Part shown: in pieces, positions 1 to 64,000 of the stretch
Numbering within the stretch: position 1 is the stretch's first letter
How the letters are laid out: every line of letters begins with the position of its first letter
Assembly (NCBI GenBank): GCA_950295325.1
Contig: OX485808.1
Span: 7,072,501-7,136,500 of the forward strand
Length of the DNA stretch: 64,000 nucleotides
Source of the DNA: Polytrichum commune
Taxonomy: Eukaryota > Streptophyta > Polytrichopsida > Polytrichales > Polytrichaceae
Reading direction: 5' to 3'
Program-made: the position numbers and the translations under genes
The notes under the pieces: generated by a model
What the model saw: the letters and a program-made list of their open reading frames with translations, nothing else
What the model was told of the DNA's origin: nothing
Databases searched by the model: none

Positions 1-539
1 TTTGAAGTTGCAGATCTAAACTCGATTTTTTTCATTTCTAATTGACAAGAGTTGTGAATGTGGTGGACACAACAATTATTAATCAAGACCTTAAGCCGGC
101 TTGCTCATGCCAATACTAACACAAAGACACATGCAAAATACATCCAAAACCCAACCATGGAACATAACTACACTATAATTATGATATAGTATGGCTTACA
201 ATATTGATCATCGACCCACATCAATTGTCTTACAATCCATGTGTTATTGACGCTTCTTAATTTCCAAACTGCACTTAATTAACATGACTCACTAATTTCA
301 ATGCCACACTAATCAGGTGTTTAGTGTAGTCTGCTCGTGGACAGAAACCGTAAGTTTCCGGATGAAATACTATCCGCACATTTCCGGCGATGAATTTCAT
401 TCGCCATCGCCATCGTCACTTTGTGTTTCTCTCCGCGCTCTTAGGATTGTCTTCTGGCGCTCTTTCCTTCTTCATAGAGAGCGCGCTTGGCTGCTGTGAA
501 TCTCGTCTCTGTACTTACACTTTACGTCGCTGCAACCTT

Positions 540-1640
540 CCAGCACTGCCAGAATAGCTCTGCTCAATCCCTGTGCGATTCTTGAATTGAGGTCAAATCA
601 ATATTAAGAGCAAACTAGCCTTTGTATGTTGTAAAGTAAGTCACAGGTCGAACTCACTTCAAGGCCGCACCTCCTTGGCTGTATAAATCCGAATAAATGT
701 AGGATACTCATTTGTTCTCCAGGTTCTATCCTCAGGTTTTCCCATTCTGTCATTTCTAGAGAGAGTATTAGGATCCACTGTTGCAGCTCCGTTTAAGAAA
801 CCGGTACTGCATATGCTTCCGGATTGCTGACCGAAGTTTTCATTCGTTTCTTGCCATTCTCTGGTATCGTACACTGATCACTCCCTGTGGTGATTCTCGA
901 ATTGAGGTCGATTCGATGGTACGCATAAATCAAGAAATCCATGTGATAAGTCATAGCTCCAACTTACTTCAAGGTCGCAGCTCCTTGGCTGTATGAATTC
1001 CGAGTCATGTATTGATACTTTTTTATTCTCCAGCTTCTATTCTAGGAAACTTGTCATTCTTCCAATTATTAGAGAGTGGATTAGGACCTACTGTTATAGC
1101 CCCGTTGCAGCTATTTCGGCTCTAGGATTTACACTTGCTTGCGGATTGTTGACTGAGGTTTTCAGTCCTTTCTTGCCTTTCTCTGGTGTCGTAGTTTCAT
1201 GCACGTACTTTCTTGAAAAGCGCAGTTGATGCGATTCTCGTAATTTTTTTCTTATTTCTAGTCACAGCATCCGTTACCTGCCTGTGCTCTCTCTACAGAA
1301 TAAGGAAGCCGTTTCTAGTAGGATACTCTTTTGTTCTCCAGGTTCTATGCTCGGATTTTGCCAATCTGCCATTGTTAGAGAGAGGATTAATTAGGATCCA
1401 CTGTTGCAGCCCCGTTGCAGCCAAATCGGTTCTACAGCACTTGCTCGCGGATTGGTGACCGAGGTTTTCAGTCCTTTCTTGCCTTTCTCTGGAAGTGTAA
1501 TTTCATACACGTACTTTCTTGAAAAGAGCAGTTGATGCGATACTCGTACGCTTTTTTATATATTTCGAGTCACACCTTTCATAAGTTGTCTGTCCTCGAG
1601 TCTCAAGAGAATAAGGAAGCCGACCGAGTCTAGCAATTGT
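540..1640. repeat. Diverged tandem array, period about 311 bp
   Basis: Landmarks recur at a constant distance. GAATTGAGG occurs at 584 and 899, TTCTCCAG at 715, 1026 and 1334, and GAATAAGGAAGCCG at 1298 and 1609. Spacings are 308-315 bp, so three full units and one partial unit are present. Units differ by substitutions and small indels, so the array is not recent. It lies directly upstream of the small membrane-peptide ORF and of the coiled-coil gene and may be promoter, leader or 5' intron DNA. No reading frame stays open through successive units, so coding is unlikely. Confidence 0.8.
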
Positions 1641-1661
1641 GCAGCTCCCTACGTTGATCAT

Positions 1662-1811
1662 ATGTTAAGAGGTTGGCCCTTGGTGGAGACAGAGCACAGG
1701 ATGGAGGCTCCTGTATACGTCGAGGAAGACGAGGTGGATCAAACCTCAGTACTGGTAGTTATCGTTGTCCTTTTACTGCTTCTACTCGGAATACTGATTT
1801 CTTTCTATTAA
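1662..1811 (+). CDS. Small ORF for a single-pass membrane peptide (49 or 36 aa), hypothetical
   Basis: An uninterrupted reading frame starts at ATG 1662, has a second in-frame ATG at 1701, and ends at TAA 1809-1811. The 36-residue form has an acidic N-terminal half (VEEDEVDQ) followed by about 20 hydrophobic residues (VLVVIVVLLLLLLGILIS) ending almost at the C-terminus. That is the layout of a tail-anchored or C-terminal single-span peptide. I do not recognise a family. It sits just after the 311-bp array and about 315 bp before the start of the coiled-coil gene, on the same strand, so it could be an independent small gene, an upstream ORF or a chance frame. Charge segregation and the clean hydrophobic segment favour real coding, but length alone proves nothing. 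Confidence 0.35.
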   Translation: MLRGWPLVETEHRMEAPVYVEEDEVDQTSVLVVIVVLLLLLLGILISFY

Positions 1812-2125
1812 GGTTTTGATTTTGATCATTTTTCAATTTTCTCCAGCGCCTGGAGTTCGTTCTGAATACGAGCTATTTTCCGATTGAAAAAACATTTTTG
1901 TGTTCTTATTACTCGGATGACGGAATGTTGCAGCGTTCAATGAGTGGAAGGTCGATCTACTAAGTCACTGTCTGTCAGTTCTTCATCACTGGTCTGTGGC
2001 CTTGCGTTTAGTGCGAAACTGTTTGATATAGGTGCAGGCCTATATTCACAAACCTCTAGATCTAAGACCTTTGTCGTCTACCAATACTCCTCTTTCCGAA
2101 ATCAACTCTCTAGAGTGTGATTCCA

Positions 2126-4734
2126 ATGGAAAGCGAAACGAACTACGAAGTTAGTACTGGACTCCGTCGGCGTGCATCTCTGAGCCATGGTCCTCCCCGC
2201 CGTGTTAAAAAGGCAAGTACGCAACCCTTCTTCCACTCGAAACTTGCGGTCGTAAATTAAGTCCACTATTGCAATCTGGAATGAGAGAGCCCTAATTCCA
2301 TTAGAGCTAGCCATTCACAATTCATCACTGGAATTTTGTTATTTGAGACTCGAATATTACCTGCTGGAATTTTAAAAGAAAATTGAAGTCTGTAAGATTT
2401 TCTCATGGTTTCTTTGGCCGTTTCTTGTTTCCGGAAGATTCAATCCTTGAACGAATTCTTCGCATTCTGCGCTGCTATTCTCTGCACCTATTTATCCTGA
2501 ACTCAGCTTCTTGAAGACATTGTAATAAATTCGTAATGTATTCTTTAATCAGCGGACTGAACCAGATCTTCGAGATGCTGAACAGCAAGCACCACTTGAA
2601 GGATCTACAGAGAACGAGGCAGTAATAGGCCGCGCACAACCGATCCACGAAATAGACTGCGGAAAACAAGAGAACTTGGACAAAGGGAGTGCTGTGGAGG
2701 AAATGGACGAAACTGTGTTACAACTTCTCAAAGAGATTGCAACACAGTGTAATGCATCCTTCAATCAGCATACAGTACAAGATCTTCGAGATGCTGTAAA
2801 GCAAGGAACATTTCAAGAATCTACTGAGAACGAGGCGGTCAAAGTTGGCTCGCAACCAATCCACGGAATAGACTGTGGAAAGCAACAGAACTTCGAGAAG
2901 GGGAATGTTGCGGAGCAAAGGGATGAAAATTTCATACAAATTGTCGATGAGATTGCACAACTGTGTAATGATGTATCCTATAATCGGCGTAAGGAACCAG
3001 ATCTGCGAGATGCTGAACAGAAAGCACCTCTTCAATATACTACAGAGAACGTCGAGCCAGTCACAGTTCTCTCACAGCCAATCCACGAATTAGGCTGTGC
3101 AGAGAACCAGAATTTGGAGGACCAGAGTGTTGCGAGGGAGATGGACGAAGAAGATGGACTTGGAACGGTTCAAGACGAAGTAGTTGTGTTCAAGAGACTA
3201 GCTATAGAGAAGGCCGAAATCCAAGTTCTTCGGGAGAAAGTAAACAACTTCTCTCAGCAGGTAAGCAAAGTCAAATTCATTCAAGTGATTCTAGTGATTC
3301 TAGTGATGATAAATTTCCCTCAAAGTGATGGTAAACTTGTGATGACCGTTCAATTTTTCCATCCTGTATCAACCTACAATGTCAGTCCCTATCATCAGCA
3401 CTGCTTGTTCAGCCGCTAGATTTCTACCTTAAGGAATAAGGCAAGACGTAGGCGTTTACTTCTTCATCGATTAGGTGTGACCACGATCTCGAGTTTGTAA
3501 TCTAGTGTCTCAGGTAATATTGCCAAAACTAGTAGTTCTTGAGAACTTGCAACCTTAAGAACGAATATTTTGTTCTGAACTGCGGTTTTCCTCCATCTAC
3601 GTCCAGACTTTTTTTAACTACCAAGAACCGTAAAATGAGATATAAATCCTATTAAGAATCCGAGGTTAATATATTTGTCATATAAGTGCCATAAAGAGAA
3701 GAGGCGTGCTGCAAGAACCGGTGGCGTAGATAGTACTGACAAGTATGCCCGGGATAATTGAGACCCCATCTCGTAGAATGTAGCACAGACAAATGCATTC
3801 AACAGAATCGTGTGTAGGTCTAATATACATTTACGGGGTGGCGTCACCTCAATAGCAATCCGACCGTATGATTAGCACTTATGATGATTTTACATAACTC
3901 TAATTTCAACACTTGTGGGGCCGTTTTGTTCCAAGCAGATCTCCGAGTTGCTGAATGCTAGTAAAGTTCATATGCTTGATGCGTTGAACGCCTTTACAGA
4001 AGAAATCATGCAGTATCCTTCATCCGGGTCTTCATTTTTACAATCTTTTTGTTTTGCTACAACAGCTTGAGTGTCTTCGGAGGGAGCCGTTTACATACTA
4101 CATTTTTAGAAGATCATTCGTATTGCTAATCATCTCTGCATCAGGAGCATAAGACTTGTGCACACCTGTGTCATCGTTAACAATCTGATCACATTTTGGC
4201 TTCCACTGATTCCATTGTAAACGAACTGTGGCTAGTTATGATCTGGACAGGGCGGAAGAACCATTACGAATTGCATTATCCGCTGTAATCAGTGTATTCA
4301 AAGTCAACTTCTCATGACCCTGTGCTGAGTCTGAAATTTAGCCATAGCTAGTAACACGATTCGGAATTGTAGATAATATGACGAAAGCGGAATGTTGCAG
4401 TACGTCACACTGACGAATCGTTGCTCACTTTCATTCTGGCCTGCTCACACTATCGGTACACTGTAATCAGTGGCACTCTGTGCTCGTGAATGTACTAGTG
4501 TCTGTAAATCTTTGTATTCTTCAATGTACCTGGTAGCTGTCAATGTTATTCTCAACTTATCTATTCAGATTTCATCAGAAAGTGTTTGAAATATTCGAAG
4601 AGGAGATCGAAGGGCTACGCAAAGTTGACATTGCGAACGAAGACAGGTCGAGCTTCCATCTGGGCAAGGCGCGAAATGCTTTTACGGGGTTACAGGTTTT
4701 AGCATCTCGAGATCATCTGCAAGATGGATCGTGA
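2126..4734 (+). CDS. Unrecognised coiled-coil protein with three internal ~72-residue repeats
   Basis: Proposed exons are 2126-2212, 2553-3260, 3939-4012 and 4569-4734, giving 344 codons with matching phases at every junction. Exon 1 is short and basic (RRR, PPRRVKK) and ends at AAG|GCAAGT, a non-canonical GC donor; no usable GT donor fits there. Exon 2 holds three diverged repeats beginning at DLRDA (residues 34, 106, 179), each with STENE, a SQPIH/AQPIH motif and acidic helices. Residues about 237-325 are rich in heptad-like hydrophobics (for example QVLREKVNNFSQQ then FHQKVFEIFEEEIEGLRK), suggesting a coiled coil. The end is uncertain: the frame stops at TGA 4732-4734, but a strong donor (GATC|GTGAGT) at 4731 would carry it into an unseen exon. 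The start was chosen as the first ATG in the frame that joins exon 2. No family recognised; basic head plus coiled coil is compatible with a nuclear or cytoskeletal scaffold, which is inference only. Confidence 0.6.
2565..3200 (+). repeat. In-frame tandem repeat inside exon 2 of the coiled-coil gene
   Basis: Copies start at 2565, 2781 and 3000 (GATCT(T/G)CGAGATGCTG), giving periods of 216 and 219 bp, both multiples of three. The frame is therefore kept and the protein gains 72- or 73-residue units. The third unit is degenerate at its 3' end. Confidence 0.8.
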
Positions 4735-7392
4735 GTCCCCTGAGAACTTTGAGAGGAGGTCAGTGAAAGCCCAGACTCAACAACCATAAATAACCCACTA
4801 TTAAGTAGCTTTGTAAGGATGATGGTTCAGTCGAGTGCATGCAGCTTACACTTGTCGTCATGTGCTTTATCATATGATTTAGAGCGCTGACATAGACTAC
4901 GCTGGAAGCGGGCCTTTTGCACGTGCAACTCACAACACTTGTTCGTGCCTCCACCAGAGTTCTGCTCTCGCTCCGTTAGGTTAAAGAATAGCCTAGGGAC
5001 GAATCGAGAAATATTATGAATGGCAATTTTCGTACAGTCCAGACGAGCAGACAAAAGTTCTTAACTGACGACCTACTGGGGACGTAAATGTGTGCAGACT
5101 GTAGAAGCAATTGAAGGCCAGTTCTATAATTGGCAATGCAGTAGCGTGACGAGTTTTTCAAGTCCACTTTCTAGAGATGTACAGTAGGCAATCTAGATTC
5201 AGTACATAGCAAGTAGCTATATACAGACTGGGAACGACAGGTGATACAACACAAGGGATGTGTCGTTAGAAGCTGTTAGAAGGTCTCACACATTCATAAT
5301 CAGAACCTTGACAAATCACATGAATTGTCTCACAGTAACCGTGCACCTCTTATCGGCTCCTGGATCGAGATCATCGTTACTGTCACAACTTAGAGATAAA
5401 TGGCCTGCGACTTCAAACGCTCTTCAGAACGCAGCGCTGAAATTCTTGCAACATTTCCATCAATTAGTTCAAGTGCACTTTTCAGGCTACACTCATTCTT
5501 CAGAAATCTTGCCTTGCTGGCTGGTTAAGGTAGCACTCACAGCATGGGTGAAGAGAGCAGACTACATCAAGGGAGCAGAGCAGGTGCATATTCAGTAAGG
5601 TGCACTTTGGTGAGAAACACCTCCTCTCACCTTTTTTGTCCATTTGTACCGAAAATAATAGGAGTGGTTGATTTTTGCATTAAGCGCAAGGCCGTTCTTA
5701 GAGAATATATATTCCTTATTCAGTAATGTAACGAAAGAGAGAGTCCAACCATAGCAACAAAAGAGATCTTTTGGGTGACTATTCCTGGGACTACCCAGAA
5801 GGGCTTTAAGTTCGAGGTCAAGACCATGTGAACATTATGATACCACCTTCAAATGAGTTCCTCGAATCAATATACTGCCCTTGTGGATGAAAGGTGCACA
5901 TAGAACATTATTATCATTTTAATAATCAATATGTAGTGGGGAAGTCGCCCTACCGCACGAGGGATTTCATGGAACGGGGCCCTAGAGACCGAGGTCAAGG
6001 AACGGGAAGAATTGAAAGCCCTAAGGTTTTCAAAGCAAAACAGTATTTTTTGAGACCTCCATTGGTTATGCTTTAAGGAAAACGCATAATATTCTCTTAT
6101 GACAATGGTCAGTTTTTTGCATTAGGTTTCAACATTGTATTGGGATTTTGTCATTTCAATCAGTTGACTTGTTAATATTTTCCCCACTTAGCAAGTGTTG
6201 GAAATTAGTGCAGGTGATACTAAATTCCTTGACACTATGAATCAATGTCACCAAAAGATCTTAGATCTAAGACTAGGAAGCATTGTTCATCTCGGCACTT
6301 GACACTATTTACTAAAGTACTAGCACTTGGCACTAATCACTTAATGTATTGGCACTTGACACTATTCATTGACAAACATGTGGCACACACTAATCACAAG
6401 CATGCACTAATTTTCTTGAAGTCTATGGTAAATGAACATAGAATTTACCATAGTCATGAATTTAGTGTTACACAATAGCAACTTTAGCCCTCCGTAACTT
6501 TGAGATTTAGCTAGGTTGTGCGTGTGACTTGAATTAGTACCACCCTCACTAATTGGTATAGTTAGTGTAGTTCTCCACATTCCTAGCTCACGATCTTAAA
6601 ACCAATGTCCAGGAGGTCATGTACAAAGTGGACTTCCCTGTGTAAAACACCAAATGTGTTTATTTTTGGTGCCTTTTAAAGGTGAATTCCACAGGTGTAC
6701 AGTGCAGAAAGAATGGCCAGGATCAGTCTTGAAGGCATGTGGCCGCTCTCCAAGGTTTTGTTGGAGGTGTTTCTTTTCAACTTCTTCGCTAATGCAATGT
6801 GTGTCTGCAAAGAAGTGAGCTTCATGTGTGCTTGCAGCGACTAACAAGCTGTTGCAATGCTGTGCATTTGAGCTTTTGAAAGAAACCTTGACGAAAACTT
6901 GATGTGCAAACAAACAGGAAAACAGGTGTGCAGAAGTTCCCAGGAATATTTTGACATTTCATGGGATCTTACCAGGGAGCCTTTACGGCACCAAATTCCA
7001 CCTAAGCACCCGGCCTTGCAGTTCATTAAAAGAAATTGCTGACATTTTTACGTTAGACAGATTACCAGTCAAGAATGTGAAGAATGTGAAAAACTCCAAA
7101 ACTCAAGAGTGATTCTGTTCAACCCGCCCTGAACGAAGCCACCTCCAACACCAGCTTCCTGTGTTAGATTTCCTGTCACCTTCGCTAGCAAATTTGCTTC
7201 TCCCGCAGCACTTGTAGCACTTCCCTAACAAGACTCTTCATCTCCCTCAACAATTACTAGCACTACTCAAGAAGAGCACTCTCTCTTGAAGAGAGCACTA
7301 GTTCTAAGTCCACTAGAAACCTACACTATGATCCGGTGTCTTCAAATAAATACGAGCCTCCAAAAAATTGGGCCCAGTTCCTGTTCTTGTTC
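4735..7392. other. Intergenic region between the coiled-coil gene and PRORP
   Basis: No gene is supportable here. A polyadenylation-like ATAAATAA lies at 4786-4793. Frames of 60-110 codons occur on both strands (for example around 5260-5598 and 6617-6913) but show no family pattern or convincing splice sites. Simple TTGACACTA-type repetition lies around 6230-6390, and a short perfect hairpin (CTATGGTAAAT with its complement) lies near 6421-6455. Part of 6600-7392 may be 3' UTR of the convergent PRORP transcript. Confidence 0.5.
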
Positions 7393-10300
7393 TCACTCGT
7401 CAGATGACCTTTTTGGGGACAAAGATTTAGATGATGCTTTGCTTCCCCTCTCTCCCTTAAATTGGGTTCTTTGCGGTGACTCCTTTGACCGGTCAGCTTT
7501 CAGCTGACCCAATGACATGTCAGAAGATGATTGGTGAGAGTCCTCAGAAGCTTTGACAACTTTAAGTCTTTGAGAAGACACCCATTTGGGAGTAATCTCT
7601 CCCAGAAGGTCGTCACCAGCAGCTGACAATGTTTCAGTGATTGAACTATCTATGCTACAGCTCTCTCCATTCAGATCTCTGTCCCCTGGACGTGTGATGC
7701 ACAGCCAATCGCGTGGGCTGCTAATATCGTCCCCGCCTGCCTTTGGTATGTGCCATGAGCCGTTTGCCGATTCCTGGACAAGTGAAAAGTGATAAGGTGA
7801 GACTCATCATATGCACAGATTTAATAGAAAATTGAGCATTCCGTGACTACATTAGCAAATCCAAATGAGGAACATGAAAGTTGGGCTTGTTGGAGCTTCT
7901 GAAGTCTTGAGATGAAGGTCATAGATGACCTATGATGGTTTTCTTTTGGATATGTACATTTAAAACTTACCTGCATGTTAGAATTCATTATAGGTCATGG
8001 TGTATAATAGGTGCGCGCACTTTATTCAAAACTGGAGGCAATGAAGAAGACTAGCATCACAAAACTCCAGGGGAAAATAATAAAATATTGAGATAAAGTC
8101 ATATATTTCCAATTAATGTCATGATAGTGGCATCATTTTGCTTGTTTTCTTCTATTATATGTCACATTTTACTACTAGAATCTGTACACATAAAAGCTAA
8201 TTATATTACACACCATTAGATATAATTTCACCCATTGGAAATTTGTCGAGAAGTATGTAATTCAACTATGTGTTATTGACAAATTTGGATATTCTTGTGT
8301 CCACAAGATTTCAAACCCACCAGTGACGCACTTGTCCTGGAAAGACCTTGGACAGAGAGATTAACAAAAATTATAGTTTAAAAAAATCAAAAAAATCAAG
8401 GATAGGTCCAGAGATCCACAATACCTGGATGACAATTGAATAAGGAGGTGGTTCATGTAGAGCAAGGCCCTCCTCTTTAGTGATTGTGAAACGGACCTGA
8501 CATGACAACCAAGAGCAATTGATTAGCTCCTGATCATTAAAAGACACATGTAGTGAATATGCTAGCTGTACTTACTAATAGAAAGATTTGGCAAAAATAT
8601 GCAAAAGTGTCTATTATTAAAAGATTAAACTGGCTAAAATAAACACAACCACGAAAAGCACCCCCAAAGAATGTGCTGTGTGAAAATCACCACAAGATTT
8701 TTAATTTTGATTTACATCTCCCAAATACTAGCTTAGATTGTTAGCTTTTCCTTACCATCCCTTAGCACATAGGTGTATCCCCACCTCCACAAAATTTAGA
8801 CTTTTAATCAACCTACATACTTTATTCCATGTTCGTCTCTTTTATCAGTGCTTCTGAAATAAATTGATGAAGCTCATGAGATGAATGTAAGGTAACCGTG
8901 AGAATAGTCTAAAAAATGATATCCTACAACTTTGTAGAAAGTTGTAGTGAAATTTAAGCCCAATAACCTCTATTTTATCAACTAACCTCTACTACACCTA
9001 ATATAGCTTGGCAGTTAGAAGTTAAGATCATATTGAACTCAGGTTGATTTTCAAAGTACGTTATGTGGTATCAAGATCTTTATGCCATGATTCACTAACC
9101 CAAGAGGTTGTATGCAGACAACTATTGAGGAGGTGAATGACAAAGAGCATGGAAGGCCAATACCTGATGACGCTCTTTCCACTTTGGAAAAAAGTCATTC
9201 CCAAGAAGTTGAAACAAATGGTCCCTCATCTCATCATCTGTAACTAGTAAACACTTATTCTTCACAGCTGCATATAACCAATACCTGCAGGCCGCCAGAT
9301 AGAAATATTATTCCCTATCCCATATCCCACATTCACAAATTTTGAATGTTAGAAAACCAATTAATGGAGAGTGAGGGATTTAGTGAGACCACATCATGCT
9401 CATATCCCAAAAGATATAATGCAAACAACTGGATACAAAATTTCATCTCTGTTGGATCCAAGAGAAAAAAAATTGAAGCATGACACCATACACTAGGAGG
9501 ATACTTAGCAGGTATTACAGTTCCTTATAACCAGAATATATATATATATATTCTGTCTGACCAACTGATAAGCATTGGGTTCGGTTCACATTTGAAACCA
9601 TACCAATCATCATTTGAGCCAGTAGGAGTGGTGTAGATGGTGTTGTTTTGGGTCCATTTCTTGAGAAGATTCGACGCATAAGTGGATGCTGCAGACCCGC
9701 CTTTTGTGCGTCGGTGGTGTAGAATTATAAGTGGTGCTTTCTTGGAAGGGCTCTTTTGCTGAACTAAATTCACCACTGCATTCAACTGTTGAGTTGAGGA
9801 TGTTACCACCAACCAAACATTCTCGGTACAAATGACTCAAGACTCTTTTCATACTACAAGAGCTATAACATCCACTTAGTCCTCCCAATTGAAGCATCCG
9901 AAATGAAGCTCAAAACTTTCATATCATTGTGATATGCAGGTCAATCTACTTTGACAAGAGAACGAATGACATTTCACAAGATGAAGACATGTTGGACCAA
10001 AATTCAGATCATAGCTTGGTTGCATGAGAAGGTCTCAATCCTTCTGAACTGTCAGCATCCTTGATTGCTAGTTCTGAAGGTGAGTTACGTCTACATGAGC
10101 AATATATTTCATATGAGAAACAATCGAATAAAATGTTGCAACACCTACCCCTGACGCATTCATGTAATTTACCTGATGAAAGTTGACGGACTGGTCCCAA
10201 TTTTGGCCATAAAGACCAACATTTGCACCATCCACAACTGCGTCAAATGGTCCATGTTGATCAAGCCAGGCCTGCAAACGAATAGAATCAAGTATTTCAC

Positions 10301-13300
10301 AAACGTGCTACCACGGAAACCTCCATATGGAAGAATATTGAGAAAGTCGAGAATCAATAGAAGAGGGCACTCCAAGTATAAACTTTTGTCTTCTAAAGTG
10401 CAGTTAGACAACTTTACTGTGCAAAAACCAATGTCAGAAACATCCTTACTTGGAACCTTTTGAACTCGTTGTTCTTCGCCTCGCGCTGGCACGCCAACTT
10501 TGACAAAGACTCTGCAAACATATCTGTGTCTTTTGGGTCGATGTCAATAGTTACCAGCTTCTCCCTGCACAAATTGCACACGCCACTCTTGTCCAAGTGG
10601 CTTACTGCAATGTCCCATTTCCCCTTTCCAAGCCACCCAAGCCCGTGCCACCCTCCCCCACCTGATCCAAATAACATACAATCTTAATTCAATTCTCCGC
10701 ATACATACCACCAACCATCACCTTCACCGAGTCCTCATCACATCCGTCAATGGACTCATTATATAATATCTTACCAATGTCATTTTATTTTATCAAAAGC
10801 GGCATAGCATTCTTAAAGTGGTGCAGTGGGTGTTCTCGCGATATAAGCATCTTGGAGAGTACACACTCGGTGAGATTCTTTTTGGAAAGGTCTTTTGAGT
10901 TGAACATTGGTGGGTGGGAAAAAGATAGGTGACACTGAGGTGTCCACTTGATTATGCATGTAATCAAGGACCTTGATTCTTGGATTTATTCTTGAAGCTG
11001 GAATTGAAAGCAAACATCCTTGCACATGCTTAAGAATGCTATGTAGGAAACTAACATCAATTCCCAAACAACAATACTTGTTTTAGTGTACTGACACGAA
11101 GCTCTTGAAATCTGTAATTTATTATGTGTTTATGAATGTGAAAAGCTCCCACCTTTCTCGATAGCAATTTGTACATCCTCTGGCCCAGGCGCGTCCTCCT
11201 CCCGGCTCGAAATGCTGGCTGTCGTTGCCGCACTACTACGAAACCACTGCTCGATTACTTCAGACGTGTTTGGCTTGAGTTCACGGACCGATTCCCGTAG
11301 CCGGTGTAACAAGGAGTACACTTTGTCTCCCAAGTTGGCCTGCACACTCACCTGCAGAAGAGCTTCTAACTCACTCTCTTCAGGTTCTACCCCCGCTTCC
11401 CGCATGTGATCATCAACTTCAAAAGCCTTGTCAACCATGTTGTTTTTGCAGTACGTGAAGAGGGCTGGACCATACGAACGGAGCCTGAAAACATCATCCC
11501 CAAAACACCACCTTATTAGTGTTATCAGTAAAGTCTCCGGGTTGAGTTGGCTAAAATGTGAGTTTGAGAGCTTATGCATAAAGTGACCCAAGTTTATTAA
11601 GGTTAAGAGTTAGCATGCTAAAAGAGTGGGGCCAAGTTATTGAAAAAAAGAAAATGTATTTCCAGCTTGTCACAATACTAGGACCAGTGGGGCCATGCTT
11701 GCATAGGCTGAGCCAGGGTTTATGGTGGTGGGTCTCATGGGTCAGACCCTGTTTTAAATCCTAAAGTCTCTCAAATCTTTTCGGGTTAAACAAGTAGGAG
11801 GTCTAAGGAATTGCACTCATGTTTCAAAATTAAACTCCAACTCAAGACACTCTAATGAGCACTTAATTGAGAAGTCCTTCAACGAGGCACCAAACTCCTC
11901 ATCCGGTCCCTCTTTGAGCGACTTTACAGATAGCTCTATCAGCCCAGAACCTGCTCAGAAAATAAAGACTGAATTTGATCAACTCTGACATCAGTGATAT
12001 CTGATAAATGAGAAACACAAGATTTCAGCCTCTCGGCTCTTGGTAAATGAAGCAGCTTCTACTAACTATTAAGACACCTTGAAGACAACAAAAACAATTC
12101 AATAACGTCAATTTATTTAGATTCAACACTCCATTCTCTTGTCCTTGTCCTCTTCCCTTCCAATCTTCAAATATTCTGGATAATGTCAACAGGCCTTGAC
12201 TCTTTCCTCCTGCTGTTACTGATTGAGAAATTCCAACCCCTGAACAGCTCCTTCCTCACTGAAGTTGCTTAGAATTGACATTCTCTTCATCCAGCAAAAT
12301 ATTTGGTGGATTATGGACTGAGACTTTTTTCAGAAATTTGTATGGACTTTTAATGTGAGATTCAGAGTAGAAAACGTTGGTGGACTAATTCAAATTGGAC
12401 CAGAAAAACGATCAGATAAATTTCCATCATTGAAATGTACCTCTTTACTTATCAAAGACACTAGAAATATCCTCTAACTCAACATGACTTTGGTCAGGAG
12501 TTGGTTGTTTTGCATACAAGCCCTTCCATGTTCGGTAAGTTTTCAATGCATGCTTGGAGGTAGTGTGGAGGTTTGAACAAAGAAACATTCTATATCAGTT
12601 CAATGAGGTCGCTCATTTTGGCATGCCAAGAGGTGCTAATATGAGTTTGGCCCTCAATGAACCAAATCAGGTTGCTCTTCATTCAAATGCAAGCACTACC
12701 TTGAGCACAAACCACAAGTGGAAAAAAATCATTGATTTTGTATGCAAAACTCCCAACAAAAAGTATCCTTAAGTTAAAGGATAACTCTACTGTGTGTTGA
12801 TTGCTCGTAATCCATAAATCCAGTCGAACCCTTCACTTTTGAATTTTGCAGACCACAATTACACCTGGAAGTTGCTGATTGTAATGCATCTCCTTTTCCC
12901 TCCTTCCAAAAAAAAAGAATTGGCCATAGACAACCTCAATGAACTGCATGACATGCTGATAAGAGTTGATAAAGCTTGAGGAGGTGATTTACTTGGGTGC
13001 AAGGTTAGCGGCCGCCATCTGCTTGACCATATCAAAGGCAAGATCGCCATCACCTTGTGCCACTGCCAAGCGAGCAACTGCAGTGAATGTCGCCTCATTG
13101 GGTGCAACTCCTCCTTCCTTCATTGCTGCATATATTTTAAAACCTCGATCCAAGCACATCTTTTTTTCCTCCTCCGTCAACGTAATTGCTGCAGCTTCGG
13201 TGACTTCTTCCCCACTCTCTGTGGTGGAACTATCAATCTTTACATTTTCAGCCTCTGTTTTATGATGCTCCTCCACATTACCTGCAAAATAAATGCCGTC

Positions 13301-16300
13301 TTTCAACACTATTGTGTAGTATCTCAAATGTCATGCAGGGAGTAATGTAATGAAGACTAAGATTGTTTAATATCCATTCTCTTTCAGTTGGCTAGGTTCT
13401 CCTTCCCAATTTGAATTTCCTAGCTGCAAAAAATGTGAATGCAGTTCTTCTCCAAATTGCCCAGAATACAAGCAGCACAGCTGGCTGTCCAACTAAACAC
13501 CATGTATACTTATGCAAGAAAACTAGTCGCTTCAATTCAAACACACCTGAGTCCATGTATAAGCTGTGCAATAGTATGTAGCATAGTTAGTCAGCAGAGG
13601 ATTTAAATCAGCATTGACACATAAAATATAAAACTAAAAGAGAGAACTCAGGGCCTGAGGATCTAAACCATTTATACACCATTTATACTATTTAGTGTCA
13701 CGTGCACTATTTGCAAAGGGCCTAATCTAGATGTCTAGAGGTCCCAAAGTGTCACATCCGTTGATTGCCAATATGATACTATTTGTCAACATAAGTAATT
13801 TCTTATTTGCATAATGACATTGAGATACTTGAGATGATAGTTTTGCGTTTTAGTATGCAAGGGGAAGATATTATTGAGCATCCTAATGGCAAGTGTCATG
13901 TGTTCACATTTTAATATACTAGAGGAAGATATTCTTGAGCATATTAATGCCAAGGGTCATTTGTGTACACTTTAGTCACCATGTAGACCATTGTGTAACA
14001 TAGCATACACCTCATAGCAATATTGAAGATACTCATGCCAAGGTATTCGTAAGCGCACTTAAACACCAAGTGTCACGAGGTGACACTAGTGGTGAAGTTT
14101 GTTGGTCATTAGTGTAACCTAGCATACACGTCAAAATAGGGCACGTGACAGTATTATGTATGTGACACTAAATACCATAAAAAGTGTAGTTGATCCATAA
14201 GAAGAGGTTCCAATTTTGCTACCTTCTTTCCGCTCCCTGTTGGTACTCAAAGAAGGCTTCAACGCATCGGAAGCACCTGAAGCACATAAGTAGAGAAGGA
14301 CATTGAAATTGTACTGGTTCAACTTCATTTTCTTCTCTGCGACTATTTTGTCATACAGGGCTATGGCTTTGATAGCATCTGCATACTTTGAGCACATATC
14401 AAGAGCCCGCCGAAGCTCTTGATCTGCGGTGTACTTCTTCTTCTTTATTTGCACTACAATATTTCCATCCTTTGCAACTGGAACTGGTCGTTTTTGACCT
14501 CTGTGATTATCCATTTTTGGTCCCTCAACTGCACTCCGCTTGGATTTTACAGCTGTTTCCTGCAGAGTGACTTCCAACATCCTCAAATATATCAGTTCAC
14601 TATGTCACATAGGTCATACAGATAGTCCTCAACCATCAAAAATTTGAACAACAAAAGTAGAAAAAAGATTCACAATATATCATGGACAGAAAGGCGATAT
14701 TAAGAAGTTACACTAGGTACACTGGAGAGATGAAAGCTTCTCACAACAAGTGTGTGACATGTCATGTGTGGTTGATTTCATATTGTTCATATTCTAATAT
14801 GAAAATAGCATCGCATAACAACCTCAAATGCCACAATTGCCTACCCCTCAGTTTCAATTCAGCACATTCCAAAACTCTCCTCCACACTACATAAGACTTC
14901 ATTTTTAGCATCAAGACACATTACTCAATCAAGAATTTGCCACTCTTGAGACAAACTTAATCTACACTTTGGAACCAAGAACCTTGAAACATAAAAACTT
15001 CAGTGGCAACACATCACCATTTGATTCAAGGTGAGTCCTTCATTGACCATACACCATTGGCTTCTGAAGTAAACTTTTGGAGATTCTAGATAAGCGCCAT
15101 GGTGTTTCTCAAGATTCCTAGTCACTTATCATAAGATAGTGTTCAAGAAACATAAGCATGATATGCATGTCATTGGCATCTCCAAATTGATGGTTCTGAT
15201 GAAGTGAGCCTTACCAGTGGTGGACGTTTTTGTGGCCGAGTAAGTTCGTCTCTGTTTTGAGTAAGACCTGGTTGAGAAAGTCTGGGATGATGAATGGAAC
15301 TTGTGGACACTTTTTTGCACCTTCCCTTCAACTTTTATGTCTGTGGGAAGATCCCCTGACAGCCCTAACCCCTTAGAGCTTGTCGAAGTTTTCCTTTCTC
15401 TGGTTCTTCTTGGAGACTCACTTGACGCAATGTCTGTAGATTCACCTCCATAGAATGGACTATTTATGAGAAATACAGATTGAAGCAATTTTTCTTCAAC
15501 AACAGCAGGTTAAAAAGAATATTAAAAGTCTGGCAACAAAATTCTCTTCAAGAAATTGATACATCCAACTCTGTGACAGTAGGTAGGACATAAGGTGTAT
15601 GGATTGATCTTCTTTGTTGGAAACCTTTATTTGTGTGGAATATGGCAAGGCTTGGAGTTAAGAACGATCACTGAAAAATATAGCATAAATAAATTAACAA
15701 TTAATTCAGAACATCGTTTATCACAAGTATTAGATGATCAAATTTTAATGTATAAACAAGTAAGTACTTTTTTAATTTTAAAAGTAGATTCAAAAAAGAA
15801 AAAGTTTTTATGAATCTAAATCACGTATGGAAACAATGGGATTGGATGATGTGCTCAATTTATTGACACCATTCTAGATTCATTACTTAACACAGATGGG
15901 AGGGTGTATGTGATCGTATGAAAGAGAAAGAGAATCTTCACTTTGACCTCTATACCGTTTGCAGCTCAACTCCAATTCTGAAACTTGAATTGCAATCTCT
16001 GTGATTCCCAATTGCTAACCAGATGAGACATTTCCCAATCCAATCCAATGGCCAAAATTGTCTGTGGAGTTGGAAGTGCCCACAATAGGGGTCACATCCC
16101 TTAGTTTCCCTTAAGATAAGGCACGCTTTATTACATTATATAGCAAACCGAGAATTATTATCCAACTCTGCTGTCTGGAGCTTCAAAGCGAGTATCTATG
16201 TAGCTCTTTAAGATTCAAATATGCTTCCTCACAAAAGCAATTTCCCCATTGCCCACCTCTCAATTCAAAACCTTCAGCTCTTAAACCCTCCAAAACTCTT

Positions 16301-17715
16301 ACTCCAATTATACAACTCTGCTGTATGGAGCATCAAAGGGGGTGCTTATGTAACTCTTCAAATGGGAAGTTTCAAAGGTACTCCCTCACGAAAGTAGGTC
16401 CCCCGATTGCTCACTTCCCACTTCGAAACCTTAAGCTCTTAAATTCTTAACCCCTTAAACCCAGAATCCTTACCCTTATCCACTGCACTTCTAAGAGACC
16501 CATCCCAGTTCCTACATTTTACTCTGAGGATTGAGAGCTGCATAGAAATTCTGTTTTTTGTTTCATTAAACCATGAGCTTGATGAGGTGACGTTGAGAAT
16601 TTGGTATTGAATCCTTCTCCAGATAACAAATGCGACCTACCAACCAGGTTTGCGAGAACACTAACCACAGGCACTTGCCTCTTATGACGATGCCACTACT
16701 TAAACAACGGATTTTACCGAACTTGAAAAGGCAATTTGAACCTAATTGACAAAATCTTTTAGAAAGTGAAATCCAATGAAATGAAATTGATATTAAAGTC
16801 CAGGAAGCCAGAAGGCTTATGGGACTAGAAGTCCATCAACATGGTGTCAAAAGAGCTATTGTAACGGAGTGCAGTGGCCTCTCTACGATATAGGCTAATA
16901 TCAACTTGATGATACGATTGAAAGACTTGAGACTACCTAGTATACATTCTGAATTTGAATACCAATATGACCTAGCAACTAGGTTTGCGAGAACATTTGG
17001 CGACAGACAGTTTGAACTTAATTCACAAAAAAATTGACCAAGTTAACGAATGTGACTTAGCAAATAGGTTTGCGAGAACATTCGCCACAGCCATTTGGAT
17101 CTCTTATGACAATGCCATGACTTACACCGTGGATTGAACCGAACTTAACAAGGCAGTCTAAACTTGATCCACAAAAATACTTAAGAAAAAGATAACCAAA
17201 ATGCTAGCACCTAGCTCACCTGTCTGCTTTGCAACCCTATGTTTCCCTTTCGCATCCTCTAGCTGATTCTTGACATCGTGAATCTCGCATTCTCTATCAA
17301 AATTGGCCGAGACGCCACCTCCGGCAAATGCACCGCTATTTCCTGCGAAAATTCGCGAGGAAGACGCAGTCCTCAGGAAATAACCGCTGCACAACAAGGA
17401 ATTTTGTTCTTCCGAAGGCCCCCTGAACGATGAACTGGCTCTTCCAATGCATTTCAACCTCCTGCCGTTAATTGGGAGGCGAAATCCATGGAGAGGAGAA
17501 ATCCCGCACTGGTGGAGCTCAGAAAATCTTTTCCCTGTGGAGAAACTCAAACCCGGAGCTAAACCCGGAGCTAAACCCTGAGAACGAAACCACAAGGACT
17601 TGAGAGGGCGCCATGAAGGCTTTGAAGCCGCGGTGGTGGCGAGAAGTGCATTATTCGAAGTGTACAAGAGAAGCGAGTGGATGCGGCCCATGCGAGGAGC
17701 GTACGAGAGCTCCAT
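7393..17715 (-). CDS. PRORP: Proteinaceous RNase P (PRORP), PPR plus NYN metallonuclease
   Basis: Single-protein RNase P that cuts the 5' leader from tRNA precursors. Exons in transcript order: 17715-17220, 15493-15215, 14552-14223, 13281-12993, 11484-11153, 10661-10450, 10271-10173, 9785-9604, 9284-9164, 8496-8425, 7773-7393. All are GT-AG and phase-consistent, giving 930 residues plus stop. Residues ~303-575 are the PPR domain (NQYNFNVLLYLCASG, SYGPALFTYC, EPEESELEALL). The central zinc site uses CNLC (C604, C607) with H812 in SWHIP and C829; the C-terminal pair has the 17-residue spacing known from Arabidopsis PRORP1. The NYN domain has D660 in VDGANVGLY, D738/D739 in SNDDW and D757 in TDDEMRDH, matching the four family aspartates. 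The protein is longer than usual plant PRORPs: ~300 residues precede the PPRs and ~100 Ser/Lys/Arg-rich residues follow the zinc domain. The N-terminus (RMGRIHSLLL, TTAASKPSWRPLK) is Arg/Ser-rich and transit-peptide-like. Start uncertain: in-frame ATGs also at 17868, 17808 and 17691. The intron 2 acceptor (14553-14554) was chosen by phase. Confidence 0.93.
16163..17080. repeat. Tandem duplications inside PRORP intron 1
   Basis: Two families lie in this 1.7-kb intron. CAACTCTGCTGT(C/A)TGGAGC recurs at 16163 and 16313, beginning a duplicated ~150-bp unit. AGGTTTGCGAGAACA recurs at 16646, 16981 and 17066 within longer related blocks (GACCTACCAACC, GACCTAGCAACT, GACTTAGCAAAT just before it). Copies are diverged. 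Between them, at 16781-16815, lies a 35-bp match to the direct repeats at 25.4 and 29.7 kb. Confidence 0.65.
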
Positions 17716-17729
17716 GAGACGACATGACC

Positions 17730-17738
17730 AAACCCTAA
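17730..17738. promoter_or_regulatory. Telo-box-like motif near the PRORP start
   Basis: AAACCCTAA on the + strand (TTAGGGTTT on the transcribed strand) sits 15 nt upstream of the chosen PRORP ATG. Telo-boxes are common around the transcription start of plant genes for translation and organelle machinery. This supports a start at 17715 or 17691 rather than further upstream, but a nine-base match can be chance. Confidence 0.35.
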
Positions 17739-18129
17739 AGACCGAGCGAAGCCCCGGAATTCGCCATAGCTGCTCAACGCGAAACTTGCGCTTCGGAGTG
17801 AGGTTCATGAGCAAGAAGATGAGAGCGGATGGATGAATAGAATGTGGATGAAATGTGGTAATTCTCATCCTTATTCTCACCAAGTATTTTTCATCCGTTC
17901 TCTCACTTGCATTTTTATCTTATGTAGGGATATCCATAGTTGCTCACATATGGGTGTTGCTCCCCTAAGGCCGGGAATTTGGGGCATTTTGTGAGAATAA
18001 TACCTCCTCTTATGGTGGGCCACCCTTGTAATATGAACATCATTGAGCATGAGTATTGTTCCCTTTGCAATGACATCCCGGCTAGGTGGGCTTCTCTAAC
18101 CAACTTGCAAATTCTTATTCAATTTTATT

Positions 18130-18555
18130 GGCATTGTCTATAGGACAGAGACTATGCATCAACTTCTTCGTTTCAAGAGCAAATTTCCTAACCACTTTGC
18201 GTTCACACTTGGACGTTACTTGTTCTTGTTATTTTTGGTCCACTTTATGTAATGTGGATGTTAACTATAGTTTTATATATATATATATATAAGTGCTCCC
18301 TAAAATGCATTGAAAGAAATCTAGTTAACTATAGTTATTTCAGCAGTTCCTGATTATTTATTTTAAAATTTTTGGGTGATAAATGAGTAGCTTCAATCCT
18401 TGACCCGTATTTGAGAAGAAGGTGCACAAAATCCAAGAAAGGTTTGGTATAGTGAATAGCCATGGATTGGCATGAGCAAAGTGGACATCTACAATTATAG
18501 TCTTTCATAGCAAAGGACAGAGCCTCACGGTTCTACCGTTTTCTTGTTATTATTA
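18130..18555. repeat. Dispersed repeat, second copy at 46690-46990
   Basis: Both regions share GTTCACACTTGGACGTTACTTG, then GTGGATGTTAACTATAGTT, then GGCATGAGCAAAGTGGACA and GCCTCACGGTTCTACC in the same order. The spacing differs because of an (AT)n expansion near 18275. No terminal structure was recognised, so the repeat type is unknown. Confidence 0.6.
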
Positions 18556-18764
18556 TTCTGCAAAGCATGCATCCCTATCGCATAGGCTAGGTGCAAGCTA
18601 CTTGTGAGGTCACTATACTCGGCACCACATGTGAGGCTACAGTAGCATGCAGTATCATGCCCCTTTTAGAGAACGGACCATGTATAGTAGCATTAGTAAT
18701 CGTATGCAAGTCTCCTTGTTTTAGAGGAATCCATGAACTAGATAACCAACTTTGTGGACTGATA

Positions 18765-20045
18765 GGAGGACGCTAAATACCCCCCCACGAACTAATAGGG
18801 ATTCCATATTCGGGCGGGGGCAGCCCTCCCACGAAATTTCTGCCCCCGCCCGGATTTTTTCCAAACCCGCCCGAAAATAGCTGCCCGCCCCGCCCGAAAA
18901 CGAAAAAAACATTGCTCTTCCATTCTTGAAGGCCGCTTGACTACAAATCCCATATTGAGTGCACTTCACCTTCAAGGTCTCAAATCCAATATATATGTGC
19001 ACTTCCACCTAGTAAATAAGGCATTAAATGGGATTTCATTCCGGAAGTGAAACCATCAACCAAGAATGTAATTAACTTGGAAGTCAAAAAATTAGAAAAT
19101 CCTCATCAACATTGAGGTTATAATTTTTATGACTTACCGTTTGAAATTGTCTTCGTCATTCTAAAATGACACTTAAATTTAGTGTGCTGATGTGGTATGT
19201 ATATTTTATAATATTTTAGATAATTCTGGCTACTTTCAAGAATATTCATACGCACTAATTCTAATTACGTGTGATTTAATGTAATTATGTCTAATTAATT
19301 ATGATTAACCCTAATTAATCCTAAATAAATCAGAAAGTATTCTTTCCAAATTAAGTAAGACTAATTAATCCCAAAATTTAATTACTGGAATTAACTCCAA
19401 TTAAGTCCAATCAATTTCAGTAATTACAATACTCAATTTTTATATCCAGTAAGCCTAATTAACCCTAAAATTTAATTATTGGAATTAACTCCAATTAAAT
19501 CCAGTAATTAAAATAATTGATTAATTAGTTCCATTAAGTATATTTTATAAATAAGTGCGTATGAATATTCTTGAAAGTAGTCAGAATTATCTAAAATATT
19601 ATAAAATATACATACCACATCAGCACACTAAATTTAAGTGTCATTTTAGAATGACGAAGACAATTTCAAATGGTAAGTCGTAAAAATTATAACCTCAATG
19701 TTGATGAGGATTTTCTAATTTTTTGACTTCCAAGTTAATTACATTCTTGGTTGATGGTTTCACTTCCGGAATGAAATCCCATTTAATGCCTTATTTACTA
19801 GGTGGAAGTGCACATATATATTGGATTTGAGACCTTGAAGGTGAAGTGCACTCAATATGGGATTTGTAGTCAAGCGGCCTTCAAGAATGGAAGAGCAATG
19901 TTTTTTTCGTTTTCGGGCGGGGCGGGCAGCTATTTTCGGGCGGGTTTGGAAAAAATCCGGGCGGGGGCAGAAATTTCGTGGGAGGGCTGCCCCCGCCCGA
20001 ATATGGAATCCCTATTAGTTCGTGGGGGGGTATTTAGCGTCCTCC
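18765..20045. mobile_element. Non-autonomous Mutator-like element, 1,281 bp, long TIRs, 9-bp TSD
   Basis: The arms 18765-19256 and 19554-20045 are near-perfect inverted repeats of 492 bp, differing by only a few bases. The ends read GGAGGACGCTAAATACCCCC and its complement. The element is flanked on both sides by GGACTGATA (18756-18764 and 20046-20054), a perfect 9-bp target duplication as made by Mutator-type transposases. The terminal 150 bp of each arm is C/G-rich (runs of GGGCGGG). The ~297-bp core is AT-rich and built of repeated TAATTAACTCCAATTAA-like blocks. No transposase is encoded. Each arm carries the same ~95-codon open frame, which is a consequence of the inverted repeat and not a gene. 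Confidence 0.92.
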
Positions 20046-20054
20046 GGACTGATA

Positions 20055-20169
20055 AGCTTTTATGTTCTTGGATAAGCAACCAATTATGAAGACCCACATT
20101 GGTGGAGTTCACATTCAGCTGAGCAAGTTGACGAAGTTGAAATTTTGGACGAGTTTGAGCTTGGTGGGA

Positions 20170-20205
<36 letters not shown>

Positions 20206-21299
20206 GATTTTTTCAAAACTTTTACAAAGTTTGAACTTCCTCTTTTCATAGGCCAAATCCTACAACTTCTTCTTCATTGCAATGCAAGGGTGGGTGGGTG
20301 GGAATTTCCACAACACTCTTTCTATTTCTTTTGCATCTTCCTATTTGGTAACACAATAATAGTTTGCATACTAGAGTTGTTTGCAATCATGCCTAGCTAT
20401 GTGTTGTACAACATGGACATTTTGTGTTATAACCTCCTTTGCTTTGCAAGAATATGCACCTTACTTAGGGTTTCTGCTATCAATGGTATCCAACAACAAA
20501 TGTTTGATTTCGATTGCCCCATACCTTGGAAGTTTAATCACCTATCTTCTTGCTTCACCTCAAAGCACATATAACTAATCCACCACATGTATGGAGTACT
20601 TACAATGGAAATGTTCCTAGTAACTTCAACCAATAGATATGCATAAAATGTCATAATCATAATACATCATTGTATGAAAGCATGAAGAGCATGCCTCACA
20701 TGTGCCCATGCAACCAACCAACCAACATTTGAGGATTAGTTACATACACGAGGTAAATAATAGCATGACCCAATTGTCATCCATGTCGCACACATTTAGT
20801 CCATTTCAAATGCATCGTAGTATTTCAAATTACAACACTCATTGTCAAACCACATTTGGGTGTTCAAACATGTTTCTTGACCATTATTGGGTCACTCCAA
20901 GTAGAATACTCCCCTTGGTGATGAGTCCTCGTTTCTCTTACTTTTAGCACGTATGTACTACCTAGTGAGTATACACAAAGCTCACTACACCTCTCACTTG
21001 CATGAATGGTAAAAAGAGGCTCTTTTTAGGGTTACATGTTTATATTGGAGTTCTTACCTATAATAAGCTTTCGTAAACCCTAATTTTACCATGGATTAGA
21101 GACATGAGTCACGTCTGTAACTATGCTTATTTTTCTTTATTCATCTACATCCTCGTTACATCCATTTCATGGTAAGTATGATTTCTTTCCGTGTATGTAA
21201 ACTTATAATCTTCCAAGCCTAGAGTCGTCTATTTATAAAGAGGACCATTGCTAGATAGATTAATGTAAGAGTTTAAAATCAAAATTTTAATGGCATGGC

Positions 21300-21335
<36 letters not shown>

Positions 21336-22036
21336 CTTAAATGGCCAAGTTTTCCTTCTAACCCATATCTCCTGGAACATGAAACATGCAATTAGTACTT
21401 ACAAAATGATTGGTCAATTTAAATCAGGGGCGCAATTAATTTCCTCATAGTTTTTGGAGCTCATATGAATATCTTATTCATTACCCAAGTGAAGATTCTT
21501 GTGCTCATTAAATGGTCATATAGTCCCCGTTCTCCCCCCCCCCCCCAAAAAAAAAAAAAAAAAAAACTTATGTTGACTATCGAACCTATAATGGTTATCA
21601 TAGTTTGAGCATGTAGTCCAATCTCTTTCATAGACATGTCTTGTTTGATACTTGATCTTGGAGCCACACCTAACTACATGCCACTCAAAATACATGTGGT
21701 TGATTAAGATAGGTTATTGAACTAGGAACATCTACCTTACATTAAGGGCGTTGTGGTTTACAATATTGAGTCACAACATCACATTGAGCCACATAAGCTT
21801 AACATGTTCTTAAACCCTAGTGGTGGACGGTAGTAATAGTGGGCCTCAATTTGTTGGTCCTTTAAGAACAAGAGGTGTGTTAGTTAGTATGGGATACGTG
21901 ACGATTTGTACAAACCTCTAGCAAATATTGATTCAAGTAATGTAATATCAATGGTCTATGTAATGGAATCCATGTTTAGCACAAGCTTATACGACACACG
22001 GAGAGAGAATAAAGTCATATGTGACAACAATAACAA
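20055..22036. other. Gene-free stretch with microsatellites
   Basis: Contains perfect (AG)n runs at about 20174-20203 and 21303-21333, and a C13 tract followed by A20 at 21534-21566. A dispersed repeat at about 20690-20800 (TGTGCCCATGCAACCAACC, ACACGAGGTAAAT) recurs at 27525-27630. The block 21450-21530 is similar to 52925-53010. No supportable gene. Confidence 0.6.
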
Positions 22037-22642
22037 GGGGTTGTTTACATCATGGACTATGAAGTCGTCCCTTGCTCTTCTAAAATATGTGATTGGCCGT
22101 TGAACTCGTCTTGGGACCATTTCGGTTTTACATCAATAAAATTTTTAAGAGTGACCATGGAACTCGAGGTCCTCAAAAGGCTTGTTTTAATGCCTACATC
22201 ATCCACTGTCATGATCCAATGGGTTTTGCAATGGGAGAGGCAAAAGAGGTTATCTTGCTGCAAATGTCAGGGACCGTGGCAGAGAGATGTCATTTGAATA
22301 TATTTGAATATTATGTTCCTTTGTCTTTTTCTTTTTCTTTTTCTTTTTGCCAAAAGTTTTCATAGTTACAAGGAAAGAAGGGTAGAAGAAGGGAAGAAGC
22401 TCAAACATGAAGAGAATTTCCAAAACTGCCTATTTTGAAGACATATTAAAAGAAAAGTAGCACATCCACATTTTGGTGTGTGGTCACTTCTCTTGGTCCT
22501 TGTTTGGTTTACACCTACTAGTCAAGGGACCTAAAGGCTTTTTAAAAATACATTTTAAAGAAATCGGACCATGGACGTGTGACCATGGGAAAATTGCCCT
22601 CTGACATGGGACAACTTCATGGTCTATGATGCAAACAACCCC
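22037..22642. mobile_element. MITE-like element, GGGGTTGTTT family, copy 1
   Basis: Imperfect terminal inverted repeats of about 29 bp (GGGGTTGTTTACATCATGGA at the left, the complement of GGGGTTGTTTGCATCATAGA at the right). Further copies at 55659-56246 (opposite orientation) and 57244-57839 share internal blocks: the GTGTGATTGGTTG-type block, CCAATGGGTTTTGC and GAAATCGGACCATGG. No coding capacity. No convincing target duplication was found, so the superfamily is open. Confidence 0.7.
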
Positions 22643-23046
22643 TAAGGTACACGTGGCACGTATCCCAGTTTAGATGATTTGTACGAGTTCAAATTACCTA
22701 TGGTCATTCTACACATAAATGTGCTTCATTTGAAGTAATGGATATGATAAATGGTTTCAATTTTGAATACATTCATTTTATTTTATTTTCTCCCTTTACA
22801 TCTTAGAATATCAATAAGGAACACAAAACCCCTCTACATGACATCTTGAGGTCTAGAGTGGGCCTCTCGAACCTCGAAAAAGGTTAGAGTTTAGGGTCAC
22901 CCGGCAGGCTTAGGTAGGTTAACTTTGGAGTCCTCATAAAACATAGTTTCAAAAGACCTTGGCAAACTACATATCTATGGTAAGTTTAAAAAAACCGAAA
23001 ACATAACGCGAGGTTGCTCTCCGGTGTTTCTTTGGTTATGGAACTT

Positions 23047-23457
23047 AGGTCGGTTCACACATGGTCCCAAGTCCTTAATCCCAAATCACTTAGGCCTATG
23101 CATGCAATCTTAGTTGTTGCAAGCATGGAAGTCAGGACTTACCACTTCACATTGGGACCCAAGTCCTAATTTCCAAGTGTGACATGGATGCCTACATGGC
23201 AACACTTTTTGGAGCGAGGCTTGGAACTTGTGTTGAGACTTGAGTCAAGTTTGTTGCTTATAAATGTATTATATACCCAACTGCCCACACACGTCCCGAG
23301 ATTTTTTGCATAAGATAATCAAAGTCGTACTATAATGGATATACAAACCACACCTCAATGGTTTCATGAGGCTCAAAAGTTGGGACTTTGACTTCATGTT
23401 GGGACTTGTGAACATGAGTGGGAATTGAGACTCTCAAGGCCCCATGTGAACCGACCT
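23047..23457. mobile_element. MITE-like element, GGTCCCAAGTCC family, copy 1
   Basis: Begins AGGTCGGTTCACACATGGTCCC and ends CCATGTGAACCGACCT, an inverted repeat of about 17 bp. Internal GGTCCCAAGTCC and GTTGGGACTTTG blocks are shared with 51323-51610, 57842-58196 and a fragment at 48350-48460. Non-coding. Confidence 0.65.
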
Positions 23458-24161
23458 GAAGAAACAGAGTGTACCAAAAAACATGTCATGTGTACGGATG
23501 TGCAGACAAAAAGATAATCTCAACCCTCGACTTCTTGGAGCACATTGTGGTCTCATTAGATCTTATGAAAACTAAGCTTTTTAAAAGTCAATTGTTATTG
23601 TACTTAAAAGGCAAGTTGTTGCTTATGATTCTAAGATCACATGAATATGGTAGCAATATTTAGTAAGTTTTCATGATGTGTTTATAGTCGACTCTGAATC
23701 ATCAAACTTCAAGAAACTGTGATAAATATATGCAATTAATCTATGGTCCAAACTTTCAAGATTACATCAAGAATAGATGTACACTTTGAGATAAAAAAAG
23801 GATTCCTTAGAAAGTTGACAATTGACATACAACATCATAGAGTATGTGTGTGTGTGTGAGTGAGAGAGAGAAAAGCAAAGGAAAGTGGACCACACCACCC
23901 CGTACAAAAGTGCCTTTGGGAGATGAGTTAGTAAGGGGTTGCGGTGGGTGGAGCCTTCACATCCGAGACAACAACAAGCTAAGTGTTGAATATTTATATG
24001 CATAGATATCTTAACTTATAGTGGCATGCACCAGCCTTCTTTTGTGTGATGAGAGAGGAAGAGTACCATCATACTTCTAAAATGAAGAAAGTGAGAGTGA
24101 GAGGACGGACAAAGGAGGGCCCAATAATGTGATATTTTGTTAGTGAAGGTTGTGGTGAAGA

Positions 24162-24655
24162 CACTTCACACACGAGTCATGAGCCGTGACCATGAAATTG
24201 TGAGAGCCCAAAAGAAATCGTCCAAAGGCCATCCCAACACACCTCCCAAATCATGTAGTGTGGTCACCAACCCTCAAGTGCACTGTGAAGTCATATGTGA
24301 TCGGGCCCTCAACTCAATGCTATTTCAATGAAATTTTATTCATGCAGGTCCTCATACATGATACAATAGAATAAATCTATGGTTGTGAGCGTTCGGAGTG
24401 CCATGGTCTCCCGATTTTGTGTTAGGCCTACATCCAAGAGGTGGTTTTTGAAAATAATCCAAGTGACCATGAAACATGATCCATTCGATGCCATGTAGGA
24501 GTCAATGTAGACTTTACATCTATCTTGCATCACGTACTCCGTTGGTCCCTCAAGCGTAGTATGAAGCGAACTTGACCCGGTTTTACCTTTTCCACCAATG
24601 AGAGTGCTTAAAGTGTAATGGTCATGGGCTCTCAGTCTTGTGTGTGAAGTGGCCC
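24162..24655. mobile_element. Harbinger-like MITE, GGGCCACTTCACACACGAG family, copy a
   Basis: Starts CACTTCACACACGAG and ends GTGTGTGAAGTGGCCC. It aligns along its whole length, in opposite orientation, with the better-bounded copy at 32926-33421 (shared CTTGGACTATTTC/GAAAATAATCCAAG, GTAGGCCTAACACAAAATC, TGCATGAATAAAA blocks). The left terminus is slightly decayed (GAAGACACTT instead of GGGCCACTT). No coding capacity. Confidence 0.75.
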
Positions 24656-24656
24656 T

Positions 24657-24870
24657 TTACGAACGGGGAGAATGGACCGCTAGTTACAAACGAACCCGTT
24701 GAGTTTGAGAAATAACCAGTTGAAGTTCAAGACTTCTAGAAAAAATATCGATCATTTTAATGGAACCTATAGAATACACCCCATTTAAGAAAGAAAACAC
24801 GAAAGATGTCAACATGTAACCAGTTGGACTTGGAAAGCACTAGGATAAAAATCAAAAGGATCCAATCACA
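24657..24870. repeat. Dispersed repeat with copies at 44890-45020 and 51995-52205
   Basis: Shared blocks are CTAGTTACAAACGAACC, GTTGAGTTTGAGAAA, AACCTATAGAATA and ATGTAACCAG. The copy at 44890-45020 is in reverse orientation. Copies are strongly diverged and no termini were recognised. Confidence 0.55.
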
Positions 24871-25134
24871 CAATGCTAGCATGCAAGTCTCATCTGCATG
24901 GCAGATTATGGATAAGGTTTCATGGTCTCCCAAAAATTTTGTCAGGCCCTGACGCAAATTCCGGGAGACCGTGATTTTTTTAATATTTTTTCTAGCAAGA
25001 CAAATTTCAGGACAAATTGCATAACAAATTCCAGGACAAACAAACACCACCAAGTAATTCTCTTGAATTGATAGAGTTTGAGATATATTATATTAAACCA
25101 AATCCTCCCCTCTTTTTCCGCCAACAAAATATGC

Positions 25135-25297
25135 AATGGTCCCACATAATGGTCCATTCTCACTTCACACTATGCTCGAGGCCCACTGACTACATAAAAC
25201 GGCTTTCCCAACACCCATGGTACGGCCTTTGGATGAGAGTCAAGGGTCTTTACCATTACCAGGTCATGACTCTTGGCTCATGTGTGAAGTGGCCCTA
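25135..25297. mobile_element. Right-end fragment of a Harbinger-like MITE
   Basis: Carries the right part of the family (TTCACACTATGCTCGAGGCCC, then GGCTCATGTGTGAAGTGGCCC). It ends at 25297 directly before TAA and abuts the repeat starting at 25303. The left end was not found. Confidence 0.55.
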
Positions 25298-25302
25298 AAA
25301 AA

Positions 25303-25911
25303 AACTACCAACACACTCCAAAAAGTTCAATAGGATTCAATATCACGTGTTTCATATACCTATGAGCAGTGGATGCAGAGAGAAAGATAGAGAAAAGTAT
25401 CCAAATAACACCACACACCTCTACCTCACTATATTCCTCATTTACGAAACAAGCTTTAACTTCATACGATGCAATGAAATTGATTTTAAAGTCCGGAAAG
25501 CCAAAAGGGCCATGGCATTGGATGGGACGCCTCGGAATAAAATGCACCAAAAATGCCACGCAATCGGGCGAGTGTCTTCCCGGAGAGGTATGGGAACAAC
25601 ACCTTTTCGCACGTCCCCACCAATCAGTGCATGCCACGTCATCATTTGAGGAAGGCATGGATGGCCACGTCATCACCTGCTGAGCCAAGGCTGTACCCGG
25701 TTCCGAAACCGTACACACTGTTGGAGACTCCAAAGTATTATACTCCCAATGGTCCATTGTCTAAATGTACTCTATTCCAAGTATTATACTCGGAGACTCC
25801 AAGTACATACGTCTCCGTGTATTGTTTGAAACGGCGACGATTCTTGGAGTGATGAAGCCACATGTGGATGATGTTGCATATTTTCATCCAAATACAAACA
25901 TGTTCATTGGT
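25303..25911. repeat. Long direct repeat, copy 1 (partner 29587-30197)
   Basis: About 610 bp, same orientation and roughly 90% identical to the copy 3.7 kb downstream. Shared blocks include CTCCAAAAAGTTCAA, GAAATTGATTTTAAAGTCC, GGGCGAGTGTCTTCCCGG, ATGCCACGTCATCA and GCTGTACCCGGTTCCGAAAC. Two CCACGTCATC-type (ACGT-core) motifs occur. It could be an LTR pair of a ~4.9-kb element, but it lacks TG...CA ends and no gag/pol frame lies between. It could equally be a dispersed gene-derived fragment. Its right end joins a truncated Harbinger-like MITE at 25912. Confidence 0.75.
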
Positions 25912-26125
25912 TTATTATATTTTATTATGTGTTGGGATCCGTATCAATAGAAATGCATCGAAAGAGCGTTTGGTTGAGGGCCCAATCACATACGGCTTCA
26001 CACTACACTTGAGGACCCATGACCATGATACATGATTTTGGAGGTTTGTTGGGACGGTCTTGGACACTTTCTTTTGGGCTCTCACAATTTATGGTCACAG
26101 CTCTTGACTCGTGTGTGAAGTGGCC
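25912..26125. mobile_element. Truncated Harbinger-like MITE (right half)
   Basis: Corresponds to the right 210 bp of the element at 32926-33421 (GGTTGAGGGCCC, CTTCACACTACACTTGAGG, GGCTCTCACAATT, GACTCGTGTGTGAAGTGGCCC). The left half is missing exactly where the 25303-25911 repeat ends, so that repeat was inserted into the MITE or joined to it by deletion. Confidence 0.65.
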
Positions 26126-29100
26126 CTAAGTTAAGTAAGTTGATCCAAGAAGAAACAACCGCAGCTCAATGACTCAAGCCACGAGCATCAACAACACATT
26201 GTTTCATTGTAGTGATTGATAAAATTCTAATAGTAACTAACAATACACAATTCTTTGGTTGTGTTTCAGGGGTCATGTATCACATGAGCATAATTCTTTT
26301 TTAATTATGGTACTCACCGTTTATGGGGAGCACTCGGGTTGTATATTGTGAACTCTCCGACAAACAACTATAAATTTTTAGAGTATTTGCATCCATCTTC
26401 TTTAGAAGGAGACCATCGTATAGTTGCTTAGTAATGTTATCAAACAAAAGGATTGTCTGTTAAGAGATTCTTATTCAAGTTAGCACATGAACTGCAAGTG
26501 TGTGGCAAAATGCCCGTGCAACCACGAGAAGACATGTGTCAAACACGTGCTTGGGGTTTGGAAGGCCACGGCCATCTAAGCTTACATTAATATGTGCAAT
26601 TATGTTGCCTCTGCGAACATGTTGCCTCTTTACCCATGCAAATTATGTTGGGTCAAAACCAAATCACAAAAAATTATAACTTTGTTTAATAATTTGTATA
26701 GCGATCACATTATAAAAACGTTTCATATAATTTGTTAATGTGGTAATAAATATTTAGAATAGTGTGGATCGTTGATAAATTAGCATGGGGCTACCTAAGT
26801 GCACATACCAATGTTGTTCTTTAATATGGGCTCCCACCAATATTACCTCGCATGACAACACAAATAATTTTGTGTCTTAGCATTTGATTTTTGACTTTTT
26901 AAGTCATTTTAATTATGTAATTAGCAATGGGGATCCTAGATTAATCTAGTCACTACACTAAAAGGGATATTTAGTGTTTGATACACTACATACGAACGCA
27001 TACACTAAATGTCAACTATGGTAATATGTGTAAGTTACATGTTTGAATTTAGTGTTAGTAAAGATATGAGAGAGTTGGGCATTTCTGAGAGCAGCTAAGC
27101 TTACTTTCAAGCATAGTTCTTTTTTCAAATAACATCCTCTTAGCAAGAGGCCATACCATTCTTCCATGTATCTATGTATCTATCAAAACCAGGGAGGGTG
27201 GGTGGGATCATTCCCTCATCCCATTGCAATACAAATGTTAAAACATAACACTTTTAGAGTTTCATACAAAGATTTTTATTACATATAAAACCTTGGAGTA
27301 TTCCATGATACTAAGGTTTTCCAATGTAAACCCTATCAAGGTCTCCTTACAACTTAACTCCGGTAAATCAAATGTAAACTTGTAACACCAATCATATGCT
27401 CAATAACTTGCAATGTAGAATAAAACTGTTCATTGCATATGTTTTAGATAATCTTCATCTACATACACTATTTTGCAATCCGATGGTATACAAAACCTAA
27501 TGTAGCCGTCATATTTGTGAAGGGTCTGCCTCACCTGTGCCCATGCCACCAACCAAATCCACGGAGAGGGTTAGTAACGTACACGAGGTGAATTACAGCA
27601 TAACCCAATTGTTATCTATGTCACACAAACTTATACAACATAAACATACATTTGGTATCCCCATCATACACAATACTCAGTACTTTCAATGAGTATTTTA
27701 CCTGTTCTTTAGCCATTTGCTTCCTTTGACGTTCAAAGCTTGAAGTCAGTCACTTCCACTTCCTCCAAACTCACGTCACGTTTACCCTAATCCCATAAGT
27801 TACTAAGTGTAAACTGCTAATACTGTTTACACTTGGAAAGGAAGTACTGAGGATGGCTTCCTCTTATTATACGATTAGGTAAACTTCTGTGACCGTAGAT
27901 GCAAGTTCTGAATCTACGGCTGAGCCTTTTTTTTAATCTCCCTTTGCTGGATCCCTAGGGTGGAACCTTACGTAGGGTCTTTATTCAAAGTGTTAAGATC
28001 TCTTAATGGCAAGCCAAGAACTAAGTATAGAAAGAGAGAGAGAGAGAGAGAGAGATTAACGAGCTGGGAAAACGGGGCACCAACCCTAGTAGGAAAAGCA
28101 ACGGCACATTTATGCCTAACACTAATTGTCAAAAAAATTGAAAATTAGTGTTGAACAAGGTAGGGTGGTAACAACATTAAATGTAATCAAACACCAAATA
28201 TCCTTTTTAGTGTAATGGGGCCCACATATGAATTAATGAACCAAATCGTGAATCGATCATCATGGTTGGTTTGGAGACTTTAATTGAGTGATATTGACTC
28301 GGGTTGATTTACGGATGCAATTGGCTTCAAAGCCTCCTAAGTTAGTATAGTCCAAACACCTTTGAGATAAATAGACCACAAACCTCATTGTAATCGATTG
28401 TTTCTTTAGCACACTCGGATAAAAAAAGGTATGCTCGATGAGAACCATTTATCACATACGAGCGTATCTTCTTATTCATCAAGATAAAATTCCTAAATTA
28501 GTATGCATTTCGGAGGTTACTTTTTGAAGGTGGATTTGACATGGGAATTAGCTTCAAAGATCCCCAAGTCAATATTGTCCAAATAAGTTGAGTCGAATTA
28601 GTCATAAATTTATAGGGGGACCTCGATTTTTTTATATATATGTTGGATGGTTGAGAGGTACACTCGTATGCTATAATTCTCTCTTGACCAATTCAAGAGC
28701 ATGACATCTCAGTAGCCATTATCGTTTTGGAGACCTTGTGGACCGCATGTTGTTGTTATTACAAGATATACAAGCCTAAATCCAACATAGTAGTAATCTA
28801 GACACCTGTATTTGAGTGGTACGTGGTTAGGTGTGGATCTAAGAACGGACTCCAAAATGACATGTGTTTTGAAAGATTGGATTGCATGCTCAGAATTATG
28901 CTAACCATTCTAGGCTTGATAGGCAACATAATTGGAGGACTTGTATGACCCACTTAAATGAGGACAAAATCCTTCACTTTGATCATGACTAAGAAATTCT
29001 TATGAGCTCCAAAAATTATGACGCAAATGGCTACATGCACAGTTTGGATTTGCTAATCATCTGGCACCAAGTTAACCCTTGACTTCCTATAAAGCCATAT

Positions 29101-29586
29101 TTGGGCTTATGAAAGACTCTTGAAGGCAAATTCATCTGAAACGAAGGTGCTCGGAAGGCCACAATGGGTACTATCGCATTCCTCGTGATTTTTATATTGT
29201 CAATGGCAATGATCCCATTCCAATATGCAAAGATGGTTGTTCACAAGAGATTTTTGCAATCAAGAATGACCAACTATTTTCCTTTGTTGATACACTACTA
29301 TACAAAGTAACTAATTATTCTAACTGACAAGTGACTTCTAATTGAGATTGTCACCTTTACATGGACTCTTTTTCTCACCTCTTGAAAGTTTGGACTATAT
29401 TTTATTGCATACATTCATCACAATTTTGTAAGGTTCGATGACTCTAAATTGACTATAAAGAAACCATGGAAGTTACTAAACATTGCCACCATATTGATGT
29501 GATCTTAAAATCATTGGCAACCTTAAATTTGTCATGTACAATAAAAACTGTGTTCCAGAAATCTTCATAGTTTTATGCCAATCTGA
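26126..29586. other. Gene-free region between the long direct repeats
   Basis: Includes dispersed repeats at 26240-26456 (similar to 61370-61573: ATGTATCACATGAGCA, TTATGGGGAGCACT, GAGACCATC), 27525-27630 (similar to 20690-20800) and 28800-29090 (similar to 44270-44510: AGATTGGATTGCATGCTCA). A CACTACACTAAAA-type fragment lies near 26947 and an (AG)n run at 28033-28055. No reverse transcriptase, gag or other family pattern was seen in any frame. Confidence 0.55.
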
Positions 29587-30197
29587 TGAAACTACCATCA
29601 CGCTCCAAAAAGTTCAAAAGGATTCAATATCATGTGTTTCATATTCCTATGAGAAGTAGATGCATAAAGAGAGAGATAGAGAAAAGTATCCAAATAACAC
29701 CACACGTCTCTACCTCACCATATTCCTTATTTGCAAAACAAGCTTAAACTTCATGCGATGCAATGAAATTGATTTTAAAGTCCAGGAAGCCAAAAGGGCC
29801 ATGGCATTAGATGGGACGCCTCGGAATAAAATGCACCGAAATGGCACGCAACCGGGCGAGTGTCTTCCCGGAGAGGTATGGGAATGACACCTTTTCTCAC
29901 GTCCCCACCAATCAGTGCATGCCACGTCATCATTGGGAGGAGTGCATGGACGGCCACGTCATCACCTGCTGAGCCAAGGCTGTACCCGGTTCCGAAACCG
30001 TACACACTGTCGGAGACTCCAAAGTATTATACTCCCAATGGTCCACTGTCTAAATGTACTCTACTCCAAGTATTATACTCGGGAGACTCCAAGTACATAC
30101 GTGTCCGTGTATTGTTTGAAACGGCGATGATTCTTGGAGTGATGAAGCCACATATGGATGATGCTACATATTTTCATCCAAATACGAATATGTTCAT
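29587..30197. repeat. Long direct repeat, copy 2 (partner 25303-25911)
   Basis: Same orientation and order of blocks as copy 1, with scattered substitutions and small indels. Within it, ATGAAATTGATTTTAAAGTC and the bases that follow match 16781-16815 in PRORP intron 1 at about 33 of 35 positions, so the family also has a short relic inside that gene. Confidence 0.75.
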
Positions 30198-32925
30198 TCA
30201 AAAGTTGATGGTTTCGTCAAAATTTTCGTGGTTCTGGTGATTTCATCGATGATATGTTGATAGAACACTCAGTTTCCTAATTCTAGATGTTGCGGTCTAG
30301 CCTTTAATTCTACCTCAAAAAGTAGGGCTGGCGGGTTGTCAATTGGTGGACAGGCCCTCTTTGTTGCCTCTTTATTAATTCTCAAAGAAACGAAGGAACC
30401 ATGTGCACGTGTTGAGCTTGGATTTCTAATTTCCAAAATTATCGAACCAGATTGGGTAGGAGGGTGTGCATGATGTGTGTTTAAATTATCGTCATAACTG
30501 AGCAATCAATTAACGTGGATGGTTACAAGTGCTTACTGATGTTTATTACTAATCCACTTCGGTTATTGCAATGCTCGTATTTACGACACTATTAAATATT
30601 CTTAATATTCTTAATTATTTTTCCTCAAATTTTTGGAAACACAAACATATCCTCTCCTATAATATTATTACCTTATTGTAGCACTCCATGGTGGCAATAA
30701 GAGATTTTATTTTGTAACCATTAAATTATCCTAATTCCTCAAATAAGGATTGACATACGAGTTGTTAATTTTGCATAGTGCATGTTAAACAACACCAAAC
30801 ACATAAGTTAAGATATTTACTATGAGGTGTTTATCAAATGGTACCCTAACCAATAACCTGAATAGTAAAACTCTTGACATATTACCATAGTTTGATAGCA
30901 TGTTGGGTGGAAAAGAATTGAAAATAATCAAGACTAATTTTTTCGAAAAGTATTGGGTCAGATGGCCTAAATGAAAAGGAAAATATAATCATAAAAATTT
31001 ATAATTGTTAAGAAATTTGGTGCATTCAAAACTTCAATATCACTTGCAACACTCAATAATCTCTCATCCTTGTCAATGAGATGGAACATATGAATGATTT
31101 GCCTCTCCCTCTTAACCATGCTTGCAAATTCTCCAACCACCTCTACCAACATGAGCATAAAATGATAGAGAAGATTGTTCACAACCCTAATTAGCACACT
31201 AAGAAGACTAAACCTAAACCCTAAAATTTAACATCACGTACTTAGCCGCCATGAATGAATGATAATTAAGTTACAATACATGAATTTGTATGTAAGATAT
31301 GTTAACTAACTAACTAACTATACACACACACATACACATGTTTGCTTCATTTGTCATCAATGATTTCATGAACTGCCTAAGCTCTTTTTGAAACAAATAA
31401 AAATGAATTGATTTTTTAGCATTTTGTACTTCCTATCAACCTACGATATGCACCAAATCTCCACCTTAACATAAGTTTAGTGCGCATACTCTAATGTGTT
31501 GTAAATTGAGTGTTGATACTTTATTGTGGGTCCATTTTCAATCACAATTACTATATTTTCATTTCCAATGGTAATTGAACATTTATACCCAATATTTTAA
31601 TACTATTTATATAAAAATATATTTTGATTATATGTTGAGTAATATGTTTTTTATTTATAAATATTAGAAAACAATTAAAAATAAATTAGACGTTCATCCA
31701 AGTAATTTCTATAATTCATGGATGGTTTTCCTAAATTCATCTATGGCACCTACAATTAACCTAAACACTTCCCTTAACCAACGTTCCTCACCCTAAAGTT
31801 TGTCTTTTACTTGTATGTTAGGGTTTTGCTTGGCAACAAATTTTGCTTTGTGAAGCAAATTCATGCTTGTATTGTTTTTAGACTGTGAGTGAGATTGATG
31901 CCACACGAAGACATTGTTGAAGTTATTTGATGCTACTTTGTTGGATTTTAGTAAATGTCACTTGCATTATTGTGATTTTAGGCACTCTTTGAATGTGTGT
32001 GTGTTTTTTTTCCCCTTCTGTTTTGGACACTCGGCGTAATTAATTTCCCAATAAATTAGGCACCTTCAAACTTAATTATTTATGCCCAAGTTGCTAGAGA
32101 GCTACAATATACAATATTGGGTTGAATTGTGAACGCCATTGTTGTATGTATGCCTCCTATTGGACCGTTCGATCATCAAAATAATTGCATCACAAGATAT
32201 GAACGGAAGAAGATCATATGACTACTCGAATAGAAAGAATTTCAAATCAAAAGGAACACACCTAAACCTTCATCCTATTTCGTTGTCTCTAACCATGGGT
32301 ATGTTTAAATTTCATACTCTATTCCATTGTTTGTAACTCCATGAACACTAGTACATGTCGTTACATGACCAAAAATTATGGTATATACCAAAAGCTTTCT
32401 TCTATAAACATCGATTGGCATTGTTGAATGGTCAGATGTCAAGGTAAATACCGGAAACTTTGACTCAAAGTCTTTGCCCTATTTTCTTGTGCTTAACTCC
32501 TTCGATTTTGGTTTGTGTTGTTTGAAGGCCAAGTTAGGGCATATTGAAAAATATCATTCTATCAAATGATGTAATAATATAAGCTAAAGTTAGGGTATTA
32601 GAAGGAATTTAAAAACAACAACAACAACTGGCTCTTTTACGAAGGAGCTGTGTCTAGTTATTTCATGTTCATTTTTTTTAATTTAAAAAAATTTGATTTC
32701 AATGATTGAACTTGTAGAAATTTTTAATAATAAGGTAAATGTCTGGAGCCATGTGTTGTCTATACCATTTATTGTTATTTTAGTTGCAAAAGCATCGACT
32801 AAAGTGGTAGAATAGCCTAAGATTGTTTTATGTTAATAGTATATTTTTATTTTGTTGTGTTTCAACATCAATTAAAGTGAATGAGGTTGCGTTAGCCCAA
32901 TGTTGATGGTATATGCCAATGCTTA
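30198..32925. other. Gene-free, AT-rich region
   Basis: No coding pattern seen. The block 31680-31990 is repeated, diverged, at 60830-61060 (CCTAAACACTTCCCTTAACCAAC, TTGATGCTACTTTGTTGGATT). A tandem TTAACTAACTAAC tract and (CACA)n lie near 31300. Confidence 0.5.
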
Positions 32926-33421
32926 GGGCCACTTCACACACGAGACTGAGAGCCCGTCACCATTACACTTCACGCACTCTCATTGGTGGAAAAGGCGGAG
33001 CCAATCCTAGTTCGCTTCACACTAGGCTTGAGGGACCAATGGAGTATGTGAATGCACGATGGATGTAAAGTCTACATGGAGTCCTACATGGCATCAAATG
33101 GATCATGTTTCATGGTCACTTGGACTATTTCAAAACCACCTCTTGTAGGTAGGCCTAACACAAAATCGAGAGATCATGGCACTCTAAAATCTCACAGCCG
33201 TTGATTTATTCTATTTTATTATGCATGAGGATCCGCATGAATAAAAATTCATTGAAATAGCATTTGGTTGAGGGCCCGGTCACATATGGCTTCACACTAC
33301 ACTTGAGGGTCCGTGACCACACTACATGATTTTGGAGGTGTGCTAGGACGGCCTTTGACGCTTTCTTTGGGGCTCTCACAATTTCATGGTCACGGCTCTT
33401 GGCTCGTGTGTGAAGTGGCCC
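32926..33421. mobile_element. Harbinger/Tourist-like MITE, 496 bp, TTA target duplication
   Basis: Best preserved copy of its family. It begins GGGCCACTTCACACACGAG and ends with its near-perfect complement CTCGTGTGTGAAGTGGCCC. TTA flanks both sides (32923-32925 and 33422-33424), as expected for PIF/Harbinger-type transposition. Internal sequence is non-coding and shows subterminal inverted similarity (CTTCACACTACACTTGAGG against CTTCACACTAGGCTTGAGG region). Relatives: 24162-24655, 25135-25297, 25912-26125 and 45230-46223. Confidence 0.85.
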
Positions 33422-33424
33422 TTA

Positions 33425-34600
33425 GATCCAAGATCAAAAGAGCAATCCAAGACTACTTGGTAGAGTATAGATATTTGATTTCGATTCAAAGGAGGAGAGT
33501 GAGAGATTTCAAAAAATGAAAGCTAGGAGATTAAGAAAGATCCCGTCGACTATTTAAAGCGATGAGTATAAATGAGAGATATGAGACTAAGAGAGAGATT
33601 CACATTGACCTACATGACTCCATTCTTTGTTACAATTCAAACTTTGTTTTGGTGGAGAGTTGCTATGAGGATTGCAAGTTTTTCTCCACTCCCTCTCAAG
33701 GAAATCTAGTAACACCAAATTCAAAGTAAAGTAAGAGTGTGGTTTCAATCCTCCTAATTTTAGTGCAACCAAAGTGATGTCTATGTTTTATGTACATAAA
33801 GTCAAAGTACATGTACATGTATATGAAACTAGGTCATTTCTACAAGCCCAAATCTCTCTATAAATATATGGTCAAATTGGAATAGCGTGTTTTCATGAAC
33901 ATGTTGATTCTATGTGAGGTGACATTCAACTTTTTAAACTACAAATGGAAATACAAATTGAGAATGTCTTAGTACGGTATGACATGTGTGAAACCTATAA
34001 ATGGGCATGTTGGACCTTTAAGAGGTACGGGTAAATTTTCACAAACGTTTTTGTAACCATGCTTATAATTTGCTCGAGGTTCAAGGTTTTGAGTTACATT
34101 TAGATAAGAAAATATTATTGCATTTGAAAGTACCTCTCATTCATCCAACAACACTCTCCGAAATAGTTGTAGGTTAGAGGTTCCCTTTGTTAGACAATAT
34201 AACACTGGAATCAACTTCAAAGACCTAATGTTATTTCATTAGAACCCAATTGCAGTGAATTGACCACACTCCAATAAATTATGGAGTGATTATTTTTATA
34301 GTTGAATTTCAATTTTAAAATTTCATAACATTAGTCAGCTAATGAGTTGTGTTCAAGGGCCCAACATTAGATTTGAGGATAAAGACTCCGGATGTTAAAA
34401 TCCTGGTGCTTCATACTGAATTCGAAGTCATGTCAGTTGAACACAACTCATTGGATGAGTGAGTCAGTTGTGTTCAATTTTTCATCACATGAATGGATGA
34501 GAGGTACACTTGTATGGAACGATTTCCCTCTGAAGGGAGGGGAAGTCTAAGACCGTATCCCGATGTGAAAGACAGTATACATACGCATTCGCGAAGACCG
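33425..34600. other. Gene-free stretch upstream of the 34.6-37.4 kb island
   Basis: AT-rich DNA without a supportable gene. A repeated AGTCAGTTGTGTTCAA / TGAGTTGTGTTCAA motif lies around 34330-34480. Confidence 0.4.
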
Positions 34601-35066
34601 TATATTTTCGCAAGACCGTAGAGGGAGGGAGGGAGGGAGGTAGAGAGTAGTGCGATTGAGAACGAGAGAGACCGCCCCCGCGTGCGAGCTTCGGGAAGAA
34701 AACGAAGAAGTTGTTGTTGCGATGCCGAAAGCACCATTCATCGCCAAGCTGACAAAGCAAACAAGCTAAAGGCTGTGTAAGGATGTAACTCAACTTCCAC
34801 ATGTTGGAATGTCCGCCTCGCCCTGCTTCCTCAATCCCCCACCGCCAATTTTCCTTTGCGGGTGGCAATGGTGGACACGGAGGAGGCCGGAGCCCATGAA
34901 TTAGACTTGTCAACCTCCCAATTGCAACAGACTATCAACCACCACGACGTTTCTCCGCATGCGCGAATAAGGAGTTGCTGTGATTGATTGGCTTACGACT
35001 CCATCTCGCAGTCATCCATCGAGTTTTTGACGTAGGAAAAGAAGAAGGTAAAGAAGAAGAAGAAGG

Positions 35067-35149
35067 ATGGACAATCGTCTTAGGCAGCAGGATAATCATC
35101 ATCAACAGGATTTGCAGGAAGATGGTGGTGTGCAGCTCACTACATGGAG

Positions 35150-35195
<46 letters not shown>

Positions 35196-37379
35196 ATTCT
35201 TTTCGTTTGTTCCTCTTCATGTGGTGCTGGGTTTCAGCTTTGTTGGAAGGTAACGGTGTACAGTGCATGTCCTCTTCCATCTAGTGGGTTATGTCTGGGT
35301 TCCAGAAATTTCGACCTATGTTAGTTTTTGTGTGTGTGTCAGAGTTGTACGTAAGACAGGAAGAGACACTTGGACCACATGGATCACACTCCTCTTCACT
35401 TCCGATCACGTTCATGGTTTTAATTAATCTCTTCTTGTGGTCCTGGATTTCGACTTTGTGGAGCAATTAAGTTTCACTTGGTGATGGTAATGGTATGGTG
35501 TACGGTGGCGGTCCTTGGCATGGATAGTTCTTCCATCTAGTGGCTTATGTCTGGGCTCCAGAGGATTTCGACCTACCTCAATTTTATGTTGTGTCAGAGT
35601 TGTACGCAACACTGCAAGAAACACATGGATTACATTCCTCTTCACATCTGATCACATTGCTGATATTGATTAGTCTCTTCTTGTGGTCCTGGGTTTCAAC
35701 TTTGCGGAGCAAAGTTTGTGACCGACTTCAATTGGAGATAGGATGACGGTCTACGGTGCCGGTGCTTGCCATAATAGTTTTAAACATAGTGGTTATGTCA
35801 GGGCTCCAGAGAATGTCGACCTACGTCAATATTTTGGTGTCAGGGTTGGGTTGATGTTGATGTTGAGGTTGAGTTGCGATGATATTGTGATTGATTGATT
35901 GTACACATACCGATCACATCGCCCACATTGTTGTTTTATTTTTGTTTGTTTTTTTGTTTGTTTTTCTTTTTGACTTTGTGGAGCAAAGTTTGTGACCGAT
36001 GTCGTGGGGTTTGTCTGGGCTCCAGAAATGTCATATTTTGTGTCTGGCTTGTACTGACACGAGACTGTGAGAGACCGTACGCGAAGTAGTTTCTCTTTTT
36101 CTGCACTTGGGTTGAGGTTGAGGTTGAGGTTGCGATGATAATGTTGTAATTGATTGAAAGCACACCGATCACGTGGGGATCAATTCGACCACATTCGCGA
36201 TTTTCATTCTCTCGTATTTCGGTTTTGACTCTGCTTGTGCTCCTTCGTTTCGACTTTGGAGCAAAGTTTGTCACCGATTTCAATTGGGTAGGGTAATGGT
36301 TCACGGTACAGGCTCAAGAAATTTCGACCTATGTCATGGTTGTACGCAATAGTACTGCAAGAAAACTGGACGCGAATGAAGTCCTCTTTTTCTGCAGTTG
36401 GGTTGGTTTTGTTCTGGTTGAGTTGCGATGATATTGTGATTGATTGGCTGTACACACACCGATCACATCGATCACTACCATGTACCTCACGGTTGTCACT
36501 ATCTTAAACTGTTTGATGAGGGCCACATTTGGAATGAGGCAGCATTTCCAAGTTTCTTGAAAACTTTGCGACTTACTACGGACACTTTACGATTACTTGA
36601 ACCTCATCTGGAAAGTGTCTCTCCAGGTGGGTAAAACTTAACTTGGTGTTTGTCGACAATTAAGGAGGAATCAACAACACGGAAATCGTGACCCTCAATT
36701 TTGAACAATTATAATGTAAGCCACTTCGAAATTGCAAGGTAATGGGCAATAGGCATGAATTATGTGATCGAATGTTATGTAGAACTCTCTCTCTCTCTCT
36801 CTCTCTCTGAGACTTGGTTCATGCACGAGTTGAGTTAACTTCGAGCATTGGACACACTGCATGCTATGATGATGCTTTAAATTATATCATTAGCCTCAAA
36901 GGAGAGTACTGAAGGGGGGATATAAATTAAGTTAATTCGAAACGGTTGAATGCTGCCATGGCTGATGAGAGGTTGGGATCTTCGCCCACTGTTCATATTG
37001 ATTCTACAGTCCTTGTCCGCATTAAATTACTCCCGTTTTTCTTGCAGCATTATGATACATGGGTTTCGTAGCACCATGACCGAATCTATGGGTTCATGTA
37101 GCTTGTGGAGTTAATTAACCACTCAATAGGGAGAGGCTCTTCAAGAAAGTGTTCCTGCAGATGCATAAACAATCTCCCGAAGTTGTAGGATTCTGGTCAC
37201 GGCTCACCTGGGTCAAAGCTAATTTCCTCTCTAGCTTAGCGCCCCCTGGAGACCTAGAAATTTGGGGTAAAACCATCAAAGTGAATCCAACCTGGAATTA
37301 CGTAGCATATTCTATTCAATCCAAGGGTTGTAGGATTTTGAATTCATCGATGGTCATCATGATCTCTTGGGTAAGTTAA
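35067..37379 (+). pseudogene. Coding-like exon cluster, unresolved gene or gene remnant
   Basis: Several pieces look like exons. (i) A 61-codon frame at 35067-35249 beginning MDNRLRQQDNHHQQD and ending at a good donor (GAAG|GTAACG); it contains a (TC)n tract read as Leu-Ser repeats. (ii) 36469-36627 (HVPHGCHYLKLF, GHIWNEAAFPSFL, LLEPHLESVSP) ending CCAG|GTGGGT. Its frame is closed by a stop just upstream and has no AG acceptor before 36527. (iii) A frame at 36955-37068 with ATG in a GCCATGGCT context (MADERLGSSPTVHID). (iv) 37109-37379 (SPEVVGFWSRL, GDLEIWGKTIKVNPTWNYVAYS). I found no phase-consistent joining of all four. The island is GC-richer than its surroundings and preceded by purine-rich and telomere-distal promoter-like DNA. 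I do not recognise the product. It may be a decayed gene, or a real gene with exons I mis-bounded. Confidence 0.35.
35227..36480. repeat. Five-unit diverged tandem array, period 216-280 bp
   Basis: The block around (C/T)GACTTTG(T/C)GGAGCAAAGTTTGTGACCGA recurs with ACTTTG (or GCTTTG) at 35237, 35453, 35699, 35973 and 36253. Each unit also has GGGCTCCAGAAATTTCGACC-like and AGAGTTGTACGCAA-like blocks and ends near CCGATCACAT. It lies between candidate exons (i) and (ii) of the unresolved island and would be intronic if that gene is real. A (TC)n microsatellite at about 35152-35192 precedes it. Confidence 0.75.
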
Positions 37380-37922
37380 TAAGTATGGTAGCCCGAAAAT
37401 CATGGCTCTAGGTTGACTTAGAGTGGAAAATTTGTCAGCCCAAAAATTGAGATGTAAGTACTGGAGAAAATAGAAGGGTTGTTTCTTTAAATATTGATTT
37501 TTTTAAAGATATAGAAGGCCAAAAGCCAACGCCAAGATGAATTAAGAACCAAGGAAAACGGAGGGGAAAACAGACGGGTTGTGATCATGTACATTCATGA
37601 TTCAAACTATCTGATGGCATATTGGCGACAAGTATACCTACCCAACCGGTACTTTCTAATAATGGAAGATTCCACGTATTCTATGAGATAGACGTTTTCG
37701 TCCTTGGATTTGGCTCTAGCCTCTCATCAAGTCTTGATCATGTGGCTTCTGGGCAGGAAGTTAAGGTTAAAACAACCTCGATGTAGCAAGCATGAATAGA
37801 ATCACCAAATAGGGCAAAACAAATGGGTCGTTCGCGGTTAGTGGCTAATTCAGATCCAGGCGGTATCTATTTCCTTTCCGCTACATCTTCGGGGGAGGTG
37901 GTATCCATGGGCTCCTTGACAC

Positions 37923-37930
37923 TATATACA
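37923..37930 (+). promoter_or_regulatory. TATA-like box of the STAR1-like gene
   Basis: TATATACA lies about 118 bp before the first proposed ATG (38041). A start site near 37955 would give a leader of about 85 nt that is pyrimidine-rich (TTCCTCTCTTCTTTTGTTG), as in many plant leaders. The box lies outside the 148-bp duplication, so only one TATA serves both copies of the first exon. Confidence 0.4.
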
Positions 37931-37968
37931 TACATAAATGCAAAACCATGGCTATGCAAAATCCCTCA

Positions 37969-38262
37969 AATTTCAATCTAGTTCCTCTCTTCTTTTGTTG
38001 TTTTCTCCGCAAGCAGTGAGTGCACCGTGGGATCACCAGAATGGCGCCTATTATGTCAGGTTGAACTTTCTGCACACAATTCGTCTAAGTGTTTGAATAT
38101 GGAGGAATATTTGGAAAATTTCAATCTAGTTCCTCTCTTCTTTTGTTGTTTTCTCCGCAAGCAGTGAGTGCACCGTGGGATCACCAGAATGGCGCCTATT
38201 ATGTCAGGTTGAACTTTCTGCACACAATTCGTCTAAGTGTTTGAATATGGAGGAATATTTGG
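37969..38262. repeat. Perfect 148-bp tandem duplication over the first coding exon
   Basis: The segment from TTTCAATCTAGTTCC to GGAGGAATATTTGG occurs at 37971-38114 and again at 38119-38262, offset by exactly 148 bp, with no difference seen by eye. Each copy contains the leader-like pyrimidine tract, the ATG, the 19-nt coding exon and its GT donor. Confidence 0.95.
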
Positions 38263-41200
38263 TGCTGCTTAAGACATAAGTCCCCTAGTTTACAGATGCA
38301 GTGCCAGTGTTGGGTCGTTTTGTAAATCTTTTAAGGAAGTCACCGACCAGATCCTGAACATCTAGGTGTTGGGGTTTTGGGCTTCAGAAATGAGTAATGG
38401 GCAATCAAACTAACTGTATAGGCATGTATAAAAATCCAGAGGGAGAAACTAATCTACGCTGAATATACTTGAATGCAAGCGAAATATTCAAACCCCGCCC
38501 ATAAATTGGGGAGCTACGTAACTTGCCACCGCCAGTAATGTAATAACGTTTTGGGTTATTTGACACTCATTTAATCAAGAGGGTGGATCCACTTGCTAAG
38601 GTTTTGGCGCCTCTCGTACAAGTGGGTCAGGGCTAAGTTGCTTGTTACGAGATTTTGTTGCCATTTGGAATCACTTCGATAATTTCAAGGATTCATTGGT
38701 CAGTTGTGGACTTCCAGTTACAAGTGATTGGTTTCTAACGGCTCAAGCAACACTAACAGGAAAAGAATGTAGGCTTAGTGATTGATACTAGGAAGGTCGT
38801 TAATATGATAGGTTATCTCATCATGATAGTTGTGTGCTTGCACATGAGCAGGGGATGCATTAAGTGTTTACAAGGGTTTGTTGCAATTTGGATTCACTTT
38901 GATTTTCTCAAGGAATTGTTGGTCAGCTGTAGATGTCCAGTGATAAGAGGTGGTTCAAATGCTTCAAGCAACACTAACAGGAAAAGCTTGAAGGCTTAGT
39001 TGAGAGATGCCTGATGGGAATTCTCATCATGATAGTTGTATGTTTTGCATATGAACAAGGGATGAAGTGCGTGTTTACAAAAAATTTGTTGCAAATTGGA
39101 CTTCGATTTTTTCAAAGAATCATCAGTCCGTTGTGGCCTTCCAGTCCAAGAGGTGGTTTCAAACGGTTTAAGCACTAATAGAAAAATCATGAAGGCTTAG
39201 TAAACAAGTACCAGATAGGTTGTTAACACGATAGGTAAGTATATCTCAATCTGTTAGTTGTGTGTTTTTGCATCTGAACAGGGGATGAAGAAGTTAAGGA
39301 GCATTTGCTCAGCATACCCGATGACACAAATGGTGTCTCGCACATTGCAAATTCACACAGTGGCTCAAGAAGCTCATCTCGGAGTGGATCACAGAAAAGG
39401 CCTTGTGCAGGGCACATCAGTATTCAGAACCTGGATAAGTTTGTGGATGATGGCAACCAAATCCTTCGAAGTGTCTCGATGGACATCATGCGTGGGCAGG
39501 TGTACTGCATCATTGGTCCGAGTGGGAGTGGGAAATCGACGCTCCTGAGGGCTATCAACCGCCTGTGGGAGCCTCCGGCTGACTCCATTTTCCTTGATGG
39601 CGAGGACATTGTGAAGATGAATGTGTTGGCTGTTCGTAGGCGAGTGGGGATGCTGTTTCAAACTCCGATGTTGTTTGATGGTAAAGTACCTAACCTCATT
39701 GTACTGTCAATTTTTGTGGATCGTATTTCAGAATGATCTTGCTTGGGGATAGAAGGGTAATTTTAGAGTGAGAGTTAGCTGATTTGTTTGTACTACTCCC
39801 TTAGCATTATTGACATTTGTGTGACTCAACCTCAGTGTGGTTCGAGGTTTTGGGTTGTCACATAGTTAGAGTTCAGAAAACCTTCTCAGGATCTCTGGCA
39901 GATTCATGGTTTGTACTGTATAGTCTTCCGTTGAACCAGGTATTGGCCATTTTGCGACAAATATTGTGTTGTGGCTTTTTTGAAGTGTTGTTTTTCAGGA
40001 CGATCCTTACTTGGGAATAGAAAGCTATTTTAGATTGAGAATCAGTTCATTTTTATGTGCATACCTCCCTTGGCATTGTTGTAATTCGTGTGACATACAC
40101 CAGTGTGATCCAAGGTTTTGAGTGGTCAATGTAAAGTCTTCAGTTAAAGCAATGTTTGGCTATTTGTGACGAACATTGTGAGGTGGCTTTCTGTAGTTGT
40201 GTTATTTCAGAATGATCTTACCACACTATTTAGGAATCTGCTTAGGAATCTGTTTAGAAAGATGTATTTTTTAAAGCAAGACCTAGCTGATTTGTGTGCA
40301 TCCCCTCTCTTGGAATTGTTGAGATTTGTGTGACTTCACAACAATTTGGTTCAAAGTTATGGGTTGTTGCATAGTTAGCATACAGAACCATTTCAGAATC
40401 TTTGGCGGTTTCATGGTTTCTATTTCAGTTAAAACAATGTTTGGCTATTTTGTGACAAACATTGTGCTGTGATTTTTTTGGGGGTTGCGTTTCAGAATAA
40501 TCTTGCTTGAGAATAGGAAGCTAGTTTCTGGACGAGATTCAGCTGATTTGTATGCATCCCCGCCTTGGCGTTGTTGCAATATGTGTGACTTACAACAGTA
40601 TGGTTTGAGGTTTTTAGTTGTCATATGTTTAGTTTTCAAAAAAAAATCAGAATCTTTGGTAGATTCAAGGATTCTGTTGGATTGTCTTCAGTTAAACAAG
40701 GTACCAGCCAAACATTGTGCTGAACCTCTTTTGGGGTTCTTTCAGAACTATCTTGGGGATAGAAACCTGGTTTTATTTCGAGAATTGACTGATTTGTATG
40801 TATCCCTTGGCATTGTTGAAATTTGTGAGACTTACAAACAATGTGGTTTAAAGGTGTGAGGTGTCACATAGGTAGCAAACAGAAAGTCCTCTCAGAATTC
40901 TTGGCAGATTCAAGGTTTCTACTGTATTAGCCACATAGTAATCTTGGGCAAGAACAAACCGATTTCCTCAACTGTTATTTTGTTAACTCTCTGTAGTTGA
41001 TTGCTTCGATTGTGCTACCCCAAACAGAAGGAAGGATACAATGTCAAAGTTTCTGGAATGTACTCTTATCTGGTTGGTTGTCATTAATTATTTTTCGCCT
41101 GTTCCTCTCAGGCACTGTGGCAGATAATGTGCGCTATGGGCCTAATCTTCAGGGGAGGAAACTAACAGACAAACAAGTTGAAGGGTACCTTGCTCAAGCT

Positions 41201-42742
41201 GATCTGGATGCATCCTTTATAAAAAAGTCAATTATTGGTCTCTCAGTGGGCCAGGCACAACGAGTGGCTCTTGCCCGTACCCTCGCCAATGAGCCAGAGG
41301 TGGGCTTACTGCACAAACCTCAACATAAACAAGTTGGTTATGTTTCATGAGATGGGTATTCAATGCTTCTCAATTTGTCAATCCACTTGGATTGAATTTT
41401 TTTCCATTTTCTTGCCCTGTGGTTATACGATAAACAACTCATGGCATGACGATCATGCAATTCATGTCACTGTCAGCATCATTGAGGATAAGATTACCAT
41501 GGTTCAGGCCTCTCAATCCAGATATTTGTCTTCAGGGTATTAGAATTGTGTGTTGTTCCTCCAGATGCTATTGATTTTAGCTTCAGTCAGAAAGTTTGGG
41601 TAATCACTTTAGCGGGAGATGTTGAGAATTCTTGTAGGAATCTGAGAGGCCAACCAACAGTGCCTTCTCTGTTAATTCATGCCATGCTAGTATTGTTCAA
41701 GCCCTTTGTGTGAAGAATCTGCTCTTCACTTTCTTAAGGCTAATCTAGAACATGTTCTTTTCCTATTTTGATACCTCCTAGAGTTCTTGCAGAGTCTCGA
41801 GGATTGACATCAATGTTGTGAACAATTTGGAAAGTAGGATTCCTACTTCTTGAAGTAGGGTTTCCAGTGTTATGTCTCTTTGACCCACAATATCTTGTGC
41901 TGTACAAGCTATAAAATCAGGACATGCTGGCTTAGAATAGACAAATAGATGAATAGGCAGTCACTTGCAGAGTTTCTTTAATTTTTTATTTCTTTGCACT
42001 GTACCCTCCTAGCCCAAGAATCTCAAATAAGTGCACAGAACAAACACACTGTTGCAGAAAATTAATGTTTTTAGAGCATCTCCAACAATAACTGGAAAAT
42101 TGTTCTCTCGATAATTGGCTCTCTGGGTTTTGTTGCAGCAAGTTTGAATACTCTTCCCATCCTTGAAAGACCATTATCCATTATCCAAACCTTGTCATTT
42201 CTTATTGAGAGGTAACCTCAAAAGCTCTATTCACCCTCGAAGATTGAGTGACAGAGGACTTAGAGGGTTGTCTCTCTCAATAATCAATAGTTGATGAAGA
42301 TTTACGGTCTATATCGACTTTGTGGATGGGAAGAGCACGCGGCATTGGCCCAAAAACCTGTGAAAGCCGATTATTGAGAGAAGCATTTTACAGTGACCTT
42401 AGGAGTTGCTCTCAATATGAGATAAATCTATGTGGTTGGTATTGGCGCTCCCTAATTTTTTTAAATTACAACTTTGTGCAGGTCTTGCTCCTTGATGAGC
42501 CGACTAGTGCACTTGATCCTATTTCGACACGCCATATCGAAGAGTCGGTGTTGGAGCTGAAGAGAACGACGGGTTTGACAATCATCATGGTCTCACATAG
42601 TCTTGAGCAAGTGAAACGCATGGCAGATTACATCTGCCTTGTTGTTGCCGGTGAGCTTCTTGAAGTACTCAAACCCACAGAACTCGACAACGCCACACAC
42701 CCTCGAGCTGTAGAGTACCTCCAAGCTGCCCAACAACATTGA
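38041..42742 (+). CDS. STAR1: STAR1-type half-molecule ABC transporter ATPase (ABCI17-like)
   Basis: Nucleotide-binding subunit of a bacterial-type ABC transporter. In rice and Arabidopsis STAR1 pairs with the membrane protein STAR2/ALS3, is linked to UDP-glucose transport and confers aluminium tolerance. Exons: 38041-38059 (or its identical copy 38189-38207), 39282-39680, 41112-41299, 42482-42742; phases agree and give 288 residues, close to rice STAR1 in length. Walker A is GPSGSGKST (85-93), the Q-loop glutamine is 133 (LFQTP), the signature is LSVGQ (183-187), Walker B is VLLLDE (203-208), the D-loop is SALD (211-214) and the switch histidine is 241 (VSHS). Valine replacing the second signature glycine is as in other STAR1 proteins. 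No membrane segment. Residues 1-50 are Ser-rich and variable. Exons 2-4 are secure. The mini-exon MAPIMS with donor CAG|GTTGAA is inferred from phase and position; its donor is weak and another 5' exon is possible. Confidence 0.9.
38628..39281. repeat. Tandem array in STAR1-like intron 1 ending at the exon 2 acceptor
   Basis: Units begin at CAGGGCTAAG (38628), CAGGGGATG (38849), CAAGGGATG (39056) and CAGGGGATG (39279), spaced 221, 207 and 223 bp. Shared inner blocks are TTTGTTGCAATTTGGATTCACTT-like, GTCAGTTGTGG.CTTCCAGT and GCAACACTAACAGGAAAA. The fourth unit start is the real splice acceptor (AACAG|GGGATGAAG) of exon 2, so each upstream unit carries an acceptor-like copy. Confidence 0.8.
39729..40990. 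repeat. Five-unit diverged tandem array filling STAR1-like intron 2
   Basis: CAGAATGATCTTGCTTGGGGA-like unit starts lie at 39729, 39996, 40208, 40493 and 40743 (spacings 267, 212, 285, 250). Each unit continues with AGCTGATTTGT.TGCAT, GGCATTGTTG.AATTTGTGTGACT, GTGGTT..AGGTTTTGGGTTGTCACATAG and TTGGCTATTTTGTGACAAACATTGTG. The array occupies most of the 1,431-bp intron. Every unit start is TTTCAG-like, that is, acceptor-like. Confidence 0.8.
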
Positions 42743-44643
42743 AAACTAATTGTAAGTTAGGTTCCAGTATTTAAAAATTTCTTGTGAGCTTTCAGATGAC
42801 CTGTGTCATCAAATGGCTGAAAACCCTGTTTTGCCCATCTTGTAATTGACATTGATTCAGTACCCCAAAGCTCACCCAAATGCATCAATCATAAATGTCA
42901 AGAAAACAATGTAGGTCAATTAGTTAGTCATGCCCACAATACTTAGAAATCTCGAAAAGGCCAATTCTCAGTCAGGAAGTTAGAAAATTAGTTTTACGAC
43001 CTCTGCTTTCCATCTACACTAGGTGCTTCTCAACAGCTACTTTTCAGGTGTTTTCCAGAGGATTGTGTTAAAGAGTTAATCCTCACTTTAGTGTCACTTT
43101 TAATGAAATCGTTCCACATAAACACATTGTGACTGATTGGATAATTTTGCTACTCAAAACCTACCCTATATGTTGCATTTCAAGACTTCACTTTATATCT
43201 GCTTTAATGTGGCATTGAACTGATCTTCCATGCTGATTAGAGTAGCCTCCATCCCTCATCATGTAGCAACAAGTGTCCCATGCCACCCAGTGATTGCAAG
43301 ATCATTTACTTTGGTTGATGATGAATTTTCTTAGGCCAGTTAGGGTTCGGTTATGTTGAGTTAACTACGAAACTTGCAACCCCACCAGGCTTAGCCAGAG
43401 CTAGCATTAGCTAAGGATGACAAAGCTGGTTGCATCTTCTACCTCTCTAATTCAGTTGTGTCTCCATTGATAGTTACTGAGGATATTTGCCTAATGGATG
43501 GATTGATGATTGGTTGAAGTTTTTGGTGTCTTGGATAATGAAGAGGACCGGAAATGGGTGACATAATCTTGTAATTTGTAGCCAACAAATACTGGCTTAT
43601 GATATGTGCATCAAGTATATGTTGTTTTTGATTGACATTGTTGGCTCCTACATTACATATCAATTGATTGAGAATCAGTTTCGACTCCACAAATATTTTA
43701 TGAAAATTTGGTTGTTATTTTAGATTTGACAGTAGATATCAATGCGGTCCAAAGTATATATCTATATATGTGTACTTCTGGACATAATGCGGGCTAATCT
43801 AGAACATGACATTACTAAGTGATCACTATATAGTTGCTTTTTCTAATTCTAATAGAACCACTCCAAACACTACAGTTTGGTATTTGACCAATAGTCATTG
43901 TTGGATCCTCCCTTGAACCCTAGAGATTCTCTACTTTAGCGCTCCATATCTAGATTCAGTTTACAATTTAGCATGTTCAGAAGAAAAAAATCGATTTATT
44001 CCAAATAGTCCGGGTCCAAGACATGAAAATTTGATTAAAAAAATGGTCGTTAATGTGGCATCACTGTCCCACCAAATCTCAACAATCCTCGTTCAAGAAA
44101 GATTGGTTCTAGTTTGAATAACCAATCTTCAAGCCATCTTGGGTCCGAGAGTACAGTCCATTAAGGATTGTTTTGAGCTTTGAATTTCTTGGTCTTTGGA
44201 CCCTAATGTAAACCAATCTTAATATAGGCATGCCTAATTAGGAAATTTATCTTAATTGGACACCTAAATTTAAGTAATATGTGACGAAAGGTGTGACTCC
44301 AAGAACAAATGCAGAAGAAAAAAAAAAGTGTTTATAAGAGATTGGATTGCATGCTCACAATATGATATCCATTCGAAGCTCAACATCCAACAAAATCAAG
44401 GGGACCTACATGACAACAAATCAGATATTCATATGACTTCCAAAAATTATGAGGAATGTGACTATGGCCTTGACATGGATTTGCTAACCATCTCATACTA
44501 ATCGTGTGCTTCAAACCCTAGGGGAAGTGGGCTAGTCGGAAAAGAAAAATAAAAGAGGAACCATCCACCTTAACAATAAGATGCCAATGCAACCAATGGC
44601 TCGAACATTTGAGAAGATTTTTGGGCATACGCAGTCCAAATCA
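42743..44643. other. 3' flank of the STAR1-like gene
   Basis: No further gene is supportable. The first few hundred bases are presumably 3' UTR, without an obvious AATAAA close to the stop. The block 44270-44510 is a diverged copy of 28800-29090. Confidence 0.45.
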
Positions 44644-44803
44644 TCATAACGTAACATCATTCAGATCCATAACATTGTTCTGTGGGACTAAAAGTATTCC
44701 GTGGAATTAATATTCCACCACATTAAAAAGGGAATATGGGGAATATTCCACATAATATTGTCAGTCCCACAGAACGCTGTTATGGATCTGAATAATGTTA
44801 TGA
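44644..44803. repeat. 160-bp imperfect palindrome
   Basis: The left arm TCATAACGTAACATCATTCAGATCC... and the right arm ...GGATCTGAATAATGTTATGA pair over about 70 bp with few mismatches (ATCCATAAC.....TTCTGTGGGACT is shared). The loop is AT-rich (TATTCCACCACATTAAAAAGGG). Probably a small foldback MITE; no target duplication recognised. Confidence 0.7.
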
Positions 44804-45229
44804 CAGTGGTTCTGAGTCCAACCGGTCACATATTGTCGGCTTCCGGGACTTTAAAACCGATTTTCACTGCATTGCATTGTGATCTTTCGGCCTTTTTTTT
44901 AATTAATTTGAGGTATGTTCCATAGATTCCTCCAAAATGATGGATAACTTATCCGAAGTCTTGATGAACTTCAATCGGTCATTTCTCAAACTCATCCAGT
45001 TCAGCTCTAAACTAGCGGTCGATTCCTTCCTTCATTGGATAGCTCTTGTGCTGTGAGGGTTTCAGAGCCAATAAAGACTGTAATAAATGTGCAAGAAATA
45101 AAGTTGTCAGTCCAAATAAGACAATTTTCATAATAATAGTAGTACTTTAATAACCTGACTGCCACCTCTGTATGAGATATTTGAGCCAAGAATTTCTAGG
45201 TTTACATTAGGTCATGGATGTAGGACTGA

Positions 45230-46223
45230 GGGCCACTTTACACACGAGTAGTGTTGCATTTTTTATTCTAGAGGTCAGAGGCGGCATTATAAAATACATT
45301 TCAAAACATTTTAAATGTTTCTTTTATTGAAAATCATTGAAGACATCAATCTTTGAGGTCCTTTATGGTAAATCATTGTCAGAAACATTTCCTTCTTTCA
45401 AGATCGGTTTTTCGAGCTCTCCTCCGCCCAAGTATTGATCCAAGATTGCGCCTAGACCGTCCCTTGATGCGGAATCCGTATTTTGATATGGGTCAGTTCG
45501 TGTGGCAGGGCTTAGGGCTTTGACATTATCGTTGAGTTTGACTATACTAATGCTATATGGTAATATGGAACAATTGACAAAGTTGTGCTTGTCTATATTT
45601 TCCCTATTGGCTTGGACTGACTGTACTAGTGAATTTATAATTAAAAACATTAAAAAAACACCTCAAAATTTGCTGAGTATTTTAAAATAAATTAAAAATA
45701 AATGCACCCCAACACACGAGCCAAGAGCCATGAGTCCATGACCACGAAATTGTGACAACCCGAAAGAAAGTGTCCAAAGGCCGTCCCGCGACACCTCCAA
45801 ATCGTGTAGTGTGGTCACGGGCCCTCAAGTGTAGGGTTGAGTCATATGTGACCGGGCCCTCAACCAAATGCTATTTCAATGAGTTTCTATTCATGCAGGT
45901 CCTCACGCATGATACAATAGAATAAATCAACGGCTGTGAGCGTTCATAGTGCCATGGTCTCCTAGTGGTTTTGTGTTAGGCCTACCTCCAAGAGATAGTT
46001 TTTGGAAAATAGTCCAAGTGACCGTGAAACACGATCCATTCGATGCCATGTAGGACTCCATCCATGTAGACTTTTACATCCATCTCACATTCACATACAT
46101 ACTCCGTTGGTCCCTCAAGCGTAGTGTGAAGTAGCGAACTTGGACCGGCTCCGCCTTTTCCACCAATGAGAGTGCTTGAAGTGTGATGGTCACGGGCTCT
46201 CAGTCTCGTGTGTGAAGTGGCCC
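45230..46223. mobile_element. Harbinger-like MITE split by a second element
   Basis: The left terminus GGGCCACTTTACACACGAG is at 45230-45248 and the body resumes at 45713 (CACACGAGCCAAGAGCC), continuing to CTCGTGTGTGAAGTGGCCC at 46223. Removing 45249-45712 and one copy of CACACGAG restores a continuous element of about 520 bp that aligns with 24162-24655. Confidence 0.75.
45249..45712. mobile_element. 464-bp hAT-like insertion nested in a Harbinger-like MITE
   Basis: Flanked on both sides by CACACGAG (45241-45248 and 45713-45720), an 8-bp target duplication. The ends are imperfect inverted repeats: TAGTGTTGCATTTTTTATT at the left against TTGGGGTGCATTTATTTTT as complement of the right end (14 of 19 match). 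The 8-bp duplication and TAGTG start suit the hAT superfamily; a 9-bp reading (ACACACGAG) would suit a Mutator-like element. The complementary strand carries a 95-codon open frame (45650-45363, including SASRDGLGAILDQYLGGGEL) that I do not recognise; it may be captured host coding sequence. Confidence 0.7.
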
Positions 46224-46689
46224 TCGTACTGAAGTGCTCTTTCAGGACTCCCAAATTCCGATTGTAGCTTTTGGAGGCACGCAAAAGGCCACTATAGATT
46301 CATGACTCTCAACTTTCATTTCCACTCCAAGTTGGCTTATATCATTGTCCAAGATTCAACTCAATCTTTGAGATATACTTCGACTTTATGCGCCACCATT
46401 TGACCCCGTAATTCGGTTGCATATATATATATTGATATACTTATAAAAGTGGATTTAAAAGGTTTGGGAGAGCATCTAAAAAACGTGTCTCCGGCTCGTG
46501 GGTATCTTGAAGGATAAGGCCACCTTCGGCTTGAGCTTCGTCACTTTGGGTTTTGTAGACTTTGTCTCAATTCCTAGTAGTGAAGAATCCATCCTTTCTT
46601 CGCTAAATTTTGTGATTGAGATTATTGACATTAAAATTGGTTCTCATGGGGCACCATGCAAGTGGGGATTCATAGTGGTGTGTATGTCG

Positions 46690-46990
46690 TTTTGTTGGCT
46701 CTGTCTGTAGGACAAAGACTATGGATCGACTTCTGTGTTTCATGGGTAAATTTCTTAACCACTTTTGCGTTCACACTTGGACGTTACTTGTTTTTGCTAT
46801 ATTCGATCCAGTTTATTTATTGTGGATGTTAACTATAGTTATATGTATCTAGTTAACTATAGTTGCTTCCTAAAACGTATAGGTATAGTAAATAATAAAT
46901 AGCCATGGACTGGCATGAGCAAAGTGGACAGCTACAGTTATCGTCTTTCATAGTAAAAGACAAAGCCTCACGGTTCTACCATTTTCTTGT
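46690..46990. repeat. Dispersed repeat, partner of 18130-18555
   Basis: Same block order as the partner (GCGTTCACACTTGGACGTTACTTG to CCTCACGGTTCTACCATTTTCTTG). Lies just after a gene-free stretch with no recognised coding sequence. Confidence 0.6.
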
Positions 46991-47259
46991 TACAGTAGCC
47001 AAAGTGGCACTCACCGCCGTAAGCATTTTCCCAATTTGTGACATTCATAACATTGTTAAGCTTAAGTGGGTATGACATCTTTCTAAAAGCAGGAAGGGCG
47101 TAACCTAGCCTATTGTGTTGGCAAAGATCTAATGAATTTAGGGTTCCCAACCCTACAACATGCATGCCAACAATGACTTGTTGTGCAAGCGTCCACCGTC
47201 CACACGGGCCCAATGAAATAAACGACAACATAAATATATTTTTTTTTTTAAAAAAAAAA

Positions 47260-47655
47260 ACTACACTAAATATGATATGTAGTGTCACTAATTCTAATCG
47301 TCATGCTCAATCCTAATTGTAAGCCATGGTAGACTGTCACCAACACTAAATGTTAACCCAACATTATTATTTGCCATTCCTTGTTAAAAAATGAAGAAAA
47401 ACAAGGTGATTATAGATTCACAGTGTTGCAATTATTGTCACTTACCGAGTGATTTTTCATCCAAGTTTCAATCATCCATGACAATATTTCATCACAAGTT
47501 GGTGACAAGAGAAAGGTAGGGTTTTGGCCAATGGATGAACTCATCCATCATCCATGACAGTTTTTGTAAACTTATTCATAAGAAGTGTCATCCAAAAAGT
47601 TATCATAAGTGACATTAAATACTACGTGACACTAAATACCATACTTTAGTGTAGT
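47260..47655. mobile_element. MITE-like element, ACTACACTAAA family
   Basis: Terminal inverted repeats ACTACACTAAA (47260-47270) and TTTAGTGTAGT (47645-47655). The interior (CTAATTGTAAGCCATGG, CAACATTATT.TTTGCCATTCCTTG, GATTTTTCATCCAAG.TTCAATCATCCATGACAAT) recurs in diverged copies near 49055-49445, 54735-55115 and 62395-62700. Non-coding. A 3-bp target duplication was not evident. Confidence 0.65.
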
Positions 47656-49054
47656 AACCCTGAAATTTCCCGGTCACTGCAAGGCCACAGAAATTGACTT
47701 TAGTGTGGTAGAGTGAACAATAAGTTACTCATACTTAAGACTATTTTGGTTTCCAAGTCCCCAATAGTGTAACGTGTCTCTTGGTGCAACTTTCGTTTGA
47801 TGCCATATGAGTGAGATTCACATAGGGTTCGAATTTGTGTCAACCAACATGAAATTGGCTTGCGATAAGTCTTCAAAGGAAAACATCCTAAACTTCCGGA
47901 GGCAAAAGTATCATTTAGTAATAATCATAATATCAATGAAAAAAGTCAATGAATTGACATCACAAATTTCTTATTGATGCGAAGAAGATGATTACATGTT
48001 TTGTTTTTCGCTAACATACACTACACTACCAGGCTTCAAAGGAAGTTGTCACATGAGAAGAATAACTTGACATTGTAATATAATCGCATTCTCAAGGAAG
48101 ACGTTGGCAGTTCGAATCCCAACTGTGAAATCTCCTCTCTACTTGATGGAAAACTTGCCAGGTGGTCAACTGCCTCCTGTGCTTTGGCGTTGGCATGTCG
48201 GCCTTCTGTCTCAATATATATATATATATAATCGCATTATTTACCATTAGGTGAAGTTTTCACATATAGGTTGTTAATATACCACACCACATGTTGATAT
48301 TATAATGCCAAAATTAGAATAGCACCAAATGGCGTTCTCCATCGGCTTTGAATTTGGGTCCAAGTCCTTAGAATGGGGTATTGGGGGGCTAATAAGTCCC
48401 AAATTTGTCAGTCGATGACGTGGATGTCTACATGGCAAAACTTTAGGCACGGATGATAAAAAGAATCATCCAAATGTGTACGCATACATCTGATAGCTGG
48501 TAGTTTCATCTAGTTTTTATGATGTTAAGGGGGTTTTTAACCTATTTTATTCATAGAAATATATGGAAATAACGACCCAAAAACAAAATTGTTCATGGGA
48601 TCACATATCAACGATGGATAGCTCGACTATAAACCAATGCCAACCTCACAACAAAAACTTACTGAACATGGAAAATGTTGTTTGCAAGACAACCAACTCC
48701 CGATTCAAAACTCCAGTTGAATTAAAGGATAACTGTGATTTGTCTTAGGTAGATGTATTTGGCTTTGAAATGGAAGATCGACCGTCGTAGTCAATGCTAC
48801 ACAGTAACAATCAAATCAAACTATGAAACATGAAGAAATGAAACTTTAAGTTGGGACAAATGCCTTTATGATGTCCATTCACGAATAGTTTGACCACATC
48901 TAGATCCCCTCTTCCAATCATGTTGACTATTAACCCCCAACAACCGTCGCTACTATTTTCGGTCATGCTCCAATAGTCGATTTCCCGGCCTTTTGATCTT
49001 TGGCTACTTTCATGTATTGTGCATTGGGATTGTAACCGTGTATACTTCCTACTA

Positions 49055-49445
49055 AAATACACTAAATGTTGTATTTAGTGTTGTATTTATTCCTATTTTT
49101 GTCTCGCTCAACACTTAGCTAGAAACCATCCGTGTAGTGTCACCAACACTAATTGTAACCCTAACATTATTTGTCGTTCCTTGTAACATATTTTGGGTAT
49201 AATAGAGCTGTTATTGTCGTCACATACTAAGTGACTCTTCATCCAAAAACCATCCATAACAATATTTCATTACGTGAATGTTAGGACGTAGAATAACCCA
49301 ATCTTTGTTTGAGCAATTGGTGTGGATAAAATTTCATCCAAGTTTCAATAAGAATGACAGTATTTGTAAACTTATTCACAAGAAGTGCCATTGAAAAATG
49401 GCCATGGTGTCGTGAAATACCATGTGACACTAAGTACAATATTTA
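49055..49445. mobile_element. ACTACACTAAA-family copy, decayed
   Basis: Contains the family blocks CACTAAATGTTGTATTTAGTGTTG, CCATCCGTGTAGTGTCACCAAC, CTAACATTATTTGTCGTTCCTTG and ACTTATTCACAAGAAGTGCCATT. Ends are less clear than in the copy at 47260. Confidence 0.55.
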
Positions 49446-51322
49446 GTATATTATGTTCTCATCCATGTGGTTGGAAATTCCTAATATGCATTCAGGAGTC
49501 AAGCCTAGAATGGTTAACAAATTCTAAGCAATCCAATGGTCTATATATATATGTCTTTTGGGTGGTATGTTTAACTCTTGAAGGTCACTTGATGTTTCTT
49601 AGTAATGACACGACTTTAGATGAATGACTTTCAATGTTCAAATGTTGTTCAAGTACAACTTTTTTGACAAAGCACATTAAGATTACACCCATATGGTTGA
49701 AATTATAAGTTAACATCTTGATATGGCATACATCCATATATGAGGTTTTGATTGCAAATATTCATAAATAGTTCATAACCAAGTATTATATAAAGAATTT
49801 GTGTCTCAAAGATCTAAACTAACCTCTCTACAACATAGTTTGAAGGATTGACGAGAATACCATTGTGTGTAGAAATGGTGGTTCACACTAGATATTGCAT
49901 AGAATCATATATTGCATTCCTTCATGTATCTTTACTATTTTCACCCAAATTCTATCTTCGTCTTTAAATCTTGAATTTCACTCGAAGGATGAAGCTACTT
50001 CAACAAAGGGCTACTAGTTTTGCTTTATTTTGAATGACCAAATATGGAGTGACCATAAAGGAAATTGAATTTGCTTGTCTCCAAACCTCACCATAGTCCT
50101 CGGCAACATATAAGAGTTAAATATAGAATTATGAACACTTAACTCAAATATAGGGAAGGGAGTTATGATTTGTTGCACCAATAAGGTAGAAACACCTATT
50201 TTTGAGCACAACAACATTGAGATCACATGAACCAAAACACATCTAATGTTCATGTAGAATGTACAAAGTCATAAATGTCGTTTGACCTCTCTTAGTCACA
50301 TGGCTCCACACCTTCCCCCCCCCACCCAAAGTGGACAGTGTTGGTCGTGGATATTTTGTCTCTTTCAACCTGTGAGCTTCATTTTTTATGCCTAGAATGG
50401 TATAATTAATGTTTGTGTTGAAGTACATAATCATCTAGTTTAGAGAAACACTAGGTGTCAGAATTGGAGTTGTTGACACAATTGGACGCTTCTACCTTAC
50501 TTCTAGGGAATATGTATTGGGTTACAAGACAACCATGTTGACAAATTTGTGTGGGAAGGCAACTTAAGCATGCAAGTACGTAATGTACCAAAATTTCACA
50601 TGCATCTCTCATGCATGTTCAATTACCGGTTTTTTATTTTGATTTTGTATAATAGGAGAGAAAAGTAAATCCCAGCAAGTAATAAGTTTTGCAATCCATG
50701 TTGAGAAATAAGTATAAAAAATAAAAAACATTGTCATACTAAACTATTAATCTATTTATTCCAACAAATAAAAACATATGCATCTTGTATTTAGAGAATG
50801 ACCACTCATGGATTACCATTGTTACATGTTTTTGAGTCATGGAAATTTGTCATGTGTCACTAAAAACTCGTCCTGCGTCAATGGAAAATTTGCAAACCTA
50901 CCACAATGATAGATTTGGATTGTTTTTTTACTAATACGGGTTGATCGCCAAGGCCTCATTTGTTGGAAGTGTGCCTACTAATCCTAAATGAATCGTATGT
51001 TTGTAAAAGTTGGGACTAGGAGGGTTGGGAGTGATTTGCTTGTTAAAATTGGAAGGAGAATAAGGCCGGGGGATGGCATAAAGATAAAGGTAAAGAGCCG
51101 ATGATGACAAAACAAAATGAGAGAAAACAAAATAGATGATATTTGAGAACTTGCATGAGCGGATGAAAGTAACCCATGCTTTTGACACCTTAGGGGCTAC
51201 AACTAGCTTTGAACTCCTAATAGCCTCTTATTTGTACCCATTAAGAAAAGAAAAGAAAAGAAAAGAATCTTTACCTCACATGTGTATAATGTATGCCAAT
51301 GCTTCAAGAATGCTCCTATGTA
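49446..51322. other. Gene-free, AT-rich region
   Basis: No coding pattern seen. A 9-C tract near 50317 and an (AAAAG)n run at about 51246-51267 are the only simple repeats that stand out. Confidence 0.45.
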
Positions 51323-51610
51323 GGGCCAGTTCACATCGGGTCCCAAGTCCCACTCATGTTAGGGAATCCCAACATGGAGGCAAAGTCCCAACTTTTGAGC
51401 CGCAAAACACCATTAAAATATTCAATAAAGCTGGATCTTGGTTATTTTATGAAAGAATATTTGTGGCACTTGTGTTGAGAGTTGGGTCTAGCTTTTTGCT
51501 CGACCCAACTCTCAAAACAAGTCCCAAGCCCTCACCTCCAAAAAGTGTTGCCACGTAAGCATTTATGTCATACTTGGGACTTAGGACTTGGGACCCATGT
51601 AAACTAGCCC
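51323..51610. mobile_element. GGTCCCAAGTCC-family MITE, compact copy
   Basis: GGGCCAGTTCACATCGGGTC at the left and the complement of GGGCTAGTTTACATGGGTCC at the right form a terminal inverted repeat of about 28 bp. The 288-bp length makes it the shortest of the family. An inner palindrome (GAGAGTTGGGTCTAGC....GCTCGACCCAACTCTC) is present near 51475-51514. Non-coding. Confidence 0.75.
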
Positions 51611-51994
51611 TCACTCTCACATAGCCAGGGTAGTACATGTTTTAAAGAGTTGACTTCCCAAGCATAACATATTTGCACCACACATAAGTGAGGAGGCAAA
51701 CATCATGTTTGTTCTACTTCAAGTATATACTAGAGGCCCCTATTAATGATTAAGGCCCCATCAACAATCTATAGGGTACTAAAATTTCGATAAGGTTGGG
51801 ACTGAATTTTGATTAGGCCGGAACCAATAGTGCCATGACACATGTCTTGGTTTCGAGTGTTGAAGTGAAGAGGAATGAACAGTTAAAACAAGCAATTATG
51901 ACAAATTCTAGACATCGGTAATATGTTTGGACCAACTTTTGGCTTCAAAACTTCACAATCATTTCAATATAAGGAATTTTTTTTTATCAAAGAT

Positions 51995-52205
51995 TGCTCA
52001 ATGAACGGGAAAAACCAACCACTAGTTACAAATGAGCCGGTTGAGTTTGAAAAACGACTGGTTCAAGTTGAAGGCTTTACTCATCGTTTCAAAGGAATCT
52101 ATGGAATATGCCTCAAATCATCAAATACAACCCAACAAAAGATCCAAGCATGTAACCGGCCGGGCTTGGAAACACTTGGATTTTGATCGTTTATGCCCCA
52201 AAATC
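51995..52205. repeat. Dispersed repeat, related to 24657-24870
   Basis: Shares CTAGTTACAAATGAGCC, GTTGAGTTTGAAAAACGACTGG, GGAATCTATGGAATATGCCTC and CATGTAACCGG with the other copies. No termini recognised. Confidence 0.55.
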
Positions 52206-52565
52206 TCTCCGAACACAAATAGGTGTAATCGGGTACATGTGCATTTGAGGAATAACATTCTCAAATCGACACGTATGAACAATGAGTGGGAGTTTGAGGG
52301 AACAAACGGCTTCCTTACATCAAGGAGTAAAAGTTTTGTAAAGGAGTGGCCCGAGGCGAATCTCCACTTGAGAGTGGCCACGATGATGGTCAAACGGAGA
52401 CCGGCGATTGGAAGGAGGCGGCCACACATACTACTAACTTAATGTCAAAACTTTTGTGTGATTTTTTTTTTGATTTTTTGATTTATTTCGCCACCCGGCC
52501 TAAAGGATAAACTTGAACCACACCTTTAATTGTTTAAGAGACCCACACCACTTATTCACCCCCGG

Positions 52566-52632
52566 GTGTAGGGGGGGGGGAGTAGGGTCACGTGGTGCGA
52601 AAAGGCCCCCTCCTCCTCCTCCTCCTCCTCAA
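52566..52632. repeat. Low-complexity G-run and (TCC)n tract
   Basis: GTAGGGGGGGGGGAG is followed after a short spacer by CCCCCTCCTCC..., about seven CTC/TCC units. Such tracts are prone to length change and assembly error. Confidence 0.6.
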
Positions 52633-53088
52633 CCCCAAGGACGAAAAGTGGCCGCAAGAACCTTTGGAGACTCGACATTCTATATACACGAGCTTCTAAC
52701 AAGTGTCGGATGCGTGCCTTGTTAGCCCCACCCACCCACCCATCGTCATTCAATGCATCGGGAAGGCACGACTACTTGAGGGTAAGATAGGTGAGGTCTT
52801 GAATGGTTACTTTCTTTACTTTTTTCCTTTCCCGACAAGCCCACTTCTCCTAGGATATGATGAACCACGTGATTAGCACAAAGATGGCTAGCAAATCCAA
52901 ATTGAGGCCGTAACCATTTTTATCATGGTTTTGGAGCTCGTATGAATGTCTTATTCATTATCAAAGTGAATGTTCTCATGTTGAATAAGTGGTCATACAC
53001 CATGAGCTGTTTAACCACTTCTAGAAAGAAAACAAACTACGGATGCATAAATTTACACAACTTCTAGAATTTTAGATTTGTCCATTAT

Positions 53089-54110
53089 ATGGGAAACCAT
53101 AGAAATAACCTCTTTTGGCATCACATATATACCAAACCCAACTGCACATTATGTTATTATATAGAAACACATGGTCTTACTATTGTGTGTGTGTGTGTGT
53201 GTGTGTTACAACAGTGTCCTCGAAGGCCTCATAATCTCAAGACACAATGCAACCACCCCACCAATTGGTCAACCTACTCAAATCTTGCACACAAACCAAG
53301 ACACTTTACTCCAATAAATGTAGGCACACAATACAACAACCAACATGATAACACCATACCACCATGGATCTTTGATGGCTTTGCAATACCTCAAGATGCT
53401 CATGCCTTGCTAAATTAAGACCCAACATAGTTTACATTCAAGGGACAACCTATGAACAAAATGGGCCATTCCTACCCTCACCCAACTTTACCATCCAATT
53501 ATTTGAATACACATTCATCCATGATAGATACATATCGCAAGCCATACAAGCAAACAAAAAAGAAAGATACATATAACCTCCTCATAGGAGTCATTAAAGT
53601 CCAAGGATGGAAAGTAAGCCCCCTCAAAGTCATTACAAAGGGAGTTCAAGGAGCCATCCATACAAAAGGCATACACACCTACTAGAAGACCTACACAAAC
53701 CCCTATCAAGCATCAATAAACCTATGAAAACCATACACCAAATCGCCATCAAATGCCTCGCCTACCTAATACTAAATAAACAAATACCTGATAGTAAACA
53801 TGAACATGTACTACCTCACACATAGGAGGTCATACAAATATTGTGGACGATGCAAATTGAGTCCACCTACCCCAAGGTAGGCAATAAACCTTACCATGCA
53901 CCAAGGTGACTTTTGAGCATAGTAAGGCCAACATGCTCAAATTCACGTAGGCATAAAGGCAATGTTTGTTTTCCTTTTCTTTTCTCATCCCAAACAATAT
54001 CAACTTCAACATGTTTGGAAGAATATTCACAACACATACTAAGGGGGAGGATAAATTGGGCAAGGAGGAAAGGTGAAATTGTTGATTACTATTGCAAAGC
54101 CCATGATATT
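53089..54110 (+). other. Stretch with long low-stop frames, possibly decayed retroelement
   Basis: Frames at 53089-53418, 53452-53685 and 53607-53825 are rich in Pro, His, Asn and Lys and overlap in different frames. A polypurine AAGGGGGAGGATAAA lies at 54040, and the same context (GTATCAAGGGGGAGGGCAAAG) recurs at 62326. Polypurine tracts of this form precede 3' LTRs in plant Copia elements, but no reverse transcriptase, integrase or CCHC pattern was found. I regard the region as unresolved; a (GT)n run at 53183-53204 lies within it. Confidence 0.25.
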
Positions 54111-54734
54111 AATATGTTTATCAAACTAAACCCCTAAATTGAGGTCATAGACTCCAAATCAATGTCTTGAAATTCAGTTTGGATATATCAACAACCAACC
54201 TATAGGGGAGATGTTCTATTATTGCCCCCAAGGGTGGCTAAATTACAAGGCCTTAAACCGGATCTTATATAACAACTATGTGGTTAATCTGCCTAAGGCC
54301 GGAATAGTACTCAAAAGGGTAGGTGAACTTCCTAACACTTGACTTCTGGTGCACCCTACCACTTATGGTCCACCCAATCATAGTCGGAGGCATTTGGTGA
54401 ACTGGACATTTTCAATCAACCATGTGGGAAACTAGGGGCTTGCCCTCATGGGAGATAGGTGTCGGTAGGCTTGTCTACACCCATTCACAATGTTCACCTT
54501 CAAAAGGAGGCAATAGTCTTCAGGGACTCTCCAAATCTCATAATGCATGTTCTGGGATTACATATAGACTTAGACCCACTAAAAATGCAGCAAGACCATA
54601 ATTCACGCCCGGTGGCAACATTCAAATCATCTTTCTTTCTTTCTTTCTTTTCATCCCTAAGGAGGTGTTATGAAACAAAATCCAACATTGTCGTACAACA
54701 TTCTTCACCTTCAACGTTCAAAGTACATGGTTGA

Positions 54735-55115
54735 ACTTTGCTCAATACTAATTGTAAACCACCCATGTGGTGTCATGAACACGAAAATGTAAACCTAACA
54801 TTATTCGGCATTCCTTGTACGAAATTAAGAGCATCGTACATTTACAATGTTGCAATTACAATCACTTTACTAAGTGTTTTTTCATCCAACTTTAAATCAT
54901 TCATGGTAACATTTCAGTACAAAATTATTAGGATGCAAAATATACCAAACTTTGTCTCAATAATGAACATGAATTTCATTCAAATCTCAATCGTCCATGA
55001 CAATGCTAGCCAACTTATTCATAAGAAAATGTCATTAGAAAAAGTTACCTTAGTGACATAAAATACATAAGACATAAAATACATAAGACACTAAATACAA
55101 TATTTAGTGCAATCA
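54735..55115. mobile_element. ACTACACTAAA-family copy, decayed
   Basis: Shares ACTAATTGTAAACCACCC.TGTGGTGTCA, CTAACATTATTCGGCATTCCTTG, TTTTTTCATCCAACTTT and ACTTATTCATAAGAAAATGTCATT with the copy at 47260-47655. A (CTTT)n run lies just upstream at about 54629-54650. Confidence 0.55.
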
Positions 55116-55658
55116 CCGGTTATAATGACAAGCTATGACCATAATCACTTGGGCTGATTATGGTCCATTTCCTATTAAATAAACCCTTAATAAAATGGGA
55201 CATGACAATGTGCGACAAATCCCAAACCCCATGGCCTTCAACCGAGTACCGTTATGGCACAACATCTTTTACCCTCAAGAGTTCAACTATTCACACAACT
55301 GCACTCGAACTATAAACCCTCGGCCACAAGACTTCATAAAGTTGCGGCACCTATACCCGTGCAATAAAAAATAACAAACAACACACTTTTTGAACAATAT
55401 GTGTACTGTACCCTTCAAACAATATGCTTGAGATTTGGGAGTACTACCGTCCTATGAGGAGGAGCTCATGTCCACCCAGGTGTCGGCCTCCCCACGACCA
55501 AGGCCGTCCATGGTCCCCGTTCCTTTGTTGCAAACCCCTCCTTGGCCTTCCTTTTTCCTTTTTTTTCCCCTTTTCCCTTTTTTCCTTTTCGTTTTTCCTT
55601 TCCTTGAAGTGTTCGGAAAGATTTTTGGGCATACCCGGTTGCAAGAGCCTTATTAGGT

Positions 55659-56246
55659 CCGGTTTACTTACACCATGGACCATGGAGTCGGACCATGGAA
55701 GATGGCCTTTTTGCCCATGGTCCCGACTTCATGGTCCAACTTCCATAATCCAGTTTCTAGAAGACAAAAAAGACATCACTTTACAAAGCCTTTGGGTCCC
55801 TCACTAGGCGTAAACTGTATGTGGACCATGAGGAATGACCATGCACCAAAATGAATGTGTTGATTTTTTTAAGATATGTCCAAAAAGGGCACTTTTTGAA
55901 GGGGAAAAATAAATCAAGTTTGACCATTCTCTTGTCTTCTTTTGTCTTCGTCTTCTCTTCCTCATAAAAGAAAATTCATTGATAATTTATTATAACAACA
56001 TTCATGTGCCATGGGCCCTTGCTTTTTTCTACCAAAACTCCTTTTGTTGCCTCACCCACCAACAAACCCCGTTCGACCACGTCAGTGGATAACGTAGGCC
56101 TTCAAACATGGCCTTTGGAGACCCGACCTCGAACTCCACGGTCACTCTGACATTTACACCGAGGGGGGAAAAAAAATTCAACAACCAATCACACATCCCA
56201 CAGGGCCTCGGGACGACTTCACGGTCCACAGTGTAAACACAACCCC
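55659..56246. mobile_element. GGGGTTGTTT-family MITE, copy 2 (reverse orientation)
   Basis: Ends with GTGTAAACACAACCCC at 56246, the complement of the family left end. Internal blocks CCAATCACACATCCCACAGGGCC and GGTCCCTCACTAGG.GTAAACTG match copy 3 in reverse. A T-rich tract with many CTTTTTCCTT runs lies upstream at 55548-55605. Confidence 0.65.
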
Positions 56247-56400
56247 TCGGTGGTTCCCAAGTAGTCCAAACAATCACACATTGACATCTTTCAGATTTCC
56301 TTCGTCAATTTGGAACAAGAGTCTGGAACCCTAAATCCCTTTTTAAACGATGCCTAAATCATTCACGAACTTCAAACCAATTCATTCCTCAAACTCAAAC

Positions 56401-56530
56401 ACCCCCCCCCCCCCAATTCCTTTCCTTTCCTTTCTCAAGGGGCCACCTTCCTTATATCTTTCTAGCTTCTTCCTTCCTTCCTTCCATCCTTCCTTCCTTC
56501 CTTTCTTCCTTTCTCTCTCTCTCTCGGCCT
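56401..56530. repeat. Homopolymer and (TTCC)n / (TC)n tracts
   Basis: A 14-C tract starts at 56401 (14 C), and TTCCTTCCTTCC runs at about 56468-56512 end in (TC)n at 56513-56525. Confidence 0.6.
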
Positions 56531-56794
56531 TGTGTCAATTTTTGGCGCCGCCAACTATGGGTACTTGCCATGCGAAGGTTGGGTTGGGTATTGGCTTTTT
56601 GCATGGGGACACCCATGAAGGTAGGTAAAGGCCTTTCTTCCCAATTGTGCATTTGAGATTCGTCCGTAACCAAGGTCACGGAGCCCTAGTTTCAATGCAC
56701 CACAACACAAAGACAATGGAACGGACGGAAGGACGCGGTGACCTATTTGGGGAGGTTTAATTGGTCCATGTGGTGTACAAAGGAGGGAGGAGAA

Positions 56795-56815
56795 GGGGGG
56801 GGGGGGCATTTGTTT

Positions 56816-56862
<47 letters not shown>

Positions 56863-56880
56863 ATAGTCATAGTCATAGTG
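56795..56880. repeat. G12 tract, (GTT)n microsatellite and CATAGT repeat
   Basis: Twelve Gs at 56795-56806 are followed by about fifteen perfect GTT units (about 56818-56862) and then by three ATAGTC/CATAGT units. A related (GTA)n tract lies at 57034-57075. Confidence 0.8.
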
Positions 56881-57243
56881 GTGTAACTTCTTAGGAGGGG
56901 CTCGTGGAGTGCGGTAGGTCAAAAGTTGGAGGGTCATCGCTCACCTTGTGATGCTCTAGGGGTACACCCGACTACAAATCATAAGGTCTTTAAAGCCCTC
57001 AAGCACGTACTTAGGTGACCGGCCGTTAACTTCTTAGTAGTAGTGGTACTACTACGTCATAGTAGTAGTAGTAGTGGAAGAATGCTACCGTGCTTTTTTA
57101 CCTACCTAGCTACCAACCTCCTTACTTGGTCACGCATGTGACTATGCCATCTCTCAAGCACCATCTCGCTTCTTGCATGGGCATTGGAGTTTAAAAGCCG
57201 ATTTTAAAACTTCGATGAGCTATGTGACCCTTGACACCCCTCC

Positions 57244-57839
57244 GGGGTTGTGTTTACACTATGGACTGTGAAGTCGTCCCAAGGCCTTGTGAAATGTGTG
57301 ATTGGTTGTTGGACTTGTCCCTAGGACCACTTCGGTTTATGCCAAGGGGGAGAAAGTGTCAGAGGGGGTCGTGGAGTGGGAGGGAGGTCCCCCAAAAGAC
57401 ATGTTTTAAGGCCTACATTGTCCACTGACATGGTCCAACGGGTTTTGCGCTGGGAGAGGCGAAATAGGTGCTCTAGTGGAAAAAAGGCAAGGGCCCATGG
57501 CAAAGAAATATTGTTATAAAGGAAATTTTAATGAATTTCTTTTTGATGGGAACAGATGATGAAGACAGTAGAATGGTCAAACCTGGTTTTGATTTTGATT
57601 TTTTGAAATTGCCCTTTTTGGACATATATTGAAGAAAAATCTCGGCAAATTCACTTTTTGGGTCATGGTCATTCCTCTAGGTCCACATTTGGTTGACACC
57701 TAGTGAGGGTCCCAAAGGCTTTGTAAATTGATTTTTTTTTAAAGAAATCAGACCATGGAAGTTGGACCATCAAGTCGGGCCATGGAAAAAGGCCACCTTC
57801 CATGGTCTAACCCCATGGTTCATGGTGTAAACCAGCCCT
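57244..57839. mobile_element. GGGGTTGTTT-family MITE, copy 3
   Basis: Begins GGGGTTGTGTTTACACTATGGACTGTGAAGTCG and ends CATGGTTCATGGTGTAAACCAGCCC. Same orientation as the copy at 22037-22642. It is immediately followed by a GGTCCCAAGTCC-family element at 57842, so two families abut here. Confidence 0.7.
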
Positions 57840-57841
57840 AA

Positions 57842-58196
57842 GATAACTTCACATGGGGTCCCAAATCCCAATACGGAGGCAAAGTCCCAACTTTTGAGCC
57901 TCAAAAAACCATTGGGAGTGTGGTTTATATGTGTTAATGTAAGATCTTGATTATTTTATGCAAAATAAAATAAAATTGGGGGCTTGCGTTCAGAGTTTGG
58001 TCTAGCTTTTTGTTTGACTTGATTCTCAACACAAGTGTCAAGCCTCGCCTCCAGAAAGTGATGCCGTGTAGGAATCCATGTCATACTTGGGACTTGGGAT
58101 CCCATTTGAAGTGGCAAGTCCCAACTTTCATGCTTTCAACAACTAAGATTGCACGGATTCACCTCAAGTGACTTGGGACCCATGTTAATCGGCCCT
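57842..58196. mobile_element. GGTCCCAAGTCC-family MITE, copy 3
   Basis: Begins GATAACTTCACATGGGGTCCC and ends GACTTGGGACCCATGTTAATCGGCCC. Shares CCCAACTTTTGAGCC, GATTATTTTATG, TCTAGCTTTTTG and ATGTCATACTTGGGACTTGGGA with 51323-51610, with a ~75-bp extra segment near the right end. Confidence 0.65.
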
Positions 58197-61100
58197 TGGA
58201 AGAGCCTATCTTGGATACTTTGAGCACCACATCCCCCTACATAAACTAGACAAATTATCCAATGCTTTATTGACTTTGTCCTTGAGCAGAGCTCTCGGTT
58301 TGCTTTCTTTTTCTCCTCGTCCAAAAGTTCGTCCATGAATGAATGTAGAAACTAGATAACTAATATGGATGAAACTAAGTTAACTCTAGATACTTTGAGA
58401 CTTTGATCAATATAAACATGTAACAACACCAACAACAACAACTCTCAAGTTATCATCAATCCATCCAATGGACAAAGCGTTACGTATTTAGCACCTTGTT
58501 TAGATGACCAATTACATCGTGTGCATAACAACATTGATTAAGATCACATGAATCATAGCATACACGAGCTTTAAGTCACTTACATACGAGTTAATAGTTG
58601 ATACCTATGTTCGGGGAAAACCGACGGCTAGTTCATTATCAGCCGATGGATTTCCCCTCATGGCCGGTCCAAATTTCCAACCATCGGATGGCAATCCGAC
58701 TGTAATTTCAATCCTCTGGCAATTAGCTGATGGACCAGAAAATGTCCCGGAAATGTAGTTGATTCTTCTTGTGAGTTACTGGATTTTAGCCGGAAGCATC
58801 CAGAGCGCTATTTGTATGGGGCATCTGATGATGCACTTGAGGAAGTACCCTAAACCTTAAACTTTTTGAATTATGCAACCTTTCCATGACCAAATCCAAT
58901 CGCTTCTATGAAGAATTGGGGGACCCTTGGCCTTCAAGCGGTGAAGGCATTGCTAGGTTCAATTTCTGCCAAGGATATTAACTCTTCAAATTTAAAGTTT
59001 TGAACATGCCTTTCTTTTCACTTATTCAAGATTTTGTACTACGAAATGATTTCTAATAACTTTTCATACATTTTTTAAACAATTAGTGCCGATATGAATT
59101 CCATTTAATTGGATATTGGCCAATGAAAATATGAAAATATAGGCAATTGGCCGATTGATTTTACAAATGACCGATGTAAATTGGAAAAAATCCGACCCTT
59201 CGTAGCAACTACCGGCAATTAGCCACTAAGGCTTCAAAAACGTCCCGAACTCTGGTTGATACAATGCTAACAAGAATGATAGGCCTGCCCCCCTAGAGCA
59301 CGCCAAAAGTAAAGTGGGTCTAATTTGGTACTCTATCTAGCACATTTCCCTACTTGCATTTTTCGTGCCTATCAACGTACCTACGGTACTTCAAAGATGG
59401 ACGCACATGCAACTAGCCACATCGCTCAAAATGCCACCTGGTGCGTCTCGCATGGCCTATAATAAGAGGCCAACTTGGAGACCTCGACGGGTTATAATAC
59501 GGAGAAAGTGGTAATTGCTTTGGAAGTTTGGGGGAAAAGCGAAAAGCCCAAAAGGGAGCATGAGTGCCTTGAATTCCATCGAGAAACGGGAAATGGAACA
59601 TTGATGTCACCTTGGAACCACCTTTTGTTTTGCTTCCTAGTAATGGCGGATGTGCATCTTATTAACTATGGAATGTTGATGGCATCAATATATATGTGGC
59701 ATAACTTTTTTTGTCAAGGTTGGTCGTCCACCTGTTTGAGCAAGGTCTCCGTCACTGTTCCTCAAGGCGGGGTCAGTTTAGACTGCGGTGAAGAACTGCA
59801 CCAATCAGTGAAGAATTTCAGCCCAAGACAAGGTGATATGAGGCGACGGTTGGTATGCCAAACAAGATGATTCTATTTCATTTTTAAAAAAATGGCACAA
59901 ATTGGAGTTCTCCAAAGACCAAGTTTCTTGTTTGAGGGTTCGAGGTTGTCCAAGAAAATTGACCTTCGGAAAACTCCTCTAGCAAAAGGTGTTGTCATGT
60001 TAGCAACCATGCCATTTTTTCATCCATGCTTGAAGTTCTCCATTGGAGAAATCTTGGCCATAGTGTAACCCCCAACTGTTGAAGAACCCATTTCGTAGTC
60101 AATCATATTGCTTCATTTCCCTCAAATTCTTGACATGTGCACTTCTTCACTGTAGTCTTAATTAGCCCTCAGAATGCATCCCATAATTCTTTATGCATCT
60201 TATTTGACCCCGTAATTAGCATCCGAGGCCCTGCATTAATCTATTATAAGGACCCACTTCATATGAAATAACCGTGAACCTATGGGGGTCGTTTCATATT
60301 TATAACTATATCATGTTTACCTCGGTAAATAGTGGTGGGGGCTCAACGCAAAGAGGCAGTTGACCAACTTTGGCCCAACGTTTTCTTTGTGAAGCAATTA
60401 TGGATAGGTTGGTCCACTCCTTCCACCTTAGTGTGGATTTTACAAAGCCCAATATTGAATCACAATTTGTGAAACCCCTCAAAATGCACTATGCACTTTA
60501 AAAAATTAGTGTCAAGATGATATCAATGTTCCAATTCCGATGCTCAATGGATTTGTACCCCATGAACCAAAACACGTTAATGTTATCAAGAATCTATAGT
60601 GTGAGGACCCCCCCCCCCCTTCCTCCATGAGTAGTACCAATTATGGTATTATTTCCACCCGTTTGTGGAAAAGCTCAAGGTTCAAATATGACTTAAAACA
60701 CACTACCATAGCTCTCTAGCAGCTTGGGCATCTTTACGCTTGATAATTAATTAAAGTGAGAAAGTAAGTTAGGTAGTCCAAAAAATAATATTCTAAAATT
60801 CAGCACATTCAACAAGTGATTTAAAACAAATTAGACAGTCATCCAAGTCAATTCTATAATTCATGCACGGTTTTTCTAGTTCCGTATGTGGTGGCTATGA
60901 TGAACCTAAACACTTCCCTTAACCAACATTCCTTACCCTAAAGTTTATCTTTTACTTGTATGTCACCTGTTGAAATCATTTGATGCTACTTTGTTGGATT
61001 CCAGTGAATGTCACTTACACTGATGTGATTTTAGGCACACTTTGATTTTTTGACACTCTACTCAATTAATTTCCCATAAAATTTATGCACCTTTAAAATT

Positions 61101-61369
61101 AATTTTTTTTGCCCAAGCTGCTAGAGAGCTATGGTACCTACTGCCATGTTTTCACTTCTTCATGGACCCACACCTATATATTCCATTGCTTACATTGCAC
61201 CCCAATGGTACAATGCTACTAGTTGTGCTCTTCCTCGAGAAGTGGACACAAAACGCCTAATGTTATCATCAACTTAACACAACTTTTCCTCCCATGATTA
61301 ACATCATGGATATGCACTCTAGTGCACATCTTCCACAATATTATAAAGTGGATTTATAACATAACATTA
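58197..61369. other. Gene-free region
   Basis: No supportable gene. A segment bounded by GTTCGGG (58611) and CCCGAAC (59244-59250) contains scattered GGCAATTGGCCGAT / AATTAGC.GATGG blocks and might be a decayed element. A C-run lies at 60610. The block 60830-61060 is a diverged copy of 31680-31990. Confidence 0.4.
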
Positions 61370-61573
61370 CACAACTCGTTGGTTGTAATATGTGGGACCA
61401 TGTATCACATGAGCAAAATTCTCCTTCAATTTCAGGGTTTCTCATTTATGGGGAGCACTTAGGTTGTGTATTGTGACCTTCCCGACAAGCAGCTGTGATT
61501 TACCTGAAATTTTTAATCCCGTGCTTCTTCTTTGGAAAGAGACCATCATGTAGTTGCCTAGTAATGTTAAGGA
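61370..61573. repeat. Dispersed repeat, partner of 26240-26456
   Basis: Shares GTTGGTTGT, CATGTATCACATGAGCA, TTTATGGGGAGCACT, GTTGT.TATTGTGA and GAGACCATC.T.TAGTTGC.TAGTAATGTTA with its partner in the same order. Confidence 0.55.
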
Positions 61574-61709
61574 AGCATCAAATGAACGTTCATCTATATA
61601 GTACCCCCTCCCCTTTCCCATAGATACACCACACGCAAGGTGGTACCAAGGTGACATCATAGTTTGTTCTTGCCCTTTTCATTTGAAATGTTCCCTAAAA
61701 GAACATCAA

Positions 61710-61819
61710 GGTACATATACCCAAAACCACGACTACAATATGTCACACTGTCGTACATTTGGAACCTCCAAATGTATGAATATGGTACACACCTTGTGTT
61801 GGTTTTGGGTATGCGTACC
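61710..61819. repeat. 110-bp imperfect palindrome
   Basis: GGTACATATACCCAAAACCA at the left pairs with TGGTTTTGGGTATGCGTACC at the right, and GTACATTTGG pairs with CCAAATGTATG around a short AACCT loop. Possibly a small foldback element. Confidence 0.65.
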
Positions 61820-62394
61820 TTTTGCAAATGCACACAATCTCATTCGTATGATTTCCCCCCCTTGAATAGCATGCCTTACTGCATTGATTTGTACTTCCCA
61901 TGTATGAGGAGAAAACCAATTTCACGTATTGACATGTGGAGACACATGGAGTTACATGTTAGAGTGAGTACATGTTGTTGTAAAACCATAGAATAAGACG
62001 CTCATCAAAATTAATAATGTAAATCTTCTTACATGCCTAATCAATAAAATGCATTTATTCCAATATTGTAGTTAACATTATAGTAGAAAAAAATAGCCTA
62101 TCGCATTAATGGCTCTACCAAAATTGCATCACATACTCTACACCAAGTTAATATAATTTTGTATCAATTCATGCAACTAGGACACAATTTTATAACAATT
62201 CGTGCAATTCTTTGTAAGTTACATAATTTTCAACCCTTACCGCAGGCAATTCATAGTAAGTTTTTTTAATAAGAATTTTAAAATTGAGTAGCAATTCGTA
62301 TGTAACCATGAGAATGCTCATGACACGTATCAAGGGGGAGGGCAAAGTGGGGCAGGGAAAGGATGAAAATGCCGATTACTGCACTAAATATTGT

Positions 62395-62700
62395 GTTTAA
62401 CGTTGCAAAGTCTATTTGTCTTGCTCAATACTAATTGTAAACCGGCCGTGTAGTGTCACTAACATTGCATGAAAACGTAATATTATTTGTCATTCTTGTA
62501 ATAGGTGTTATAAACTTAAAATGTTGCAATCATTGTTACTTACTAAGCAATTTTTTTAATCCAGATTTCAATCATCTATGACAATGTTTCATTCATAAAT
62601 GTTAGGATGCAGAAGACACCAAACTTTGGTTTCAAAAATCGACATGGATTTCATCCAACCTTCAATCATCCATGAAATATTTAGTGTGGTGTAGAGCCCA
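62395..62700. mobile_element. ACTACACTAAA-family copy, decayed
   Basis: Shares CTCAATACTAATTGTAAACCGGCCGTGTAGTGTCACTAAC, TAATATTATTTGTCATTCTTG and CAATCATCCATGAAATATTTAGTGT with the other copies. Preceded at 62326 by the AAGGGGGAGGG context also seen at 54040. Confidence 0.55.
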
Positions 62701-62757
62701 TGGTTTATTACTTTCATCCAAATCAACCCTTATGAATCAGGATCAAAAACCTTGAAA

Positions 62758-63505
62758 TACACCCTAGCCTCCACAATATCACCCTCTTGAATGCCACCCC
62801 CTCTCTGATATCCCAAAACCCTAGGGAATGGATGTTCTCAGTTTAAATCTCCCTCCTTGTTGTCACATTTCCTTCCCGTATATCACGGGGTTTTTGACTT
62901 TAAAGTAATCCACCAATGAATTCAAACCACACACACTTGCACGCATCATGTTGTTATTGTTGTAATCATTATCATTATTGGAATGTTGACTTTGTGTTAT
63001 TTCATAATGTCACATGCTATAATAATTCTCCATTATTATGCATCCAAGTTAACACTCCATACCTCCCGAACATCACGTGCACTTAGTGGGTGCTATGAAA
63101 CCATACTTGGCGTCTTGTCCCTATGCACAAAGCCACTAAATCAGTCAGATCCACTCGAACCTCCCTAATATCATGCGTGTGGCAACGAAAGTATATGTGA
63201 TATTAAGGAGGTCTGCAGTGTTAACATGGAAACATGACAAATGAGAATTAGTGTGACATTATGGTATAACACAAAGTCAACAGTCAGACTATGACAATAG
63301 TGACAATGATGACAACGTGATGTGTGCGAGCGTGTGGTTTGAAGTCGTTTGGTGGATTATTTTAGTGTCAATGCCAGTGTTATATGGGAGGGGAATGTGA
63401 CAACAAGGAGGGAGATTTAAACTGAGCACATCCGTTCCCTAGGGTTTTGGGATATAAGAGAGGGAGTGACATAACAGAGGGTGTTATTACGGAGGTCGCG
63501 GTGTA
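62758..63505. mobile_element. 748-bp foldback element, arms of about 280 bp
   Basis: The left arm (from TACACC at 62758, with CCCAAAACCCTAGGGAA and CAGTTTAAATCTCCCTCCTTG) and the right arm (ending GGTGTA at 63505) are inverted copies at roughly 80% identity. They extend past TCAAACCACAC and TTGACTTTGTGTTAT to about 63060 and 63200. The middle is ~140 bp. No transposase and no clear target duplication; long arms suggest an old Mutator-like or foldback element. Confidence 0.75.
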
Positions 63506-64000
63506 CATCCACTAAAAAGTTGGCGGAGTTAGTTAGTGTTAGTCACACTAAATTCAGTGGAGAGTGTTTCCTGGAGATGCTTTGCCTACTAAGCGCTGCT
63601 TGCCAAAAGTTCCTCAAGAGGAAAGAAACGCGCAAGCCGCCAGAGTTGAGACTCGGCCATGGTGATTCATTCCGTCGTTATCCTGCTCATGATAAGCGCT
63701 TGGGCTAACTGAAATTCTTGTCCAGATAAGAAGTGTTACAACTCGGAGATCAGTGGCTGCTTTTTTTAGAAACTTGGAGCACTGGGAGGTTGAGAAACTG
63801 CTGATGACACTGTAATTGCGCACGTTTGCAACTGTTCCAGGATACACTCCACTTTACTCACATAGCAATTTCGAGGCAGTAGATTTTTTTCCCCACACAC
63901 AAAAGACTGAAAAGCGTCCTCTACTAAGTTCCGTGTACACACACGATGCTGAATCCGTGGTATTTTCCAGTCAGTTCCAGATTCCAATCAAGTTGTGGCA
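63506..64000. other. Window end without a supportable gene
   Basis: Frames of 70-77 codons occur on both strands, but no splice sites, family pattern or repeat could be tied to them. Base composition is more balanced than in the preceding repeats, so this could be the edge of a gene lying outside the window. Confidence 0.3.

Follow-up and report, generated by a model that had tools for sequence, protein, structure and literature searches.

A recent tandem duplication covering the first coding exon of a putative STAR1-like ABC ATPase gene in Polytrichum commune

Gene structure and predicted product

The window, i.e., the whole stretch of 64,000 nucleotides of Polytrichum commune DNA analysed here, carries on its plus strand a gene of four exons (Table 1), which, when joined, give an uninterrupted reading frame of 867 nt, stop codon included, encoding 288 amino acids. 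GT-AG borders were present in all three introns (3/3), and the phase-1 join of exon 1 to exon 2 reads TCA-GGG-GAT. The product matches PF00005 (ABC_tran) of Pfam at residues 68-211 of 288; five further Pfam matches were weaker and concerned P-loop/AAA-type families, and no membrane domain was found among the Pfam matches. The gene hence encodes an ABC ATPase domain without a membrane domain, an organization of the STAR1 type. Both the solved structures (best 60 of 596 matches) and the NCBIfam models (best 25 of 192) retrieved were general ABC ATPases, all 25 NCBIfam scores being under the curated cut-offs. A profile search of the same genome retrieved one match to PF03649, which we take to be the STAR2/ALS3 family (C1:29860391-29861083, E 4.4e-67), so that a putative STAR2/ALS3-type partner is encoded as well. 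The original prediction of a STAR1-like gene was thus supported as to the ABC ATPase, through the Pfam ABC_tran match, whereas the name STAR1 is presumptive. Rice STAR1, which is presented in the available part of its description as the ATPase partner of STAR2 (PMC3150440), presumably resembles the window gene in that the latter encodes a stand-alone ABC ATPase of 288 aa and the same genome contains one PF03649 match.

Table 1. Features of the putative STAR1-like gene and of the tandem repeat at its 5' end (positions in the window)
Feature	Position	Strand	Basis
TATATA, candidate TATA box, unduplicated, 45 nt upstream of the repeat	37923..37928	+	read from the sequence; candidate motif
Repeat copy 1: leader, 19-nt exon 1, and first 55 nt of intron 1	37968..38114	+	147/147 nt identical to copy 2
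Exon 1 in copy 1, ATGGCGCCTATTATGTCAG, donor GTTGAA at 38060	38041..38059	+	19-nt counterpart in the C4 paralogue
Filler base A between the copies, unmatched	38115..38115	.	sequence comparison of the copies
Repeat copy 2; within intron 1 if donor 1 is used	38116..38262	+	exact self-match
Pyrimidine-rich leader of copy 2 with candidate acceptor AGs (exon starts 38162, 38165, 38169)	38130..38169	+	frame computation, composition
Copy 2 of exon 1, ATGGCGCCTATTATGTCAG, identical donor GTTGAA at 38208	38189..38207	+	sequence identity
Older copy, 3' end of intron 1 plus exon-2 edge; AG retained at 38850-38851	38673..38857	+	local alignment, 134 vs maximum 31 of 200 shuffles
Older copy, 3' end of intron 1 plus exon-2 edge; AG now AA	38896..39067	+	local alignment, 82 vs maximum 31 of 200 shuffles
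Exon 2	39282..39680	+	joined reading frame
Intron 2; diverged tandem repeats, 86%	39681..41111	+	blastn self-comparison
Exon 3	41112..41299	+	joined reading frame
Exon 4, including stop	42482..42742	+	joined reading frame

The nearest paralogue is located on contig C4. Its three matching segments show identities of 58, 72, and 70%, and its exons, as read from the sequence, end in the same residues (AAQQH) as those of the window gene. A rule-based listing of short first exons upstream of its exon 2 gave 24 candidates, one of which was picked by resemblance, namely ATGGCGCCTGCCGTTTCTG followed by GTAAC at 9732831 (19 nt, phase 1). This exon encodes MAPAVS-G, compared with MAPIMS-G in the window gene. 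The pattern MAPxxSG followed by GT, framed after the exon had been seen, occurred once in C4 9726500-9734440 and in 0 of 2000 shuffles. The DNA likeness of the C4 exon-1 unit to the window was not significant (score 20 vs a shuffled maximum of 31), and the homology of the two first exons therefore rests on length, phase, encoded MAPxxSG, and position. On these grounds, the C4 exon supports the short first exon predicted for the window gene. Together with the 288-aa frame, it bears out the 19-nt phase-1 first coding exon that had been proposed from the window sequence.

Structure and age of the tandem repeat

The first coding exon of the gene lies in a direct repeat, of which the two copies are identical at 147/147 bases with a lag of 148 (exact self-match in the 64-kb window). 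The single unmatched base between them, an A, differs from both native flanks, which are C at 37967 and T at 38263; for this reason, the unit is taken to measure 147 bp, with one filler base added, and not a clean 148 bp. Of the perfect 148-bp tandem repeat originally described, the identity and the lag were retained and the unit length was corrected. An exact repeat of 147 nt is no chance match. In a sample of 20 pieces of 8 kb each from this genome (160 kb), none contained exact self-matches of at least 100 nt at lags of 30-2000, the longest one being 90 nt, within a 91-bp array. The only match in the genome to the 620-bp neighbourhood of the repeat was this neighbourhood itself, in a search that skips very common words. 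Further, 0 differences in 147 nt correspond, by the rule of three, to a divergence of less than roughly 2% of sites, in agreement with the very recent event that had been supposed.

The repeat thus displays head-to-tail copies, a length between tens of bp and about 200 bp, and a single locus, as does a small tandem duplication made by patch repair. In rice, according to the available parts of the sources, insertions arise most often by tandem duplication, and mutations of 50-200 bp show a high enrichment of such duplications (PMC7971508); they are attributed to the repair of adjacent nicks (PMC7971508; review PMC7407515), and their share of the events, 70% at 125 bp, has dropped to 5% at 200 bp (PMC7971508). 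The length of 147 bp fits the 50-200-bp class yet is situated in the falling part of the rice range, which counts against the reading preferred below. The window repeat shares with these plant duplications, as far as the same sources describe them (PMC7971508; PMC7407515), the class length, the perfect head-to-tail copies, and the lack of any sign of a transposable element; it differs in that it spans a first exon, occurs in another organism, and is known here from the two-copy allele alone.

Older copies in intron 1 and local repeat background

Intron 1 of the C4 paralogue contains three diverged tandem copies of its own exon-1 neighbourhood, at 9733176-9733367, 9733515-9733758, and 9733889-9734129, with local scores of 75, 67, and 83, respectively, compared with a maximum of 27 in 200 shuffles. 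With a shorter unit, these copies scored 66, 38, and 73 (shuffled maximum of 26). From the first of these two comparisons, the best-scoring row (224), in which the reference overlaps itself, and the fifth row (score 21, under the shuffled maximum) were left out, and the shuffles for all local alignments preserved base composition only. The first copy aligns from +34 only, i.e., in the intron; the second one covers the exon in its 3' part and has a T in place of the donor G; and the third one covers the whole exon, ATGGCTCCTGCCGTTTCT, with the donor GT now being AT. No copy was found in the 6.2 kb upstream of the intact exon 1 (C4 9726500-9732700; best score of 19 vs a shuffled maximum of 29), the intact exon of the paralogue being the outermost copy.

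In the window gene, no decayed copies of the exon-1 unit were found in 36000-37967, 38263-39281, and 39282-41111 (best scores of 20, 18, and 21 vs shuffled maxima of 30, 34, and 27, respectively), and a longer one-copy reference found no copy in 38421-39281 (18 vs a shuffled maximum of 26). The two older copies found in this gene are those of the exon-2 edge (Table 1), both located on the intron side, the AG being lost in one of the two. That the older copies of both genes occur on the intron side of the intact exon favours, for this one gene pair, a lasting role of copy 1 as the exon, with copy 2 turning into intron.

Diverged local tandem repeats (blastn, E up to 1e-8, at least 80 nt, lag up to 1200) were present in 10/20 sampled pieces of the genome (4.5% of 160 kb), indicating that tandem duplication is a common kind of change in this genome. 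In the window, they were present in 4/8 pieces, covering 5337/64000 bases with the exon-1 repeat included, and within the gene they make up 51% of intron 1 and 86% of intron 2, while intron 3 is free of them. Most repeat pairs of intron 2 (39681-41111) are 66-76% alike. As a tentative and rather doubtful generalization, intron 1 of this gene family may grow by repeated tandem duplication of exon edges with their splice sites, whereby the outermost copy stays functional and the inner copies decay. If so, the window would represent step zero, with two intact copies, and the C4 paralogue and the exon-2 edge of the window gene would represent later steps.

Predicted splicing outcomes

Reading frames were computed with an assumed 5' end at 37955. 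Use of the copy-1 donor (donor 1) yields the 288-aa protein. Use of the copy-2 donor (donor 2), with copy 1 retained, yields MAPIMSG and a stop at 38062-38064, i.e., a 7-codon upstream ORF, 124 nt past the stop of which the second ATG opens the unchanged 288-aa frame. It is possible that either donor serves, and the choice between them that is put forward below is predicted from the sequence. For both copies to be included as separate exons, an acceptor has to lie between the two. Seven AGs were scanned (exon starts 38075-38189), and the additional exons that they create measure 118, 103, 78, 46, 43, 39, and 20 nt, with products of 47, 42, 18, 23, 22, 301, and 101 aa, respectively, so that only the 39-nt exon is in frame. 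An on/off switch by a frame shift of 19+19 nt, as proposed in the original prediction, was rejected, as none of these seven AGs adds exactly 19 nt.

With a little more than even confidence, the locus is interpreted as an ordinary small tandem duplication, in which copy 1 acts as exon 1 and copy 2 as filler of intron 1, with some use of donor 2. A 147-bp piece, running from the leader through the 19-nt first coding exon into intron 1, would have been copied head to tail by small-scale break repair, an origin suggested by the length, the perfect identity, and the single filler base. Transcription would start at the TATA-like promoter upstream of copy 1; the candidate TATA box is outside the repeat, which places copy 1 at promoter distance from it. 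ATGs occur at 37938, 37948, and 37954 and would be relevant if transcription starts further upstream. A bacterial-type promoter scan was run too, but is not informative for a plant gene. The commonest mature mRNA would join donor 38060 to exon 2 (39282), copy 2 being removed with intron 1. A minor share may use the copy-2 donor at 38208, giving an mRNA with two leaders and the 7-codon upstream ORF, from which the same 288-aa protein would be made less efficiently. The inner copy would be expected to decay, as the older inner copies in this gene pair did. The protein is probably unchanged by the duplication, the effect of which is probably small, and as a regulatory claim the case is an ordinary one until transcripts are seen. 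Against this interpretation, the outer-copy pattern comes from one gene pair, and one of the two exon-2-edge copies keeps its AG.

The choice of donor is the weak point of the preferred reading. Donor 2 may instead be the main site, in which case most mRNA would carry both leaders and the upstream ORF, lowering translation of the transporter subunit with an unchanged protein; we consider this rather unlikely. The two donors are identical and copy 2 is nearer to the acceptor, and where duplicated donors are identical, the intron-proximal one tends to be preferred, so that donor 2 would be the major site. Moreover, the frame from copy 1 ends after MAPIMSG and the second ATG starts an intact ORF; the first ATG has an A at -3 and a G at +4, which is a good context. 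In human DOK7, the intron-proximal one of two donors is preferred, but this rule was seen in human minigenes and the proximal donor was also the stronger one there; putting the proximal donor in the place of the distal one weakened the suppression of the upstream site (PMC5585400, as far as its available text goes). Against donor 2 also stands the intact exon of the C4 paralogue, which is the outermost copy.

A gain of an intron is quite improbable. Here, donor 1 would be spliced to an AG of the copy-2 leader (ending at 38161, 38164, or 38168), creating a new intron of 102-109 nt and an extra exon of 46, 43, or 39 nt. The pyrimidine fraction is 0.82 for the exon start at 38162 and 0.65 for those at 38165 and 38169, compared with 0.59, 0.88, and 0.53 for the gene's own acceptors, and 38060-38161 is 65% AT; however, the 46-nt and 43-nt forms stop after 23 and 22 aa, leaving the 39-nt form as the only one in frame, and most products would be harmful. 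Within 38060-38165, nothing resembling a CURAY branch site was found. A precedent is provided by the potato RdRp gene, in the available account of which a duplication likewise crosses an exon-intron boundary and puts splice signals between the copies (PMC4974935). The new potato intron has 106 RNA-seq reads, whereas the intron considered here is hypothetical, and the duplicated edge in the window gene is a first-exon donor.

It is very unlikely that the repeat is an assembly artefact, with a single copy in the plant and two in the assembly, as might be suspected from the perfect identity of the copies, because 295 bp is short for long reads, the filler base is unlike either flank, which is unexpected from a plain unmerged overlap, and the stretch contains no N. 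Finally, candidate ART1-type motifs occur once per unit, which is the chance level (shuffled mean of 0.93), so that cis-element dosage of this kind was rejected. More generally, an action of the duplication via the dosage of regulatory sequence, as with the tandem repeats in the TaALMT1 promoter, which the available text associates with high expression in Al-tolerant wheat (PMC6480313), is highly improbable, since the duplication leaves out the TATA-like box with the DNA further upstream and the role of the window gene in Al response is putative only. TaALMT1 and the window gene have in common a tandem repeat near the 5' end and a gene type tied to Al tolerance; as a difference, the repeat of the window gene excludes the putative core promoter.

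Under the preferred reading of a small tandem duplication with copy 1 as exon 1, a start exon has been caught just after its duplication, so that a single gene carries its start codon and its first donor twice in identical form, and the C4 paralogue shows what older copies become. In this one gene pair, the competition of splice sites that follows a duplication can be tested directly, as can the growth of introns by duplicated exon edges. In the literature on STAR1 structure, promoter, and moss, and on Al-tolerance tandem repeats, this duplication was not reported among the matches listed (titles and abstract openings).

Other features of the window and the genome

Elsewhere in the window, a 216-bp tandem repeat (2.4 copies, 75%) at 2533-3051 overlaps an open frame of 247 aa, for which no Pfam match was found at E 0.001. 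On the minus strand, at 11130-14586, a pair of open frames gave matches to the PPR region of PRORP (protein-only RNase P), with PPR_long E-values of 1.5e-32 and 9.1e-15. Of the 408 Mb of the genome, nearly everything is contained in seven contigs of 42-78 Mb. In PDB, a light-harvesting fragment of 160 aa from this genome matched 9vfj best, followed by 8htu and 7xqp, which are moss photosystem I entries, so that a moss is likely. In the same genome, C5:1751760-1846160 contains at least 14 matches to light-harvesting proteins with equal profile scores, spread over about 95 kb on both strands; within this cluster, L031 and L032 show full identity over 160 aa in their longest ATG-started frames.
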